Shown here one piece after another: positions 1 through 64,000 of a DNA stretch of 64,000 nt (position 1 is the first letter of the stretch; every line of letters starts with the position of its first letter). The position numbers were made by a program, and so were the translations under genes. Below the pieces are notes generated by a model that made no database searches, was not told where the DNA came from, and saw only the letters and a list, made by a program, of their open reading frames with translations. Source of the DNA: Xenococcaceae cyanobacterium MO_188.B32 (GTDB lineage: Bacteria; Cyanobacteriota; Cyanobacteriia; Cyanobacteriales; Xenococcaceae); NCBI GenBank assembly GCA_030065635.1, contig JASJDJ010000003.1:62001-126000 (forward strand), in the 5' to 3' direction.

Positions 1-2
1 TA

Positions 3-851
3 TTTATGAGTGCTGGCTCGGTAATTCTGACCACTAGCAACCAAAATGTAACCGAAATGGGTGGCTTATGGTCGAGAATGCCAGCTACTACTACTGCTTT
101 TGTAGTCGGCGGTGCGGGATTATTTGCTTTTATGCCCATGGGAGTTTTTTGGACGTTCCAACGTTGGTTTAATGGCTCTTGGGATGTAGATTGGTGGTTA
201 TTGGCTGTAGTACTATTCGTGAATACTCTCTCTGCCCTAAACATCACTCGGTTATTCCGTTTAGTTTTCTTGGGCGAGCCCCAAATGAAAACTCGTCGCG
301 CACCCGAAGTAGCCTGGCCAATGGCATTTCCCATGGTAGCTTTAACCATAGTTGCTTTAATTGCACCTACTGCTCCTATCCAATGGCCTTTTTGGTTAAG
401 TCCGACTACGCCTTTAAATTTAGGTGAGGAATCAATAATTCAATTAGCTACACCTTTAATTGCGTTATCTGGGTTTGTGGGCATAGTAATTGGTGCCACA
501 ATCAAATTAGATAAGGCTTGGGCAAGACCTACTCAAATGATCTGGCGATTTTTCCAAGACTTGTTTGCCTATGACTTTTATATCGAGCGTCTATACGAAC
601 TGACTGTAGTAGCAGGAGTTGCTTTCTTAGCGAAGTTAACTTCTTGGTTCGATCGCTATGTGGTTGATGGCGTAGTAAATTTAGTTAGTTTGGCCACAAT
701 TTTTAGCGGTAATGCTCTCAAGTACAACGTTTCCGGTCAATCTCAATTTTATATTTTGACGATTTTGCTCGGAGTAAGTTTATTACTTTGGTCTGTACTC
801 AACGGGCAATGGTCGATAGTTACTAATTATTGGTCATCTCTTCTCAATTAA
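3..851 (+). CDS. ndhF: NDH-1 subunit NdhF, C-terminal part (cut by window start)
   Basis: This is the C-terminal ~283 residues of the large antiporter-like subunit NdhF (subunit 5) of cyanobacterial NDH-1, a thylakoid membrane complex. The frame is open to the window edge, so the start lies upstream; the first Met here is internal. Several hydrophobic helices are visible, followed by the amphipathic stretch (DKAWARP, then YDFYIERLYELTVV) and a last helix typical of NdhF C-termini. It is followed after 39 bp by ndhD and then a CO2-hydration gene, so it belongs to a CO2-uptake NDH-1 (NdhF3 or NdhF4 type) rather than to the respiratory NDH-1L. The F4 type is favoured because the third gene is a short CupB-like protein with no cupS after it. 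The family call is firm; the subtype is an inference. Confidence 0.93.
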   Translation, partial: FMSAGSVILTTSNQNVTEMGGLWSRMPATTTAFVVGGAGLFAFMPMGVFWTFQRWFNGSWDVDWWLLAVVLFVNTLSALNITRLFRLVFLGEPQMKTRRAPEVAWPMAFPMVALTIVALIAPTAPIQWPFWLSPTTPLNLGEESIIQLATPLIALSGFVGIVIGATIKLDKAWARPTQMIWRFFQDLFAYDFYIERLYELTVVAGVAFLAKLTSWFDRYVVDGVVNLVSLATIFSGNALKYNVSGQSQFYILTILLGVSLLLWSVLNGQWSIVTNYWSSLLN

Positions 852-890
852 ATCAAATAGTAATTTTAGAAAGGAGCAAGAACAAACAAA

Positions 891-2348
891 ATGCTCAGTG
901 CCTTAATCCTAGTACCATTGTTAGGTGCAGCGTTGATGGGCTTTTTACCCCAAAAAGAGCCCAAGACCATAGCTCGCTCAGTTGCTTTAGCTATGGCGGT
1001 TAGTGTATTAGTTGTAAACATCGTACTGGGATTTCAATTTGACCCTACTGTTGTGGGCTTTCAATTTGCAGAAAATATTCCCTGGATAGAATGGATCGGG
1101 TTGAATTATCATCTCGGTATTGACGGCCTTTCTTTACCCTTAATTTTTCTAAATAGTTTGTTGACTGTAATTGCCATCTTCAGCAGTAGCAAGTCAATTG
1201 AAAGACCCCGATTATATTACTCAATGCTATTGCTATTGAGTGCCGGGGCAGCAGGAGCATTTTTAGCCCAAGATTTACTGCTATTTTTCCTTTTTTATGA
1301 GCTAGAAATTATTCCTCTGTACATCTTAATTGCCATTTGGGGTGGTAAAAGAAGAGGTTATGCAGCGATGAAATTTCTTCTCTATACAGCATTTTCAGGA
1401 ATTTTAGTATTGGCATCTTTCTTAGGGTTAGTTTGGTTGACAGGAGCTAGTAGTTTTGATTATGAGTTTTTGCGGACACAAACTTTAGCTCTTGACAGTC
1501 AACTATTACTGCTTGCTCCTCTCCTAGTGGGTATTTTCATTAAAATTCCCATTTTTCCGTTCCATACCTGGTTGCCAGATGCTCACGTAGAAGCTTCTAC
1601 GCCAATTTCGGTACTTTTGGCAGGAGTACTCTTAAAGCTCGGAACCTATGCTTTATTGCGTTTTGCTGTAGGTTTATTCCTCGAAGGTTGGGTCGTTTTA
1701 GCCCCTTGGATGGCCATTTTAGCGGGAATTAGTGCCTTATATGGAGCTTCTTGTGCGATCGCCCAAAAGGATATGAAAAAAGTAGTAGCCTATTCTTCGA
1801 TCGCTCATATGGCTTACATTTTATTGGCAGCTTCGGCGACAACTCGTTTAAGCATTACTGCTGCTGTCTTCCAGATGGTCAGCCACGGCTTAATTTCTGC
1901 TCTACTCTTTTTATTAGTAGGGGTAGTTTATGCCAAAACTGGTACCCGCGATGTAGATTCTCTCAGGGGTTTACTCAATCCAGAGAAAGGTTTGCCCGTG
2001 ACTGGTGGATTAATGATTTTGGGTGTAATGGCTAGTTCTGGTTTGCCAGGAATGGTCGGGTTTATTTCTGAATTTCTCGTCTTCCGAGGTAGTTTTCCCA
2101 TCTTCCCCATTCCCACTCTCCTTTGTTTGGTAGGTACTGGACTGACGGCAGTGTATTTTCTGTTGGTAATCAACAAGGTTTTCTTTGGTCGTTTGACAGA
2201 ATCTCTCTCTCAGTTACCCAGAGTTAGATGGATCGAACACGTCCCCGCTTTCGCCTTAATGACTCTCATTATTACTTTTGGGATTCAACCAAGTTGGGTA
2301 GTTCATTGGAGTGAAGTGCAAGCAGTCGCCCTACTAACTGGAGGGTAG
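891..2348 (+). CDS. ndhD: NDH-1 subunit NdhD (CO2-uptake type)
   Basis: This is a 485-residue proton-pumping antiporter-like subunit 4 of NDH-1. It is hydrophobic throughout, with about 13-14 transmembrane helices. The conserved Glu of the family lies in YELEIIPLYI (about residue 139), and the central motif FPFHTWLPDAHVEA (about 222-235) is clear. An AAAGGAG ribosome-binding site precedes the ATG. The gene lies between ndhF and a cupB-like gene, the arrangement of the CO2-converting NDH-1MS/MS' modules (D3/F3/CupA or D4/F4/CupB). In such complexes this subunit couples plastoquinone reduction and proton pumping to hydration of CO2 to bicarbonate. The D3/D4 subtype cannot be settled without a tree. 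Confidence 0.93.
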   Translation: MLSALILVPLLGAALMGFLPQKEPKTIARSVALAMAVSVLVVNIVLGFQFDPTVVGFQFAENIPWIEWIGLNYHLGIDGLSLPLIFLNSLLTVIAIFSSSKSIERPRLYYSMLLLLSAGAAGAFLAQDLLLFFLFYELEIIPLYILIAIWGGKRRGYAAMKFLLYTAFSGILVLASFLGLVWLTGASSFDYEFLRTQTLALDSQLLLLAPLLVGIFIKIPIFPFHTWLPDAHVEASTPISVLLAGVLLKLGTYALLRFAVGLFLEGWVVLAPWMAILAGISALYGASCAIAQKDMKKVVAYSSIAHMAYILLAASATTRLSITAAVFQMVSHGLISALLFLLVGVVYAKTGTRDVDSLRGLLNPEKGLPVTGGLMILGVMASSGLPGMVGFISEFLVFRGSFPIFPIPTLLCLVGTGLTAVYFLLVINKVFFGRLTESLSQLPRVRWIEHVPAFALMTLIITFGIQPSWVVHWSEVQAVALLTGG

Positions 2349-2350
2349 TT

Positions 2351-2416
2351 CAGTCATTAGTTATTAGTCATTAGTCATTAGTCATTAGTCATTAGTCATC
2401 AGTCATTAGTTATCAG
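2351..2416. repeat. STRR heptamer repeat, unit TTAGTCA
   Basis: About nine near-perfect tandem copies of a 7-bp unit (TTAGTCA, with TTAGTTA and TCATCAG variants) begin three bases after the ndhD stop codon and separate it from the cupB-like gene. Heptamer STRRs of this kind are known from cyanobacteria. No coding function is apparent. Confidence 0.85.
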
Positions 2417-2428
2417 ATAAACACTCAT

Positions 2429-2471
2429 AACTCCGAACTCCGAATTCCGAACTCCTAATCCCCAATCCCAA
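2429..2471. repeat. STRR-like repeat, unit ACTCCGA, then CCCCAAT
   Basis: Degenerate tandem copies of a 7-bp unit ACTCCGA/ATTCCGA are followed by TCCCCAA-type units. They fill the leader of the next gene up to its ATG at 2473. The same ACTCCGA family recurs near 4449, 7365, 48412, 57558 and 60340. Confidence 0.75.
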
Positions 2472-2472
2472 T

Positions 2473-3609
2473 ATGGTTAGCACTAAAACAATCAAATCTT
2501 CTAAATCGCTGTTAATAGACGAGTACGTTCAAAGACTAGAACAAGGAGAGGCGTTACTCAAAGACTCTCCTGAGAATTTACTCGAAGTCGTTGGTATTCT
2601 CAAAAGTTACGGTGTAGTTTTAGATGCCTACTCTGTTAACCTTTGCTACATCGCCAATACTCAGTTTTTGGTTCTTTTTCCTTTCTTTAAATACTTTAAT
2701 GGAGAAATTAATCCTAGTAAGTGGGTTCGCTATGTATGGCAAGACCGTATCAACTTTGAATACGCAGAATATTGTATGAAATCAATGTTTTGGCACGGTG
2801 GTGGCGGACTAGATGCCTATGTGGATTCTCCTGAATTTTTGGCAGTTGTACGACAAGTTATCCAAGCTAAGTTTAAGTACAATCCCTTCATGCTTGGGCT
2901 AAATAAGCTTTTCCCAGATTATTTACCCGAACATATGAGGCAAATGACTTTTTATAGTGGACTGGGACAATTTTGGCGGGTAATGAGCGATATCTTTCTG
3001 AGTTTAAGCGATCGCTACGATAACGGAGAAATAAAATCAATTCCTGATGTAGTGCAGCATATTCTCGATGGATTGGTTGCCGATGCTGCCCGTCCTATTA
3101 CTTACACAGTAGAAGTTAGAGGGCAAAAATACGATATTGTTCCTAAATCTGCTGGTATAACTTTCTTGATGGATACGGGCGTGCCTTATGTAGAAGCAAT
3201 TTTCTTCCGAGGAACTCCTTTTCCTGGCACAATTTCTTATAATGCTCAAGCTTATCAAATTCCTTACGACCAAGGAATGTTTAATTATGGGGCTTTATAT
3301 GCCGATCCCCTTCCTATTGGCAGTGCGGGTATTCCCCCAACTTTATTGATGCAAGATATGCGCCACTACTTGCCAGATTATTTACATGAGTACTATATGG
3401 AAAGGACTAGAGGGGAAGACGATTTAAAAGTCAAAATATGTCAGAGTTTTCAGAAATCGATGTTCTGCGTTACTACGGCAGCCGTTAAAGGATTAGCTCC
3501 CCATCCTCTAGATACTCAAGATCCTCAGGAAAAGGAAGCAAATCGAGCTTATCTAACCAACTGGCTGAAACGACTAATCGAGTCGCAATTGATTACAGTT
3601 AATAGGTAG
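2473..3609 (+). CDS. cupB: CO2 hydration protein of NDH-1 (ChpX/CupB-like)
   Basis: This is a 378-residue soluble protein of the ChpXY (CupA/CupB) family, which docks on the NdhF3/F4-NdhD3/D4 module and converts CO2 to bicarbonate at the cytoplasmic face of the thylakoid. The family core is obvious: the FEYAEYCMK stretch followed by WHGGGGLDAY around residues 95-115, and the LFPDYLPEHMRQ and FRGTPFPGTISY segments. The length (378) and the lack of a CupS gene downstream favour CupB (constitutive, moderate-affinity system) over the longer, inducible CupA. The gene follows ndhD across a repeat-filled 124-bp gap. The start is the ATG at 2473; no good ribosome-binding site is visible because the leader consists of repeats. 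Confidence 0.85.
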   Translation: MVSTKTIKSSKSLLIDEYVQRLEQGEALLKDSPENLLEVVGILKSYGVVLDAYSVNLCYIANTQFLVLFPFFKYFNGEINPSKWVRYVWQDRINFEYAEYCMKSMFWHGGGGLDAYVDSPEFLAVVRQVIQAKFKYNPFMLGLNKLFPDYLPEHMRQMTFYSGLGQFWRVMSDIFLSLSDRYDNGEIKSIPDVVQHILDGLVADAARPITYTVEVRGQKYDIVPKSAGITFLMDTGVPYVEAIFFRGTPFPGTISYNAQAYQIPYDQGMFNYGALYADPLPIGSAGIPPTLLMQDMRHYLPDYLHEYYMERTRGEDDLKVKICQSFQKSMFCVTTAAVKGLAPHPLDTQDPQEKEANRAYLTNWLKRLIESQLITVNR

Positions 3610-4061
3610 GGGAGAAGTATCCCTGTGAGATACTGTTGACAAATCAAAAATGATAGATGATTTTTAGCTGGTATCTCTTATTCGCTCTAAGGTACGCCAA
3701 GAAATTAAGCAATATTTGCTATTGCGCTAATTCAAGCTTTATTACAGCTATTTTGAAGAAAGAGCTATTACGAATTAAACTTGGTTTGGAAAAAATAGTA
3801 CTCAAACTGCTGAATAGCTTACTTTTGATAGCCTGAGAAAAAATGGGGGGGGTAGAAATACTCAGGGAATTAAATTGACGTAAAGATAGCAAGTTCATAG
3901 AATAAACCTCATTAGTTTTTACTTTAAACCTGCTTCATCATATTCTTAGTACTAGTGCGATCGCGTCGGTATTTCTAACTCAATTGATACTCAGTAAAAT
4001 TGCAGAAACGTAAGCTAAACTACTTACAAAGCTTTTATTTCGGCACAAAAAACTATTTATT
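3610..4061. other. Intergenic region, no gene recognised
   Basis: This is 452 bp between the CO2-hydration gene and the pterin-dehydratase-like gene. I see a G run near 3845 and one HIP1-like site (GTGCGATCGCGT near 3958), but no open frame with coding character, no tRNA and no clear terminator. Promoter elements for the downstream gene probably lie in its last 150 bp, but none is convincing by eye. Confidence 0.5.
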
Positions 4062-4445
4062 GTGAAAAAAACCTATAAACCGATAGCATTATTAATAGCC
4101 GTCACTAGTGTTTTTATCTTGACGGCGAATAGCACTTTCAACCAACAAGCCCAAGCAAATCCTATGGCACTCGATCGAACTCAAGTAGAAGAAAAACTGC
4201 AAACTCTACCAGATTGGACAACCGATGGCGAGACGATCGGTCGTACTTTTAAATTCAAAGACTTTGTAAGTGCGATCGACTTTGTTAATAAGCTAGTCGA
4301 ACCAGCGGAGAAAGCAGGACATCATCCTGACATTGCTATCTCTTACAACAAAGTAACAATTAATTTGACCACCCATGATGCAGGAGGGATTACTCAAAAA
4401 GACTTCGATTTAGCTAAAACTATCTCCGAGTTAGCCCAACCTTAA
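4062..4445 (+). CDS. Pterin-4a-carbinolamine dehydratase-like protein with signal peptide
   Basis: This 127-residue protein starts at GTG. Residues 36-127 form a complete PCD/DCoH domain with the active-site pattern HHP (87-89), TTHD (103-106) and a following Asp (114). The enzyme family dehydrates 4a-hydroxytetrahydropterin, and some members serve as protein-stability or dimerisation factors. The odd feature is an N-terminal secretory signal: Lys-rich start, hydrophobic stretch at 8-21 and an AQA-N cleavage site after residue 32. The internal Met at 35 has no ribosome-binding site, so the signal peptide is probably real and the protein exported to the periplasm or lumen. No aromatic amino acid hydroxylase is nearby. 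The family is certain; the exported location is inferred. Confidence 0.85.
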   Translation: MKKTYKPIALLIAVTSVFILTANSTFNQQAQANPMALDRTQVEEKLQTLPDWTTDGETIGRTFKFKDFVSAIDFVNKLVEPAEKAGHHPDIAISYNKVTINLTTHDAGGITQKDFDLAKTISELAQP

Positions 4446-4448
4446 ATA

Positions 4449-4471
4449 AGTAACTCCGAACTCCGAACTCA
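4449..4471. repeat. STRR-like repeat, unit ACTCCGA
   Basis: Three tandem copies of the ACTCCGA heptamer family lie in the 32-bp gap between two convergent genes. Confidence 0.6.
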
Positions 4472-4477
4472 GATTAA

Positions 4478-5224
4478 TTAAGCTCTTCTGCGCATTTTTC
4501 TGGGAACAACTTGAGATATGTCTACATTAGCGATCGCTTTTTTGAGAGGCATTGCCCGAAAACAACCATTTTGGGTATTCATTTGATACACTTTCTTTTG
4601 GGTAATATCCAAGGCTGTCAGCCAGCCACTATTGTGATGATAAGCTCCTGTTTCAATTCCCAGCCAGCCAGGACCGGCAGCTATTTGTCCTGGATGAATT
4701 CCTGGAAAAGTAAAAGTAATAGTGTGACCTGTAATAATTAGCTTATCTTTAAAGTAGGGTTCTTTTATACAATGAAATTCATCCCTAATCCAACAAAATT
4801 GTTCTGAGGTTTGTTTTTCGAGGGGTAAATTAGGATTAACACCAGCATGAACTAACCAAATATCTCCCAAGTCCAAATACATTGGTAAACTTTTCATCCA
4901 ATCAATATGTTCTTGGGGAATTTTATTATTGTAGCTGGCAACAGTAGCATGACCACCACTGTATAGCCATCCCTGATACAGTTCCACTGAAACCTGTCCG
5001 TCACCAACAACATCTAACAGCATTTCTTCGTGATTTCCACGGAGGCATTGGAAGTTGCTTCTCATGACAAAGTTTACTACCTCAACACTCTTTGGTCCTC
5101 GATCGATTAAGTCTCCTAAAAAATAAACTCGATCTTCACCTTGGGGAGAAACGGCATCTAATAAAGCCATTAAGGGGTCGTAGTGACCGTGTACGTCACC
5201 AATAATAATTCGACGATGGTTCAT
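4478..5224 (-). CDS. PP1-like serine/threonine protein phosphatase (metallophosphoesterase)
   Basis: This 248-residue protein is of the calcineurin-like/bacterial PP1 (PrpA/PrpB-like) type. The metal-binding blocks are in order: GDVHGHYDPL (Asp10, His12), GDLIDRGPKS (Asp38, Arg42) and GNHEEM (Asn64, His65), followed by VHAGV and GHT blocks for the later histidines. It should remove phosphate from Ser/Thr of cytosolic proteins, or act on small phosphoesters, using two metal ions. It is a stand-alone gene, convergent with the pterin-dehydratase-like gene. Nothing in the sequence reveals its substrate. Confidence 0.88.
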   Translation of the reverse strand: MNHRRIIIGDVHGHYDPLMALLDAVSPQGEDRVYFLGDLIDRGPKSVEVVNFVMRSNFQCLRGNHEEMLLDVVGDGQVSVELYQGWLYSGGHATVASYNNKIPQEHIDWMKSLPMYLDLGDIWLVHAGVNPNLPLEKQTSEQFCWIRDEFHCIKEPYFKDKLIITGHTITFTFPGIHPGQIAAGPGWLGIETGAYHHNSGWLTALDITQKKVYQMNTQNGCFRAMPLKKAIANVDISQVVPRKMRRRA

Positions 5225-5441
5225 ATCAATTGTTTTTAGCGTTTTCTACCAACGTTTACCTCTAATTTAGTTAGTCGTTTTTAGATAGCTAAGACTAATA
5301 TAGTGAATTTATTACTAGTGTTCCCTATATTTGTCTAAATATCCTTATTCTTTTATTATGAATTTTTGTTAATCAGATTACATGATAATCTAAAAACTCT
5401 TTCCATAGATATAGCTAAAAATTAGTTGAGGACCTATTGTA

Positions 5442-6041
5442 GTGCCTGTATCAACAACAGTTACGATTAATATTTTGCAGCAGCCTACCTGTATGGCTTG
5501 GGTCGAGCAAGCGATCGCCAATTTAGATACAATTTTATTAGATCATTCCCATTGCGAACGTAAAGCAGCAGGAGTAGCGATTAATCTGATGTTTCGCTAT
5601 CCTTCTTATCATAAATTAGTTCGGCAACTAACCGCGATCGCTAAAGAAGAATTAGAGCATTTTGAACAAGTCAATCAATGGCTAGAAAAGCGAGGCATTC
5701 CCCTAGCACCCTTAAATTCTCCACCTTATGGTGCCAAGCTAAAAGCACAAATTCGTCATCAAGAGCCAGAAAGATTGTTAGATTCTCTGTTAGTATCTGC
5801 TTTAATTGAAGCCCGTTCTCACGAACGCTTAGGCTTACTCGGAGAATACTGTTCCGAACCAGAGTTAGCCAAATTTTATCGGGGATTAATGGCATCTGAA
5901 GCTCGTCACTATGGTATGTATTGGCTTCTAGCAAATAACTATTTCGAGAGAACAATAGTAGATAAAAGATTAACAGAAATAGCTGTAGTAGAAAGCGAAA
6001 TTTTAGCGGTTTTACATCCCCAACCGAGAATACATAGCTAA
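5442..6041 (+). CDS. miaE: tRNA-(2-methylthio-N6-isopentenyladenosine) hydroxylase MiaE
   Basis: This 199-residue ferritin-like di-iron protein of the MiaE family hydroxylates the isopentenyl group of ms2i6A37 in tRNA. The carboxylate/His iron ligands are visible: CERKAA (Glu39), KEELEH (Glu70, His73), LIEARSHERL (Glu123) and SEARHYGMYW (Glu153, His156). The start is GTG at 5442, and the length is normal for the family. It is not in an evident operon; the next gene, a GNAT protein, follows after a heptamer repeat. Confidence 0.9.
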   Translation: MPVSTTVTINILQQPTCMAWVEQAIANLDTILLDHSHCERKAAGVAINLMFRYPSYHKLVRQLTAIAKEELEHFEQVNQWLEKRGIPLAPLNSPPYGAKLKAQIRHQEPERLLDSLLVSALIEARSHERLGLLGEYCSEPELAKFYRGLMASEARHYGMYWLLANNYFERTIVDKRLTEIAVVESEILAVLHPQPRIHS

Positions 6042-6044
6042 ATA

Positions 6045-6085
6045 TGAGTAATAAGTAATGAGTAATAAGTAATAAGTAATGAGTT
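6045..6085. repeat. STRR heptamer repeat, unit AGTAATA
   Basis: About five tandem copies of AGTAATA/AGTAATG begin four bases after the miaE stop codon. The same unit recurs at 26039-26070. Confidence 0.8.
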
Positions 6086-6110
6086 CTATTAGGTCAAGTA
6101 AATAATTCCA

Positions 6111-6608
6111 GTGAATAGTTTTTATCAGCAATTTTTAATCAGAGATTGGCAGCCACAAGACCGTAATTTTGCTGCTGCGGTTATCCGAGATGTATTGCAA
6201 GAATATGGTTTACCATGGCAACCAGAAGATGCAGATAAAGACGTTTTAGAAATAGAAAATGCTTATTGGAACAGGGGTGGAGAATTTTGGGTAATCGAAC
6301 AAGAAAAAAAGATAGTAGGTACTGCTGCTTATTACCCGAGCGCTAGAGGAGATAAAGCAGTAGAAATACGTAAAATGTATTTACTTCCCACTGTCAGAAG
6401 AGTAGGTTTAGGTAAGTATTTATTACAAAAATTAGAAGCAAAGATTGCTAATCGAGGATTTAGAGAAATATGGATTGAGACAGCATCAGTCTTACAAGAG
6501 GCAACCAAACTATACGAAAGCAATGGCTATCAACCCGCTACTGGAGTAGAAACCGATAGATGCGATCTTGTTTATGTCAAAAAGTTATCTGTCGATAAAC
6601 CAAGCTGA
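6111..6608 (+). CDS. GNAT-family N-acetyltransferase
   Basis: This 165-residue protein has a GNAT fold signature. The acetyl-CoA pyrophosphate-binding loop is RRVGLGKYLL (about 97-106), preceded by the strand KMYLLP and followed by a helix, with ETASVLQEATKLYESNGY (about 123-140) as motif B. The start is GTG at 6111. The substrate cannot be read from the sequence. It resembles the short GNATs that acetylate small amines, glutamate-like molecules or protein N-termini. It stands alone between miaE and the rhomboid gene. Confidence 0.85.
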   Translation: MNSFYQQFLIRDWQPQDRNFAAAVIRDVLQEYGLPWQPEDADKDVLEIENAYWNRGGEFWVIEQEKKIVGTAAYYPSARGDKAVEIRKMYLLPTVRRVGLGKYLLQKLEAKIANRGFREIWIETASVLQEATKLYESNGYQPATGVETDRCDLVYVKKLSVDKPS

Positions 6609-6763
6609 AAATCTTGAGAACTTATGTTAATAAATTTCCGTCAGTGAATATTATATGAATAATATTAAATCTCAACTGAGATAATAAAAAAATAGAATAA
6701 AACTATATTTGAGATACTAAGTTTTAAATAGTACAGCCAGAGTCAATTTCTCAAACATTTATT

Positions 6764-7357
6764 ATGAGCAGCTATCAGAAGCATTACCTTGCCCGTGAAT
6801 TTCAAAAACAAGTATTTATTTTAACCATAACAATCGCTATATTTTGGGTGCTAGAACTGAGCGATTTTTTTGTTTTTCAAGGTAAATTAGACAATTTTGG
6901 CATTATTCCTCGTAATCTAGTAGGACTCCGAGGTTTGTTATTTGCTCCTTTCTTACACGGTGGTTTTGGACATTTGCTTGCCAATACAATACCTTTTCTA
7001 ACTCTTGGTTGGTTAACTATGATCCAAGAAACCAGCGACTTTTACATTGTTTCGCTCGTCACCATGATTGTAGGTGGACTGGGAGTGTGGGTATTTGCTG
7101 GTGCTGGTTCAGTGCATATTGGTGCAAGCATCTTAATTTTTGGTTACTTAGGTTTCCTTCTGCTGAGAGGCTATTTTCAGAAAAATTTACCTTCTATTTT
7201 CTTATCGATCGTTGTTTTTGTCCTTTACGGTGGTTTTGTTTGGGGTATTCTACCCTCTCAACCAGGAATTTCTTGGCAAGGTCATCTCTTTGGCTTTCTT
7301 GGTGGCATAATTGCTGCTTGGATGATTGCTAAAGAAAAGAAATTCTATAAGAAATAG
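6764..7357 (+). CDS. Rhomboid-family intramembrane serine protease
   Basis: This 197-residue membrane protein has about six transmembrane helices. The rhomboid marks are present: HGGFGHLLANT (His65, His70, Asn74) in helix 2, the nucleophile Ser122 in HIGASILIFG, and the catalytic His174 in WQGHLFGFLGG. The nucleophile motif reads GASI rather than the usual GxSG, so the Gly after Ser is missing. Both catalytic residues are present, so activity is possible. No soluble extra domain is present. It lies alone, followed by a short STRR-like stretch. Confidence 0.88.
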   Translation: MSSYQKHYLAREFQKQVFILTITIAIFWVLELSDFFVFQGKLDNFGIIPRNLVGLRGLLFAPFLHGGFGHLLANTIPFLTLGWLTMIQETSDFYIVSLVTMIVGGLGVWVFAGAGSVHIGASILIFGYLGFLLLRGYFQKNLPSIFLSIVVFVLYGGFVWGILPSQPGISWQGHLFGFLGGIIAAWMIAKEKKFYKK

Positions 7358-7441
7358 AATTGAGAACTCAGAACTCACCGAGTCAGAATTAACTTGTTTT
7401 CATTACTGGGTTGTAAACAATAAATCATGAGAGCAAGTCTA

Positions 7442-8296
7442 CTAAACTTTGGTTCGATCGGTTAGAATTTCATAGCCATTTTCCGTAACTAGTACGGTAT
7501 GTTCAAATTGTGCTGACAAAGAATTATCTACCGTAACTACAGTCCAGCGATCGCGTAACGTTCTGGTATGTTTTGAACCTGCATTAAGAATTGGTTCGAT
7601 CGCTAAAGTCATTCCTGCTTTTAATTTTACGTTGGGTATTTGTTGAGTACGAAAATTAAATACCGATGGTTCTTCATGAAGATTTTTGCCTACGCCATGT
7701 CCTGTATAGTTTTCGACTACGCTGTAACCGTGTTTTTTAACATAATCTTCGATCGCACCGGCAATATCTAATAAAGAATTACCTGCTTTAACTTGTTCGA
7801 TACCTTGGTATAGAGATTCTTCTGCTACTTGGATTAATTTGGCTGCATTCTTGGATACTTTACCCACAGGAATAGTAATACAAGAGTCACCATGAAAACC
7901 TTGATAATATGCTCCTGTATCTACTTTAAGTACATCTCCTCGACGTAGTACTTTTTTAGCATTTGGAATCCCATGTACTACTTCTTGATTAACAGAAGCA
8001 CAAATAGAAGCAGGAAAACCATAATAACCTTTAAAACTGGGAGTTGCACCCATTTGACGAATTCTATCTTCAGCATAAGCATCTAACTCCGCCGTAGTCA
8101 TGCCTGGTTTAACCATTACCGAAATTTCTTTTAAGACTGTAGCAACAATTTTGGCAGACTCCCGCATCTTGGCTATTTCTTGAGAAGATTTAATATGAAT
8201 ACCACGACGAGTTTTTTGGAGGGGGGGTAGTCCTTTAGTTGTATTTTTTTCTGGGGAAGTAGCTTTAGGAGAAAATAATTTGGCAATAATATTCAT
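7442..8296 (-). CDS. map: Methionine aminopeptidase type I
   Basis: This 284-residue enzyme removes the N-terminal Met from nascent proteins. The five metal ligands are recognisable: Asp in KVDTGAY, Asp in HGDSCIT, His in [12 protein letters not shown], Glu in AIEPIL and Glu in FEHTVLV. A 38-residue N-terminal extension, rich in Lys, Pro and Thr, precedes the catalytic domain. Cyanobacteria often have several map genes; this extended form may be one isoform. It is transcribed divergently from ruvB, with a 188-bp gap. Confidence 0.93.
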
Positions 8297-8484
8297 GAAT
8301 TTAATCGAAGCAAACTCAAATTAGTTAAGAGTCTTTGTTAAGTTATATGAGTTTACTATATTTTGTGCTTGTGGATTTGGAGCAAAACCTAATGCGCTTA
8401 TTTTGTTGCTATCTATAAATCATCACATTGTTTATTGTATATAATGTCTAAACAGAAATAGCAAGTAACGCCAGGCTGTGCCTA

Positions 8485-9630
8485 ATGGCAATTAAAAGAA
8501 ATTCTCGACAAAATAGTTCAAATACCAACGAGGATAATTATCCTCAAAGACAAAACTCTCCAAAAACCAAGGCTGCTAAAAAATCTAAGCCGAAATCGAG
8601 TAAACCTACTTCTAAATCATCTGGTGAAAAAAATAATCTTCTCTCTCCTCAAACTACCAGAGAAGAAATAGAAAATAGTGAAGAGCAAATTCGCCCTCAC
8701 CGCTTAGCTGACTATATTGGACAAAAAGAGTTAAAGGGAATCCTCAACATTGCCATCACAGCAGCAAAAGGTAGACAAGAAACATTAGATCATTTACTTT
8801 TGTATGGTCCTCCTGGATTGGGTAAAACTACCATGTCTCTAATTTTAGCCAGTGAAATGGGGGTTAATTGTAAAATTACGGCTGCTCCTTCTTTAGAACG
8901 TCCGCGAGACATTACTGGCTTACTCGTTAGTTTGCAACCAGGAGATATTCTATTTATTGATGAGATTCATCGACTCAATCGCATAACTGAAGAATTACTC
9001 TATCCTGCCATGGAAGATTATCGTCTCGATATTACTATTGGTAAAGGTCAGAGTGCTAAAACTCGTAGTATTCCTTTACCGCCTTTTACCCTAGTTGGTG
9101 CTACTACTAAAGTAGGTTCGCTTACTTCTCCTTTGCGCGATCGCTTTGGACTAATTCAAAGACTACGTTTCTATGAACTAGACGAACTTGTTTTAATCGT
9201 TAAACGTACTGCCGAGATTCTTAAAACTGTTGTTACCGAAAAAGGGGCAGAAGAAATTGCTCGACGTTCCCGTGGTACTCCCCGAATTGCCAACCGTTTA
9301 CTCAGAAGAGTAAGAGACTACGTTCAAGTTCAACAAGCAGAGTCGATTACTTCAGAATTAGCAGCAGAAGCAATGGATATTTTTGATATAGATGCTTGTG
9401 GTTTAGATTGGACAGACCGTCTAGTTTTAGGCACAATTATAGAACAATTTAATGGTGGTCCTGTGGGCTTAGAAGCCGTTGCTGCTTCTACGGGAGAAGA
9501 TGCTAAAACCATAGAAGAAGTTTACGAACCCTATTTACTGCAAATTGGTTATCTTAACCGTACTCATCGGGGCAGAATAGCAACGGAGAAAGCTTACGAA
9601 CATTTAGGCTATCAAGGGCGATTATTTTAG
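8485..9630 (+). CDS. ruvB: Holliday junction branch migration helicase RuvB
   Basis: This 381-residue AAA+ ATPase is the motor of RuvAB branch migration in recombination repair. It has Walker [10 protein letters not shown] (about 109-117), Walker [11 protein letters not shown], a sensor region in LVGATTKVG, the arginine finger and C-terminal winged-helix region (GLDWTDR, then YLNRTHRGR). The first ~60 residues are a basic, low-complexity Ser/Lys/Asn extension not found in E. coli RuvB but common in cyanobacterial forms. Confidence 0.95.
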
Positions 9631-9737
9631 TCAGTACTCGTACAAAAGTAATTGTGTACTTAAATAATGAAGACTTAAAGCTAAACTAAAAATAGAGAAC
9701 AAAACTGCTGAAATAATAGCAAAAGGATTTAGAGAAA

Positions 9738-10157
9738 ATGGCATCTCAACAACAACTAAAAACCTATCTTGCTTATTGGTTTCAGTTAGGAAAGAAAGTA
9801 TTCCTATCCAAAGACGGCAAAGAACTATTACCTCAACCAGTTATTAGAGGCGATCGCTATTCTCAGGAATTTGAAGATTGCTGGCAAAAAATCATTGCTC
9901 ATCAAGGTCAAGATTGTTATCTCGAAGGTACGGAGCAAACTATTGAAGAATTACTCTCTCCTACATGGACGATAACTTCTTGTGCTAGATGTAATATGCC
10001 TGTTCCCATGATAGAGTTAGGTATACAACCTGTAGATTGTCCTTGTAACGATCTTGATGAGTGGCCTAATTCTGAAATACCCCAACCACGCTCTCCTATA
10101 AATACAGTGGTTCATTTAAGTAAAATCCAAAGTCGTTTACAAAGAGATAGAGTTTAA
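9738..10157 (+). CDS. Conserved cyanobacterial protein with Cys motifs, function unknown
   Basis: This 139-residue soluble protein lies 107 bp after ruvB. The N-terminal half is mixed alpha/beta (AYWFQLGKKVFL). The C-terminal part has a cysteine pair in TSCARCNMP and a second pair in VDCPCND, a spacing that could form a small zinc-binding knuckle. It ends in a Pro-rich tail (IPQPRSPIN). I recognise it only as a conserved cyanobacterial hypothetical protein and cannot assign a function. Confidence 0.7.
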   Translation: MASQQQLKTYLAYWFQLGKKVFLSKDGKELLPQPVIRGDRYSQEFEDCWQKIIAHQGQDCYLEGTEQTIEELLSPTWTITSCARCNMPVPMIELGIQPVDCPCNDLDEWPNSEIPQPRSPINTVVHLSKIQSRLQRDRV

Positions 10158-10200
10158 ATTTGAGTAACGCCGGTCGGGGAATGGGGCAGGGCAAACGCAT

Positions 10201-10270
10201 CTTGTCAATAAGAACGCCATAATCTCAATAAAGCCCAAAATAATCGCATTAACTTTTGCTTATTGACAAG
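10201..10270. repeat. 70-bp segment bounded by perfect 12-bp inverted repeats
   Basis: CTTGTCAATAAG at 10201-10212 is repeated in inverse as CTTATTGACAAG at 10259-10270. A G-rich stretch (GGGGCAGGGCAAACGCAT) precedes it. This could be the end or a deletion remnant of an insertion sequence, or a small hairpin element. No transposase frame is present. Confidence 0.5.
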
Positions 10271-10297
10271 GATTTTAGATTTAAAATCTGTCTTTGA

Positions 10298-10417
10298 AGA
10301 GAGTATCGCTTACCAGAAATAGTTGCCAACGATAAAATTGAGGGTATTTTAATTTTTCCCCTTTCGGGTACACCAGAAAAAACAGCTTCTAACTTAAAAC
10401 AGTTATCTCTTAAATAG
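10298..10417 (+). pseudogene. Possible gene remnant (about 39 codons)
   Basis: A short frame after an in-frame TGA at 10295 reads like real protein (LPEIVANDKIEGILIFPL, then SGTPEKTASNLKQLSLK, stop). It has no start codon or ribosome-binding site. It looks like the 3' end of a decayed gene; the parent family is not recognised. Confidence 0.35.
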
Positions 10418-10725
10418 AAGTGTTGCTGATTTGATATATGAAATTGTTAGTAATACGGTTCGTAGCTCTTAGCTTTTATTTTATTTTTTGTCCTGTACAG
10501 AGAAAAATTTTAGACTATTTACAGTAGAAAAATCGATTGTTGACTTTTGTATGCTTTACGTGACAGAAAAATTTTGAATAGTGCTAGAATTAGGGCTGAG
10601 AATAAAGATAAAAGGTTGAATTTGTATTCAGTATTACACGGTTTTTTCCTAAAGTATTGATCTAGCTCTTTCCTAATCATCTTGTCTCTCCAAACACAAC
10701 ACTTATTGAGAAGACAATTCATATT

Positions 10726-11013
10726 ATGTCAATTTATGTAGGTAATTTATCTTACGAGGTTAATCAACAAGACTTGAGTGAAGTCTTTGGCGAGTATGGA
10801 AATGTTAAACGAGTTCATATTCCCACCGACCGCGAAACAGGTCGCATGCGTGGTTTTGCCTTCGTAGAAATGGAATCTGAAGCCAATGAAGATAAAGCGA
10901 TTGAAGCTTTAGATGGCGCAGAATGGATGGATCGCGAGATAAAAGTCAATAAAGCCAGACCTCGCGAAAACAGAAGCTCTTTTAGTGGTGGTCGTCGAAA
11001 CAATCGCTTCTAA
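10726..11013 (+). CDS. RRM-type RNA-binding protein (Rbp family)
   Basis: This 95-residue single RNA-recognition-motif protein has RNP2 (IYVGNL, 3-8) and RNP1 (RGFAFVEM, 43-50), then a short Gly/Arg/Ser-rich tail (SSFSGGRRNNRF). The cyanobacterial Rbp family binds mRNA. Members are induced by cold, and some target photosynthetic mRNAs to thylakoids; the Gly-rich tail here is of the short type. A long AT-rich upstream region fits the long untranslated leader typical of the cold-regulated members. A strong terminator-like hairpin follows at 11038-11098. Confidence 0.93.
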   Translation: MSIYVGNLSYEVNQQDLSEVFGEYGNVKRVHIPTDRETGRMRGFAFVEMESEANEDKAIEALDGAEWMDREIKVNKARPRENRSSFSGGRRNNRF

Positions 11014-11037
11014 GCTCCCAAGTTAAATCCAAAAATC

Positions 11038-11098
11038 AACGCTTCTGGAAATCGAGCAGATTAATTCTACATCACTTTCCTAGAAGCGTTTTATTTTA
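11038..11098 (+). terminator. Rho-independent terminator-like hairpin of the RRM gene
   Basis: Arms AACGCTTCTGGAAA and TTTCCTAGAAGCGTT pair over 14 bp with a one-base bulge around a ~25-nt loop. The second arm runs into TTTATTTTA. Confidence 0.75.
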
Positions 11099-11137
11099 TG
11101 AGCTATGGCAATACAAGCATAGGTTGGAACATTTTAG

Positions 11138-11758
11138 TTAGTTTTTGTCTAATGTAGACTGAACGGCTAATGGAACTGGAGAAGTTAGAACTTCCTCGGA
11201 CTCATCAGAATCTATATTCGAGGCTACCTCTTCAGAATCCCATAGCCACCAATGTTTTACGTAAAGAATTTGCCGTAATGGAGTCTTGATGGCGATCAAA
11301 AACATTCCTATAGACAGTAAACACCATACTGCTGGCCACTCGTTAATATTGTCGGTTGAAATTCGAGCAGCCAAGGGTCCGACAATGAGATGATAAATCG
11401 TAAATTTCCAAGAACCATAAATTAAAGGAGCAACAAACACTGGGATATAATATCCCAAAGTCAGCCACTTCAATCCATTCATCGGCACATTCCAGGCTAT
11501 GTGCCAATTGCCAGAGACAGAACAAAGCTGACTGCCACAAAGAGGTTCGTATCCTATCGTGCAAGTTCCAGCCCAGGCAAACGGATACAGCTTGACTAAC
11601 ATCAATATTGCCCCTACAAAACAGGAACCATAGACAAATGGTACAATCTTTTGTCTAATTTTCTCTGGAATAAAATGCAGTGACACGGCACTAATAAAAA
11701 ACGGCTGGAAGATGATATGTAATACTCCGAATAGAGTAAGAAGTTGATTCAAAGGCAA
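11138..11758 (-). CDS. Polytopic membrane protein, function unknown
   Basis: This 206-residue protein has about five hydrophobic helices between residues 5 and 165. The loop after helix 2 holds several cysteines (AGTCTIGYEPLCGSQLC) followed by HIAWNVPMNG, and the cytoplasmic tail is acidic and Ser-rich. I do not recognise the family with certainty. The Cys/His/Trp-rich loop might bind a metal or form disulfides, but this is speculation. It lies convergent to the RRM gene and divergent from the K+-uptake operon. Confidence 0.75.
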   Translation of the reverse strand: MPLNQLLTLFGVLHIIFQPFFISAVSLHFIPEKIRQKIVPFVYGSCFVGAILMLVKLYPFAWAGTCTIGYEPLCGSQLCSVSGNWHIAWNVPMNGLKWLTLGYYIPVFVAPLIYGSWKFTIYHLIVGPLAARISTDNINEWPAVWCLLSIGMFLIAIKTPLRQILYVKHWWLWDSEEVASNIDSDESEEVLTSPVPLAVQSTLDKN

Positions 11759-11881
11759 CTCTGGTCGATCGATTACCGTGTAAGTAAATGCTTGTCTTCA
11801 AAATAGATAAATAAATTGAATAAATTGTCAATAAATAGCAGTAAAACTTAGTAATTCGAGTTTATTTCCCAAAAACTGGCT

Positions 11882-12304
11882 ATGAAAAAGTCTCTCTATA
11901 TTGCTGTCATTGGATGCGGTCGTCTCGGCTCGATTTTAGCTAGTGATTTGAGTCAACAGGGTCATGAAGTGGTAATTATCGACCAAGATAAGTCAGTATT
12001 CGCTCACCTTGGGTCAGAGTTTAGTGGTTTTGCTATTACTGGAGATGCAGCCGAAATGAACATATTACAATTAGCTAAGTTGAATAAAGCTCAAGTTGCG
12101 ATCGCTGTAACCGGTAAAGATAACCTAAATATTATGGTGTCTCAGTTAGCTAAAACTGTCTTTAATGTTCCTATTGTCTTAACTCGTATTCTCGATCTGC
12201 TCAAAGATGAAATCTATCAACAGTTGGGTTTGATTACTATCAGCACTACTAAGATTTCTGCTGAAATCTTTTTACAGACTCTTCAGCAGCAGCTAGAGGA
12301 GTAA
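11882..12304 (+). CDS. TrkA-N (RCK) NAD-binding protein, first half-TrkA
   Basis: This 140-residue Rossmann-fold RCK N-domain has the nucleotide loop GCGRLGSILASDL (about 11-23) and the acidic residues VIIDQDKS closing the first beta-alpha-beta unit. It is a regulator of a K+ channel or transporter that senses NAD(H) or ATP/ADP. It lacks the TrkA-C domain. The second TrkA-like gene starts a few bases after its stop and TrkH follows, so the three genes form one K+-uptake operon. TrkA is therefore split into two polypeptides, this one having a single N-domain. Confidence 0.9.
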   Translation: MKKSLYIAVIGCGRLGSILASDLSQQGHEVVIIDQDKSVFAHLGSEFSGFAITGDAAEMNILQLAKLNKAQVAIAVTGKDNLNIMVSQLAKTVFNVPIVLTRILDLLKDEIYQQLGLITISTTKISAEIFLQTLQQQLEE

Positions 12305-12310
12305 TGTGTG

Positions 12311-12964
12311 ATGAAAGTTATTTTGATTGGTGATGGTAAGTTAACTTACTTTTTGGGCAAAAAGTTTGTTGAAGAAAAGCATCAAGTAACAATTATCAAT
12401 GCTCATTCTGCTGAAGCCGAAACTTTTTCCCATCAAATTAAAGCTACAGTGATTTTTGGAGATGGCACTCATCCAACGATTTTGGAAGAAGCTGAAGCAT
12501 CGAGAGCCGATCTTGTTTTGGCGTTGACTCCCCACGACGAAGACAATTTAGTAGCTTGTCAAATTGCTCAACAATATTATGGCGTATCTCGGACAATTGC
12601 TTTAGTCAATGACCCTTCACATCAACAATTCTTCGAGCAAATAGGAATTACTATCGCTTTTTCGGCAACTCAGATTTTAGCCAACCTGATTGAAAAACGT
12701 GCTGATTTTGAAGATATTGCTAATTTTTTAGCAGTTGATGGTGGTCAAATTGGAGTTACCGAAATTATTCTCGATGAAAATAGTTCAGCTATCGGCAAAG
12801 CTCTACAGAATTTGGCTTTACCAGCAGGAGCTTTAATTGGCTGTATTATTAGGGAGGGTCGTGCATTTGTACCCAGTGGGGGAAGTCTTTTGCAAGTGGG
12901 AGATCGCTTAATTTTGATTAGTCAGCCAGAACATTACGAACAATTTCTAGAAGTATTGACGTGA
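12311..12964 (+). CDS. TrkA-type K+ uptake regulator with TrkA-N and TrkA-C domains
   Basis: This is a TrkA protein of about 217 residues. An N-terminal Rossmann domain (LIGDGKLTYFLGKKFVEE, then VIFGDGTHP) is followed by a C-terminal RCK-C domain (about 140-217, ending ALIGCIIREG, then GDRLILISQPE). The ATG at 12311 is preferred; a GTG one codon earlier is possible. It starts four to seven bases after the previous gene, so the two are probably co-translated. Partner of the TrkH pore encoded immediately downstream. Confidence 0.9.
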   Translation: MKVILIGDGKLTYFLGKKFVEEKHQVTIINAHSAEAETFSHQIKATVIFGDGTHPTILEEAEASRADLVLALTPHDEDNLVACQIAQQYYGVSRTIALVNDPSHQQFFEQIGITIAFSATQILANLIEKRADFEDIANFLAVDGGQIGVTEIILDENSSAIGKALQNLALPAGALIGCIIREGRAFVPSGGSLLQVGDRLILISQPEHYEQFLEVLT

Positions 12965-12980
12965 AAATGTAGAGTAGACA

Positions 12981-14453
12981 ATGCAACATCGTAATTGTCT
13001 GGGGGAAAGATATCGGGTTATTTTTGGTTATACGGGTTTGATTTGTGCGATCGCGGGTACGACAATCCTCTGTCCTTTAGTTGCTTTAACTGCCTATCCC
13101 GAGGAAATTATACAGACTTGGGGTTTTTTGATTCCTGGTCTTTTCTTAGTTGTAGTTGGTTGGTCGGTCTGGTGTCAAACTAAACCTTCCTCAGCAAGCA
13201 GTTTAAATGTTCAGGACGGAGCAATTATTGTGGTTTTGTCTTGGCTAATGGCGATCGCTTTGGGTATATTTCCCTTTATAAGCATCAGCGGTTTAAACTT
13301 CACTCAAGCCGTATTTGAATCTACCAGTGGTTGGACAACAACTGGTCTATCGGTTGTGGATGTCAGTCAAGCATCTCACGTAATTTTACTTTACCGCAGT
13401 ACGATTCAATTAGTAGGTGGTGCGGGATTTGCGATCTTGGCTCTAAGTGCTATTATTGCTCCTGCTGGTGTAGGTATAGCTATGGCGGAAGGACGTAGCG
13501 AACAATTAGTCCCTAATATTCGACGATCTGCCAAATTAGTATTAACTATTTATACAGGCTATGTTGCGGTGGGGGTTATTGCTTTAAGACTGGCTGGAAT
13601 GAATTGGTTTGATGCAGTCAATCATGCTTTTGCTGCTTTATCAACGGGAGGTTTTTCAACTCGCGTCGCCTCCCTTGGTTATTGGGATAGTTCCGCGATC
13701 GAGGCTGTAACTATTATTTTGATGCTGTTGGGAACTTTGAATTTTTTAACCAGCTATCTGTTACTTACAGGTAAGTTTTCTGCCGTTATACGCAATAGTG
13801 AAATTAAGTTACAGGCTTTTATTCTACCCTTATGTATAACTGTTCTTTGGTTAGGAGTAACTAGCAAGCTCGATCTCACTTTAAATAGAGCCTTACGGGT
13901 AGCTTTTTTTGAAACTATTACCTCTCTCTCTACATCTGGCTTTTCTACTGTTAGTTATACTAACTGGAATAGTATAGGATGGTTGGTGTTAATAGTCCTG
14001 ATGCTCATTGGTGGCGGTATGGGGGCAACCGCAGGAGGGATTAAACAATTTCGCATCTATGCTCTCTATCGTGGTGTAGTCTGGGAAGTGCGACGGCAAC
14101 TATTGCCTAAAGATGCTGTCACTGAACCCGATGTATGGCAAGGAGAAACTAGGCATTTTCTCAGCGATCGCCAACTGCGTCAGATTAGTATGTTTGTCTG
14201 TTTATATTTAGGAATTTATCTTATTGGCAGCGGAATTATTGCTGCTTATGGTTACTCTTTACCAGAAAGTTTGTTTGAATATGCCAGTGCTTTAAGTACG
14301 GTAGGGTTATCAGTCGGCGTGACTGCTCCTGATGCGCCTGTCGGGTTGCTCTGGACAGAGATTGCAGGAATGTTTTTAGGTAGACTTGAATTTTTTCCCG
14401 TTTTTGTCGGACTACTTCGGCTTTGCCGAGATATTCAGGCAATTGGCTCATAG
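12981..14453 (+). CDS. TrkH-family potassium uptake pore protein
   Basis: This 490-residue membrane protein is of the TrkH/KtrB superfamily and has four pseudo-repeats of M1-P-M2. The four selectivity-filter segments are visible: STSGWTTTGLS, LSTGGFST, LSTSGFSTVS and LSTVGLSVG. It should take up K+ driven by the membrane potential or ions and be gated by the TrkA proteins encoded just upstream. This is important for turgor and salt stress. The length is closer to TrkH/TrkG than to KtrB. It is the last gene of the operon. Confidence 0.93.
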   Translation: MQHRNCLGERYRVIFGYTGLICAIAGTTILCPLVALTAYPEEIIQTWGFLIPGLFLVVVGWSVWCQTKPSSASSLNVQDGAIIVVLSWLMAIALGIFPFISISGLNFTQAVFESTSGWTTTGLSVVDVSQASHVILLYRSTIQLVGGAGFAILALSAIIAPAGVGIAMAEGRSEQLVPNIRRSAKLVLTIYTGYVAVGVIALRLAGMNWFDAVNHAFAALSTGGFSTRVASLGYWDSSAIEAVTIILMLLGTLNFLTSYLLLTGKFSAVIRNSEIKLQAFILPLCITVLWLGVTSKLDLTLNRALRVAFFETITSLSTSGFSTVSYTNWNSIGWLVLIVLMLIGGGMGATAGGIKQFRIYALYRGVVWEVRRQLLPKDAVTEPDVWQGETRHFLSDRQLRQISMFVCLYLGIYLIGSGIIAAYGYSLPESLFEYASALSTVGLSVGVTAPDAPVGLLWTEIAGMFLGRLEFFPVFVGLLRLCRDIQAIGS

Positions 14454-14479
14454 TTGGCGAGAAACATTTACAAAGCCAA

Positions 14480-14848
14480 TTAGCGAATTTTGACCTGGCT
14501 AATATCGACTTCACTAACACCTCGGACATTTCGAGCAACGGTTACCAATCTATCGAGAAAAGTTTGATTCGAGATTGTCCCTTTTAAAATGATTTTGCTA
14601 TCGTTTTGTGCCACATAAACACTAGAGATTCCTTTTAAAAGAACATCTTCCTCAAATGCCTTGGCGACTCTTTTGGCCAAACCACTAGGATCGTATTCTC
14701 CATCTAAACCAATTCTTTCTACAGCAACAGAACTGCTTGAATCTTTGACTAAAAGACCAGTTTGATTTTTGCAAGCACTAAATGTTAACAGAGAAGTAAC
14801 GATAAAAACTATAAGTAGAGAGTTTGAGGGATTAAATTTTATGTTCAT
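14480..14848 (-). CDS. BON-domain lipoprotein
   Basis: This protein is about 122 residues long from the ATG at 14848. That start places a lipoprotein signal (LLTFSAC) correctly, whereas an upstream Met 15 codons earlier would push it inward. After the lipobox and a Ser-rich linker, residues ~45-122 form a BON domain (SGLAKRVAKAFEED, then the strands SVYVAQNDSKIILKG and NVRGVSEVDIS). BON domains bind phospholipids and are common in osmotically induced periplasmic proteins such as OsmY. It is the first of several stress-type genes in this region and is convergent with trkH. Confidence 0.85.
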   Translation of the reverse strand: MNIKFNPSNSLLIVFIVTSLLTFSACKNQTGLLVKDSSSSVAVERIGLDGEYDPSGLAKRVAKAFEEDVLLKGISSVYVAQNDSKIILKGTISNQTFLDRLVTVARNVRGVSEVDISQVKIR

Positions 14849-14947
14849 GACAACTGCTTTTTTATCGAAAAAGAACATGAAGATGTTTAACAAAAATATT
14901 TCAGTAGTTAGTAAGGATAATTCTTAGCAACTAACCACTGACCGAAT

Positions 14948-15406
14948 TTAGAAGTTAAAACCCAAACCAACGATGAAATTTACTCGCTCGTCATCAAATA
15001 GCAGCCAAATGACAGAACTATTAGTAGTTAGTTTGTTGCTAGCACGATAATCCATACCACCTGTAACGACTAACCCAACGCTACCATCATCACGGGTAGT
15101 TCCACTAAGACCAGCACCGGCAAAAGGTAAGAATTTCCCATTTTTGAAAGGTGATTCAAAGTCATAGGTAATAGGTGCGATCGCGGTAATTTCTGTATCG
15201 TCGTCAACTTCTACATCTGCTAATACGGCGGGTCTGACAGAAAGCTGTTTGGCTAATTCGATCTTGGCATTGACTGCAAAGCCTTCATCAGTAGCACCTA
15301 TACCTATATAGTTATATTTAGCTCGAGCAGTAGCGATTATAGGAGTGGTTAGAAGAATCGTACCTACAAAACCCCAAATACATAGATAATGTGAATGGAG
15401 TTTCAT
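14948..15406 (-). CDS. Small outer-membrane beta-barrel-like protein
   Basis: This 152-residue protein has a signal peptide (hydrophobic 9-24, cleavage near ATARA-KY). Alternating strands rich in Gly and aromatic residues follow (YNYIGIGATDEGFAVNAK, then PFAGAGLSGTTRDDGS), and the C-terminal Phe (VGLGFNF) is typical of barrels inserted by BamA. It is short, probably an 8-strand barrel. It lies upstream of the BON lipoprotein on the same strand with about 100 bp between them, so the two may be expressed together. No specific family is recognised. Confidence 0.75.
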   Translation of the reverse strand: MKLHSHYLCIWGFVGTILLTTPIIATARAKYNYIGIGATDEGFAVNAKIELAKQLSVRPAVLADVEVDDDTEITAIAPITYDFESPFKNGKFLPFAGAGLSGTTRDDGSVGLVVTGGMDYRASNKLTTNSSVIWLLFDDERVNFIVGLGFNF

Positions 15407-15645
15407 AATGTACCTCCTCCTGGAAGATACGATCGATCGTTTAAAAAATAATCTAGTCTGGAAGCAAATCGCAAACCGATAAGCTCTATAAACTAAGTTT
15501 GTTATTTCTCAAATATTAATCGCTTAATCAATACTTGGCTGCTACCAAATATATTGAATATTTTCTAATTACTATTTTATCTCAGCCATATAACTTCGGT
15601 GGTGGGGTTACACAATTGTTAAAAATATCAACGATTTCGTCATGA

Positions 15646-17442
15646 TTAATATTTGAGATTTCTATCTTTGTTAGCTACAATATCTAAATTCCATTGTTCA
15701 AAGGCAGCGATCGCAGTAGGCAATGTAGGATAAATATGTTTGGCTTGGCTATTTTTTAGAAATTCTGCCCGTTCTAGTTCGATATACAAATCCTGTTTGA
15801 CTCGCGCCATAGCGAAAGTTATATTTTGGGCTGCTAATTCATCTCTTAATTCAGACAGCATATCGATCGCGGTTATATCGATTTCCACATTGGCTTCCAT
15901 GTTTAACACAAACCATTCAACGGGATTTACTTCAGATTCGATCGCTTCGAGGGCTCGCCGTTTAAAATTTTCTGCATTAGCAAAGCACAAAGGTGCATCA
16001 TAACGATAAATTACCAAGCCAGGGATTGTTTCCGCGCCTGGCCAATCATCGATATCATGAAGTCCTGCTAAATCGGTAACTTTACCTAAGACCGCATCGT
16101 GAGGGCGGGCAACTCTAGAAAATAGCTCAATTACCGATAAGCCAACCGCAATTCCCACTCCTACTAAAATGTCAGTTATTAATACCGCAATAGTGGTTAA
16201 TATAGCTAAAATGAACTCACTAGGGCGAAATCGATACAGTCTAATAAATTCCGAGACTTCGATTAATTTAGTGGCAGCATAGATGACGATCGCCCCTAAA
16301 GCAGCTTTGGGAAATAGTGCCAGTATAGGACGCAAAAATAATAAAACTAAAATCACTGCTATCATTGCTACCAAAGAAAATAGCTGACTTTTGCTGCCGA
16401 CAGAATCCCCAATAACGGTGCGACTGCCACTACTGCTAATCGGAAAACCCTGCATAAATCCATTGCCCACATTAGCCACACCCAATGCCAATAATTCTTG
16501 ATTGGCATCAATTTTATAGTTATTACGATTGGCAAAAACTCTAGCTGACAGCACATTATCGGAATAGCCAACAATAGCAATTCCGACAGCAGAAGCCAGT
16601 AAAGAACTGAAATCTCGAACAGACACTTGGGGAATGACAAAATGAGGTAAACCAGCAGGAATTTCACCAACTACAGCCACACCGCGCTCGTCTAGATTAA
16701 ATAGTGCTACTGCTGCTGTTGAGAGTAAAACTGCAATCAAGGGGATAGGTAAATTGGGAAAACGACGCTGGAAGGCAAACAAAAAGACTAAAACTAAAAT
16801 TGCTAAAATCAGAGTGGGAGAATGAGCCAGTTGCAGCTTGCTGATAAATTCACTAACTTGACCGAAAAAAGCATTGGCATCAATCTCTATTTTGCCAATT
16901 TTACCCAGTTGTCCCCCAATCATAATTAGAGCAATACCAGCCATGTAACCAATTAAAATCGGTTTCGAGAGTAAATCTGCTAAAAACCCCAGTCGGGTAA
17001 AATAGCCAATGATACATATTGCTCCCATTAAAAGTGCCAATAAAGCAGCTAGACTGATATAAGCATCCGTTTTGGCTGCTGCTAAAGGTGCGATCGCCAC
17101 TGCGGTCATCACGGCGGTACTAGATTCAGGACCAATAGAAAGTTGTGGTGACGAGCCAAATACCGCGTAAATAACCATTGGTGGCAAAATTGCCCATAAA
17201 CCAGCAACTGGCTCAACTCCTGCCAATTCACCATAAGCCATACATTGGGGAATTAAATAGGCTGCGACCGTCAAACCTGCTAACACATCTCCCCGCAACC
17301 ATTGCTTACGGTAAGACAACAGTTTTTTCAAACCTGGCATCGGGATTGAAATTAAGTTACGGTTACGAGTTTTGGCTTTGGTCATAGCGAGATCGGCTTT
17401 TTTCTGATCTAATAAAATGTATTGTATTTGACAAAAGTTCAT
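15646..17442 (-). CDS. SulP-family anion transporter with STAS domain
   Basis: This protein is 598 residues, or 579 if the Met at nt 17385 is used. The N-terminal ~430 residues are the SulP membrane domain, opening with the family signature VLAGLTVAAYLIPQCMAYGELAG and containing GNGFMQGFPISSSGSRT. Residues ~460-580 form a STAS domain (ANAENFKRRA, then DITAIDML). Substrates in the family are sulfate, bicarbonate, molybdate or dicarboxylates, and it is clearly different from the BicA at 60.4-62.0 kb. It is divergent from the rogue psbA gene and shares the 283-bp intergenic region that carries regulatory element A, so bicarbonate supply or pH control linked to that D1 is conceivable but unproven. 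Confidence 0.9.
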   Translation of the reverse strand: MNFCQIQYILLDQKKADLAMTKAKTRNRNLISIPMPGLKKLLSYRKQWLRGDVLAGLTVAAYLIPQCMAYGELAGVEPVAGLWAILPPMVIYAVFGSSPQLSIGPESSTAVMTAVAIAPLAAAKTDAYISLAALLALLMGAICIIGYFTRLGFLADLLSKPILIGYMAGIALIMIGGQLGKIGKIEIDANAFFGQVSEFISKLQLAHSPTLILAILVLVFLFAFQRRFPNLPIPLIAVLLSTAAVALFNLDERGVAVVGEIPAGLPHFVIPQVSVRDFSSLLASAVGIAIVGYSDNVLSARVFANRNNYKIDANQELLALGVANVGNGFMQGFPISSSGSRTVIGDSVGSKSQLFSLVAMIAVILVLLFLRPILALFPKAALGAIVIYAATKLIEVSEFIRLYRFRPSEFILAILTTIAVLITDILVGVGIAVGLSVIELFSRVARPHDAVLGKVTDLAGLHDIDDWPGAETIPGLVIYRYDAPLCFANAENFKRRALEAIESEVNPVEWFVLNMEANVEIDITAIDMLSELRDELAAQNITFAMARVKQDLYIELERAEFLKNSQAKHIYPTLPTAIAAFEQWNLDIVANKDRNLKY

Positions 17443-17530
17443 TAATGTTGGTTTATAGACAATTTGATAAAAAAGCGATCGCTTTTGTTAACTCATGATT
17501 TCAATAGCTCCTTTATCCCCAAACCTCATC

Positions 17531-17560
17531 CTTCACAATATCCTCAAAATATTTTTCTAA
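17531..17560 (+). promoter_or_regulatory. Shared 30-nt element, copy A (before the rogue psbA leader)
   Basis: It contains CTTCACAA, then TCCTCA two bases later, then CTAA ten bases later. The spacing is identical in copies B (20561-20590) and C (minus strand, 35609-35638). It lies 60 nt before the short leader ORF and 166 nt before the psbA ATG, in the divergent region shared with the SulP gene. The TCACAA/TCAAAA pair is repeated with an 11-bp period, a pattern typical of OmpR/PhoB-type regulator sites; this reading is an inference. Confidence 0.65.
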
Positions 17561-17619
17561 TTTATAGGAAAAACTCCAAAGCACCCGAAACTAAAAATAT
17601 ACAAACATGGAGGTCAGCT

Positions 17620-17676
17620 ATGACACTTAGTAAATGGCAACCATTCCCAAATTTGTCCGCACAGAATTTTACCTAA
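17620..17676 (+). other. Short leader ORF with strong ribosome-binding site, resembling an Hsp20 start
   Basis: This 18-codon frame (MTLSKWQPFPNLSAQNFT) has a very good TGGAGGT ribosome-binding site 5 nt upstream and ends 49 bp before the psbA start. The opening M-T-L-S-K-W-Q-P-F resembles the N-terminus of bacterial Hsp20 proteins (M-A-L-V-R-W-Q-P-F). It may be the relic of an hsp20 gene whose promoter now serves psbA, or a genuine leader peptide. An in-frame reading upstream exists but looks non-coding. Confidence 0.45.
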
Positions 17677-17725
17677 TTAACCTAACCGTATTCGAGCGAA
17701 ATTAATACGGAGGAGCAATAAAATT

Positions 17726-18808
17726 ATGAATACTTTTGTTCGACGACGTTCTGAACCCAATCTGCTTGAAGTTTGGGAGCAATTTTGTAATTGGATTACC
17801 AGTACCAATAATCGCATCTATATTGGTTGGTTTGGTGTATTAATGATTCCCACGTTCTTAGTAGCAACTATTTGTTTTATCCTAGCTTTAATCGCTGCCC
17901 CTGCCGTGGATGTCGAGGGCATTCGCGCACCAGTTATCGGTTCTTTGTTAGGTGGTAACAATATCATAACTGCTGCCGTCGTGCCTACTTCTGCTGCGAT
18001 CGGACTGCACTTTTACCCTATCTGGGAAGCAGCTTCCTTAGATGAATGGCTTTACAATGGCGGTTGTTATCAATTGATTGTTTTTCACTTTTTAATTGGT
18101 ATATGGTGCTATTTGGGAAGACAATGGGAACTAAGTTATCGTGAAGGTTTGCGCCCTTGGATTGCTGTAGCTTTTTCTGCACCAGTGGCAGCAGCAACAG
18201 CAGTATTGCTGGTTTATCCTATCGGTCAGGGCAGTTTTTCCGAAGGATTACCGTTGGGAATTGCGGGAACTTTTCACTTTATGCTGGCTTTTCAGGCACA
18301 TCACAATATTTTAATGAATCCCTTCCATATGCTGGGAGTAGCTGGGGTCTTTGGTGGTGCTCTCTTGGCTGCTTTACATGGTTCGTTAGTTACTTCAACT
18401 TTAATTCGAGAAACCATTGAAACTGAATCTGTTGACAAAGGTTATAAATTTGGTCAAGAACAGGTTACTTACAATTACATGGCAGGACATTATGGATTCT
18501 TGGGTCGATTACTTATTCCTTGGTTTGCTAGTAGCAACCATAGAGCTTTCCATTTCCTTCTGGTAGCCCTGCCTACAATAGGAATTTGGTGTGCGACAGC
18601 AGGAGTGAGCGCAATGGCATTTAACCTTAATGGCTTTAACTTTAACCAATCGATTTTAGATAGCCAAGGTCGTGTAATTTATAGTGATGCCGATCTGCTT
18701 AATCGAGCTAATTTAGGGATTCAAGCCATGCATTCCCCTAATGCTCATCATTTTCCTTTAACTCTGGCTGGTGGCGAACCAATTACTGTTAATTTGGTTA
18801 GTGGTTAG
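17726..18808 (+). CDS. psbA: Divergent photosystem II D1 protein (rogue/sentinel type)
   Basis: This 360-residue D1 homologue aligns with standard D1 from end to end with a one-residue insertion near D1 position 255. Local numbering is D1+3 before that point and D1+4 after it. Retained: Tyr161 (TyrZ), His190, His198 (P680), His215 and His272 (iron/quinone), His332, His337 and Ala344. Changed: Asp170 to Glu, Glu189 to His, Glu333 to Ser, Asp342 to Thr (Mn4CaO5 ligands or neighbours), Asp61 to Glu, Glu65 to Ala, Asn181 to His, His195 to Asn, and Ser264/Phe265 to Ala/Ser in the QB pocket. The pattern matches the rogue D1 (sentinel D1) class, thought to form PSII unable to evolve oxygen. The Gln-Asp pair linked to chlorophyll f synthase is absent (CYLGRQWE). 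A GGAGGA ribosome-binding site precedes the ATG. Confidence 0.95.
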
Positions 18809-19108
18809 TCGTAGGGGCAAAATAATAGACTTCTTGCCAAAATACACGCTCAAGCGGAATTAATCCCTTTTACCTTTTACCTTTTACCTTGACTTAACCA
18901 AGGTTTATAGGACTTATGCAAGAGGTCTAATGCCTTGCCTTGATTGTTATAACAAGGCTAAAAGTCACCGTTACACCGCCTTTTAACGACGGTGTAACGG
19001 TGACCTTCAAATTATATTTTTGTCAGGAGAGAAGAAGAAAGTTTTATTTATTTTCTAAGCGATCGATATGTATTGGATTAGGTTATTTATTTAATAAAGA
19101 GGTACATT
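18809..19108. other. psbA downstream region: tandem CCTTTTA repeat and 15-bp hairpin
   Basis: The 300 bp between psbA and the next gene hold a GTAGGGGC fragment of the palindromic repeat family (~18812), three to four tandem CCTTTTA heptamers (18866-18890), and a perfect inverted repeat at 18964-19004 (listed separately). No further gene is seen. Confidence 0.6.
18964..19004 (+). terminator. Perfect 15-bp inverted repeat, likely psbA terminator or RNA hairpin
   Basis: GTCACCGTTACACCG at 18964-18978 is followed after 11 nt by its exact complement at 18990-19004. The stem is GC-balanced and strong, and AT-rich DNA with a TATTTTT stretch lies about 10 nt further on. It fits a transcription terminator or 3'-stabilising hairpin for the psbA transcript. 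A protein-binding palindrome cannot be excluded. Confidence 0.6.
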
Positions 19109-19591
19109 GTGGAACTTAAATCGGTATCGATGAATATTCCTGAAGGAGCAAACATCATCATTGGTCAGACCCATTTTATTAAAACTGTAGAAGACCTGTA
19201 TGAAATTATGGTGGGAATATCATCTCAAGTAAAGTTTGGTATTGCTTTCTGCGAAGCTTCGGGGGATTGTCTAATTCGGATAGCGGGCAACGATGCAACT
19301 CTTCAAGAACAGGCGATCGCTAATGCTAAAGCACTTAGCGCAGGACATAGTTTTGTCATCTTGCTTAAGGAAGCCTATCCGATTAACTTCCTCAATGCGA
19401 TCGAGCAGTGTCCAGAAGTCTGTAATATCTATTGTGCGACAGCTAACCCTGTAGAAGCGATTATCGCCGAAACCGAACAGGGAAGAGGTATTCTTGGTGT
19501 TATAGATGGCTATTCTCCTCAAGGAGTAGAAAGCGAAGAAGATATTAAAGCGCGTCAAAACTTACTGCGTCAGATTGGTTACAAACTGTAG
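19109..19591 (+). CDS. Adenosine-specific kinase-like protein (PF04008 family)
   Basis: This 160-residue soluble protein starts at GTG with a GAGGT ribosome-binding site. It matches the small family of which an archaeal member was described as adenosine-specific kinase. The conserved run GIAFCEASGDCLIR (about 44-57), GHSFVILLKEAYP and the nucleotide-site-like RGILGVIDGYSP (about 125-136) are all present. The role is probably binding or phosphorylating adenosine-type ligands; its physiological role in bacteria is little known. It follows the rogue psbA and precedes a universal stress protein, a setting consistent with energy-charge or stress metabolism. Confidence 0.8.
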   Translation: MELKSVSMNIPEGANIIIGQTHFIKTVEDLYEIMVGISSQVKFGIAFCEASGDCLIRIAGNDATLQEQAIANAKALSAGHSFVILLKEAYPINFLNAIEQCPEVCNIYCATANPVEAIIAETEQGRGILGVIDGYSPQGVESEEDIKARQNLLRQIGYKL

Positions 19592-19632
19592 ACTGATAAA
19601 TGATTTATCTTCCCGTATCTCTATTTCTTTTT

Positions 19633-20073
19633 TTACTTTTTCATAACAGGTACGATTAAAACTGGACAAGATGCCTTACGGATAATACCTTCACTAACAC
19701 TTCCTAATAAAGCTTTGTATAAGGCACTATGACCATGAGAACCGATTACAATCATCTCTGCGTTAAGTTTTGATGCCTCTTGGAGAATAGTTTCCACTGT
19801 TGACCCTTGAAGAAGTAAAGGAGTAACATTAATTCCACTTTGTTCCAATTCCAAAGCTTTATCTTGAATATATCGATGTTCTTCTCTAAGAGTTTTGGCT
19901 CTCCAATCACGTTTAGATTGCGGACCCGTACCATAACCAACAAAATCAGGCTCGGGAGCAGCAATATGGATTAACCAAAGTTTACTAGAAAAACACCTGG
20001 CTATTTCTGCTGCTTTATCTACAACCGTAGACGTAATATCAGAAAAATCTATTGCTGCCAAAATATTGTCCAC
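19633..20073 (-). CDS. Universal stress protein (UspA family)
   Basis: This protein is about 146 residues long, with GTG at 20073 preferred because GGAG lies 8 nt upstream; a TTG six codons earlier is possible. A single Usp domain is present: NILAAIDFSD at the start, and the ATP-binding G-2x-G-9x-G-(S/T) motif in GSHGHSALYKALLGSVSEG (about 112-130). The motif marks it as the ATP-binding type. The Usp family is induced by starvation, anoxia and other stresses. A second usp lies at 25520. Confidence 0.92.
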   Translation of the reverse strand: MDNILAAIDFSDITSTVVDKAAEIARCFSSKLWLIHIAAPEPDFVGYGTGPQSKRDWRAKTLREEHRYIQDKALELEQSGINVTPLLLQGSTVETILQEASKLNAEMIVIGSHGHSALYKALLGSVSEGIIRKASCPVLIVPVMKK

Positions 20074-20214
20074 AATTAATTCTCCAAACAAGAATTCTAG
20101 CCATTGGCTATAAGTCCCTCGTCTTTAGTTTAACTTTTTGGCTAAAAGCTAATAACTTTTCACTTCTATTTTTATGACAGGTATCACGATCGGCTACGTG
20201 CTGCCAAGAACAAT

Positions 20215-20244
20215 CCTCACAAATTCTTCAAGCTTATTGCTTAT
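20215..20244 (+). promoter_or_regulatory. Shared 30-nt element, copy D (weaker, before DUF4327 gene)
   Basis: CCTCACAA, AT, TCTTCA and, ten bases on, TTAT align without gaps to copies A-C. By my count 14 of the 18 invariant positions match. It lies 37 nt upstream of the DUF4327 start, in the same orientation. It is weaker than the other three, so it may be a lower-affinity site or chance. Confidence 0.4.
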
Positions 20245-20281
20245 CTTAAAACCGAGAGCGAATTATTGAATGAGGTGTGCA

Positions 20282-20503
20282 ATGGTTGCTACAGTTGATT
20301 ATTCTATTGATGAAATTAAAAACGAAGCTCGTCATCTAGTCGAAAGAGGAATTATCGATCGCCATCAGCCAATTTGTATTCTTTGTGAATTTATTCCTCC
20401 AAGAGAATGGATTTGTGTTGAATGCGAATTAGAAAAAAATGACTATCTATTAAGAGATCGTATTTGCGATCTTTTAACAAAAGACGAGTGGCAAGAAGAT
20501 TAA
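20282..20503 (+). CDS. DUF4327 family small protein
   Basis: This 73-residue protein is counted from the ATG at 20282; an in-frame start four codons earlier is possible. The DUF4327 pattern is clear: YSIDEIKNEARHLVERG, the PICILCEFIPPREW block, and VECELEKNDYLLRDRICDLL. Two Cys flank the middle block and one more follows. This is a conserved small cyanobacterial protein of unknown function. It sits between regulatory element D and element B/lon, which suggests expression with the stress-type genes around it. Confidence 0.85.
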   Translation: MVATVDYSIDEIKNEARHLVERGIIDRHQPICILCEFIPPREWICVECELEKNDYLLRDRICDLLTKDEWQED

Positions 20504-20560
20504 AACTGGTGGGGTAGAGAATTGTCGCTCGATTAACCCGTGACCCGCGAGCGATAAAAC

Positions 20561-20590
20561 CTTCACAACATCCTCAAGTTTTTGGTCTAA
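20561..20590 (+). promoter_or_regulatory. Shared 30-nt element, copy B (before lon)
   Basis: CTTCACAA, CA, TCCTCA and, ten bases on, CTAA have spacing identical to copies A and C. It shares 24 of 30 bases with copy C by my count. It lies 82 nt upstream of the lon ATG, pointing at it. A TATATC hexamer ~25 nt downstream could be a -10 box. Confidence 0.65.
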
Positions 20591-20671
20591 TTTTGAGGTG
20601 AGAAAATATATCGTGCAAAATTGCCCAAACAGTACAGAACTGTTGAGACTTGAGTTGCAACAGGAGGTTCT

Positions 20672-23230
20672 ATGGTCGATGTTAGTTCTTTATTTTTTAG
20701 CAAGCAAAACAAACTAGAAACGAGCTTATTGCTTCCTCTTCGCGATGTTGTTTTGTTACCAGGAATTACTCTACCAGTGGTGGCAGGAAAACCACGCTCC
20801 GTAGCTGTAGTAGAGTCTGCCATGCTGACAGAAAATAAACAGCTAATTGTAACGGCAATTCGGTCTCAAGCTCTAGAAAGATTTAAAAAATTAGAAACAG
20901 CACAAGCCGTTCAAGGTGCTAGCGAAACTAAAAAAATCACATTCCCTGAAATTGAAAGTTTTCCAGAAATTTATCCCATAGCAACGCTAGCAGTTATCCA
21001 TAAAATGAGCCGTTTACCTGGCGGTCCAATCCAGCTAATTATTGAAGGTTTAGAACGAGTCGAGATTATCGATCTAGTTGAGACCGATCCTACCTACACT
21101 GTTAAGTTTAAGCGATTGCCACCAGTCAACGAAGAAGAAAGTCTAGCCAAAGGAGCAGACCAAACAACTATCGCAGCCTTAACCCAGGCAATCAAGTCGC
21201 TTTGGACGGAAGTAGCAGCCATAAATCCTCGATTTCCTGAAGAACTATTGGGAGTATTATTAAACAGCCAAGAGCCAGCCCAACTAGCATATCAGACCTC
21301 TGTCTTACTGCAACAAGATGTCACGACTACCCAGAAAATTTTAGAGGAAGAAAATCTAGAAAAATTATTGCGTCAAATTCTGGCAGATTTACAAAAAGAA
21401 ATTGAAGTTCAAAAGCTACAAGGAGAGATTTTAGGAGAGACCAAAAAAGAAATCGACCAACAACAGAAAGAATTCTTTTTACGCCAGCAACTCAAAAAAA
21501 TTCAGGAACAATTAGGGGAAACAGATCCAGAGCAAGCAGAAATCGATGAATTGCGCTCGCGTCTGGCAGCAGCAGATTTACCAGAAGTGGTAGAAAAACA
21601 GGTAAAGAGAGAATTAAACCGTCTAGAGCGAGTCAAGAGTGCTTCGGCAGAAGGAGGTGTAATTCGTACCTATCTGGACTGGCTGTTAGAAATGCCTTGG
21701 AATCAGCAGGTAGAAGATAATCTAGATTTAGATAATGCCAGAACTATCTTAGATGAAGACCACTATGGTTTAGACAAAGTTAAAGAACGGATTATCGAAC
21801 ACCTAGCTACCTTTAAGCTCAAAAAATTAGCCCAACAGCAGTTAGCTTCAGCATCAGACCATCACATTCCTAAATCCTACACCGTCGGTACTGTTATTTG
21901 TTTTGCCGGACCTCCAGGAGTGGGTAAAACCAGTCTAGGACAATCGATCGCCCGTACTTTGGGCAGACCATTCGAGCGCATTAGTTTAGGTGGATTGAGG
22001 GATGAAGCAGAATTGCGCGGTCATCGTCGCACCTATATTGGTGCCATGCCCGGTCGTATTATCCAAGCTTTACATCGAGCGGGAGTAAACAATCCGGTGA
22101 TTATGCTGGATGAATTGGATAAAGTGGGTATGGATTATCGTGGCGATCCAGCTTCAGTTTTATTAGAAATTCTCGACCCGCAGCAAAATCATAGTTTCCG
22201 CGACCTATATTTAGATTTGGATTTTGACCTCTCCCAAGTGCTGTTTATCGGTACTGCTAACGATCTGAGTCGCATTCCCCCACCCCTACTAGACCGTCTG
22301 GAAATTATCGAACTGTCTGGTTATTCCCAACAGGAAAAACTCAAAATTGCTCAAAAATATTTGCTTCCCAGACAAATCAATAAAGCAGGACTGCCAGATG
22401 ATGCCGTGCAGCTTCCCGAATCAACTATCTGTCTGGCGATCGAATATTACACCCACGAAGCGGGGGTAAGAAAATTAGAACAGCAATTAGGAACTCTCTG
22501 CCGTAAGGTTGCCGTTCGTTATGCCGAGGGTGACACTAGTCCTCAGCTAATCCATCCCGAACAGTTAGAAGAATTACTCGGTGCGAGACAATTTCTTAAA
22601 GAAGAAATACGTTCAGAAAGTAAACCTGGTGTCTCTACTGGTCTTGCCTGGACGCTACAGGGTGGAGAAATTTTGTTTATCGAAGCCGTCTTGTTACCTC
22701 AAGGAGAAGACCTCACTCTGACGGGACAATTGGGAGAAGTCATGCAAGAATCGGCTGAAATTGCCCGTTCTTATGTGTGGTCGCAAGCGGAATTCTTGGG
22801 TATTGACTTGAGTGTTTTTAAAGATAATGGTTTGCACATTCACGTTCCTGCTGGAGCAATTCCTAAAGATGGACCCTCGGCTGGAGTAACTATGGTTACG
22901 GCGATCGCCTCTTTGTTAATGGATCGTCCAGTTCGCAACGATACCGCTATGACAGGGGAAGTTAATCTCAGTGGAGAAGTTTTACCTATTGGTGGAGTGC
23001 GAGAAAAAGTCTTAGCTGCTCACCGAGTGGGGATTAAGCGGGTGTTGCTACCCAAACACAATGAAAAAGATGTGGTTGATGTACCAGCAGATGTCCGCCA
23101 GCAAATAGAATTTGTTTTTTGCGATTGCATCAAACAAGTGTTAGCTAATGCGTTAGTAAATCAGCGGGAGGTTGAATTTAATGGTGCCAATAGCAATTTT
23201 GGGGGAACAAAGTTTATGGAAACCAGATGA
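20672..23230 (+). CDS. lon: ATP-dependent protease Lon
   Basis: This 852-residue LonA-type protease has an N-terminal substrate-binding LON domain (LLLPLRDVVLLPG at the start), a coiled-coil helical region (~200-330), an AAA+ domain with Walker A GPPGVGKTS (~412) and Walker B VIMLDELDKV, and a C-terminal protease domain with the Ser-Lys dyad (Ser in PKDGPSAG, ~735; Lys in REKVLAA, ~777). It degrades misfolded and regulatory proteins. An AGGAGG ribosome-binding site precedes the ATG and regulatory element B lies 82 nt upstream. The pentapeptide-repeat gene starts one base after its stop, indicating an operon. Well-studied cyanobacteria such as Synechocystis are reported to lack Lon, so its presence here is notable. 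Confidence 0.96.
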   Translation: MVDVSSLFFSKQNKLETSLLLPLRDVVLLPGITLPVVAGKPRSVAVVESAMLTENKQLIVTAIRSQALERFKKLETAQAVQGASETKKITFPEIESFPEIYPIATLAVIHKMSRLPGGPIQLIIEGLERVEIIDLVETDPTYTVKFKRLPPVNEEESLAKGADQTTIAALTQAIKSLWTEVAAINPRFPEELLGVLLNSQEPAQLAYQTSVLLQQDVTTTQKILEEENLEKLLRQILADLQKEIEVQKLQGEILGETKKEIDQQQKEFFLRQQLKKIQEQLGETDPEQAEIDELRSRLAAADLPEVVEKQVKRELNRLERVKSASAEGGVIRTYLDWLLEMPWNQQVEDNLDLDNARTILDEDHYGLDKVKERIIEHLATFKLKKLAQQQLASASDHHIPKSYTVGTVICFAGPPGVGKTSLGQSIARTLGRPFERISLGGLRDEAELRGHRRTYIGAMPGRIIQALHRAGVNNPVIMLDELDKVGMDYRGDPASVLLEILDPQQNHSFRDLYLDLDFDLSQVLFIGTANDLSRIPPPLLDRLEIIELSGYSQQEKLKIAQKYLLPRQINKAGLPDDAVQLPESTICLAIEYYTHEAGVRKLEQQLGTLCRKVAVRYAEGDTSPQLIHPEQLEELLGARQFLKEEIRSESKPGVSTGLAWTLQGGEILFIEAVLLPQGEDLTLTGQLGEVMQESAEIARSYVWSQAEFLGIDLSVFKDNGLHIHVPAGAIPKDGPSAGVTMVTAIASLLMDRPVRNDTAMTGEVNLSGEVLPIGGVREKVLAAHRVGIKRVLLPKHNEKDVVDVPADVRQQIEFVFCDCIKQVLANALVNQREVEFNGANSNFGGTKFMETR

Positions 23231-23231
23231 A

Positions 23232-23693
23232 ATGGACGTAGAGGAATTAAAAGCAGCCTATAAATTAGGTAAAAGAGATTTTCCGCGCTCTCATTTACCT
23301 AAAGCAGATCTGCACAAAGCTTGTTTAGCAGATATCGATCTCAGCCAAGCTTATCTCTATCGAGCTATTTTGAGTAAAGCTCACCTCAAACGAGCTTTTT
23401 TGAATCGAGCTATTCTTTATGGGGCAAATTTACATCAAGCACAGCTATTGTGGGCTAGTTTAATCGAGGCAGATTTAGAGAATGCCAACTTGACTAACGC
23501 TATTCTCAATCATGCCAATTTGGATGGAGCAAATTTACGCAATGCCAATCTCAGTCACGCTCATTTGGTCTGGGCAAATTTGCGGGATGCTAATTTAACT
23601 AATGCCCGTCTCGATCGCACGGATTTAAGAAGTGCTAGATTCTGTCGGACGATTATGCCTGATGGCAGTGTGAGAAATGATGGTTGTTATTAG
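23232..23693 (+). CDS. Pentapeptide-repeat protein
   Basis: This 153-residue protein is counted from the ATG at 23232, one base after the lon stop; upstream in-frame ATGs at 23172 and 23181 lie inside lon and give an unlikely N-terminus. MDVEELKAAYKLGKRDF is the usual opening of this cyanobacterial type. It is followed by about 22 A(D/N)LXX-type pentapeptides (ADLHKACLADIDLSQA, NANLDGANLRNANLS) that fold as a right-handed quadrilateral beta-helix. The function is unknown; some family members interact with proteins or mimic DNA. It is translationally linked to lon. Confidence 0.88.
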   Translation: MDVEELKAAYKLGKRDFPRSHLPKADLHKACLADIDLSQAYLYRAILSKAHLKRAFLNRAILYGANLHQAQLLWASLIEADLENANLTNAILNHANLDGANLRNANLSHAHLVWANLRDANLTNARLDRTDLRSARFCRTIMPDGSVRNDGCY

Positions 23694-23737
23694 GGTCAGT
23701 TAGCGAAACCTCTTTATCAAACCGCAGGAGAAAAAAA

Positions 23738-25306
23738 ATGGAAAGTTATGATTATGTAATTTTAGGTGCTGGATTAGGTGGACTGTCTGCAGCAGCTTGT
23801 TTGACTCGTCAGGGATATCGAGTTGCGGTCTTAGAACAGCACTATTTGCCAGGGGGATGCTGTCATACTTTTGATTATGGTGATTATAGCTTCTGTGCCG
23901 ATGTCCACTATATCTATCAATGTGGTGAAGGGCAAACGGTAAAACAATTTCTTAACTATATCGAGCGCGATGTTCCTTTTAATTCCCTCGATCCAGACTG
24001 TATCGATCGGGTAATTACCCCAGAAGTTGATTTTCGTATCCCTTTAAATTGGGAAAAATTCCGCGCTCGCCTGATTGCCACTTTTCCCGAAGAAACAAAA
24101 GAAATTAATCTTTACTGCGACGAGATCGAGCAATTACATAAAGAAATACAGCAGCTAAATCAAGAGGTGCATTGGTTCGACTTAAATTGGTCGGATTGGC
24201 TATCATTACCTAAATATTGGCATCTATTTACTAGACGTAACTGGACATTACAAGACCTGTACGATCGCATCGGCTTATCCCCTAAACTACAGGCATTATT
24301 AGCCGGTCAAAGTGGCGATTACGGTTTACCACCGTCAGAAATTGCCCTTATTACCCATACCTCTTTGGTTGGAGATTATTCAGACGGTGCCTACTATCCT
24401 CGGCATCACTTTAAACACTTAGTTGATACCGTTGTCTCTGCTATCACCGATGGCGGTGGTATAGTTAAATATTCCACTCCTGTAGAGCACATTGAAGTAG
24501 AAAATAATCGGGTAGTGAGTGTAACCGCAGGAGGAGAAACCTATCAAGCCGATATCACCTATATTAGCGACCTCGACCCTAAATTGACTGTAAAATTAAT
24601 GCATAATTCTTTGGCTTTAAGTCAACAAGAGTATCGTCGTTTAACTAACTATGAATACTCTGCCAGTGCTTTTAATATTTATCTCGGTCTAGACTCTCGG
24701 TTTGACCCCCAATCTTACGGTCTTGGCAATTGGAATATTTGGTATTATCCCAACAGCGATCTCAATCAAGCCTATCAACACCAGCTGGAAGGAAATTTAG
24801 AACATCCTTGGATCTTTTTATCCTCCCCTACCCTAAAATCCAGCGAACCAGGAATGGCACCAGAAGGTCATCATGTTCTAGAAATTACTACCGTTTGTCC
24901 CTACAAACCGTTTCAAGAATTACACGAAACAGATGCTAAAGCCTACAAAGCTCAAAAACGAGCCGTATATCAGCAGGTAATGGCTAGCGTGCGCGATTTA
25001 ATTCCCGATATAGACAAATATATTCGCATGAAAATTTATGGTACGCCTACCACCAGCGAATATTATCTCGGACAACCCCAGGGTAATATGTATGGTGCTA
25101 AATTGATGCCCCAACAAATCGGCTTAAATCGTTTGGGTTACAAAACTGAATTGCCGAATTTGTTCTTAGTTGGTGCTAGTGCTGGCTATCCTAGCGTTCC
25201 AGGCGTAATTAGTAATGGTATGGACGTGGTGGAATTATTGACAGGAAAAGTAATTAGGAGTTCGGAGTTCGGAGTTAGTAGTTCGGAGTTAGTAGCTAGT
25301 AGTTAA
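23738..25306 (+). CDS. FAD-dependent carotenoid isomerase/retinol saturase-like oxidoreductase
   Basis: This protein is about 522 residues long, from the ATG at 23738 with AGGAG upstream. The N-terminal dinucleotide-binding motif is VILGAGLGGLSAAACL followed by GYRVAVLEQHYLPGGC, and the C-terminal FAD block is NLFLVGASAGYPSVPGVI. It belongs to the CrtI/CrtISO/retinol-saturase superfamily, which isomerises or (de)saturates polyenes; the closest match I recognise is the retinol 13,14-reductase-like branch. The substrate is unknown. The last ~15 codons (IRSSEFGVSSSELVASS) are encoded by an STRR repeat that has invaded the 3' end, so the natural C-terminus was probably a little different. It lies 44 bp after the pentapeptide gene and may be co-transcribed. 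Confidence 0.85.
   Translation: MESYDYVILGAGLGGLSAAACLTRQGYRVAVLEQHYLPGGCCHTFDYGDYSFCADVHYIYQCGEGQTVKQFLNYIERDVPFNSLDPDCIDRVITPEVDFRIPLNWEKFRARLIATFPEETKEINLYCDEIEQLHKEIQQLNQEVHWFDLNWSDWLSLPKYWHLFTRRNWTLQDLYDRIGLSPKLQALLAGQSGDYGLPPSEIALITHTSLVGDYSDGAYYPRHHFKHLVDTVVSAITDGGGIVKYSTPVEHIEVENNRVVSVTAGGETYQADITYISDLDPKLTVKLMHNSLALSQQEYRRLTNYEYSASAFNIYLGLDSRFDPQSYGLGNWNIWYYPNSDLNQAYQHQLEGNLEHPWIFLSSPTLKSSEPGMAPEGHHVLEITTVCPYKPFQELHETDAKAYKAQKRAVYQQVMASVRDLIPDIDKYIRMKIYGTPTTSEYYLGQPQGNMYGAKLMPQQIGLNRLGYKTELPNLFLVGASAGYPSVPGVISNGMDVVELLTGKVIRSSEFGVSSSELVASS
25256..25306. repeat. STRR repeat inside the 3' end of the flavoprotein gene
   Basis: Tandem heptamer-like units GGAGTTC, GGAGTTA and GTAGTTA run to the stop codon and encode the last ~16 residues of the protein. 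Related repeats lie between genes elsewhere in the window. Confidence 0.8.
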
Positions 25307-25315
25307 TGGCTAACG

Positions 25316-25440
25316 ATACTAAATCCTGTTTAGATACACTACTTAAAATCTGTGTAAAGGCAGAGGACAGGGGGCAAAAGAGTTTAAACTCGTTTAATGC
25401 TCCTGATTTAAAAGTAGGTTTTCAAAATCGGATTTAGTAT
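25316..25440. mobile_element. Candidate 125-bp MITE with 11-bp terminal inverted repeats
   Basis: ATACTAAATCC at 25316-25326 is matched by the inverted GGATTTAGTAT at 25430-25440, with further partial pairing inward (TGTTT versus AAAATC). TA dinucleotides at both borders fit IS630/Tc1-mariner-type target duplication. The interior has no coding capacity. Only one copy is seen in this window. Confidence 0.6.
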
Positions 25441-25449
25441 GACTAAGAA

Positions 25450-25494
25450 CCAACGACCAACCACTAACTACTAACAACTAACTACTAACAACCA
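25450..25494. repeat. STRR repeat, unit ACTAACA/ACTAACT
   Basis: About six tandem heptamer-like units lie between the MITE candidate and the usp start, filling the leader of that gene. Confidence 0.75.
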
Positions 25495-25519
25495 ATTTAA
25501 AACGAAAAAGGGATTAAGT

Positions 25520-26008
25520 ATGTTAGCTAAAATTTTAGTAGCTTTAGACAATTCCTCCGAAGCCTCAGTCGTTTTTGATTTTGCTCTATCGATCGCTCAA
25601 CCAAAACTGAGTAAGATGTTGCTGGTGCATTTTGTGGACTGGCAGATAGAAGATGTATCTCCCTGGGTTGGTGTGGGTACTTTATACGATGTCGATATAT
25701 CGGGCGATCGCTATAATCGGAGTCGCGAACATCTACAACAAGAAATCGAACAGAGTAACAGTTGGCTAGAATCCTATGCTCAAAAAGCGTCCGCTCGTAA
25801 CCTTGACTGTGAATTTGAATGTCGCTTAGGTAACTGTAATTTAGGCATTGGCGATCGCGCTAAGGAATGGGGTGCAGATTTAATTGTTATTGGTCGCAGG
25901 GGTCACAGAAATATATCGGAAATACTTTTGGGAAGTGTTAGTAATTATGTAATTCATCATGCTCCCTGTTCGGTTTTGGTGGTTCAAGGTACTATCGCAG
26001 TACGTTAA
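25520..26008 (+). CDS. Universal stress protein (UspA family)
   Basis: This 162-residue single Usp domain has KILVALDNSS at the N-terminus and the ATP-binding motif GRRGHRNISEILLGSVSNYV (about 132-151), followed by HHAPCSVLVVQ. It is the second Usp in this region. Its upstream DNA has been filled by a MITE candidate and heptamer repeats, so any original promoter must lie close to the start or further upstream in the preceding operon. Confidence 0.92.
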   Translation: MLAKILVALDNSSEASVVFDFALSIAQPKLSKMLLVHFVDWQIEDVSPWVGVGTLYDVDISGDRYNRSREHLQQEIEQSNSWLESYAQKASARNLDCEFECRLGNCNLGIGDRAKEWGADLIVIGRRGHRNISEILLGSVSNYVIHHAPCSVLVVQGTIAVR

Positions 26009-26038
26009 TCTGTTAGGACAAGTCGATCGGATTGCTCG

Positions 26039-26070
26039 TAAGTAATAAGTAATAAGTAATAAGTAATGAG
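26039..26070. repeat. STRR heptamer repeat, unit AGTAATA
   Basis: Four tandem copies of AGTAATA lie downstream of the usp gene, identical in unit to the repeat at 6045-6085. Confidence 0.8.
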
Positions 26071-26159
26071 TGTCCTAATTTAAGTGCGTAGTGCTATAAA
26101 ACTCTAGAAACTGATGATTTGACTAAGGTTACTGAGTTTTAAGAGGGAGAAATTTTAAA

Positions 26160-26639
26160 ATGACAAGAATAAATTCAATTAATCATCGGGAAAAAATTAT
26201 TGCTCTCTGGACAGTATTTCTCTTGGGAATGTTGTTTCACACTCAATTAGCTTTGATGCCTATATTTCATGGTATCGATGTGGCTATTATGGGACACTAT
26301 CATCAAGAATCTGCAACTATAGCAGAGATAACGCCAATTTTATGGGGAATGCTAGTCTTTTTTATCTTGCCGATGTTAGCGATCGTCGCTACCGCGTTTT
26401 ATGAGTTTAAACGCTATCGAGTGTTTCATTTTGGCTTGACTGTAGTTTATACAGTTTTGAATTTGAGTCACGCGATCGCCGATTTATTGGTCGATCCTAT
26501 CGCCTGGTATCAAATTGTTTTAATGGTACTGTTGTTTTTTATTGGGATCCTCTTAAATATTGTTGCTTATCAATGGATGCGAATTGGTTCTCGCGGTCAA
26601 AATAGTTCGGAGTTCGTAGTTCGTAGTTATTTAGAATAG
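26160..26639 (+). CDS. Small four-helix membrane protein, function unknown
   Basis: This 159-residue protein has four predicted transmembrane segments (about 14-32, 58-80, 87-108 and 118-138) with polar loops containing several His (MGHYHQES, FHGID, LSHAIADLL). I recognise no family. The last ~13 residues (NSSEFVVRSYLE) are encoded by an STRR repeat, as in the flavoprotein gene upstream. An AGGGAG ribosome-binding site precedes the ATG. It sits among stress-type genes, but its role is unknown. Confidence 0.75.
   Translation: MTRINSINHREKIIALWTVFLLGMLFHTQLALMPIFHGIDVAIMGHYHQESATIAEITPILWGMLVFFILPMLAIVATAFYEFKRYRVFHFGLTVVYTVLNLSHAIADLLVDPIAWYQIVLMVLLFFIGILLNIVAYQWMRIGSRGQNSSEFVVRSYLE
26604..26630. 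repeat. STRR repeat inside the 3' end of the membrane-protein gene
   Basis: Tandem GGAGTTC/GTAGTTC heptamers encode the C-terminal SSEFVVRS of the membrane protein. Confidence 0.75.
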
Positions 26640-26794
26640 GCTTGAATATCTCCCCAACCTGGATTGACCCCCATGGCAAGGCTTGTACCCTATTTAAATT
26701 CCGAATGCGATCGTAAAATTGCATCTTTAGCTAATAAAATCCACTAGTTATAATAGAAGTAGAACAGCCATCCTACCTTTTGGGGGAGGGCAAA

Positions 26795-27139
26795 ATGAAA
26801 ACTAATATTCTACATTCTGTTACTAATCTATTTGAATCTCTAGCAATTGCAATTATTATCGTTTTGCTGAGTGCAGTTACTACTGCCAAAGCACAAAGTA
26901 ATATTCCCAATATTCCAAATTCTATTCTCAATGGCTTGTTTACAACTACAGCTGCTCAAAGATTCTTTGAAAAAGGAAGAACAAACTTTGAACGAGAAAT
27001 AGATTATTTAGTTAATTCAGACTTCTATTTTAATGAAAATTTGCTTCAGATAGACCCAGAATCAAGGGAACTAATGAAAGAAACTATGCCACTCCCTAAT
27101 TTTAAGCAAGATAATTCTCTCGATCTCAGTCCAGAGTAA
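26795..27139 (+). CDS. Small exported protein of unknown function
   Basis: This 114-residue protein is counted from the ATG at 26795, which has a very strong GGGGGAGG ribosome-binding site seven nt upstream; a TTG five codons earlier overlaps that site and is rejected. A signal peptide (hydrophobic ~15-30, TTAKA-QS cleavage) is followed by a short Asn/Ile/Pro-rich stretch (SNIPNIPNSILNGLF) and a polar acidic tail ending DNSLDLSPE. No family is recognised. It lies convergent to the hybrid kinase gene. Confidence 0.7.
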   Translation: MKTNILHSVTNLFESLAIAIIIVLLSAVTTAKAQSNIPNIPNSILNGLFTTTAAQRFFEKGRTNFEREIDYLVNSDFYFNENLLQIDPESRELMKETMPLPNFKQDNSLDLSPE

Positions 27140-27182
27140 ATATAGCAGTACGTATTTAGATTAGGACGTGAATTATAGGGTT

Positions 27183-27219
27183 TGCTAATAGCTAATAGCT
27201 AAAAACTAAAAACTAACTA
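27183..27219. repeat. STRR-like repeat, units AGCTAAT and AACTAAA
   Basis: Two AGCTAAT-type units are followed by AACTAAA units. The repeat runs up to and overlaps the stop codon of the hybrid kinase gene, which is on the minus strand. Confidence 0.6.
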
Positions 27220-30200
27220 TCGATCGCATCATGAAGAGTTTTCAACAAAGCTTCTGTGGTGTATGGTTTGTTGATAAAAGCAGCGATACTGTTATCTAAT
27301 TCGGCGATTATCTCGCGGTTGGAAATTAGTCCGCTAAAAACAATTATTTTGACATGAGGATTAATTTTTTTGATGGTACGGATTAAAGTCTTACCATTCA
27401 TGGAGGGCATCATGATATCTGTTAACACAACCTCGATCTTATGTTGATGCTGGGCATAAACAGCGATCGCATCAATGCCATTATTAGCAGTTAAGACTCG
27501 GTAATTGAAAGTTTCTAAAGTGGCTTTGGTAACTTCACAAATCTGGGTTTCATCATCGACAACGAGAATCAATTCTCGATTACCTTGGGGTAGTTCTTCT
27601 TCTGTGGGTAATACTTCTGCTGTCTCACAAGCTGGCAGAAATACCCTAAATTCAGTTCCTCGTTCTACTTCACTATAAACATCGATAAAACCACCATGAC
27701 TTTTAATGATACCAATTGCGGTAGAAAGTCCCAATCCCGTTCCGCGACCGACTTCTTTGGTAGTAAAAAACGGCTCGAAAATTCTGTCTAAAATAACGGG
27801 AGGAATACCAACACCAGTATCGGCAAAGGTTATTAGAACATAAGGGCCTTCATGAGCTTCTATATGCAATCGCGCAAAGTTAGCATCAATGGGAAAATTC
27901 TCGGCAATGATACTCAGCGTACCACCATTCCGCATTGCATCTCTAGCATTAACTGCCAGGTTCATTAATACTTGATGGATTTGTGTGGCATCAGCCTCAA
28001 CCGTCCACAAATTACTAGATAAATCCATCTCTAATTCAATCGTTTTAGGGAAGGTTTCCTTAATTATCTGTCTTATTTCGGCGAGTAGATGTCTAATTTG
28101 GATGCTACCGCGATCGCTCTCTAACCCTCGTGAAAAAGTAAGGATTTGATTGACTAATGCCGTTCCTCGTTTGGCATTGGTTTCGATGATTTTAAATAGC
28201 CTGAGAGTTTGCTTATCGACATTAGTTATTTTGTGAGGTAGTAATTGGGCAAATCCTAAAATTGGAGCGAGAATATTGTTGAGGTCGTGAGCTATACCAC
28301 CTGCTAGGGTTCCTAAGCTTTCTAGGCGTTGGGTACGCAGAAATTGGGCTTCTAATTGTTTTTTCTCGCTAATGTCGGTGTTAACTACTAGATATGACTG
28401 AGGATTTTCCTGTTTATCTTTTACCAAAGTCCAACGACTCTGCACCACAATATCTTTATTTACTCTGGTTATTTGATTTAGTTCTCCTTGCCATTTGCCT
28501 TTTTCCCTAACTGCTTGCTGAATTTCGGTTAATTTTGTTAGAGGTTCTCGGTATAAAAGCTCATTGGCATCTTGATTTAAGGCTTCTTCTGTTGTCCAGC
28601 CATATAAGTTTTCTGCTCCTTGATTCCAGAATAAAATTTGGTTATTTAAATCTCGAACCATAATCGCGTCTGTTGCCACATCTAAAAGGGCTGCTTGTTC
28701 GATAATTGTCTGTTCTGCCTGTTGTTTTTGGCGATCGCTGCGATAGGCTTCGATAATACGACTGCAAGTAGCTAGAAAGGGTTGAAGATAATCGACAATA
28801 GCTTCGTCATAACCTCCTTCTCGATTGGCAATACCTACCATCCCCGTCATTTCATTCTCTTTATAAAAAGGTAATCCTAAAAAAGCATTTAAAGGAGGAT
28901 GTCCATCGGGTAAGCCACCCCGTCGGGGATCGGTACTGGGACTATTAGCAATAACGGGTTTACCAGTAACGATAACTGCACCGAAGAGAGTTTGTAAGTT
29001 ATGAAATTCCATCCCTTTAGGAGCGTTCTCTGCATAAAATGCTCTGGTTTCTTCATTCCAAGCAATATTGGTAATGGCATGAGTTTTGAGATAGGGTCTT
29101 CCGCGAACTTTCATATAGCTTTCTTCCATTGTCGGACTGCCGTCTGCTGCGAAGAGAATTTCCCCAATAAACCCATATTCGCTCTCAGTTAGAGCCAAGA
29201 AACGATCGAGCATGCCCTCAAACAAAATCTCTGGTTCTGCATCTGCCAAAAATTTGGTCTGGATCCAACTAATTGCTTGTAGAATTCGATTACTCTTTTG
29301 TAAATCCGCTTCTATTTGTTTGCGATCGCTGATGTTTCTACCTTCGGGGATTAGCATCACTACTTTTCCTGTTTTATCTTTAACAGGTGTAAGCGAAAAA
29401 TCTACAGTTACTAAACGATTGTCTGTCCCTAAATGGTCTACTTCAAAACGGACAAATTCTCCTGTTGCCGATCGCTCGATCGCTTTTTTTAAACGTTGTT
29501 GAATTTCTACAGACATCGTCCACCAAGGAGTTTCCCAAAAGGGTTTACCGACTACATCTGCTGGAGTTAACCCCACAAAGTCTAAAGCAGTTTGGTTGGC
29601 TTCTATCACATTGCCATTGGGTTCTAGCAGACCGATGAATTGAAAGGTTTGATTGAAGATAGCTCTAAATTTTTGCTCGCTTTCTCTCAATGCTAACTCT
29701 GCTTGTTGACGATCGATCGCCTGAGCGAGGATATTGGCGATCGCACAAAGAAAATTAACATCATCTTGACTAAAAATTCGCTGTCGAGTTGTATGAGTAC
29801 CCAAAATGCCAAATGGTTTGTCATTACCAGAAATAACAACGCTCATGCTACTTACTACTTGATGATCGAGTAATAAGTTGGTTCCACTAAAGCGAGTTTC
29901 TGAAAGTAAGTCGGTAACTATTACTGGTTCTGAACTGAGGAGGGTATAACCAGCTTGAGAGTCGCTATCTGCTTTTACCGTAGCTATCCCTACTAGTCCA
30001 TCGTGCCAACCTACTCCTGCTTTAAGTAGTAAGTTCTTTCCCTCTGGCAACAGTTCTAACACACTACAGTATTCTACTTCTAGTACTGAAGCGACTAGAT
30101 GTACGGCTCGTTCTAGGAGGAGAACTAAATTCTTTTCGATTAGAGCATACTGTCCTAATTCTGCTATTGCTCCCTGTTGTCTAGCCTCTATCAGTAGCTG

Positions 30201-31265
30201 TGATTCTGCTTGTTGGCGATGGCGTAAAGCTTCTTGTCGTTCTTCTATTTCTTGCTGAAGCTGCTGGTTAGCTTCGGTCAGTTCTAATGTGCGCTCTTTT
30301 ATATGCTCTTCTAATTCGGTAGTCCGCTCCTGGAAATATTCGGCTCTTTCAATCTCTAACTGGCAAACTTGATGCTGTAATTGCTCGATAATCCCGTACA
30401 TTTCTGTGGGATCGAATACTTGCAGCAAGCTAGTTTGAGTAATAATTCCTTGTAGTTCTCCTCGCGCTCCCCCCACCACTAACCGCCGTACTCGACGCTG
30501 CTGCATTTGCTGATGTACTGACCATAAAGAATCTTCAGGGCTAACCAGAAACAAAGGCGTACTCATCAACTTTTGTACTGGTTGCGTCAAATCTAAATTA
30601 AGAGTTTGGAATTGAACAATATCTCTTTCGGTGATAATGCCCACGGGAATTAGTAATTCATTATTATTATCTTGCTCGACAATGGCGACATAACTAACTT
30701 GATGGTTCGCCATTAATTGCGCTGCTTGCCGAACTGAGATAGAAGGTTGGGCATGGATAACCTTAGTTTCCATGATTTCTTCTACTCTACGCCATTTCAT
30801 CAGATTAATGGGTTGCAGATTTTGACGTAGATCTTTTTCCGTAATCAACCCCAATAGGCGATCGCTCTCATCGATAACTGGCAGATGGCGAATACGATGC
30901 TGGCGCATTAAGTTAATAGCAGTAAAAACATCTTCTATGCCAGTTGAGGTTAAAGTGATTAACTCTCGGCTCATCACCTCACTGACAGCAATTTTAGTTA
31001 AATCTCTTCCCGCAGCAATTAGCCTGACTAAATCCCGCTCGGTAAAAACTCCCTGAAGTTTATCTTGTTCAACTATTAGGGCACAACTATTATTGATGTT
31101 AGTAGTAATACCTGCTGTTATATCGTTATCATTCTCTGTGAAATGACAACTATTCCCCCATTCTTGCATTTGCCGAATAACATCATTCAAAGAGGTGTCA
31201 GGAACGACGGTTAAAGGCTGACGGTCGATTACTTGGTCTAAATAGAAGAAGTTATTCGGCTGCAC
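27213..31265 (-). CDS. Hybrid sensor histidine kinase with four CBS domains, GAF and PAS domains
   Basis: This 1350-residue cytosolic sensor starts at GTG. In order: four CBS domains (~1-300; VFTERDLVRLI, LLGLITEKDLRQ, VGIITERDIVQF and GIITQTSLLQVF), a coiled coil (~305-375), GAF (~380-520), PAS (~525-650), a second GAF (~665-835), PAS (~845-965), HisKA with phosphate-accepting His in GGIAHDLNN, HATPase (NLAVNARDAM, DTGVGIPP, GTGLGLS) and a C-terminal receiver (LILVVDDE, phosphorylated Asp in LTDIMMPS). No membrane segment is seen. CBS pairs usually bind AMP/ATP or SAM, so this kinase could read adenylate state together with GAF/PAS ligands such as redox or oxygen cues. No DNA-binding response regulator is encoded beside it. 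It may control the surrounding stress-type genes. Confidence 0.93.
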   Translation of the reverse strand: MQPNNFFYLDQVIDRQPLTVVPDTSLNDVIRQMQEWGNSCHFTENDNDITAGITTNINNSCALIVEQDKLQGVFTERDLVRLIAAGRDLTKIAVSEVMSRELITLTSTGIEDVFTAINLMRQHRIRHLPVIDESDRLLGLITEKDLRQNLQPINLMKWRRVEEIMETKVIHAQPSISVRQAAQLMANHQVSYVAIVEQDNNNELLIPVGIITERDIVQFQTLNLDLTQPVQKLMSTPLFLVSPEDSLWSVHQQMQQRRVRRLVVGGARGELQGIITQTSLLQVFDPTEMYGIIEQLQHQVCQLEIERAEYFQERTTELEEHIKERTLELTEANQQLQQEIEERQEALRHRQQAESQLLIEARQQGAIAELGQYALIEKNLVLLLERAVHLVASVLEVEYCSVLELLPEGKNLLLKAGVGWHDGLVGIATVKADSDSQAGYTLLSSEPVIVTDLLSETRFSGTNLLLDHQVVSSMSVVISGNDKPFGILGTHTTRQRIFSQDDVNFLCAIANILAQAIDRQQAELALRESEQKFRAIFNQTFQFIGLLEPNGNVIEANQTALDFVGLTPADVVGKPFWETPWWTMSVEIQQRLKKAIERSATGEFVRFEVDHLGTDNRLVTVDFSLTPVKDKTGKVVMLIPEGRNISDRKQIEADLQKSNRILQAISWIQTKFLADAEPEILFEGMLDRFLALTESEYGFIGEILFAADGSPTMEESYMKVRGRPYLKTHAITNIAWNEETRAFYAENAPKGMEFHNLQTLFGAVIVTGKPVIANSPSTDPRRGGLPDGHPPLNAFLGLPFYKENEMTGMVGIANREGGYDEAIVDYLQPFLATCSRIIEAYRSDRQKQQAEQTIIEQAALLDVATDAIMVRDLNNQILFWNQGAENLYGWTTEEALNQDANELLYREPLTKLTEIQQAVREKGKWQGELNQITRVNKDIVVQSRWTLVKDKQENPQSYLVVNTDISEKKQLEAQFLRTQRLESLGTLAGGIAHDLNNILAPILGFAQLLPHKITNVDKQTLRLFKIIETNAKRGTALVNQILTFSRGLESDRGSIQIRHLLAEIRQIIKETFPKTIELEMDLSSNLWTVEADATQIHQVLMNLAVNARDAMRNGGTLSIIAENFPIDANFARLHIEAHEGPYVLITFADTGVGIPPVILDRIFEPFFTTKEVGRGTGLGLSTAIGIIKSHGGFIDVYSEVERGTEFRVFLPACETAEVLPTEEELPQGNRELILVVDDETQICEVTKATLETFNYRVLTANNGIDAIAVYAQHQHKIEVVLTDIMMPSMNGKTLIRTIKKINPHVKIIVFSGLISNREIIAELDNSIAAFINKPYTTEALLKTLHDAIDS

Positions 31266-31400
31266 GAGTTTTTAGATTAATAGTAAAATACCTCAGCTAA
31301 TATTTTAATTATTAATAAAGATTGCCCGAGGTAACAAAAAACGATTTTTCATTCGCGTACTCTCAAGATAACCGTTTCACTTTTTTATGTGCCACATCTA

Positions 31401-32735
31401 TCAACTGTTAGCTTGTTTCGTTACTTCATTAATTGTCAACGGCAATAAAGCACTAACAGCAATAACTACAACATCCAGTCCATCGATCGCCGTTACTTTC
31501 AACAAACTACCCAAACTAGGAATAATTAAACAAATAAACTGTAAACTCAGAGAAATTCCTAGAGCAACGGTTAAATAGTAATTCGGTTGTAGTGTTACTC
31601 GCCAAAAAGGTCGGCTCGCCCTGCAACTAAAAGCGTGTAACAATTGTCCTGTAACCAAGCTCATAAAAGCAATAGTACTAGAGCGATCGCCGATCCCGTA
31701 ATTAATAATACCGTAACTGTAAGTAATTAAACTACAAGTAGAAATAACACCAGCCTCAAAACCAAGTCGTTTAAAGTCAGTAAGGTTAATAATCGCTTCG
31801 TCTAAAGGGCGAGGGGGAACTTCTAAAACATCGGGTTCGGGTGCTTCTAAACCCAGTGCCAAACCAGGAAAAATATCCGTTACTAAATTCAGCCATAAAA
31901 GCTGAATCGCATTGAGGGGTTGACCGATACCGAGTAAATTAGCCAACAGCATAACCATAATCTCGCTGAGGTTGGTAGAAAGTAAAAAATGAAGGGCTTT
32001 CTTGATATTGTTATAGATAGTCCTCCCCTGACTCACCGCAGCGATCGCTGTTTCCAGGTTATCATCTGCCAAGACAATATCCGCTACTTCTCTAGCTATA
32101 TCCGTACCGCTTTTTCCCATAGCGATCCCGACTTCTGCTGCTTTAAGGGCAGGAGCATCATTAATTCCATCTCCTGTCATTGCCACTACTTGTCCTGCTG
32201 TTTGGAAGGCTCGGACAATTTCTAGTTTGTGGATGGGACTAATTCGGGCAAAGAAATGAACTTTAGCGAGTTTGGAGTTGGCACTCAGTAAGGGTAAAGA
32301 ACCGTTCGCCCCTACTAATTCTTCTCCTTTACTTAAATTTAGCTCTCGAGCGATCGCACGAGCGGTATTAGTCTGGTCTCCTGTAAGCATTACCGTATTG
32401 ATTCCTGCCCGATGAAAATCAGCAATTAATTCTTTAACGCCATTACGAATTGGATTGGCGATTCCAATTAGTCCCAACCAGATTAGGTTGTTCGGGGGGA
32501 GCGTATCTGAAGAATCGATCTCTGCATATGCTATTCCTAATACGCGGAGAGCTTTATTAGTCATATGTTGATTGGCAATGGCGATCGGCTCTCTATCTAT
32601 TTCAGTTAAAGTAACGGGCTGAGTGTTTTTAAGTCGATAAAGACAAAGTGCTAAAACTTCTAAAGGATTACCCTTAACTACAATTAATTGTCGAGACTCA
32701 TCAAACTGATGAACTTTGTTTAATGTTTTTAATAA
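31401..32735 (-). pseudogene. 5'-truncated cation-transporting P-type ATPase (type IIA-like)
   Basis: Only the C-terminal half of a P-type ATPase is present. From the in-frame stop at 32736-32738 the frame reads through an N-domain remnant with LIVVKGNPLEVLALC (the KGAPE-type motif). It continues with the P-domain end (TGDQTNTARAIA, then TGDGINDAPALKAAE) and six transmembrane helices (TM5-10, with STNLSEIMVMLL). The actuator domain, TM1-4 and the phosphorylated DKTGT loop are missing, so it cannot pump. An ATG at 32564 opens a 387-codon frame that may still be translated. The break lies at an AT-rich junction with no repeat or transposase. Probably a decayed Ca2+/Mg2+-type pump. Confidence 0.85.
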
Positions 32736-32738
32736 TTA

Positions 32739-33172
32739 CTCTTGAAAATAAAATTTATAATTATAATAGGATTAGGACAATTTCCTTAACTACAAAAATA
32801 AATAAAAAAAATTAACAATCAATATCGAGCGCATTTGAGGTGATTGTTATGATTTATACCTCTAAGATCGGCAATAGCACTTAACATCGCCCTAAAGCAA
32901 AAATATCTTAATTACTATCAATATAACCGACAACCAATTGACTTTTTTAATTCAATTTAGATGGAATGATTGGCAATGTATCTTGAAGATAGATATAAAA
33001 AATCGAATTTTTTGCTGGAAAAATTATTATTTCATAGTTCAAATCAGCCGAAAGAGATATGCTCGATAATACTGAGTTAAAAAATTTTAACGATCTGCAA
33101 TAATTACTAGGTCATTTTTTAGCAAAAACCTCCATTTTTTAAAATTACAGCTAATTAAGTTGAGGAAAAATC
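32739..33172. other. AT-rich intergenic region
   Basis: This 434 bp lies between the truncated ATPase and the methyltransferase gene. It is strongly AT-rich with A/T runs. A 12-codon frame at 32850 with a GAGGTG site is too short to support. The last 60 bp hold the ribosome-binding site (TTGAGGAAAA) of the next gene. Nothing resembling the missing ATPase N-terminus is visible. Confidence 0.5.
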
Positions 33173-34444
33173 ATGAGTTCAACTCTACAAATTAATTCTA
33201 GTAATCGAAATTCCCTTCCTAGAAAATACAATAAAGTAATTGAAATGTTACTCGGTCAAGATATTCATGTTCTTACCGAACGAGAAGCTCAATATGGCTC
33301 AAATCCGTGGGATATTATTTGCCAAAATGAGCGTCGTAATTATGTACTTCAGCAATTTATCAAATTCAAAACTTTAGGGCTTGGTAACACTTACGTTAAA
33401 AAGTTTTGGCGTTGTCAAAGAATCGATTTGTTATTTAAGCGTCTTTTCGATCTCAATCTAGAGACTAAATCTAATTCCATAATATTTGAAATGCCCAATT
33501 CACTCCCTTTGATTTTGGAGCAGTTGTTATACAAGTTTTTCAATATTTCATTAATCAAGCAACGAGATGTAGCTAAAAAACACTACGATCTGCCTACCGA
33601 GCTTTATGAAGGATTCTTAGAGGAGTCGATGAAATATACTTCTGGAGATTGGACGGGATTAGACAAAACTCCAGAAAATTTGACAGCTGCTCAAATGCAG
33701 AATTTAGAATATTGGGTTAGAGAACTACAAATTCAAGATGGAGATATCATCCTCGATTGTGGCTGTGGATGGGGAACTTTACCTCAATATCTAGCGGATC
33801 GTTTTAAGCTTACCTATATTGGTATTACGATATCGGATGTACAACTAGATTATTGTCGCTCTAAGTTTTCAGAAGTTGAAAATTACTATTTCTACAACCA
33901 CAGCTATCACGATCGATATGACGAGATTTTAGCCGAATCTGGCGTAGATTGTATTACCAAATGTATGTTTATCGAAACAATCGAACACGGAGGAACTAGA
34001 AACTGGCCAAATATTCTTAAGAATGTGCGGAAAATCATCAGCCAAGATGGACTACTAGGAATTCAAACTATCGGCTCAGATCATCCAAACTTAGTTTGCG
34101 ATCCCTATATTAATCGCTACATTTTCCAACACTTTTCTATCGGTTCTCCTTCAGAATTAGGTAAAGCCATCGAAAGCGATCGACAATTTATCAAGCTCAA
34201 AGAAAATAACATTGCTGAGAACTATCCAGCAACTTTGCGAGCCTGGAATTATTATTTCCAAAAAAATTGGAGCGAGATCGAACCGCACATCACCAGCATT
34301 ATTGATGCAACTCCTTTCTCAACCACAGAAGAATGGAAACGTCACTGGGAGTTCTACTTTTTGTTATGCACTGGTGCCTTTGAAGCTGGAACATACCCTC
34401 AAAATTATCAACTGACTGCCAAACCAAACTTCTTTGTGAATTAA
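33173..34444 (+). CDS. Cyclopropane-fatty-acid-synthase-like SAM methyltransferase
   Basis: This 423-residue protein has a CFAS-family methyltransferase core at its C-terminal half. HYDLPTELYEGFL (~141-153) is the family lead-in, and the SAM loop is LDCGCGWGTLPQYL (~197-210). They are followed by GITISDVQLDYCR and by FIETIEHGG (Glu for the substrate/bicarbonate site). CFAS enzymes methylate double bonds of phospholipid acyl chains, and relatives act on other unsaturated or amine substrates. The first ~130 residues form an N-terminal helical domain. It stands alone, transcribed away from the ATPase remnant. Membrane-lipid modification under stress is a reasonable guess but not shown. Confidence 0.82.
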   Translation: MSSTLQINSSNRNSLPRKYNKVIEMLLGQDIHVLTEREAQYGSNPWDIICQNERRNYVLQQFIKFKTLGLGNTYVKKFWRCQRIDLLFKRLFDLNLETKSNSIIFEMPNSLPLILEQLLYKFFNISLIKQRDVAKKHYDLPTELYEGFLEESMKYTSGDWTGLDKTPENLTAAQMQNLEYWVRELQIQDGDIILDCGCGWGTLPQYLADRFKLTYIGITISDVQLDYCRSKFSEVENYYFYNHSYHDRYDEILAESGVDCITKCMFIETIEHGGTRNWPNILKNVRKIISQDGLLGIQTIGSDHPNLVCDPYINRYIFQHFSIGSPSELGKAIESDRQFIKLKENNIAENYPATLRAWNYYFQKNWSEIEPHITSIIDATPFSTTEEWKRHWEFYFLLCTGAFEAGTYPQNYQLTAKPNFFVN

Positions 34445-34469
34445 CATTTTTTCAAGGGCGCGAACCGAA

Positions 34470-34500
34470 GCTAGGGGCATGGCAATGACGTGTCCCTAAC
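34470..34500. repeat. Palindromic repeat (TAGGGGCA...TGTCCCTA) between convergent genes
   Basis: The arms CTAGGGGCA and TGTCCCTAA flank a short loop between the methyltransferase stop and the end of the DAVAIGG gene. It belongs to the GTAGGGGC palindrome family seen elsewhere in the window and could act as a bidirectional terminator. Confidence 0.45.
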
Positions 34501-34507
34501 GCTATAG

Positions 34508-35413
34508 TTATCCTCCTAATGGTTGCACTGTACCTTCCAATCGATCGAATCGTTTCTGAATATTCTCTGGCTGTACTGTACCTACCCGAGATAATAATAC
34601 TGCACCAAAGCCAAACAGATTGAGCATTAAAATAATTAATCCTCCAGCAATAGGAATGAGGCTAATTACAATGAGGATAAGCATCCCCACTAAGAAGGGA
34701 ATAAAAGCAGTTTCTCTGTGGGAAAAGATTTTTTTGCCAATCCATAAACCTGTAGCGATGGCACCGAGCAAACCAGCCACAGCAAAGGCTAAATTAACAA
34801 TGGGAATTAGTAAAAAGCCGAATACACTACCTGCAAACAGAGCAATAAACAGCGTAATACTGACAATCCCTCCTAAACCCCACATGGCACTTTTAAATGG
34901 ATGTTGGTGCATAGTTGCAGTAATACTTTGAATATGTCCTGGAAGTAGTAAGAGTAAAAATACACCAAAAGCAAAAACAACGATGAGAGAGATTAAAGAG
35001 AATAAGGCATTGGTTAAATAAAGAGTGCCAAACAATCCAAAGCGATCGAATAGTACTTTGGCATTGCTAAACATAGCTACTTCACTACCATCAACTATTG
35101 CACCTTCTTCTCTAACGATCTGTCCGCCAATAGCTACAGCATCGCCATTAACGCGAGCATTAGGCTTTAAAATTACATCACCGCCAATAGCTACAGCATC
35201 GTTGGTAACTTGCCCCTCGTTGAGAATTGTTACCGAACCACCAATAGCTACGGCATCAGTCAGGACTTGTTGTTCGGGGACTATCACATCAGTACCCATT
35301 CTAAAAATTGTGATATCACTTTCATTGTTGGCAACAGCAACGCCACTTATCACAATTACCAGAAAAGCTCCTAGAAAAACTAAAATTAATCGTTTTATTT
35401 TGTGCCAATTCAT
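34508..35413 (-). CDS. Membrane protein with DAVAIGG repeats (polymer-forming-like)
   Basis: This 301-residue protein has a signal-anchor or signal peptide (~9-28). A periplasmic/luminal block of four repeats with spacing ~20 residues follows (TDAVAIGG, NDAVAIGG, GDAVAIGG and a degenerate fourth), resembling the short beta-helix of bactofilin/polymer-forming proteins. Then come four to five transmembrane helices (~133-275) and a short polar tail. A GGAG ribosome-binding site precedes the ATG. Regulatory element C lies ~196 nt upstream on the same strand. I recognise the repeat type but not a defined function; an envelope scaffold or stress membrane protein is plausible. Confidence 0.8.
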   Translation of the reverse strand: MNWHKIKRLILVFLGAFLVIVISGVAVANNESDITIFRMGTDVIVPEQQVLTDAVAIGGSVTILNEGQVTNDAVAIGGDVILKPNARVNGDAVAIGGQIVREEGAIVDGSEVAMFSNAKVLFDRFGLFGTLYLTNALFSLISLIVVFAFGVFLLLLLPGHIQSITATMHQHPFKSAMWGLGGIVSITLFIALFAGSVFGFLLIPIVNLAFAVAGLLGAIATGLWIGKKIFSHRETAFIPFLVGMLILIVISLIPIAGGLIILMLNLFGFGAVLLSRVGTVQPENIQKRFDRLEGTVQPLGG

Positions 35414-35608
35414 TTTATAATTCTCCTTTAATAACCGCTTTTTTAATCTGCCAAGGGTCTAAGGTTAGTTAAGATATAGGGTCTCCTCCTCACAATTCAT
35501 TAGAAAATAGGGAAATAACGTTTAAAGCGATCGCCCTATTAGAAATAACCCCTTTTTTATCCGTCAGAATAGTTTTGTAGTGTTACTGCTCTGAGTTTAC
35601 TTTGAGGT

Positions 35609-35638
35609 TAGGTCAAAAATCTGAGGAATTTGTGAAGG
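35609..35638 (-). promoter_or_regulatory. Shared 30-nt element, copy C (before the DAVAIGG gene)
   Basis: On the minus strand it reads CTTCACAA, AT, TCCTCA and, ten bases on, CTAA, with spacing identical to copies A and B. It points toward the gene that starts at 35413. A CCTCAAA half-site follows directly. Confidence 0.65.
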
Positions 35639-35665
35639 AAAAAATTTACTTTTTTTGTACCTACT

Positions 35666-35860
35666 TTATGAGTTTTTTAGCTCTGTTTTACAGTTGATGG
35701 GCGATCGCTCTATTGCCCCTTCACAGTAACCCAAGTCATACATACTGGCAGCTTGAGGATCGTGTTCTGGAGTTTGTTTGGGTTTTTTCGCCCAAGCATC
35801 GGCTTTACCTCGATCGATCCAATCTTCGTCAGTCATTAAGGCATTAGATACTTTATTCAT
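35666..35860 (-). CDS. Small conserved-type protein, function unknown
   Basis: This 64-residue soluble protein is counted from the ATG at 35860, with AGAGG nine nt upstream; an ATG two codons earlier is too close to that site. It has an acidic/aromatic core (TDEDWIDRGKADAWAKKPKQ, then DPQAASMYDLGYCEGA) that looks like real protein and may be conserved among cyanobacteria. No domain is recognised. It is upstream of regulatory element C, on the same strand. Confidence 0.6.
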   Translation of the reverse strand: MNKVSNALMTDEDWIDRGKADAWAKKPKQTPEHDPQAASMYDLGYCEGAIERSPINCKTELKNS

Positions 35861-35969
35861 AATCATTTGCCTCTTATGGTGATTGCTCTTTATCTTTGTT
35901 GTATCAGTTTTTATCTTTGCCAGCAGCTAATTGCAATTAATCGATAAGATTTAGCAATTTGATAAAACA

Positions 35970-36026
35970 AGGGGCTGTCACCTGCGGAGATCCCAGGGGT
36001 TTATAAGTCCCGCATCAGAGTCACCC
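35970..36026. other. GC-rich block after the olefin synthase gene
   Basis: This is a short GC-rich island in AT-rich DNA, containing a GTCACC/GAGTCACCC direct repeat and a TGCGG...CCGCA pairing around a CCCAGGGG segment. It may be the 3' hairpin of the olefin synthase transcript or a small structured element. No coding potential is seen. Confidence 0.35.
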
Positions 36027-36034
36027 TAACTCCT

Positions 36035-39000
36035 CTAAGAAATTAATTTACTAGTCAAAGCCACCGCACTACTAATAATTTTCGCCAATCCAGAAGGAGT
36101 TTCCAACGGTAAATTATGCCCTCCAGATAAGACTACCTTTTGCGCTTTGGGCATGGCTGCTTGTTGTTCGGCTAAATCTTCATCGCGGTTAAGAATACTT
36201 TTATCTCCGTATACTAAGGTGATGGGGACTTTAATCTTTTTGAGTAAACCTAAATAGCGCGATCGCCCGATACCATTAAAACCAATTCCTGCCCTAGTTC
36301 GTAGTAAAGGTGCCCAACGCCATCTTACTCCGCCTTCACAGGGTTCGGTAATCCTTTGGGCGAGTAACATAGCCAGAGGCTTGGATATAGCAGGAGTACC
36401 TTGACGCAAACGTTCGGCTGCTGCTTCTACATCAGGAAAAACGGGATGTTTGGGAGGAGAAGCCAAATAGTCTAAATGGGTTGCTAATTGTTCGGCTGCA
36501 TTTTCTTCTTCTGCTTCTGTGGGTAAAATTGTCTCGACTAAAACCAGATTTTTCACCTTTTGCGGGCGAATGCTCGCAAAAATTGCTGCTACTACCGATC
36601 CGAGGGAATGTCCTACTAAAGTAAAGGCTCGATCGGCTAAAAAGTCGACGATCGCATCAATATCGGCTAAAAAGTCCATTAAATTGTATGAACCACCTTT
36701 ACCCACATGATCGCTACGTCCATGTCCCCGCAAATCTGGGGCAATTACTCGATAACCTTTTTGTGCCAGGCGAATAGCTACTTCTGACCACGCTGCCCCC
36801 TGTTCGAGGATACCATGGAGACAGAGGACTAAAGGCCCTTCTTCTGGTCCCCAAGCACAGAGATACAACCGTAAACCCCTAACAATTAGCAGTGTTTCTT
36901 CCATGGTGGTTTCGATCGAAGAAGCTAAAGTTATTGCTTCTTGGGGTAATTCGTAATTAAGCTGTCGGGCTATTCTTTGGGCAGTTATACCGAGTTGGGA
37001 GGGTAGTTTAATATCTCGCCAAGCTTCTCCTAATTGGGCATCAATCGTTTGATGGTTGAGAAAGTTAGGATCGCCTAAAGACATGGAAGTACTGTGAACT
37101 CCATCAGTCATGCGCTTGCCCTGATAGGGTTGTAAGACGGCTTCATCGAAAGGAATGGCTAAAAATTCACAGACTCTTTCCATTACTTGTCGTGGTTGAG
37201 TAACTAATTCTTCGTATTGAACCAGTAACAAGCGATCGCTATCTATTAGCTGTTGGAAATCGAGAATATTTTGATTGCTATTTGTCCAAATTGATTCTGC
37301 AAGTTGATAGGGATTAGAATTTTTTGCCCCAATTAACTTGTCCATCCGCATACGGGCAAAGGATTCTATCACCGCGTAGGGATGACGAACTAAATGGATA
37401 TATTTGGCATTGCTAAAAATTTCTTCTGCCCTTTCTAGGGTTTCTCTACTGCTGGCATAGGTAGGAGATTTATCTACTAACAAGCGATCGCCTGCTAGTT
37501 GCTGTAGCATCTGATAAACTTCTCGTACCGAGAGATTTTCTTTAACTATATTCTCTACTAACTCTTGACTTTCTTCGGCATCAATATTTTTCAATTCCAT
37601 AAATGCCCGTTGTAATCCTTCTCCTAAATGAGAAATACCTAATTTCTCTTGTCTTTGCTGCATATTCTCGAAAGGCAACAGGTGTAATTCTGGAGGGGAA
37701 GATAGGGCTGGATGCCCTGCTAGCATTACCCTTAAAAGAGTTGAACCAGAACGAGGGGAGGAGAGGATGAAGGCGATGGGGGTAGATGTAGGGGCAGGGG
37801 AAGCAGGGGAAGCAGGGGGGGCAGAGGAAGCAGGGGAGAATGATTGTTGGGTTCTGTCGTGAGTGGAGGTGAATTCTACTGCTAGGTATTTTGCCAGACT
37901 ATTTATTCTGGGACGTTCGTAGAATTCTCTGGGATACAGCATTAAGTTAAGATCGCCTTTGAGTCGATCGATTACTTCCATAACCATGATCGAATCTGCA
38001 CCAGTATCAAGCAGACTATCATTAACGGTAATGTTATCTTTTTCTATTTGTAAAACTCGTGCCGTAACTTCTTTTAGATATTCAATTAAATATTCTTCTC
38101 GTTTTTCAGATGAAATTGCTAATAATTCAGCAAATACATCTTTTTGAGGTTTATTTGTTTGTATAAATGCTGTTTCTTTTTCCTCAGTAATTAAATTAGC
38201 AAAATAATTAGCCTGACGTAAATAAGAAAACTGCTGTGCTATTTGATTCCAGTCTACGGATAAAACTCCTACTTGGGCAGGAATAGTTTGTGTGTCACTA
38301 GCAAGTAATTGCTCTAGTATTGCTAATCCCGATCGAGGTTCAATTAAATTAATTCCTTGACGGTTAACGCCCTTATCTACTGCCATACCCGTGTTTGCCC
38401 AAGGGCCCCAGTTTATACTTAAAGCAGGTAAACCCTGTGCTTGACGATAACGGGCGATCGCGTCTAACCCTGCGTTGGCTGCTGCATAGTTACTTTGTCC
38501 TGGTGAGCCTAACAGGGATGCAACAGAAGAGAAGAGAACAAAGAAATCTAAGGGTAAATCTACACTTAATTGATGTAAATTCCAAGCTCCTAAAACTTTG
38601 GGCGATATTACTTTACTAAATTTCTGCCAAGTTTGATTTTGTAAGAAACCATCATTGAGAATTCCCGCAGCGTGAATAATACCTTTAAGAGAAGTTTTGC
38701 ATTCTTCTATTACTTTGGCTATCTGTTGTGTATTGGTTACATCGGCTTGGGCGATAGTAATTTGTACGCCTTTTTCTTTCAGGCGATCGATAATTGTTTG
38801 GGCTTGTTTCGATGGTTCGCTTCTACCAACTAAAATTAAATGTTTTGCCGATTTCTCTGCCAACCACTGGGCTATTTGTAATCCTAATGCACCTAATCCA
38901 CCAGTAATTAGATAGCTACTATTAGGAGCGATATTTAATTGATTCTGATTAGATTTATCTAAGAATTTCTCTAAACGAGGAACATAAACTTTATCATCCC

Positions 39001-42000
39001 GTAAAGCCAAACGGTCTTCTTTATGCTTATTATTAATAAAGTTAATTAAATTACTAATTTCTTCTCGATTAGGATTATTACTAATATCAATTAGTCCGCC
39101 AAAATATTCGGGATGTTCTAAAGCAATTACTTGACCTAATCCCCAGAGTGAATTAGAGGCAATGCTATGTTGTCCCAGAGAATTATTAATTGCCTGATTT
39201 TCTCTAGTAACTAACCAAATAGGAGCATTTATATTTTGTTTAAATAGAGTTTGGACTAAGTGTAAAACACCAGCACAATTAATCGACCAATCTCGATCTA
39301 AATCTTCTGTAGTACTATTTAAACTCCAAAGATAAATTATTTGATGCAGACTATTAGCCGTAATTTCAGCTTCGGTAAATACTTTCTCAATATCTTCTGG
39401 TTGTAGATGATTAATACTCCAACTGCGATCGTCCAAAGACCGATACTCTTCTCCTCTATAAACTAGTAAGCAGGTGTTTCCTTGTTGTTCTAGTTTCCGA
39501 GCAATTTTGTCAGATACTCCTTGAGAATCAGCGAAAATCAAATAATTATTAGCATTTTTTGGGTTTGTTTCTGGCAATTTTTCAACTTGTTGTTGCCAAA
39601 TAATTTGATATAAATCGGGAACAAGATTGGCCTTACTATTACTATTACTTTCTAGAGATAATACTTTGTCAGTCTTTTCTAGCCAATAACTTTGTCTTTG
39701 GAAAGGATAGGTAGGTAAGGCTACTTTTTGCCTAGAATAATCCTTTTCTACATTATCCCAATTGATATCTATTCCCCGTACATATAAACTTGCCAAACTA
39801 GAGAATATTTGTTGCCAATCTTGTTTGCGAGGGCGTAAGCTAGGCAGCCATAATCCTTCTGTTTTTGGCAAACATTGACGGCCCATACCCAACAGAATTG
39901 GTTTAGACCCTATTTCTAAGAAAATATTATATTTCTGTTGTTCCAATAATTCCATACTAGAAGCAAATTGTACGGGGGCGATAATATGTTCTCCCCAATA
40001 TTCTGCTTTAGTTATTTCTTCTATTACTAGTTTTCCTGTCACATTAGAAACTATAGGAATTTGCGGAACAGAATAATTAATTTTCTCGGCAATTTGCTTG
40101 AATTCTGCCAGTATAGGCTGCATTAAAGGAGAATGAAAAGCATGAGAAACATTTAATTTTTTAGTCTTTATTTCTTGAGATTCTAGATTGTGAACGATTT
40201 GAGCTAAAGCTGTTTTATCCCCAGAGATAACAATACTTTGAGGACTATTAATAGCAGCAATAGATACTTTATTTTCCCAAGGCGCGATCGCTTTTGCTAC
40301 TATTTCTAACTCGGCAAAAACAGCAACCATTTCTCCTGTTTGAGGTAAAGCTTGCATTAGCCTTCCTCTTTCGGCAATTAGTTTTAGTCCATCCTCTAAA
40401 CTAAATATTCCTGCAATAGTTGCTGCGACATATTCCCCTACACTATGCCCCATGACTATATTGGGTTTAATGCCCCAAGATAACCACATTTGTGCCAGAG
40501 CATATTCTAAGGCAAAAATAGCTGGTTGAGTATGTTGGGTTTGGTGAAGGGCAGAGGAAGCAGGGGAAAAGATAATATTTTTTAAGGATACATCTAAATA
40601 GGGTTGCAATAGGCGATCGCATTCGTCTAAAGCTTGACGGAAAGTAGGTTGAGTTTGGTAAAGTCGATAACCCATGCCTACATACTGAGAACCTTGCCCT
40701 GTAAACAAAAATGCAGTCTTATTGCGTTTCTCTTTGGTAATTCGAGCGTAAAGTAAGTTGCTTTTTCCCCCATTTGGTTGAAAGTCAGCTAATTTTGTCT
40801 TTAACTCTTTTGTCGATGCAGCAGCAACAGCCAAACGATAATCGAAGTGATTTCTTCCTGTATTAGCAGTAAAACAAATATCCGCCAGGGAAATATCTCG
40901 ATCGTCTGCTAGAAACTTAGTGTAATGCTTGGTTAGATCGATTAACGCCTGTTCATTCTTCGCCGACAGGGTTAATAAATGTAACGGGCGATCCTGTATG
41001 GGTGTTTCGTAATCCTGTAGGGGCAAACGGCCGTTTGCCCCTACAATATTCATATCATTCGCGGATACAATTACATGGGCATTTGTACCACCGAAACCAA
41101 AGGAACTAACTCCAGCCAATCTCGGTTTTTCTGATTCTTGCCAAGATTGTAACTTGGTAGGTATCTCAATAGGTGTATCTTCTAAATCGATATGAGAATT
41201 TAATTGACAAAAATGTAGATTAGGGGGAATGGCTTGATTTTGTAAACATAAAACCGTTTTAATTAAACCAGCAATTCCTGCTGCTGCTTCTAAATGCCCG
41301 ATATTGGTTTTTACCGAACCCAAATAACAAGATTGTTCTTTCTCTCTTCCCTGCATCAACACAGTTTTAAGAGAATTCACTTCAATCGGATCGCCCAAAG
41401 ATGTGCCCGTACCGTGCGCTTCGATATAGCTAATTCGATCGGGAGTTACTCGGGCATTAGCTAAAGCTTGACGAATTACTGCCTGTTGCGATAAGCCATT
41501 AGGGGCAGTTAAACCGTTGCTGCGTCCATCCTGATTAATTGCCGAACCTTTAATTACTGCTAAGATATTATCCTTGTCGGCGATCGCTTTATCCAAACGT
41601 TTGAGAATAACTACTCCACAACCTTCCCCCCGCACATAACCATCGGCATCCGCATCGAAGGTTTTACAACGACCATCTTTAGCCATCATTCCCGCTAAAG
41701 AGAAAGTTTGGGTTAATTCTGGGGATAACATGAGATTAACTCCCCCGACAATCGCGCGATCGCATTCTCCTTGTTTCAAACTCTGACAGGCCAAATGCAC
41801 TGCTACCAAAGAAGAAGAACAAGCCGTATCTACTGTTAAGGAAGGGCCTCTAAGATCGAGAAAATAAGAAAGACGATTTGCAGCAATACTGTGGGCGTTA
41901 CCCGTCCCCGCATAAGCATCTATGGGGATATCGTAATGGAGTCGAAGCTGAGAATAATCACTGCTACTAATGCCGATAAATACTCCTGTAGAACTTCCCG

Positions 42001-44404
42001 CCAGTCGATCGGCAGCTATACCCGCATTCTCTAAAGCCTCCCAAGTAACTTCCAATAAAAATCTTTGTTGGGGATCCATCTTTTGGGTTTCGCGAGGAGT
42101 AATACCGAAAAACTGTGGCTCGAACCAGTCTACTCCTTCTACAAATCCACCCCAGCTATCTCCTTGCCAACGCCCCGTAACTTTGGAAATAGCATCTTTC
42201 CCTTCTTTTAGTAGTTGCCAAAATTCTTTGGGATTATTGGCGTGAGGAAAACGACAACCCATACCGATAATAGCAATTGGTTCGGTAACTGCTGAGTTTG
42301 AACTTTCAGTTATCGCTATCTCTTCTTGTTGTTGTCCACTCAGATAAGTAGCCAGACTGGCAATAGTCGGATAATCGTAAGCTAGAGTAGGATTTAATTT
42401 AATTTTCAACCAGTCTTCCAATTCTGCCGATAGTCTGACTGCTTGCAGAGAATCCAAACCATAATTAGCCAAAGGTTCATTTATATCTATCTCGTCAAGA
42501 GACAAGCCCAAACGCCCTGCTAAATTAGCAACTAACCAATTTTGAATATTTTCTTGTTGGGGGTTAATTAACAGATTTATCTGCGAATCCTGTCGAGGCG
42601 AACGCCTGTTCGCGGACATAGAGTTTGTATTGGTTAAGTTATTAGCAACTGATAACTGTTGTCCGGGCAGTTCGCGAACTGCCCCTGCTGATAACCGATA
42701 ACTACCAACAACATTCAAACTATCCTTGAGAAACCCTATCTTACAAGCGTGACGGCGAATTTTACCGCTAGAAGTTTTGGGAATACTACCAGTTTTGAGT
42801 AAGACAACAGCATAGGGTTGCAACTCATGTTCTCGTGCCACCTTATTGCGAATTGCTTTGGTTACTTCTTCTACATTTAGCTTGCGTAAATAACTGCGCT
42901 TAACTTCTTGAGTAATAACTAATTGTTCTTTTCCGTCTATCTCTACTGCAAAAGCTGCCCCGCAGCCAATACGCACGGCAGGATGAGAATTATCTACAGT
43001 TAATTCAATATCTTGGGGATAATAATTGCGTCCGCGAATGATAATTAAATCTTTAAGACGACCAGTGACAAATAATTCCCCGTTATGCAAAAAGCCTAGA
43101 TCGCCAGTGCGTAAAAAAGGTCCATCTCCTGTATCGGCTAAATGGGCATTAAAAATTTCTGCCGTTTGTTCTTTCCTTTGCCAATATCCTCGGGCAACAC
43201 TATTGCTAGTTGCCCAAATTTCTCCAATTTCCCCATCATTGCATTTGGTTAAATTATCTGGGTTAGCAATAACAATCTTTTGCCCTGGAATATTTTGACC
43301 AGAACCAACCAAAGTGGTAGCTGTTGCTGAATTGGTACTAGGAACTGCCTTGTTTTCAGTTAAAGCTTTACTGTCAAAACGATCGATAACTGGTTTAGCT
43401 TGTTTACTCCCCCCAGTAATTATCAGGGTAGACTCTGCCATGCCATAGCAGGGATAAAAAGCTTCTTTCCTAAATCCACAAGGAGCAAAATATTCGGCAA
43501 ATTTATCGATAGTTTCTGCCCTAACTGGTTCGGCACCCGAAAAAGCTAATTCCCAACCACTAAGATCGAGACTATCTCTTTGTTCTGGAGTAATTTGATC
43601 GACACAGAGTTCATAAGCAAAATTAGGCCCTCCACTAGTATTTGCACCATAACGAGAAATAACTTCTAGCCAGCGATAGGGGCGTTGGAGAAAAGTAACT
43701 GGTGCCATCATGTACATGGAAATGCCCATATATGCTGGTTGAATAATACAACCAATTAAACCCATGTCGTGATAGGGCGGTAGCCAAGATACGCCAATAT
43801 GTTCTGGTTTGTTCTGAAAACAACGAGCGATCGACTTAGAATTAGCAATAATATTCCCGTGACTGACCATTACCCCTTTAGGCGTGCCTGTCGAACCGCT
43901 AGTGTACTGTAAGAAAGCCAGATTATCTCGCCTGAGATTTGGTTTCTTCCAGTCTGTAGCTAAATTAAGGTCAATATTATCTGTAGCGATAAAAGTAACA
44001 TTTTCTTCCGAGTCATGTCGGGCAAACTTGGTGGCAATTTTGTCTTTAAGGGAGTGAGTAGTCAGGGCAAATTTAGCTTCTGCATCCTTAACAATAGCAA
44101 GTAGACGAGAAATGGAACTATTGGCACGGGGAGGATAGGCAGGAGTAGCAATTACACCAGCATATAGACAGCCCAAAAAGGCACAGATAAACTCTAATCC
44201 TGGCTGATAAAGTAATAATGCCCTTTCTCCTCTAGCACCATAGTCTTGTAAAATCGTAGCGATCGCTCTTGCTTGTCTGTCCAATTGTTGAAAAGTAAGA
44301 CTATCTAACTGAGTCTCGCCATCTTGTAAGAAGGTGAAAGCAGCTTTATTAGACTGCTTTATGGCTTGGTCTTGTATCCTGTCTACAAAGGTAAAGTTAT
44401 TGCT
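36035..44404 (-). CDS. ols: Olefin synthase, modular type I polyketide synthase (Ols)
   Basis: This ~2789-residue enzyme starts at the TTG at 44404, preferred for its GAGGAG site 5 nt upstream; a TTG 20 codons earlier lacks one. Residue positions are approximate, counted from that upstream start. FAAL fatty acyl-AMP ligase ~1-600 (YTSGSTGTPKG), ACP ~640-712 (GLDSLQ), KS ~732-1155 (Cys in DTACSSS; EAHGTG; NIGHLEAAAG), malonyl-type AT ~1255-1560 (GHSVGEY, HAFHS), KR ~1845-2030 (TGGLGALG; SNYAAANAG), ACP ~2120-2195 (GADSIM), PAPS sulfotransferase ~2230-2490 (LSSPRSGSTLL), and thioesterase ~2510-2809 (GHSLGS, GGHNLP). This exact order is that of cyanobacterial Ols, which loads a fatty acid, extends and reduces it, then sulfates and decarboxylates it to a terminal alkene. 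Palindromic repeats and a Pro/Ala/Ser linker have been inserted in frame. Confidence 0.95.
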   Translation of the reverse strand, partial: SNNFTFVDRIQDQAIKQSNKAAFTFLQDGETQLDSLTFQQLDRQARAIATILQDYGARGERALLLYQPGLEFICAFLGCLYAGVIATPAYPPRANSSISRLLAIVKDAEAKFALTTHSLKDKIATKFARHDSEENVTFIATDNIDLNLATDWKKPNLRRDNLAFLQYTSGSTGTPKGVMVSHGNIIANSKSIARCFQNKPEHIGVSWLPPYHDMGLIGCIIQPAYMGISMYMMAPVTFLQRPYRWLEVISRYGANTSGGPNFAYELCVDQITPEQRDSLDLSGWELAFSGAEPVRAETIDKFAEYFAPCGFRKEAFYPCYGMAESTLIITGGSKQAKPVIDRFDSKALTENKAVPSTNSATATTLVGSGQNIPGQKIVIANPDNLTKCNDGEIGEIWATSNSVARGYWQRKEQTAEIFNAHLADTGDGPFLRTGDLGFLHNGELFVTGRLKDLIIIRGRNYYPQDIELTVDNSHPAVRIGCGAAFAVEIDGKEQLVITQEVKRSYLRKLNVEEVTKAIRNKVAREHELQPYAVVLLKTGSIPKTSSGKIRRHACKIGFLKDSLNVVGSYRLSAGAVRELPGQQLSVANNLTNTNSMSANRRSPRQDSQINLLINPQQENIQNWLVANLAGRLGLSLDEIDINEPLANYGLDSLQAVRLSAELEDWLKIKLNPTLAYDYPTIASLATYLSGQQQEEIAITESSNSAVTEPIAIIGMGCRFPHANNPKEFWQLLKEGKDAISKVTGRWQGDSWGGFVEGVDWFEPQFFGITPRETQKMDPQQRFLLEVTWEALENAGIAADRLAGSSTGVFIGISSSDYSQLRLHYDIPIDAYAGTGNAHSIAANRLSYFLDLRGPSLTVDTACSSSLVAVHLACQSLKQGECDRAIVGGVNLMLSPELTQTFSLAGMMAKDGRCKTFDADADGYVRGEGCGVVILKRLDKAIADKDNILAVIKGSAINQDGRSNGLTAPNGLSQQAVIRQALANARVTPDRISYIEAHGTGTSLGDPIEVNSLKTVLMQGREKEQSCYLGSVKTNIGHLEAAAGIAGLIKTVLCLQNQAIPPNLHFCQLNSHIDLEDTPIEIPTKLQSWQESEKPRLAGVSSFGFGGTNAHVIVSANDMNIVGANGRLPLQDYETPIQDRPLHLLTLSAKNEQALIDLTKHYTKFLADDRDISLADICFTANTGRNHFDYRLAVAAASTKELKTKLADFQPNGGKSNLLYARITKEKRNKTAFLFTGQGSQYVGMGYRLYQTQPTFRQALDECDRLLQPYLDVSLKNIIFSPASSALHQTQHTQPAIFALEYALAQMWLSWGIKPNIVMGHSVGEYVAATIAGIFSLEDGLKLIAERGRLMQALPQTGEMVAVFAELEIVAKAIAPWENKVSIAAINSPQSIVISGDKTALAQIVHNLESQEIKTKKLNVSHAFHSPLMQPILAEFKQIAEKINYSVPQIPIVSNVTGKLVIEEITKAEYWGEHIIAPVQFASSMELLEQQKYNIFLEIGSKPILLGMGRQCLPKTEGLWLPSLRPRKQDWQQIFSSLASLYVRGIDINWDNVEKDYSRQKVALPTYPFQRQSYWLEKTDKVLSLESNSNSKANLVPDLYQIIWQQQVEKLPETNPKNANNYLIFADSQGVSDKIARKLEQQGNTCLLVYRGEEYRSLDDRSWSINHLQPEDIEKVFTEAEITANSLHQIIYLWSLNSTTEDLDRDWSINCAGVLHLVQTLFKQNINAPIWLVTRENQAINNSLGQHSIASNSLWGLGQVIALEHPEYFGGLIDISNNPNREEISNLINFINNKHKEDRLALRDDKVYVPRLEKFLDKSNQNQLNIAPNSSYLITGGLGALGLQIAQWLAEKSAKHLILVGRSEPSKQAQTIIDRLKEKGVQITIAQADVTNTQQIAKVIEECKTSLKGIIHAAGILNDGFLQNQTWQKFSKVISPKVLGAWNLHQLSVDLPLDFFVLFSSVASLLGSPGQSNYAAANAGLDAIARYRQAQGLPALSINWGPWANTGMAVDKGVNRQGINLIEPRSGLAILEQLLASDTQTIPAQVGVLSVDWNQIAQQFSYLRQANYFANLITEEKETAFIQTNKPQKDVFAELLAISSEKREEYLIEYLKEVTARVLQIEKDNITVNDSLLDTGADSIMVMEVIDRLKGDLNLMLYPREFYERPRINSLAKYLAVEFTSTHDRTQQSFSPASSAPPASPASPAPTSTPIAFILSSPRSGSTLLRVMLAGHPALSSPPELHLLPFENMQQRQEKLGISHLGEGLQRAFMELKNIDAEESQELVENIVKENLSVREVYQMLQQLAGDRLLVDKSPTYASSRETLERAEEIFSNAKYIHLVRHPYAVIESFARMRMDKLIGAKNSNPYQLAESIWTNSNQNILDFQQLIDSDRLLLVQYEELVTQPRQVMERVCEFLAIPFDEAVLQPYQGKRMTDGVHSTSMSLGDPNFLNHQTIDAQLGEAWRDIKLPSQLGITAQRIARQLNYELPQEAITLASSIETTMEETLLIVRGLRLYLCAWGPEEGPLVLCLHGILEQGAAWSEVAIRLAQKGYRVIAPDLRGHGRSDHVGKGGSYNLMDFLADIDAIVDFLADRAFTLVGHSLGSVVAAIFASIRPQKVKNLVLVETILPTEAEEENAAEQLATHLDYLASPPKHPVFPDVEAAAERLRQGTPAISKPLAMLLAQRITEPCEGGVRWRWAPLLRTRAGIGFNGIGRSRYLGLLKKIKVPITLVYGDKSILNRDEDLAEQQAAMPKAQKVVLSGGHNLPLETPSGLAKIISSAVALTSKLIS
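37790..37840. repeat. GC-rich low-complexity repeat encoding an Ols linker
   Basis: Tandem GGGGAAGCA units lie between the second ACP and the sulfotransferase. On the coding strand they encode the Pro/Ser/Ala run SSAPPASPASPAPTSTP. A related GCAGAGGAAGCAGGGG segment occurs at 40550-40566 in the acyltransferase domain. Confidence 0.7.
41016..41045. repeat. Perfect 30-bp palindromic repeat inside ols (KS-AT linker)
   Basis: TGTAGGGGCAAACGG is followed directly by its exact complement. It reads in frame as a VGANGRLPLQ-type peptide in the linker after the KS domain. It is related to the palindromes at 53789-53816 and 47170-47193. Confidence 0.85.
42591..42618. repeat. Imperfect palindromic repeat inside ols (near ACP1)
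   Basis: TGTC...GGCGAAC and its near-complement GTTCGC..GGACA pair across a short centre. It is in frame in the linker between FAAL and ACP1. Confidence 0.55.
42665..42684. repeat. Perfect 20-bp palindrome inside ols (near ACP1)
   Basis: GGGCAGTTCG is followed by CGAACTGCCC. It is read in frame as part of a variable linker (AVRELPGQQ) after the FAAL domain. Confidence 0.75.
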
Positions 44405-44596
44405 CAATCGACTCCTCTCTCTATGCCACCGATATAAATAGATATCCTTAACTAGCTTATCCAAAAGCGGGATATTTTGTTATTTTTGCCTTGGGATAAA
44501 TATATCTTCTTCTGTTCTGAAATATCAAAGAGTGAGGAAATAAGGTAGATAAGACAATATCCGAGCGACCAAAACTAAACAACTAACGACTAAATT

Positions 44597-45070
44597 TTAA
44601 CTAATTCCATTATTTTTTTCTGTTGCTTTGAAACTGGCAACTACTAAAAAAAGTATACCCAAATTTATTGACACGTCAGCTAAATTGAAAACGGGAAATT
44701 GGATTAAACGGAAATCCAAAAAATCCACTACATAACCAAATAAAAAGCGATCGATCCCATTCCCTAAAGCACCTGCCAGAATAAAACCATAACCCAATTG
44801 CTCGACTTTATTCATCTTCGGCACATACCAAGCAAAAGCAATTAAACCTATACTGACAATCAAAGATAGCCAGCGTAGCCAACCGACCCCTCCCCGAAAA
44901 AAACTAAACGCTGCTCCCGTATTAATAACATAAGTAAAATGAAAAATATTTTTCCATAAAGGAAAACTATCACCGATGGCGGTAAATTTTTGCACGACTA
45001 TATACTTGGTTAATTGGTCGAGAATTAGCCCGATCGAAGTAACTGTCCAGAAAATACGCTTTTTTTTCAT
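44597..45070 (-). CDS. lspA: Lipoprotein signal peptidase LspA
   Basis: This protein is about 157 residues long from the ATG at 45070; a TTG six codons earlier is possible. It is an integral membrane aspartyl protease that cleaves prolipoprotein signal peptides after diacylglyceryl attachment. Four helices are visible. The conserved blocks are DQLTKYIV, NTGAAFSFF, GALGNGIDRF (catalytic Asp) and FNLADVSINLG (second catalytic Asp). The length is normal. It probably processes lipoproteins such as the BON-domain protein of this window. Confidence 0.93.
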   Translation of the reverse strand: MKKKRIFWTVTSIGLILDQLTKYIVVQKFTAIGDSFPLWKNIFHFTYVINTGAAFSFFRGGVGWLRWLSLIVSIGLIAFAWYVPKMNKVEQLGYGFILAGALGNGIDRFLFGYVVDFLDFRLIQFPVFNLADVSINLGILFLVVASFKATEKNNGIS

Positions 45071-45167
45071 CAGCAGATTTTTTGTCAAAACATAACTTAA
45101 GATAAACCTTTCATAGTTTTTTTATCTCAATCCCCAATAAAGGTAAAAGGTAACTGGAGAAAAACCT

Positions 45168-45196
45168 CTTACTTCTTACTTCTTACTTCTTACCTC
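45168..45196. repeat. STRR heptamer repeat, unit TTACTTC
   Basis: Four tandem TTACTTC copies lie in the divergent lspA/typA intergenic region, flanked by TCCCCAA-type units. Confidence 0.75.
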
Positions 45197-45321
45197 AAAA
45201 AAACCTAATCCCCAATGCCTAATCTTAAAAGCGATTTCCAGACAGATAACCAGACTAAGCTATAATTGTTAAGAAATCTTTCGTACTTAGATATAAACTA
45301 TTAGGTCTATAGACTGCTCCT

Positions 45322-47115
45322 ATGTCTCTTCCGATTCGCAACGTTGCTATTATTGCCCACGTAGATCACGGCAAAACTACTCTAGTAGATGCTCTCCTCA
45401 AACAATCTGGTATTTTCCGTGAAGGAGAAGAGGTTCCGGATTGCGTTATGGACTCTAATGACCTCGAACGAGAAAGAGGAATTACTATTCTGTCAAAAAA
45501 TACTGCCGTTCATTACCAAGATATTTTAATTAACATCGTCGATACTCCCGGACACGCTGACTTTGGCGGTGAAGTAGAACGGGTATTAGGAATGGTAGAT
45601 GGCTGTATCTTGATTGTAGATGCCAATGAAGGACCGATGCCCCAAACTCGATTCGTCCTCAAAAAAGCGTTGGAAAAAGGATTGCGTCCTATCGTCGTTG
45701 TAAACAAAATAGACCGTCCTAACGCTCACCCCGATACAGCAGTAGATAAAGTTTTCGATTTATTCGTTGAATTGGGCGCAGATGACGATCAGTGTGATTT
45801 TAATACTCTTTATGCTTCTGGTTTACAAGGATTTGCCAAAGAAGAACTAGAAGACGAAGGGGTAGATATGCAACCCCTATTTGAAGCAATTATCCATCAG
45901 GTACCCCCACCAGCAGGCGACCCGGATAAACCTCTACAATTACAGGTAACTACTTTAGACTATTCCGATTATTTAGGCAGGATTGTTATTGGCAAAATCC
46001 ATAACGGCAAAATCCAGGCTGGACAACAAGCAGCCTTAATCCAAGAAAATGGCAAAATTACCAAAGCCAAGATTAGTAAATTAATGGGCTTTGAAGGCTT
46101 ATCTCGTGTGGAATTAACAGAGGCAACCGCAGGTAATATCGTTGCTGTAGCTGGTTTTGCTGATGCTAATATCGGCGAAACTATTACTTGTCCGGATGAG
46201 CCTCAAGCTTTACCCCTGATCAAGGTAGACGAACCTACCTTACAGATGACCTTCTCTGTAAACGATTCCCCCTTTGCCGGACAAGAAGGTAAGTTTGTTA
46301 CTTCCAGACAATTGCGCGACCGACTCGATCGCGAATTAGAGACTAATGTTGCTCTCCGAGTAGAATCAGGGGACTCTCCCGATCGCTTTTTGGTTTCGGG
46401 TAGGGGAGAATTACATCTAGGCATTCTCATCGAAACTATGCGAAGAGAAGGCTACGAATTTCAAGTTTCCCAACCCCAAGTAATTTACCGCGAAATTAAC
46501 GGTCAACCCTGCGAACCCTATGAATATCTGGTATTAGATGTTCCCGAAGAAGCAGTGGGTAGCTGTATCGAACGTCTCGGACAGCGTAAGGGGGAAATGC
46601 AAGATATGCAGACAGGAACTAACGGACGTACTCAATTAGAATTTGTAATTCCCGCACGGGGTTTAATTGGTTTTCGCGGTGACTTTATTCGCCTTTCTCG
46701 CGGAGAAGGCATCATGAATCATAGCTTCCTAGAATATCGTCCTTTCTCTGGCGAACTAGAAACTCGTTACAACGGAGTGATAGTTGCTTTTGAAGAAGGT
46801 ACCGCTACTTTCTATGCACTGAAAAATGCTGAAGACCGAGGCGTATTCTTTATCGAACCCGGTACAAAAGTTTACAAAGGTATGATTGTCGGCGAACACA
46901 ATCGCCCTCAAGATTTAGACTTAAATGTCTGCAAAACCAAACAATTAACCAACCATCGTTCTGCCACGGGAGATGAGTTAGTCCAACTGCAAACTCCAAT
47001 GGAAATGAGCCTGGAGAGGGCATTAGAGTATATTGGCTCTGATGAATTAGTAGAAGTTACTCCAGAGTCGATTCGATTAAGGAAAATTAAAACAAAAAAA
47101 TTAGCCAAAAGATAA
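45322..47115 (+). CDS. typA: Translational GTPase TypA/BipA
   Basis: This 597-residue ribosome-binding GTPase of the EF-G/LepA superfamily has G1 AHVDHGKTT (11-19), G2 RGIT, G3 [11 protein letters not shown] and G4 VVNKIDRP, then domain II, a domain V-like fold and the TypA-specific C-terminal domain ([12 protein letters not shown], then [12 protein letters not shown]). It helps translation and ribosome assembly under stress and cold. The length is normal. The gene is divergent from lspA and stands alone; a palindromic terminator-like repeat follows at 47170. Confidence 0.95.
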
Positions 47116-47169
47116 AAATCTAGTAGGTTAACGAGCTTAGATACCCGTTATATAATCAAGAGAACTGGC

Positions 47170-47198
47170 AGGGGCGTAAACTTTTACGTCCCTATTTT
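47170..47198 (+). terminator. Palindromic repeat with T-run after typA, probable terminator
   Basis: AGGGGCGTAAA and TTACGTCCCT pair around a three-base loop and are followed by ATTTTTC. The sequence belongs to the GGGGC palindrome family of this genome. Confidence 0.6.
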
Positions 47199-47372
47199 TC
47201 AATATATATCCGATATAATCTACGAACATAGAAAGCAAAAATAAAAACTAGTTAATGGCTAATTTATTTAAGTTAAGTAAAATTAAGCTTCGACATAATT
47301 ACTATAGTGAGTGTAAATTAGATTCGACTCATATAGAGCAGTGCGTAACTTTTTTGGGAGAAGTAAACAACA

Positions 47373-48410
47373 GTGGGCTTTTTTAGTCGTTTTTCCCTAT
47401 CGAGAGATATGGGTATAGATTTGGGAACCGCTAACACTCTGGTATATGTATCGGGGAAAGGAATTGTTTTAGAAGAACCTTCTGTAGTTGCGCTCGATCG
47501 CCAAACAGAAGTTCCCAGGGCAGTAGGCAAAGAGGCAAAATTAATGCTCGGTCGAGCCCCAGAAAATGTTCATGCGGTACGTCCTTTGCGAGATGGTGTT
47601 ATTGCCGATTTTGATGCTACAGAAATTATGCTCAAAGAGTTTATTCGGCGAGTATATGAAGGTAATCCTCTGATTCATCCCCGTATGATAATCGGTATTC
47701 CCAGTGGTGTTACTAAAGTAGAAAGAAGAGCAGTTATGGAGGCAGCCTCTCAAGCAGGAGCAAGAGAAGTAGATTTAATCGAAGAGCCTATTGCTGCTGC
47801 CATTGGAGCAGGATTGCCAGTGGCAGAACCTACAGGAAACATGATTGTCGATATTGGTGGAGGAACAACAGAAGTAGCGGTAGTTAGTTCTCAAGGGAAA
47901 GTAGTGAGTGAGTCAGTACGAGTAGCGGGAGATGAACTAACCGAATCAATTACCCACTATGTTAAAAAAGTACACAATCTGAGTATTGGTGAGAATACCG
48001 CAGAATCTTTAAAAATTAAACTTGGTTCGGCTCACGACCTTGAAAGTGACGATTCTACCGTAGAAGTCAGAGGTTTACACTTACTTTCTGGATTGCCTCG
48101 CACGGTAGTTGTTAAAGTAGAAGAAATTCGCGAAGCTATGGCAGAACCTGTCTCTGTCATTATTGAAGCAGTTAAACGAACTTTAGAACAAACTCCACCA
48201 GATTTAGCAGCAGATATTATCGATCGAGGTATTATGCTGGCAGGAGGTGGAGCCTTATTAAGAGGGTTAGATACTATAATTAGTAAGGAAACTGGTATTG
48301 TGACCCATATTGCGGATGAACCACTAAAATGTGTGGTTTTGGGTACAGGTAGAGTACTAGAAGATAAAGGACTCGATCGCGTCTTTAGCGATCGATCTCA
48401 ATTAATTTAA
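47373..48410 (+). CDS. mreB: Rod-shape determining actin homologue MreB
   Basis: This 345-residue bacterial actin starts at GTG. The phosphate-1 loop is GIDLGTANTLVY (14-25), the second phosphate region is MIVDIGGGTTEVAV (~158-171) and the adenosine motif is MLAGGGALLRGLD. It polymerises under the cytoplasmic membrane and directs lateral wall synthesis. It is the first gene of mreB-mreC-mreD; the three share a direction with gaps of 45 and 73 bp. Presence of the full operon with a class A PBP just downstream suggests a wall-elongation cluster. Confidence 0.96.
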   Translation: MGFFSRFSLSRDMGIDLGTANTLVYVSGKGIVLEEPSVVALDRQTEVPRAVGKEAKLMLGRAPENVHAVRPLRDGVIADFDATEIMLKEFIRRVYEGNPLIHPRMIIGIPSGVTKVERRAVMEAASQAGAREVDLIEEPIAAAIGAGLPVAEPTGNMIVDIGGGTTEVAVVSSQGKVVSESVRVAGDELTESITHYVKKVHNLSIGENTAESLKIKLGSAHDLESDDSTVEVRGLHLLSGLPRTVVVKVEEIREAMAEPVSVIIEAVKRTLEQTPPDLAADIIDRGIMLAGGGALLRGLDTIISKETGIVTHIADEPLKCVVLGTGRVLEDKGLDRVFSDRSQLI

Positions 48411-48411
48411 C

Positions 48412-48451
48412 CCCGAATTCCGAATTCCGAACTCCGAACTCCGAACTCATC
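48412..48451. repeat. STRR repeat ATTCCGA/ACTCCGA in the mreB-mreC gap
   Basis: Five tandem heptamers (ATTCCGA twice, then ACTCCGA three times) fill the 45-bp gap inside the mre operon right up to the mreC start, leaving no conventional ribosome-binding site. Confidence 0.8.
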
Positions 48452-48455
48452 TAAT

Positions 48456-49208
48456 ATGTATCGTTGGTGGGATAAATATGGTTGGAAAACAACCTTAACA
48501 ATATTAGCTTTGTCTGTAGCCTGGTTGCTCAAACAAACCCAAGCAACTGCGATCGCTGAGACTTACTATTTTCTGGTCAGTCCTTTTCAATCTCAACAAC
48601 AACTACTGTTAGAAAATAAATTAACTAATGCGCGCATTCTCCAATTAGAACAGCGTTTAAATGAACTAGAACAACAAAATAAACAATTTAAAGAGCTTTT
48701 GGACTATGCTGCTGCTCAACCCAGATCGGCTATTACAGCACCTATTATTGGGCGTAGTGCTGATATTTGGTGGAATCAAATAACTTTGGGTAAAGGAAGT
48801 AAAGATGGAGTAGCTAAAGGATTTATTGTTAATGGGATTGGTGGTGTAATTGGTCGCATTATTCAAGTTACTCCCCATACTAGTCGTGCTTTATTAATTA
48901 GCGATCCTCATAGTAGAGTTGGTGCCGTAGTTACTCGTACTCGCCATCCGGGTTTTATTCAAGGAAAAAATTCTCAAACCGCAGTTATGCATTTTTTTAC
49001 TCAAGTAGTCGATGTTCGTGCTGGAGATACAATTACTACTTCTTCTCTGAGTTATCTATATCCCGCTGGTTTACCTATCGGTCAAGTTAAGTCAGTTAAC
49101 TTTGAGAAAGGACCAGCACCAGAAGCGGAAATTGAGTTAAATGTTCCTATCGATTTGTTGGAATGGGTAGTAATTCAACCCTTTAGTCCCAAAGTAGAAA
49201 TTAAATAA
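48456..49208 (+). CDS. mreC: Rod-shape determining protein MreC
   Basis: This 250-residue protein has one N-terminal membrane anchor (~13-30) and a coiled coil (~45-75, QQLLLENKLTNARILQLEQR). A periplasmic beta-barrel pair typical of MreC follows (APIIGRSADIWWNQITLGKG; GVVTRTRHPGF-like segment; PAGLPIGQVKSV). It bridges MreB/MreD to PBPs during elongation. The gene lies between mreB and mreD. Confidence 0.93.
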   Translation: MYRWWDKYGWKTTLTILALSVAWLLKQTQATAIAETYYFLVSPFQSQQQLLLENKLTNARILQLEQRLNELEQQNKQFKELLDYAAAQPRSAITAPIIGRSADIWWNQITLGKGSKDGVAKGFIVNGIGGVIGRIIQVTPHTSRALLISDPHSRVGAVVTRTRHPGFIQGKNSQTAVMHFFTQVVDVRAGDTITTSSLSYLYPAGLPIGQVKSVNFEKGPAPEAEIELNVPIDLLEWVVIQPFSPKVEIK

Positions 49209-49281
49209 GCTATTTTTTTTGTATTTCATTATATTCTATTCGTATTTTGTCTAAACCGAATTCGGCTACACTGCCTCGTCA

Positions 49282-49869
49282 ATGCTAGAGATTAATTTAA
49301 ACAAAACTCCTTTGAGATGGTTGTATTTGCTTAATGTACTAATAATATTGGGCTCTATACTGCTCTGCTGCATTTTATTACTTCTACGTTTACCAGGATT
49401 AGAATTGTTTGGTGTGAGTCCTAATTGGTTGTTAATTTGGGTAGTGGTTTGGAGCGTTAAGCGTAGTGTGTGGCGAGGAGCGGTCGCTGGAATTGCTTTG
49501 GGTTTAATTCACGATGCGCTGACTAGTCCTCATCCTTCTCACGTTCTTAGTTTGGCTTTAGTCGGGATACTAACTGCTAGTTTAAGAAAACAAAGATACG
49601 CTCGAGAAGATTTTATTATTATTGCTCTAATTGTTTTTGTCATGGTAATAGTGACAGAGACGATTTTGGCTCTACAATTTAGCTTGACTTTTATTAATCC
49701 TCTAGAAAATATTCGGCAATACTATCAGTATAGAATCCTATCTTCAGCAACTATTAGCAGTATTTGGGCTCCGGTACTCTATTATCCTCTCAATATCTGG
49801 TGGGAAAATTTACAAAAAATAGAGCGATCGAAAACCAAACTAGGCAAAACCAAGATAAAAGGTAAATAG
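49282..49869 (+). CDS. mreD: Rod-shape determining membrane protein MreD
   Basis: This 195-residue protein has about five transmembrane helices, with the MreD-like stretch VVWSVKRSVWRGAVAGIALGLIHDAL (~58-83) and a basic C-terminal tail. The assignment rests on this pattern and its position after mreC. It completes the elongasome operon. Confidence 0.9.
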   Translation: MLEINLNKTPLRWLYLLNVLIILGSILLCCILLLLRLPGLELFGVSPNWLLIWVVVWSVKRSVWRGAVAGIALGLIHDALTSPHPSHVLSLALVGILTASLRKQRYAREDFIIIALIVFVMVIVTETILALQFSLTFINPLENIRQYYQYRILSSATISSIWAPVLYYPLNIWWENLQKIERSKTKLGKTKIKGK

Positions 49870-50012
49870 TTATATTGATTAGACCTTCTCGACATAGGCT
49901 AGAATAGGCTCAGTATTTTAAAAATTAAAATTATATACAAGTAAATAAAAGTATTAATAGCTTAATATTTTTTAATTAAATCAACATTGCATCCGCATCG
50001 AGGATTGAAAGC

Positions 50013-52229
50013 GTGAACCCGACTCCCAACAGTCAATCAGAATTTCCAGATAATTCCCAACCTTTATCTGTCCCTACTAATAAAATTTTGAATAAAGATA
50101 AACCAGCCAAACGTTTCAAGTTCTCGTGGCTGAAGATCGGGATAGCAATAGGAATTGGCGGTGGAGCGATCGCCTGTGGTTGGTTTTGGCAAAAACTAGA
50201 GGCTAGCGTACCAGAATCAATAGAAGATGTGGAAACCTATGCTCGCCCGAAAACCTTAACTATTAAAGCAGCAGATGGTTCTGTCCTCAAGCAAATTGGA
50301 CCGATCGCCCATGACAAAGTTAAACTAGACGAAGTCCCCGATATTTTGCCATTGGCTTTTATCGCCAGCGAAGATAGTCGTTTTTGGCAGCATAAAGGAA
50401 TTGATTTTCAAGGAATTGCTAGAGCTACTCTAGCTAATTTAAAAGCTCAAGGAGTAGTCGAAGGCGGGAGTACTATCACTCAGCAGGTGGCCAGAGTGGT
50501 TTTTCTCACTCACGAACAAAGCATCGAGCGCAAGCTGAAAGAAATGCGGATAGCCACTGCTATAGAACAGAATTTTGCTAAAAAACAAATTTTAGAAAAC
50601 TACTTAAATCTAGTTTATTTAGGTTCTGGTGCTTATGGTGTGGCGGATGCTGCTTGGGTTTATTTCGGTAAATCTGCCCAAGAGTTGACTCTAGCTGAAG
50701 TGGCTACCTTAGCAGGGGTTGTTCCCGCACCCAGTACTTATTCTCCTTTAACCAACCAAGAATTAGCTAAAAAACGGCGAAATTTAGTACTGCAAAGAAT
50801 GGTGCAAGAGGGATTTATTAGCCATAGAGAAGCTACTAAAGCTATGGCTGCTCCTCTAACTACCAACCCTAAAAGACCCAAAAGACTAGTCAGAAAAGCT
50901 AATTATTTTACCGATTATATCGAGCGAGAATTACCTAAATACATCTCAGCAGAAGAACTGCAAGCAGGAGGAGTAGTAGTAGAAACAACTCTCAATCCTA
51001 AGTGGCAAAAAGCAGCCGAAGAAGCGGTTAATTATGGTTTAGACCAATACGGTAAGTGGATGAAATTCCAACAAGCAGCCCTAGTCGCTCTCGAACCCAA
51101 GACTGGCGAAATTAAGGCAATGGTAGGGGGTAGAGATTTTGGCAAAAATCAATACAATCGCGTTACTCAAGCTCAACGTCAACCAGGTTCTACCTTTAAA
51201 ACTTTTGTTTATACTACCGCGATCGCTGCGGGTTTTTCTCCCTATAAAACCTATTTCGACGGAGAATATTTTGTGGATGGCTATAAACCAACCAACTACA
51301 AAGATAAATACCGTTATGGCAACGTATCTCTCTACGATGGGCTAATTAGATCTGTAAACATCGTTGCTCTGCGTACTATGCTCGATGTGGGTTGGAAGCC
51401 AACTATTGAAATCGCTCAGAAAATGGGGATTAAATCCAAACTTCAACCTACTTATTCTTTGGCATTAGGTTCGTGGGAAGTCAATCTGTTAGAACTTACC
51501 AACGCTTATGCAACCTTAGCTAATCAAGGAACTTATCAACCAGGTTACGGTATTACTCGCATTCGCGACCGCCAAGGTCAAATAATTTACGAAGCTAACT
51601 TTGAACCTCAACAAGCGATCGATCCAGATACGGCAGCAATTATGACTTGGATGCTGCGAGGTGTAGTTACTTCTGGTACGGGTATACCTGCTCAAATCGG
51701 ACGACCGGCAGTAGGGAAAACAGGAACATCTGATGAAGCTCGCGATCTTTGGTATGTCGGTTATATACCCCAATTATCGGCAGGAGTTTGGTTGGGTAAT
51801 GACGACAACACGCCAACTAAAGGTACTAGCGGAGTTGCAGCCGAACTTTGGCGTAAATTTATGCTGGAGGTAGTCAAAGATTTACCCGTAGAAAATTTTC
51901 CTCCTCGTCCTTCTCTTACAGGGAGAGATGCTTTAATTAAAGCCGAAGCAGTTAAACCCAAACGCAGTTACTATCTCAAAACCGCACCCACACCAGTATA
52001 CACGCGCTATACTCGTCGTTCTCGTAGAACCTATTCTAGAAGAACTACCTCACCAGCTTCATCCTCTACGCCCAAAGCAGCACCAAAACCAGCAACACCC
52101 ATACCAGCAACTACTCCTTTTCCCGTACCAGCTTCCAGACCAATAATTACTAAACCACTTAAAAAACTACCGCCAGCTAATTCCTCTAATTCTGAAAGAG
52201 ATTGGGTAAGGGAAAGATTGGGTAGATAA
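50013..52229 (+). CDS. Class A penicillin-binding protein 1A (bifunctional)
   Basis: This 738-residue protein starts at GTG. A cytoplasmic N-terminus and one membrane anchor (~38-60) are followed by a GT51 glycosyltransferase domain (~85-260; catalytic Glu in EDSRFWQHKG, then GGSTITQQVAR and YLNLVYLGSGAYG). The transpeptidase domain (~330-620) has SxxK in PGSTFKTF, SxN in RSVNIVAL and KTG in VGKTGTSDEARD. A Pro/Ala/Ser/Arg-rich C-terminal tail (~650-738) probably lies in the periplasm and may bind the wall. It polymerises and cross-links peptidoglycan and follows mreD by 143 bp. Confidence 0.95.
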   Translation: MNPTPNSQSEFPDNSQPLSVPTNKILNKDKPAKRFKFSWLKIGIAIGIGGGAIACGWFWQKLEASVPESIEDVETYARPKTLTIKAADGSVLKQIGPIAHDKVKLDEVPDILPLAFIASEDSRFWQHKGIDFQGIARATLANLKAQGVVEGGSTITQQVARVVFLTHEQSIERKLKEMRIATAIEQNFAKKQILENYLNLVYLGSGAYGVADAAWVYFGKSAQELTLAEVATLAGVVPAPSTYSPLTNQELAKKRRNLVLQRMVQEGFISHREATKAMAAPLTTNPKRPKRLVRKANYFTDYIERELPKYISAEELQAGGVVVETTLNPKWQKAAEEAVNYGLDQYGKWMKFQQAALVALEPKTGEIKAMVGGRDFGKNQYNRVTQAQRQPGSTFKTFVYTTAIAAGFSPYKTYFDGEYFVDGYKPTNYKDKYRYGNVSLYDGLIRSVNIVALRTMLDVGWKPTIEIAQKMGIKSKLQPTYSLALGSWEVNLLELTNAYATLANQGTYQPGYGITRIRDRQGQIIYEANFEPQQAIDPDTAAIMTWMLRGVVTSGTGIPAQIGRPAVGKTGTSDEARDLWYVGYIPQLSAGVWLGNDDNTPTKGTSGVAAELWRKFMLEVVKDLPVENFPPRPSLTGRDALIKAEAVKPKRSYYLKTAPTPVYTRYTRRSRRTYSRRTTSPASSSTPKAAPKPATPIPATTPFPVPASRPIITKPLKKLPPANSSNSERDWVRERLGR

Positions 52230-52276
52230 GTTAGTTGTTAGTAGGGGTAGTAAAATGAACGGGAAAATCTTTGGCA

Positions 52277-54034
52277 ATGCTCCTGTTGATGTCTTTTTTG
52301 CGTTTATATCTGAGAAAAAATAGTATTTGGGTTCACTTATGGTTGGTTTTGTTTTGGTTGGCGGTAGGAATTGGCTTACGCTTTACTAATTTAGACGCTA
52401 AACCACCTTGGTCTGATGAGTGGGCGACTTTGGTATTTAGTCTCGGTCATGGATTTCATAGTATTCCTCTAGACCGAGTTATTTCTCTCGATACTCTATT
52501 GTTACCTGCACAATTAGACAATACAACCCAAGTAAAAGATGTAGTTGAGCGTTTAATGCAGGAGAGTACCCATCCTCCTCTTTATTTTATACTTACTCAT
52601 CAATGGTTAAAACTTTTTTCTCAGCAGGACGGATTAGTATCCATTGCTTCTGCGCGATCGCTTAGTGCTTTACTGGGAGTTTTGGGTATTCCTGCTATGT
52701 TTGGCTTGGGTTGGTTGTTATCTCGTTCTTTGGTAGTGAGTCAGATAGCAGCAGGATTGATGGCTATTTCTCCTTATGGGATTTATCTAGCTCAGGAAAC
52801 CCGTCACTACACTTTAGCTATTCTCTGGATAATCGCTTCTTTAAGCTGTTTAATAGTAGCAGTCCGTCATCTACAGAAAAATGCTCCTCCTCCTAATTGG
52901 TTAATCCTAACTTGGGTAATTGTTAATAGTATTGGGGTTGCCACTCATTATTTTATGGGGCTAGCTTTAGTTACAGAAACTATAATTTTATTGGGATTTT
53001 GGCTACCAGATGTACGCAGTCGCTTTGGTAGTAAGTCTTTAATTAATGCTCTTTTTCCTCTTCCCTGGCGCAGAATTGGTATTGCTATTTTAGGTACTTT
53101 AATTGGTTGTTCGGTATGGATTTTAGCCTGGCGAGATATTCCCGATAGTCAACTGACTAGTTGGCTTAGTTACGGTAATCTTTGGGGTGGAGAATTTTTA
53201 GAACCGATAGGAAGGCATATCGCTTGGTTGGCAACTATGGTATTTCTGTTACCAGTAGAAGGTACTCCTTTGGTTGTCACGATTATATCTGGTATTTTTT
53301 TAGCTCTAGGAATAGTCTGGCTAACTGTTACTTTGGTTCAATATTGGCAAAAATCTCGATCGCGACCGGATAATCTTTTATTTAACAAAATTGTAGTTCG
53401 ATATATCTTGGTAGCAACTTTATTAGTTTTCGGCTTTGCTTATGGGTTCGATCGAGATTTGACTTTAGCTGCTCGTTTTCAGTTTTTTTATTTTCCTATC
53501 TTTTTGCTATTAATCGCTATAGTTTTAGCAGAAAGATGGATTGAAGGTAATTTTCAGGAATGGAACAGAAAAAGTATTGTTATTGGTATTCTCTTAATGG
53601 GTTTTTTGGGAGGATTAACAGTTATTTATGACTATGGCTATCAAAAACCAGACCGTCCCGATATAGTTGTTTCGGTCATGATGGAAGCACAAAAGCTGTC
53701 GCCTCAAACTCCTATTCTGGTTGCTATTGTCCATAAAAATCACGAACAAACAGGAGAAATGATGGGTATTGCCTGGGAATGGCAGAAAGTAGGGGCGAAG
53801 GGCTCTTCGCCCCTACAGGGATATCCTCAGTTTCTTTTACTACACAAAAACGAAGATGCCAATATCGCTACCCAAAATCTCTACCAAAATTTAGCTTTGT
53901 TTCCTCGTCCTTTCAATATTTGGTTAGTGAATTTCTCTGCACCTGCTGATTTGGAACAACATAATTGTAATGTTAATGAAAACTTTAAACGAAAAGCCTC
54001 TGGATATGACTATCGGCTGTATCATTGTCTTTGA
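52277..54034 (+). CDS. Membrane glycosyltransferase-like protein (GT39/ArnT-like), copy 1
   Basis: This protein is about 585 residues long from the ATG at 52277. It has an N-terminal helix, then the conserved acidic block KPPWSDEWATLVFSLGH (~39-55), typical of GT-C lipid-linked sugar transferases. THPPLYFILTHQWLKLF, a QETRHYTLAIL motif and some ten transmembrane helices follow, and a periplasmic C-terminal domain with FPRPFNIWLVNFSAP. It would transfer sugars from a polyprenyl carrier to an envelope acceptor, unknown here. It is a tandem paralogue of the next gene. It carries an in-frame palindromic repeat at 53789-53816 absent from that paralogue. Confidence 0.8.
   Translation: MLLLMSFLRLYLRKNSIWVHLWLVLFWLAVGIGLRFTNLDAKPPWSDEWATLVFSLGHGFHSIPLDRVISLDTLLLPAQLDNTTQVKDVVERLMQESTHPPLYFILTHQWLKLFSQQDGLVSIASARSLSALLGVLGIPAMFGLGWLLSRSLVVSQIAAGLMAISPYGIYLAQETRHYTLAILWIIASLSCLIVAVRHLQKNAPPPNWLILTWVIVNSIGVATHYFMGLALVTETIILLGFWLPDVRSRFGSKSLINALFPLPWRRIGIAILGTLIGCSVWILAWRDIPDSQLTSWLSYGNLWGGEFLEPIGRHIAWLATMVFLLPVEGTPLVVTIISGIFLALGIVWLTVTLVQYWQKSRSRPDNLLFNKIVVRYILVATLLVFGFAYGFDRDLTLAARFQFFYFPIFLLLIAIVLAERWIEGNFQEWNRKSIVIGILLMGFLGGLTVIYDYGYQKPDRPDIVVSVMMEAQKLSPQTPILVAIVHKNHEQTGEMMGIAWEWQKVGAKGSSPLQGYPQFLLLHKNEDANIATQNLYQNLALFPRPFNIWLVNFSAPADLEQHNCNVNENFKRKASGYDYRLYHCL
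53789..53816. repeat. Palindromic repeat inserted in frame in glycosyltransferase copy 1
   Basis: GTAGGGGCGAAG and its complement CTTCGCCCCTAC flank four bases. They encode VGAKGSSPLQ at a place where the tandem paralogue reads LLNQDKLNFQ, so the repeat is a recent insertion/replacement. Confidence 0.85.
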
Positions 54035-54058
54035 TCGAGGAAGAGAGAATTATCGAGT

Positions 54059-55885
54059 GTGAAAAAGGATTCTTTTCATTGGGGTTTGTTTTTTGGCGTA
54101 ATATTTCTTGGCGCAATTTTGCGTTTTACTAACTTAGCGTCTAAACCACCTTGGTCTGATGAATGGGCAACGTTAGTATTTAGTCTGGGACATAGTTTTC
54201 GTACTGTTCCTTTAGATAGTGTTATTTCTCTCGACACTCTTTTATCTCCTTTGCTTTGGGACAATACTACTCAACCCCAAGATGTAATTAACAATTTGCT
54301 TACAGAAAGTACTCATCCGCCCCTTTATTTTGTACTTAATCATTGGTGGCTAGAATTATTTCCTCAGAGTCAAGGTTTAGTGTCTATTTGGTGGGGAAGA
54401 GCTTTTAGTGCTTTATGGGGAATCGTTTCTATCCCTGCTATGTTTGGTTTAGGATGGCTATTTTCTGGATCTTTCATTGTTGCCCAAATGTCTGCTGCTT
54501 TGATGGCAGTTTCTCCCTACGGAGTCTATTTATCTCAGGAAGCGCGTCACTACACCCTAGCCATACTTTTTGTTATAGCTTCTTTAGCTTGCCTGCTGTT
54601 GGCTATTCGCTGTATTCATCGCCAAATTGCTTTTCCTCTGTGGATTGTTTTTTGCTGGATTGTTATTAATAGTTTGGGAGTAGCTACCCACTATTTTTTT
54701 AGTTTGGCTTTAGTGACAGAAACTATAGTTTTACTAGATTTTTGGATAGCAGAACTCAAACATAAAAAAAGCAATATTTGGGCTATCTATTGGTCGAGAA
54801 TTTATTTAGCTATGGTAGGTACTTTTATCGGTTGTTCTGTTTGGATAATGAATTGGTATAGTATCCGCGATAACCAATTAACAGACTGGATATTTGATAA
54901 TAATCCTGTAGAGAAATTTTTTGAACCTATTTCCAGAGTATTGGTATGGATAATTACGATGGTTTTCTTGTTACCAGTGGAAGGAACACCAGAGTGGATA
55001 AGTATTTTTTCTGGCGCAATAATCGTTCTGGTAATAGCTTGGTTAATGTTTAGTTGGATAAAAAGTTTTAAAGCCTGTAGTCAAATATATGCTACTAACT
55101 TAGGTATTTTAATTTTATCCAGATTTTTAGTGAGTGCGATCGCCATTATTTTAACTATTACTTATATTTTTGGTGCAGACTTAACTCTTTCTGCTCGTTT
55201 TCAATTTATTTATTTTCCTGTAGTTATTCTGCTGTTAGGAATTATTATGGCTTATCTGTGGCAAGAAGCAAAACTTTTTAGAAAGAAAAAAGTTACAAAC
55301 ATTATTCAGGAAATATCACAAGAATTCCCCCCAGAAGAGCGAGCTAATTTAACTCAACTCACTTATAATTCAGGTTATAAATACTGGTTATGGTTTAGAC
55401 CTAAAGGAAAAAAAGTTATTTATCTCACTTTGTTAATCGGAATTTTAGGTGCTTTAACAGTAGTTACCAATTTCGCTTATCAAAAAGTAGAACGTCCCGA
55501 TGTGGTTGTCCCTGTAATGGTAGAAGCGCATCACAAAGTTGCTTCTAAAACTCCTGTTCTCATAACTACTCTTCATAAAACTCATGGACAAACAGGAGAA
55601 ATGATGAGTCTTGCTTGGCAGTTTCAAAAACTTCTGAATCAAGATAAGTTAAACTTTCAACCCCAATTTTTATTAGCACATAATGATAGAGAAGATCGAT
55701 TAGTAGCCACACAAGTTTTATACAAACAATTAAGTAAAATGCCTCGTCCTTTTCAGTTATGGGTAGTTAATTTTTCTGCACCAATCCAATTAGAAACCCA
55801 AAACTGTACTACTCAAGAAGAGCATGAATATCGAGCAACAGGTTATCGTTACCGAATGTACAGTTGTTTCGATGTTTTACATTGA
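54059..55885 (+). CDS. Membrane glycosyltransferase-like protein (GT39/ArnT-like), copy 2
   Basis: This 608-residue protein starts at GTG. It is clearly homologous to the preceding gene along its whole length: KPPWSDEWATLVFSLGHSF at the N-terminus, STHPPLYFVLNHWWLELFP, SQEARHYTLAILF, and MPRPFQLWVVNFSAP near the C-terminus. It has a longer cytoplasmic loop (~415-445; FRKKKVTNIIQEISQEFPPE). About ten transmembrane helices are seen. The two copies follow each other by 24 bp, so they are one duplication within a single operon, probably with the PBP gene. Polyprenyl-linked sugar transfer to wall or envelope polymers is likely; the acceptor is unknown. Confidence 0.8.
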   Translation: MKKDSFHWGLFFGVIFLGAILRFTNLASKPPWSDEWATLVFSLGHSFRTVPLDSVISLDTLLSPLLWDNTTQPQDVINNLLTESTHPPLYFVLNHWWLELFPQSQGLVSIWWGRAFSALWGIVSIPAMFGLGWLFSGSFIVAQMSAALMAVSPYGVYLSQEARHYTLAILFVIASLACLLLAIRCIHRQIAFPLWIVFCWIVINSLGVATHYFFSLALVTETIVLLDFWIAELKHKKSNIWAIYWSRIYLAMVGTFIGCSVWIMNWYSIRDNQLTDWIFDNNPVEKFFEPISRVLVWIITMVFLLPVEGTPEWISIFSGAIIVLVIAWLMFSWIKSFKACSQIYATNLGILILSRFLVSAIAIILTITYIFGADLTLSARFQFIYFPVVILLLGIIMAYLWQEAKLFRKKKVTNIIQEISQEFPPEERANLTQLTYNSGYKYWLWFRPKGKKVIYLTLLIGILGALTVVTNFAYQKVERPDVVVPVMVEAHHKVASKTPVLITTLHKTHGQTGEMMSLAWQFQKLLNQDKLNFQPQFLLAHNDREDRLVATQVLYKQLSKMPRPFQLWVVNFSAPIQLETQNCTTQEEHEYRATGYRYRMYSCFDVLH

Positions 55886-56037
55886 TGCTCGATTAGATAA
55901 ATTACAACAATCTCATTGATTTTTATTTCAGTGAGTATATTTTGCCTTGAAAAATGGGAACTCTATACCTAGATGCTATGTTTTCTGTTGACTTTTAGGT
56001 TCTTCAGAAATACTATGAATTTTAGCTAATTAAAAAG

Positions 56038-57513
56038 ATGGTTAAGTTTCCTCAACAATTTGCTTTTGTTACTACTATAGCTCTATTTACTTTAGGCGCG
56101 ATCGATCTTCCTAAAGCTCAAGCAGCTTCTCTCTATTTAGGTTTGAGTAAATATGTAGAAAATATTCAGATAGGTAGTAGTACAAGCGATATAGAAGAGA
56201 ATGTTATTCCATCATTAGCAATAACCAGAAGAAATACTCTTGAGGAAAATAGCCCATTATCGATCGCAGAAGAAATTAATAAGCATATTGAAAAACGCTA
56301 TGACGATTTAATTGAAGAAAATACTGATTCAATAGGGTTAATTGAGAGTCAAAAGCTATTAAAAGACCGAGGTTTATTAGAAGATATATATTCAGAGAAT
56401 AGCGAACAAAGTATCCAGGAAATTACTAGTCTTCTTGCTGCAGATAGTCCCTGGATTGGGGATATGCTTGGAGAAGGACGGGCACATCAACAAATGCCTC
56501 GGTCGATCGTATATAGTTTAATTCTACTCTTTGGTATGTGGTCTATACCAACCTTAGGCTTTATAAGCAAAAAATTTATTTTTGGAGAAGAAGGAATTGT
56601 TGAAGATTTACAAAATAAATTTGGTAAGCCTCAAGTTCCAGAAGGAACAGTTTTTCTTCACGAACGTGCTTTCAAAGATTTAGAAAAACTAGCTCAACAA
56701 GTAGGAAGAATTAACAGTGAAAAATTTGGTAATAACGAATTTTTACTGTTTGTTAAAATTAAACAAGCTATCGAAAAAAAAATAGAAGAATATCAAATAT
56801 TAAATGATAGAGCTGAATTACTTAAAGTGGCGATCGCTGCTCAAAGTAGTTTTTTACGGATCGAACAAACTGAATTGCGTTTTCGTAGTCGCCATCAGCA
56901 AGAATTTTATCAATTTGTAGTAGATTCTCTCAATCAAAATTTAGATAAAGCTAAATTTAGAGATCGAGTCAAAAGAAAATTAGCTGAGATCATACCTTTA
57001 CTGAATACCGAAGAAGGCAGAGATGCTTTACAATCCTATTTAAAAGAAATTGATAAAATTTCTAAACATAAACTAGGATTAAAATTACTTTCTTTATTTA
57101 AACAATATCAGTTAGCAGATTTTACCATCTTAAAAAAAGTATCAGACATTGTTAATCAATTTAAAGGACATGATTTACTGGCTGCTAAAAAAATAGTTAG
57201 TTTGGTGATTAATGATTACGAAATATTTGAAAAACTGGGACCTATTATTGGGGTATCAGAATCAGAAAATTCTCCAGAGACTTATGCAAATATTTTGCAA
57301 TATATAGGTTTAATTTCTAGGCATGAAAAATCTTATGAAAAGTTTCAACAGCTAATAGAAGCTCTAAATAAATGGCAAAAACCTTACAAAACTATCACTG
57401 TAATTCGTCAAGAATATCAAGCAAGTGAATATAGATTACCTAAAGAGTTTTCTCAAGAAATCCCAGGAAGAAATATCTATAAAAAATACGAGCAATTCTT
57501 AGAAAGTAATTAG
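56038..57513 (+). CDS. Exported/membrane-anchored helical protein of unknown function
   Basis: This 491-residue protein has a signal peptide (hydrophobic ~8-22, KAQA-AS cleavage near 30). An acidic segment with predicted helices (~45-150) follows, then one transmembrane helix (~157-176; YSLILLFGMWSIPTLGFI). A long, highly charged helical C-terminal domain (~180-491) is rich in Lys, Glu and Leu with coiled-coil character (KIKQAIEKKIEEYQ, KFRDRVKRKLAEIIPLL). It would have one side exported and a large side in the cytoplasm, or be fully exported if the second hydrophobic stretch is not a stop. No family is recognised. It sits downstream of the glycosyltransferases. Confidence 0.75.
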   Translation: MVKFPQQFAFVTTIALFTLGAIDLPKAQAASLYLGLSKYVENIQIGSSTSDIEENVIPSLAITRRNTLEENSPLSIAEEINKHIEKRYDDLIEENTDSIGLIESQKLLKDRGLLEDIYSENSEQSIQEITSLLAADSPWIGDMLGEGRAHQQMPRSIVYSLILLFGMWSIPTLGFISKKFIFGEEGIVEDLQNKFGKPQVPEGTVFLHERAFKDLEKLAQQVGRINSEKFGNNEFLLFVKIKQAIEKKIEEYQILNDRAELLKVAIAAQSSFLRIEQTELRFRSRHQQEFYQFVVDSLNQNLDKAKFRDRVKRKLAEIIPLLNTEEGRDALQSYLKEIDKISKHKLGLKLLSLFKQYQLADFTILKKVSDIVNQFKGHDLLAAKKIVSLVINDYEIFEKLGPIIGVSESENSPETYANILQYIGLISRHEKSYEKFQQLIEALNKWQKPYKTITVIRQEYQASEYRLPKEFSQEIPGRNIYKKYEQFLESN

Positions 57514-57557
57514 ATAATTGCTCGTCATAGTAACGATTTAAAAACAATTAATTTTTA

Positions 57558-57586
57558 ACTCAGAACTCAGAATTCCGAACTAACTA
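57558..57586. repeat. STRR repeat ACTCAGA/ATTCCGA
   Basis: Three to four tandem heptamers of the ACTCCGA family lie between convergent genes. Confidence 0.6.
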
Positions 57587-57588
57587 GT

Positions 57589-58602
57589 TTATTCACCATA
57601 ATTACCCCCAGTTACCTTACCACGAAAAACTATATACTGATAGATATTGTATGCCAACATAATGGGAATTAGGAAACCGATAAAGATAATCATAAATACC
57701 AAAGAACTGGGACTAGCAGCAGCCTGATAAATTGTAATTTTAGTAGGAATGATGTAGGGAAAAACAATTAAACCCAATCCCAAAAAAGAAAGCAAAAAAA
57801 GCAAAATTGTCCAAATAAATGGTATTCTTTCTTGTTCTAAATAAAGACTTCTAAGAAGTAAAAAAATTAGTAAAGTTCCCAACAAAGGAATCAGGGCAAA
57901 AATATAAACTAGGGGTTGAGTGAATAAACGATCCCTAGCACTCTCATAAAAAATAGGTGTAGTAATAGTCAGATAAACAGCACCGATGAAAGTAGTCACA
58001 GCAGAGATTTTGGCAGTCAAATAATGAGTATTTTGCAACTCCCCTTCAGTTTTCATAATTAGGTAGGTTGAACCACTCAAAACATAGCCCTGTATTAAAG
58101 TTAGAGCAACTAAAATAGAGCGCAAACCCAACCAATCCCAAGTACCACCGATAAAATGACCGGCATCATCTACTGCTATACCCTGCAAAATTGCCCCCAA
58201 AGCAAAACCTTGACCCAAAGCTGCTAAAAAACTTCCCGCACCAAAAGCAATATTCCAAAAAAACTTGCGGTTAGCGTGTTCGCGAAATTCAAAAGCTACT
58301 GCCCGAAAAATAAACCCAAAAATCATTAAAAAAATTGGGATATATAGAGCTTGTAAAATTGTGCCATAAGCTAAGGGAAATGCTCCAAATAAAGCTCCTC
58401 CCATGATGACAAGCCAAGTTTCGTTAGCATCCCAAACATTACTAAGGCTAGTCATCAGAATACCGCGACGTTCTTCACTGGAGCTAGTTAAAGACAAAAT
58501 ACCAACTCCCAGATCGAATCCATCCAGCATTACATACAGAAAAAGAAATAAAGCAAGAATGACAAACCAAACTTGCGGAAGAAAATATTCTAGAGATTCC
58601 AT
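57589..58602 (-). CDS. cydB: Cytochrome bd-type quinol oxidase subunit II
   Basis: This 337-residue membrane protein of the CydB family has eight or more helices. It opens with the family signature LFLYVMLDGFDLGVGIL (~17-33), followed by WDANETWLVIMGGALFGAFP (~53-72) and the RAVAFEFR region. It is partner of CydA, encoded 136 bp upstream on the same strand. The bd oxidase reduces oxygen with plastoquinol in the thylakoid or cytoplasmic membrane and works at low oxygen or as an electron valve. The two genes are separated by C-rich and T-rich tandem repeats, unlike the tight spacing usual for cydAB. Confidence 0.93.
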   Translation of the reverse strand: MESLEYFLPQVWFVILALFLFLYVMLDGFDLGVGILSLTSSSEERRGILMTSLSNVWDANETWLVIMGGALFGAFPLAYGTILQALYIPIFLMIFGFIFRAVAFEFREHANRKFFWNIAFGAGSFLAALGQGFALGAILQGIAVDDAGHFIGGTWDWLGLRSILVALTLIQGYVLSGSTYLIMKTEGELQNTHYLTAKISAVTTFIGAVYLTITTPIFYESARDRLFTQPLVYIFALIPLLGTLLIFLLLRSLYLEQERIPFIWTILLFLLSFLGLGLIVFPYIIPTKITIYQAAASPSSLVFMIIFIGFLIPIMLAYNIYQYIVFRGKVTGGNYGE

Positions 58603-58608
58603 TGTTTG

Positions 58609-58647
58609 TTAGTAGTTAGTAGTTAGTAGTTAGTAGTTAGTTGTTAT
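58609..58647. repeat. STRR repeat, unit GTAGTTA, between cydA and cydB
   Basis: Four to five tandem GTAGTTA heptamers lie in the cydA-cydB gap, immediately before the cydB start, so they lie in its untranslated leader. Confidence 0.8.
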
Positions 58648-58660
58648 CTCGCTAATTTTC

Positions 58661-58717
58661 CCTATCTCCCTTGTCTCCTTGTCTTCCTTGTCCTCTTGTC
58701 CCCTTATCTCCCTCATC
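58661..58717. repeat. C/T-rich STRR repeat between cydA and cydB
   Basis: Tandem CCTTGTC/TCTTGTC/TCTCCCT units continue the repeat-filled gap between the two oxidase genes. Confidence 0.7.
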
Positions 58718-58738
58718 AACTAATCTCGATCGAGAAAA

Positions 58739-60181
58739 TTACTGCTGCGCCTCTACGGGACGTCGATTGGGTTTATGTTCTGCTGGGGTGAGGTCTAATC
58801 CAGCTTCTTCATCTACACCAGGAACGGGTAATTCTAAATTAGGACCTTGACGGATAATGCGACTACCAAAATAAAGAGCCGAGCAGAAAAGTAAGATATA
58901 AATACTAGCAAAACTAAGTAAAGAGCTTAAAATTTCCCCTGGAGGAAGATTAGCAGCAGCATCGACGGTACGAATCTGTCCATAAACAGTCCAGGGTTGC
59001 CTTCCCACACAACGCACGATCCAGCCTGATTCTACAGCAATATAACCCAAGGGTGCAGCTAAAATCCAGCCCCGCATTAACCAACGCTGTTGCCAGATAT
59101 TTTCTGAAGAGAGTTTGCCTCTTAGCCACTGTAAAACACTTAATGCCATCAATCCAGCAAAAAATACGCCGATCGCAATCATAACCCGAAAGGCATAATA
59201 AATTAAACCGAGTAAATGGGGTCTATCTTCTGGCTGCCATTCTTTTAGTCCCTGGACCGGTTCGGATAATTTGGGTTTAAATTCGATAATATAGCCTAAA
59301 AGATGAGGAATACTAATTTCCCAAGGGTTTTTCTCGGCTTTTTCGTTAGTAATGGCTAATAAACTCCAAGATGCTGACTGTCCTGCTGGTATAGTTTCCC
59401 ATTGTGCTTCCATGGCTGCCAATTTAGTGGGTTGATAGTGATAAACTTGTTCACCGCTGGAATGTCCGATGTAAAGTTGCAGGGGTGCGACGGCAATAGT
59501 TACAGCCAAAACAATTTTGAAAGATCGAGCAAAAAAATCAGTATTGCGTTTATTGATAATGTACCAAGCACTAATTCCCCCAATGACAAATAAAGAAGTC
59601 TCTAGGGTAGCAAAGAACATATGCAGCACGCTATTAAGCATAAAGGGGTTGAAAATTGCCTGAAAATAGTCTTTGACAATAAAATTACCCTCGACAAAAT
59701 TGCCACCTGCGGGAGTTTGCATCCAAGAGTTAGCAGTCAGAATCCAAAAGGTAGATAAGTTTGCGCCAAAAGCAACCATAATCGTTGCTAAATAGTGCAT
59801 AACAGGATTGACTCGCTCCCAGCCAAATAACATAATCCCTAAAAAGCCAGCTTCTAACATAAATGCCATAGAAGCTTCAAACCCGAGAATACTACCAAAA
59901 AAGTCTCCTACCGATTGAGAAAAAGGTGCCCAGTTAGTACCAAATTGAAATTCCATTGGTATTCCTGTAGCTACACCAATACCAAAATTGAGTACGTAAA
60001 GTTTAGACCAAAAACGAGCATGGTAGTAATAGTTAGGATTTCTTGTTTTAAGCCACAATCCTTCTACTATCACTAAATAAATTGCCATGCCTGTCGTTAG
60101 TACGGGCCAGAGTATATGAAAAATTGCTGTCAGAGCAAATTGCATCCGTGATAAAACAACTGGATTGGAGAGAAAGTCCAT
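58739..60181 (-). CDS. cydA: Cytochrome bd-type quinol oxidase subunit I
   Basis: This 480-residue CydA-family protein begins MDFLSNPVVLSRMQFALTAI. The His ligand region FHILWPVLTTG is close to the N-terminus (~21-31), GEAS/FEASMAFMLEAGFLG (~100-115) carries conserved acidic residues, HMFFATLETS (~188-197) contains the heme b558 His, and GRQPW (~400) is the family hallmark. The quinol-binding loop is short, as in the cyanide-insensitive/short-Q-loop subfamily. It catalyses quinol oxidation and reduces O2 without proton pumping. In an oxygen-poor cell containing rogue PSII it could serve as a high-affinity sink, but this is an inference. Confidence 0.94.
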   Translation of the reverse strand: MDFLSNPVVLSRMQFALTAIFHILWPVLTTGMAIYLVIVEGLWLKTRNPNYYYHARFWSKLYVLNFGIGVATGIPMEFQFGTNWAPFSQSVGDFFGSILGFEASMAFMLEAGFLGIMLFGWERVNPVMHYLATIMVAFGANLSTFWILTANSWMQTPAGGNFVEGNFIVKDYFQAIFNPFMLNSVLHMFFATLETSLFVIGGISAWYIINKRNTDFFARSFKIVLAVTIAVAPLQLYIGHSSGEQVYHYQPTKLAAMEAQWETIPAGQSASWSLLAITNEKAEKNPWEISIPHLLGYIIEFKPKLSEPVQGLKEWQPEDRPHLLGLIYYAFRVMIAIGVFFAGLMALSVLQWLRGKLSSENIWQQRWLMRGWILAAPLGYIAVESGWIVRCVGRQPWTVYGQIRTVDAAANLPPGEILSSLLSFASIYILLFCSALYFGSRIIRQGPNLELPVPGVDEEAGLDLTPAEHKPNRRPVEAQQ

Positions 60182-60352
60182 GAGTGAAATAATGACTGAG
60201 TTCTGTAAAGATTGTAGAAAAACTAGTCAAAATCTGCCACGACTTAGTGTAAATCTCCCCGTCATAGAATGACAGAGAGATTCTTAGTTTTTAGTTTCTA
60301 GTACTTCGTCAAGTTAGAGATGATGGTTAAACATTTTAACTCCGAACTCGGA

Positions 60353-62047
60353 TTACCCAATTGCTTGAGGATTAATTGTATCCATACCAAAATCAACTAC
60401 ATGCTCGTCAACATAAGCTACAGCTTGTCTGAGGGCTGTAGTGCGATCGCTTAAAATGTTTTGAGGAGGAACTTGTTCCATAACACCCAATTTTCTCAAG
60501 CGTTTTTCGGCTTGACCTCCTAGACCAACTAAAAATACCTGACGACCGTTTTCTACTGCTTCTTCAATCGCATTTTCTAAGGCTAAGGAAGAGGTAACGC
60601 CAAGTATAGGCACTTCAGTTAAGTCTAAAACTAACGCCTGATAATCATTAATCAGATTGTGTTCGCGAGAAATAGCTTTAGCTACCCCAAAAATCATAGG
60701 GCCACTCAGATAGAACAGAAGTACGCGACCATTAGCTCTTTCTAATAACTGTTTTTCTTCTTGATTAAGCTCAATTTCTTCATCATCATAGGTAACAGCT
60801 TTAACTGTGTCTGCCCGATGATTAGAAAGACGCTCGATCGTCAGCATATTAGCAACAAAAACTCCTACACCTACAGCTACAATCAAGTCAACAAAAACAG
60901 TAAGAGCAATTACCCCATACATAATAAAGGCTGCTTTGGGAGAAATTTTGTGAGCGCGTTTGATAAAACCCCAATCAACAATATCGATACCAACCTTGAG
61001 AGCAATACCAGCTAAAACTGCGCTAGGAATAACTGTTAAATACTGGCTTAATCCTAAAACTACTACCAGCAAAACTAAAGCACGACTTAAACCAGAAACA
61101 GCAGTTTTACCACCAGATTGGATATTAACTACTGTACCCATAGTTGCTCCGGCACCGGCAATACCGCCAAATAGACCAGAAACTAAATTACCGATACCTT
61201 GACCGATTAATTCTTTATTAGAGTTGTGTTCGGTACGAGTTAGACTATCTGCAACTAATGAAGTGAGCAAAGCATCGATACAGCCCAACATTGCTAAAAC
61301 TAGAGCGTCAACCAGCATTGTCTGAAGTTGACTAACACTAAAAGTAGGTATTTGTAAGCTGGGTAAACCGACGGATATCTCACCAATACGACGAATATCA
61401 GCATTAGCAAATAGCAATGTGGCAATCAAAGTCCCGACAATTAACGCAAGTAACTGGGGTGGCAAAAATTTCTTTAACTTAGAAGGATAGAAAAAAAGAA
61501 TCGCAACAGTTAAAACAGCTAAGACGGTTTCGAGGGGATTAATATTGGCTATCAGTTGCGGTAAATTCTGCACTGTACCGATTACTCCACCTTTAGGGCT
61601 AGCTTGTCCTAAAAATGGGGCAGTCTGTAGGATAATTAAAATTACCCCAATACCTGACATGAAACCGGATATTACTGTGTAGGGCATCAAGGTAATGTAT
61701 TTACCAAGTTTTAGAAACCCAAAAAGAATTTGGAAAACCCCAGCCATCATAACTACGGTAAATGCCATTGCTAAGCCGTTTTCAGGATTAGCAGCCGTTA
61801 GACCGGCAATAACAGCGGTCATAACCACAGTCATTGGGCCCGTTGGTTCGGAAATTAAGGTAGGAGTACCTCCAAACAGGGCAGCAAAAAAGCCGATTAA
61901 AATCGCACCCCAAAGTCCCGCAGAGGCTCCAGCACCGGAAGCAACCCCGAAGGTAAGAGCCATTGGTAAGGCGATAACTGCAGCAGTAATACCACCGAAG
62001 ATATCGCCCTGCAAATTTCTAAAGTGAATCTTATTAGTAATGCTCAT
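60353..62047 (-). CDS. bicA: BicA-type sodium-dependent bicarbonate transporter (SulP family)
   Basis: This 564-residue protein matches the BicA of Synechococcus PCC 7002 nearly block by block. The N-terminus reads NKIHFRNLQGDIFGG, FGGTPTLISEPTGPMTVVMT lies at ~58-77, MPYTVISGFMSGIG follows, then TRTEHNSNKELIGQGIGN and GAGATMGTVVNIQSGG. The C-terminal STAS domain (~440-555) contains LSGPMIFGVAKAISREHN and VTSSLALENAIEEA. It takes up bicarbonate at the plasma membrane with Na+ as driving ion and moderate affinity. The ATG at 62047 agrees with BicA length. With the CO2-uptake NDH-1 at the other end of the window it supports a carbon-concentrating mechanism. Confidence 0.95.
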   Translation of the reverse strand: MSITNKIHFRNLQGDIFGGITAAVIALPMALTFGVASGAGASAGLWGAILIGFFAALFGGTPTLISEPTGPMTVVMTAVIAGLTAANPENGLAMAFTVVMMAGVFQILFGFLKLGKYITLMPYTVISGFMSGIGVILIILQTAPFLGQASPKGGVIGTVQNLPQLIANINPLETVLAVLTVAILFFYPSKLKKFLPPQLLALIVGTLIATLLFANADIRRIGEISVGLPSLQIPTFSVSQLQTMLVDALVLAMLGCIDALLTSLVADSLTRTEHNSNKELIGQGIGNLVSGLFGGIAGAGATMGTVVNIQSGGKTAVSGLSRALVLLVVVLGLSQYLTVIPSAVLAGIALKVGIDIVDWGFIKRAHKISPKAAFIMYGVIALTVFVDLIVAVGVGVFVANMLTIERLSNHRADTVKAVTYDDEEIELNQEEKQLLERANGRVLLFYLSGPMIFGVAKAISREHNLINDYQALVLDLTEVPILGVTSSLALENAIEEAVENGRQVFLVGLGGQAEKRLRKLGVMEQVPPQNILSDRTTALRQAVAYVDEHVVDFGMDTINPQAIG

Positions 62048-62309
62048 TGTCTCAAATCCATTCCTCCAGTAAAAAGTAAAATTGTCTTATTGAGTAAAAT
62101 CAATGTTACTCTGAGATCGATAAATAAAAATCTATATATAGGATTATACTTATTAACCCTGAAAAAACAAAGGGAGATCGATCGAAATTTTTAATTTTGG
62201 CAAAAAGTAAAACTTATTGTTAATTGTAAGGCATTTGTGGTGGTTAAACCTTTATCTAAAATTCCCAATCTACAATCTTGAGCTCTTCAAATAGAAAAGT
62301 TGCAATGTT

Positions 62310-63989
62310 TTAATCAAGACGACTTTCAACTCTTCGTAAAGCTTCAATAGCTGCATCCCAATTAGGTCTAATCGAAATAGCTCTTTCGTAAGACCTAAGT
62401 GCTTCTCGATATTGTTGCAAACTTTCTTGGACTAGCCCTTTGCCAAACCATGCTTCATAAGAATTGCGATTAACTTCAATTGCTTTTTCGTATGAATCGA
62501 GTGCTTCATAGTACAGCTTTTCAGATTTTTGAGTATTACCCAATCCAATTAAAGCGGGAAGATAGTCTTCTTTAATGTTAGTGGCTTGTTGATAAGCTTC
62601 AATAGCTTGCTGATATTCTCCTTGTTGAAAATGAAGTTTGCCTAAGTTATTCCAAGGCACATAACTTTTTTCTGGGTTTAATTGAATAGCTCTTTTAAAA
62701 TTAGCTTTGGCTTTATTTGGTTGATTAGTATCGAGATAAGCTTCACCTCGATTGTTCCAAGCTTCAAAGAATTCTGGTTGTATTTGAATTGCTCGATCGT
62801 AGGCCTCTATGGCTTTATCATATTCTTTGAGTCCATCTAAAGCCAAACCCTGACAATTCCAAAAATAGAAACTTTGGTGAACTTGTAATCCTCGCTCGCA
62901 AGTTTCTAACATTTCCTCATAACGTTTAAGATGACTTAACGCTGTTGCTTTTCTCAGCCATGCTACCGGAAAATTTTGGCTGTTTCGACCAACTTTTTCA
63001 AAACCTTGATTGTAATATTGAATGGCTTTTTCGTATTGTCTGGATTCTAGTTGGGCATCAGCCTGGGCAAATAAAACTATGGCTTCGTACTGTAGCCATA
63101 GATATCTACCGAAAACTAAGCCGATCGAACCCAACATCGCTAGGATTATGTACTTGTACCAAGGTTTAAATTTTGATGGCTTGCGGATTCTTTTTAAGGC
63201 TTTGACAACTTGAGATGCAGATTGATAACGTTGCCGTAAATCCAATTTGACCATTCGATCGATGATAGCCTTTAACTCTGGACTAACTCTGGCTTTATTT
63301 TGCCAGATAACTTCACCCGTGCGATTATTTTGTTCTAAGTTTTTGGGTTCGATTCCAGTTAAGGCATAGATGGCAGTTATGCCCAAGGCATACAAATCGC
63401 TGGCTGGTACGGGTCTTTGAGCAATTTGTTCTGGCGGAAAATAACCGATATTATTGTCTGGAGCGATATTAACGGCTTCAGCGAGCGCGCCAAAATTCAC
63501 TAAAGCTATTTTCTCATTGTCTTGATATCTAATTAAACTAGAAGGCCGAATATTTTGATGAATAATTTTTTGTTTATGGATAGAGATTAAAGTCTTAGCT
63601 GTATCTTGTAAAAAGGCAATTACTTCTTCTTCATTTAAGATTAGTTCTCGATTAATTATCTGTTGTAGGTCTTCTCCTTCAACATATTCCTGTATGAGAT
63701 ATAAATTTTCTCCCTCGACAAAGCATTCTAGTATTTGCGGTACACAATCGAGTTTATTCAGTTTAGCTAGATTGGCTACGATTTTTAATCTAGCTTCTGC
63801 TAGTTCTAAATTGGCAGCTCGATCGTTATCTGGGGTTAAAATTTTTAAAATGTATAAAGGCTGTTGCTCGTGTTTTAAGTTTTTGACGACATAAGTATAG
63901 ATTCCTCCTACTCCGCCTAAATATCTAAGAATGAGATACTCTTCTTGAATGGTAGTACCGATTCTTAACAAAGGTTTGAGGTCATGCAA
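62310..63989 (-). CDS. TPR protein with degenerate serine/threonine kinase domain (5' end uncertain)
   Basis: This protein is at least 559 residues; the frame stays open to the window end, so the true start may lie beyond 64000. A kinase-like domain at ~15-270 has the ATP-anchoring Lys (LYILKI, Lys49) and a C-lobe (GYFPPEQIAQRPVPASDLYALG). The HRD motif reads HQN (144-146) and DFG reads NFG (165-167), so both catalytic/metal Asp residues are replaced by Asn. A transmembrane helix (~275-300) is followed by ~7 TPR repeats (~305-555; EYDKAIEAYDRAIQIQPEF). It is likely a pseudokinase scaffold rather than an active enzyme. Confidence 0.88.
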   Translation of the reverse strand: MHDLKPLLRIGTTIQEEYLILRYLGGVGGIYTYVVKNLKHEQQPLYILKILTPDNDRAANLELAEARLKIVANLAKLNKLDCVPQILECFVEGENLYLIQEYVEGEDLQQIINRELILNEEEVIAFLQDTAKTLISIHKQKIIHQNIRPSSLIRYQDNEKIALVNFGALAEAVNIAPDNNIGYFPPEQIAQRPVPASDLYALGITAIYALTGIEPKNLEQNNRTGEVIWQNKARVSPELKAIIDRMVKLDLRQRYQSASQVVKALKRIRKPSKFKPWYKYIILAMLGSIGLVFGRYLWLQYEAIVLFAQADAQLESRQYEKAIQYYNQGFEKVGRNSQNFPVAWLRKATALSHLKRYEEMLETCERGLQVHQSFYFWNCQGLALDGLKEYDKAIEAYDRAIQIQPEFFEAWNNRGEAYLDTNQPNKAKANFKRAIQLNPEKSYVPWNNLGKLHFQQGEYQQAIEAYQQATNIKEDYLPALIGLGNTQKSEKLYYEALDSYEKAIEVNRNSYEAWFGKGLVQESLQQYREALRSYERAISIRPNWDAAIEALRRVESRLD

Positions 63990-64000
63990 GACTTCTGTTG

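Follow-up and report, generated by a model that had tools for sequence, protein, structure and literature searches.

The 18-codon open reading frame that precedes a rogue psbA gene in the window, the whole 64,000-nucleotide stretch of DNA analysed here, is very probably the 5' stump of an hsp20 gene whose body was deleted from an ancestral unit of element A, hsp20 and rogue psbA. It is read as the stump of the first gene of that unit because it matches an hsp20 gene on contig C180 of the same genome, because relatives carry intact units, and because the hsp20 of a further relative (G014) has undergone an internal loss.

The short frame and its likeness to hsp20

The genome of the window (G000, 281 contigs) has six Hsp20 matches, one of which (L002, G000:C180:31536-32003) begins MTLSKWQPFQELNNIRKQ (also given as MTLSKWQPFQELNNIRKQMDSLFEDML) and contains an alpha-crystallin domain (PF00011, E 1.3e-20). 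The original prediction had likened the first nine residues of the window frame to an Hsp20 start, and this likeness proved specific: the C180 hsp20 leader aligns with the window over 117 columns with a score of 152, whereas the best of 200 single-base intergenic shuffles reached 30. Within this alignment, the 36 columns of the element hold 1 mismatch, the 41 columns of the 5'UTR hold 9 mismatches plus 6 gaps, and the 40 columns of the ribosome site and the nine codons show 0 changes. Past codon 9 the sequences diverge; C180 continues as a full hsp20, and the window frame runs for nine more codons before its stop. Codons 10-18 gave no match to the C180 hsp20 and were not found in any relative, and no source was recognised for positions 17648-17678, with the recognisable old spacer starting at about 17679.

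With 18 codons, nine of them Hsp20-like, the window frame has no alpha-crystallin domain (PF00011) by which it could be counted as an Hsp20 protein. Its leader and N-terminal codons share common descent with an hsp20 gene, and the frame is an Hsp20 remnant, not a member of the family. The predicted GGAGG site and the predicted position behind element A were both found (Table 1). A link between the element and hsp20, which had also been anticipated, is present in this genome, where the C180 hsp20 has the element, and in relatives. The other outcome that would have spoken against the prediction, the peptide standing before unrelated genes, was not seen either: among the eight psbA leaders of the orthologous group, the two stumps (window and G014) precede the same psbA.

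Table 1. Features of the psbA locus and sites of element A in the window
Feature	Position	Strand	Evidence or remarks
Stretch homologous to C180 hsp20 leader and codons 1-9	17531-17647	+	score 152, shuffle maximum 30
Element A, TTCACAA-N2-TCCTCAA then TAnnnT box (17558-17563)	17530-17567	+	model R1 E 1.8e-7 (training site); also before hsp20 in relatives
GGAGG ribosome site of stump	17609-17613	+	sequence; kept in most of the compared leaders
18-codon frame and TAA (MTLSKWQPFPNLSAQNFT)	17620-17676	+	codons 1-9 (MTLSKWQPF) as hsp20 start; codons 10-18 not
Remaining hsp20-psbA spacer	17679-17714	+	matches G014 (score 52), G026 (56), G007 (40), weakly G003 (30)
GGAGGAG, psbA's own ribosome site	17709-17715	+	sequence
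Rogue psbA (D1 with changed Mn-ligand positions)	17726-18808	+	PF00124; tree; residues
Adenosine-specific kinase family gene, conserved downstream neighbour	19109-19591	+	PF04008
Element A before DUF4327 gene 20270-20503, 421 nt before lon	20215-20251	+	E 8.2e-4, non-training site
Element A before lon (20672-23230)	20560-20597	+	E 4.9e-8, training site; Lon_C E 7.7e-82
Element A before gene 34508-35413 (-), which has no Pfam match	35601-35638	-	E 6.9e-7, training site

The rogue psbA and the orthologous locus in relatives

In a D1 tree, the psbA of the window falls into a clade of 34 rows apart from 12 standard rows (SH-aLRT 100, in a quick tree with some long branches), and the three standard D1s of the genome group with the nine other standard rows (same tree, SH-aLRT only). 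The window D1 has E170, H189, S333 and T342, where the three standard D1s have D, E, E and D; Mn-cluster ligand residues are thus lost at these positions, and H332, H337 and A344 are retained, on the D1 numbering and list of Mn ligands used here. A second kind of rogue psbA with a shortened C-terminus was observed in the family (L045, L046, L047 and L064, from G010, G011, G001 and G018, respectively). Its residues 170, 189, 333 and 342 are altered, as examined in L045 and L064, and L064 (by eye also L045) has a Rieske-domain gene immediately upstream.

The family sample comprised 27 genomes including that of the window, some of them incomplete. Among the matches listed, the psbA of the window was found at an identity of at least 84% in eight of the 27, again including its own genome. 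The original prediction had proposed to look for intact hsp20 upstream of orthologous rogue psbA genes, and among the matches listed it was found in five of the seven relatives (G003, G005, G018, G026 and G007, the last from the window's genus), on the same strand and 90-101 nt upstream. These five hsp20 genes are of the same subfamily, and their products are 79-86% identical to the C180 protein. In G014 a remnant was found that keeps both ends of hsp20 and lacks the middle; the start scores 56 (shuffle maximum 27) and the tail 44 (shuffle maximum 25). This deletion is independent of that in the window and is a parallel case. In the seventh relative, G008, element A precedes psbA by 141-177 nt on the same strand (L135), and no hsp20 remnant could be demonstrated there (alignment 18-19, shuffles 25-26). 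A decayed hsp20 tail read by eye before this psbA (L044) was dropped on the same scores.

The spacer that remains in the window matches that of four relatives (Table 1), and its alignments to G005, G018 and G008 did not exceed shuffles (22-26). The adenosine-kinase gene adjoins psbA in the fetched stretches of four of the seven relatives. On the far side of the element, upstream, the relatives show no conservation of genes, which means that the locus has shifted at its left border. Taken together, the intact hsp20 genes in relatives, the G014 remnant, the common spacer and the kinase neighbour identify the locus as orthologous and the window frame as the stump of its first gene.

In a phylum sample, psbA was found at E<=1e-185 in seven of 386 genomes, the window's own included, and no hsp20 was seen by eye among the listed open reading frames around the other six. 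Hsp20 of this subfamily at E<=1e-50 was found in ten of 388 genomes of the order, nine of them from the window's family. A tblastn search of 80 named psbA loci placed hsp20 directly before psbA only in L134; in L138 an hsp20 lies about 2.3 kb downstream of psbA, and L135 has a weaker hsp20 on the opposite strand.

A probable deletion in place and its alternatives

The ancestor of the group would have carried element A, hsp20 and rogue psbA in one direction, with hsp20 and psbA presumably co-transcribed. In the lineage of the window, the hsp20 body would then have been lost in place by a deletion that began at codon 10 and ended within the hsp20-psbA spacer, so that the promoter, the leader, the ribosome site and nine codons stayed behind. 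The rogue psbA would now be the first real gene behind a promoter that earlier reached it through hsp20; a full hsp20 with the same element persists on C180. In the simplest order of events, the element-hsp20 unit would have been copied to C180 before the psbA-linked body was deleted. The stump may be young.

It had been predicted that an element-hsp20 unit lost its body and gave its promoter to psbA. The first part stands, since such a unit stood at this place in relatives and the body is gone, but the capture of a foreign promoter probably does not. Very likely psbA was already the second gene behind this promoter before the deletion, which brought it nearer. The term promoter capture is therefore probably wrong, also because six rogue psbA genes of Nostoc-type genomes have the element with no hsp20 in between.

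The comparison of leaders counts to some extent against a deletion in place, as do the shifted left border, the stretch 17648-17678 with no recognised source and the lack of a demonstrable remnant in G008. The window leader is closest to that of C180 (89%), whereas nine other leaders reach 60-82%, with 79% for the relative of the same genus, and this greater closeness is also what a copy taken from C180 would give. The original hsp20 and its promoter could have been lost, and the C180 leader with nine codons later copied before psbA, a course of events with which the lack of conservation upstream of the element would agree. Such a secondary capture is unlikely: it requires two events, against one for a deletion; a deletion in place is seen in G014; and the closeness of the leaders is explained equally well if the entire unit was duplicated to C180 before the deletion occurred. 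Moreover, the 5'UTRs differ to the extent given above, so any copy was not recent. DNA trees of hsp20 and psbA were too poorly resolved to give the order of events. The C180 hsp20 is nearest to that of G003 (86.7% nucleotide identity; 81.7% to G007, of the same genus), and the window psbA is nearest to that of G007 (87.5% nucleotide identity). The C180 copy may stem from a duplication within the lineage or from an acquisition from a relative.

Another suggestion of the original prediction, that the peptide is a translated leader controlling psbA, found no support. A minicistron kept by selection, whose translation or stalling controls psbA, would fit the strong GGAGG, the constancy of the ribosome site and codons 1-9 next to a changed 5'UTR, and the short frame that G014 likewise keeps at the same place. 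The constancy is no proof of selection, however: coding constrains the C180 side, and the same picture would result if the deletion was recent. Five relatives carry a full hsp20 at this position, and psbA has a ribosome site of its own, with the stop codon of the stump 49 nt upstream of the psbA ATG. Further, the frames of the two stumps differ after codon 9-10, codons 10-18 recur in no relative, and no Rfam match at E<=1 was found within 17400-17800. Control by a leader peptide is accordingly improbable, and the stump would be a relic rather than a regulatory peptide.

An inverted repeat, CCGTATT/AATACGG (17686-17710), was observed directly before the psbA ribosome site and also in G026, G007 and G014. 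Five spacers were aligned around this region. The corresponding stem-loop appeared in single folds of G000, G026 and G007 and was absent in G003, G005 and G018; a role of the repeat in translation control is possible.

An assembly artefact, or a resemblance to an Hsp20 start by chance, could be suspected from a frame of just 18 codons and from about 40 identical bases common to two loci in an assembly of 281 contigs. Either is very improbable in view of the alignment score, which no shuffle approached, and of the independent parallel in G014; in addition, if the flanks had been exchanged at these common bases, the upstream side only would be altered, and one leader would still enter psbA without an hsp20 body. 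The locus would be a clear natural case in which the first gene of an operon was deleted and its promoter serves the second gene, with an independent parallel in G014.

Element A and the genes behind it

A search of the genome with a pattern for the first 18 positions of element A gave 48 matches, 30 of them with loci, against 35 for a control with the reversed pattern. Positions 29-30, which the pattern did not cover, read TA in every one of the 14 matches that had two mismatches or fewer. Of the 30 sites, 17 went into a 39-position model, and L014, L021, L022, L024-L030, L033, L034 and L036 were left out on inspection. With E<=1 the model found 53 sites; 30 of them reach E<=0.0012, and 13 of these 30 had no part in its training (four of the 13 had been pattern matches). 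Outside any open reading frame of at least 80 aa lie 27 of the 30 sites. Element A thus stands before many genes, mostly in non-coding DNA, and is kept in relatives, and it would be a regulated promoter.

Pfam matches of the genes behind the element include PFOR domains, HypC, a HoxU-like iron-sulfur protein, a dihydroorotate-dehydrogenase-type protein followed by phosphofructokinase, Usp, two CBS proteins, FtsH, Lon, DJ-1 and a second Hsp20. ATP synthase subunits of alpha/beta, gamma and a type are also found, together with phosphoribosyltransferase, PEBP, DUF4327, DUF2949, pentapeptide, HlyD-type, hydrolase and TPR proteins. At L113 a DUF4327 paralogue stands between the site and HypC, and L110, L112, L118, L120, L123, L128 and L129 gave no Pfam match. 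Among the matches listed, none of the 53 sites lies at the three standard psbA genes of the genome.

Two features of these loci were observed in passing. Two DUF4327 paralogues (window 20270-20503 and G000:C180:22314-22535), 79% identical, each stand just behind an element A. The PFOR gene behind one site (L221, G000:C180:19226-20535) is broken up, and between its short pieces lies a TnpB/Cas12f1-like TNB-domain frame (19798-20154).

In the family, element A was present at E<=1e-4 in 26 of the 27 genomes among the matches listed. The median number of sites, likewise among the matches listed, was 13.5 in the eight genomes with this rogue psbA versus 5 in the other 19 (Mann-Whitney p 0.002, uncorrected for kinship and genome size). 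The element is not universal, because only 19 of 117 genomes of a phylum sample have a site at E<=0.001, under stricter filters by which weak matches are lost.

Of the 80 named psbA loci, the tree assigns 18 as rogue; 16 of these were themselves placed in it, and L134 and L135 are represented by G018 and G008. Nine of the other 62 were in the tree, all as standard D1, and the rest were judged by 68-73% identity. In 8 of the 18 rogue loci and in 0 of the 62 others, the element was found upstream of psbA, on its strand and no more than 700 nt away (Fisher p 1.5e-6, uncorrected for kinship), so it accompanies rogue psbA beyond the group with hsp20. Six of the eight belong to Nostoc-type genomes of one clade. 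In the remaining ten rogue loci no element was found within this distance on the same strand. The scan of the named loci also gave three weak partial matches (E 0.085-0.13) at more than 1300 nt upstream of psbA, and weak ones in L150.

Gene neighbourhoods agree with this association. The rogue psbA of G199 (L097) is followed by two frames with a 2Fe-2S thioredoxin-like domain, presumably HoxE- and HoxF-like. In Atlanticothrix silvestris (L136) the genes in the vicinity of the rogue psbA include those for a NiFe-hydrogenase large subunit and for a CBS-CP12 protein, and in G017 the hsp20 ortholog lies between HoxU/HoxY-like genes and hypF.

The TTCACAA-N2-TCCTCAA part sits at about the position of a -35 box relative to TAnnnT, which would fit either an alternative sigma factor or an activator whose site overlaps -35. 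Rre1 was ruled out as the reader of element A, as its proposed motif GTNCGGK is not near the leader: no match was found between 14303 and 19471. In the window as a whole, coding and intergenic DNA together, GTNCGGK occurs at 39 places against a shuffle mean of 21 (0 of 100 shuffles had as many), none of them near the psbA leader. Short tandem repeats with 14-base spacing are also scattered in the window (2350-2465, 25251-25305, 48408-48459 and others). A place to look for a regulator of element A is L258 (G000:C111:6374-9806), where by eye a large frame with a CBS-like start, followed by a response-regulator-like frame, is oriented divergently from a site at 9806.

Judged from the DNA and its predicted products, the genes behind element A look like an uncharacterised regulon for the dark or low oxygen plus proteostasis; their make-up suggests low-oxygen or dark metabolism together with protein quality control. 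The wider reading has about an even chance of being right: some cyanobacteria would possess a low-oxygen/dark regulon that combines rogue D1, hydrogenase-type, PFOR, ATP-synthase-type, Usp and CBS proteins with Hsp20, Lon and FtsH, to which rogue psbA would have belonged for long, and in more than a single lineage; pairing with hsp20, repeatedly lost, would be one way in which the distance between psbA and its promoter was reshaped. A promoter element shared with hydrogenase-type, PFOR and proteostasis genes makes the signal and the regulator of rogue D1 testable. If the regulon reading is true, it would explain the timing of rogue D1 production and provide a lead to the factor responsible for it.

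In the available parts of the literature on cyanobacterial motifs, anaerobic or low-oxygen conditions, hox and psbA, no description of a motif of the form of element A was found, and neither the hsp20-rogue psbA unit nor element A was found described in the accessible portions of the literature searched, a body with most subscription journals outside its scope. The DosR dormancy regulon of mycobacteria responds to low oxygen and includes Hsp20-type, Usp and CBS proteins and phosphofructokinase. The element A set is like it in content only; DosR belongs to a different phylum and has a palindromic motif. In Synechococcus elongatus, the Hik2/Hik34-Rre1 system, which responds to heat and redox state, joins stress signals to chaperone genes, according to the available part of the source (PMC13421787); the link between stress and chaperones is shared, whereas element A is another motif than GTNCGGK. 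Hox hydrogenase in cyanobacteria is controlled by LexA and AbrB-like proteins, as described in the accessible text of PMC4463661, and their targets overlap with those of element A, which also stands before hydrogenase-type genes; the likeness is one of targets. The nearest counterpart of the rogue psbA itself is psbA4 of Cyanothece ATCC 51142 (rogue or sentinel D1, "group 2" psbA), which shares the non-standard D1 clade and the changed Mn-ligand positions. In the part of the report available, expression of psbA4 is found mainly in darkness, and deleting the gene had mild effects (PMC9640542). The papers on rogue D1, as far as their available text goes, describe no hsp20 before the gene and no shared promoter element, whereas both are seen at the locus described here, as far as its sequence and that of its relatives can tell.
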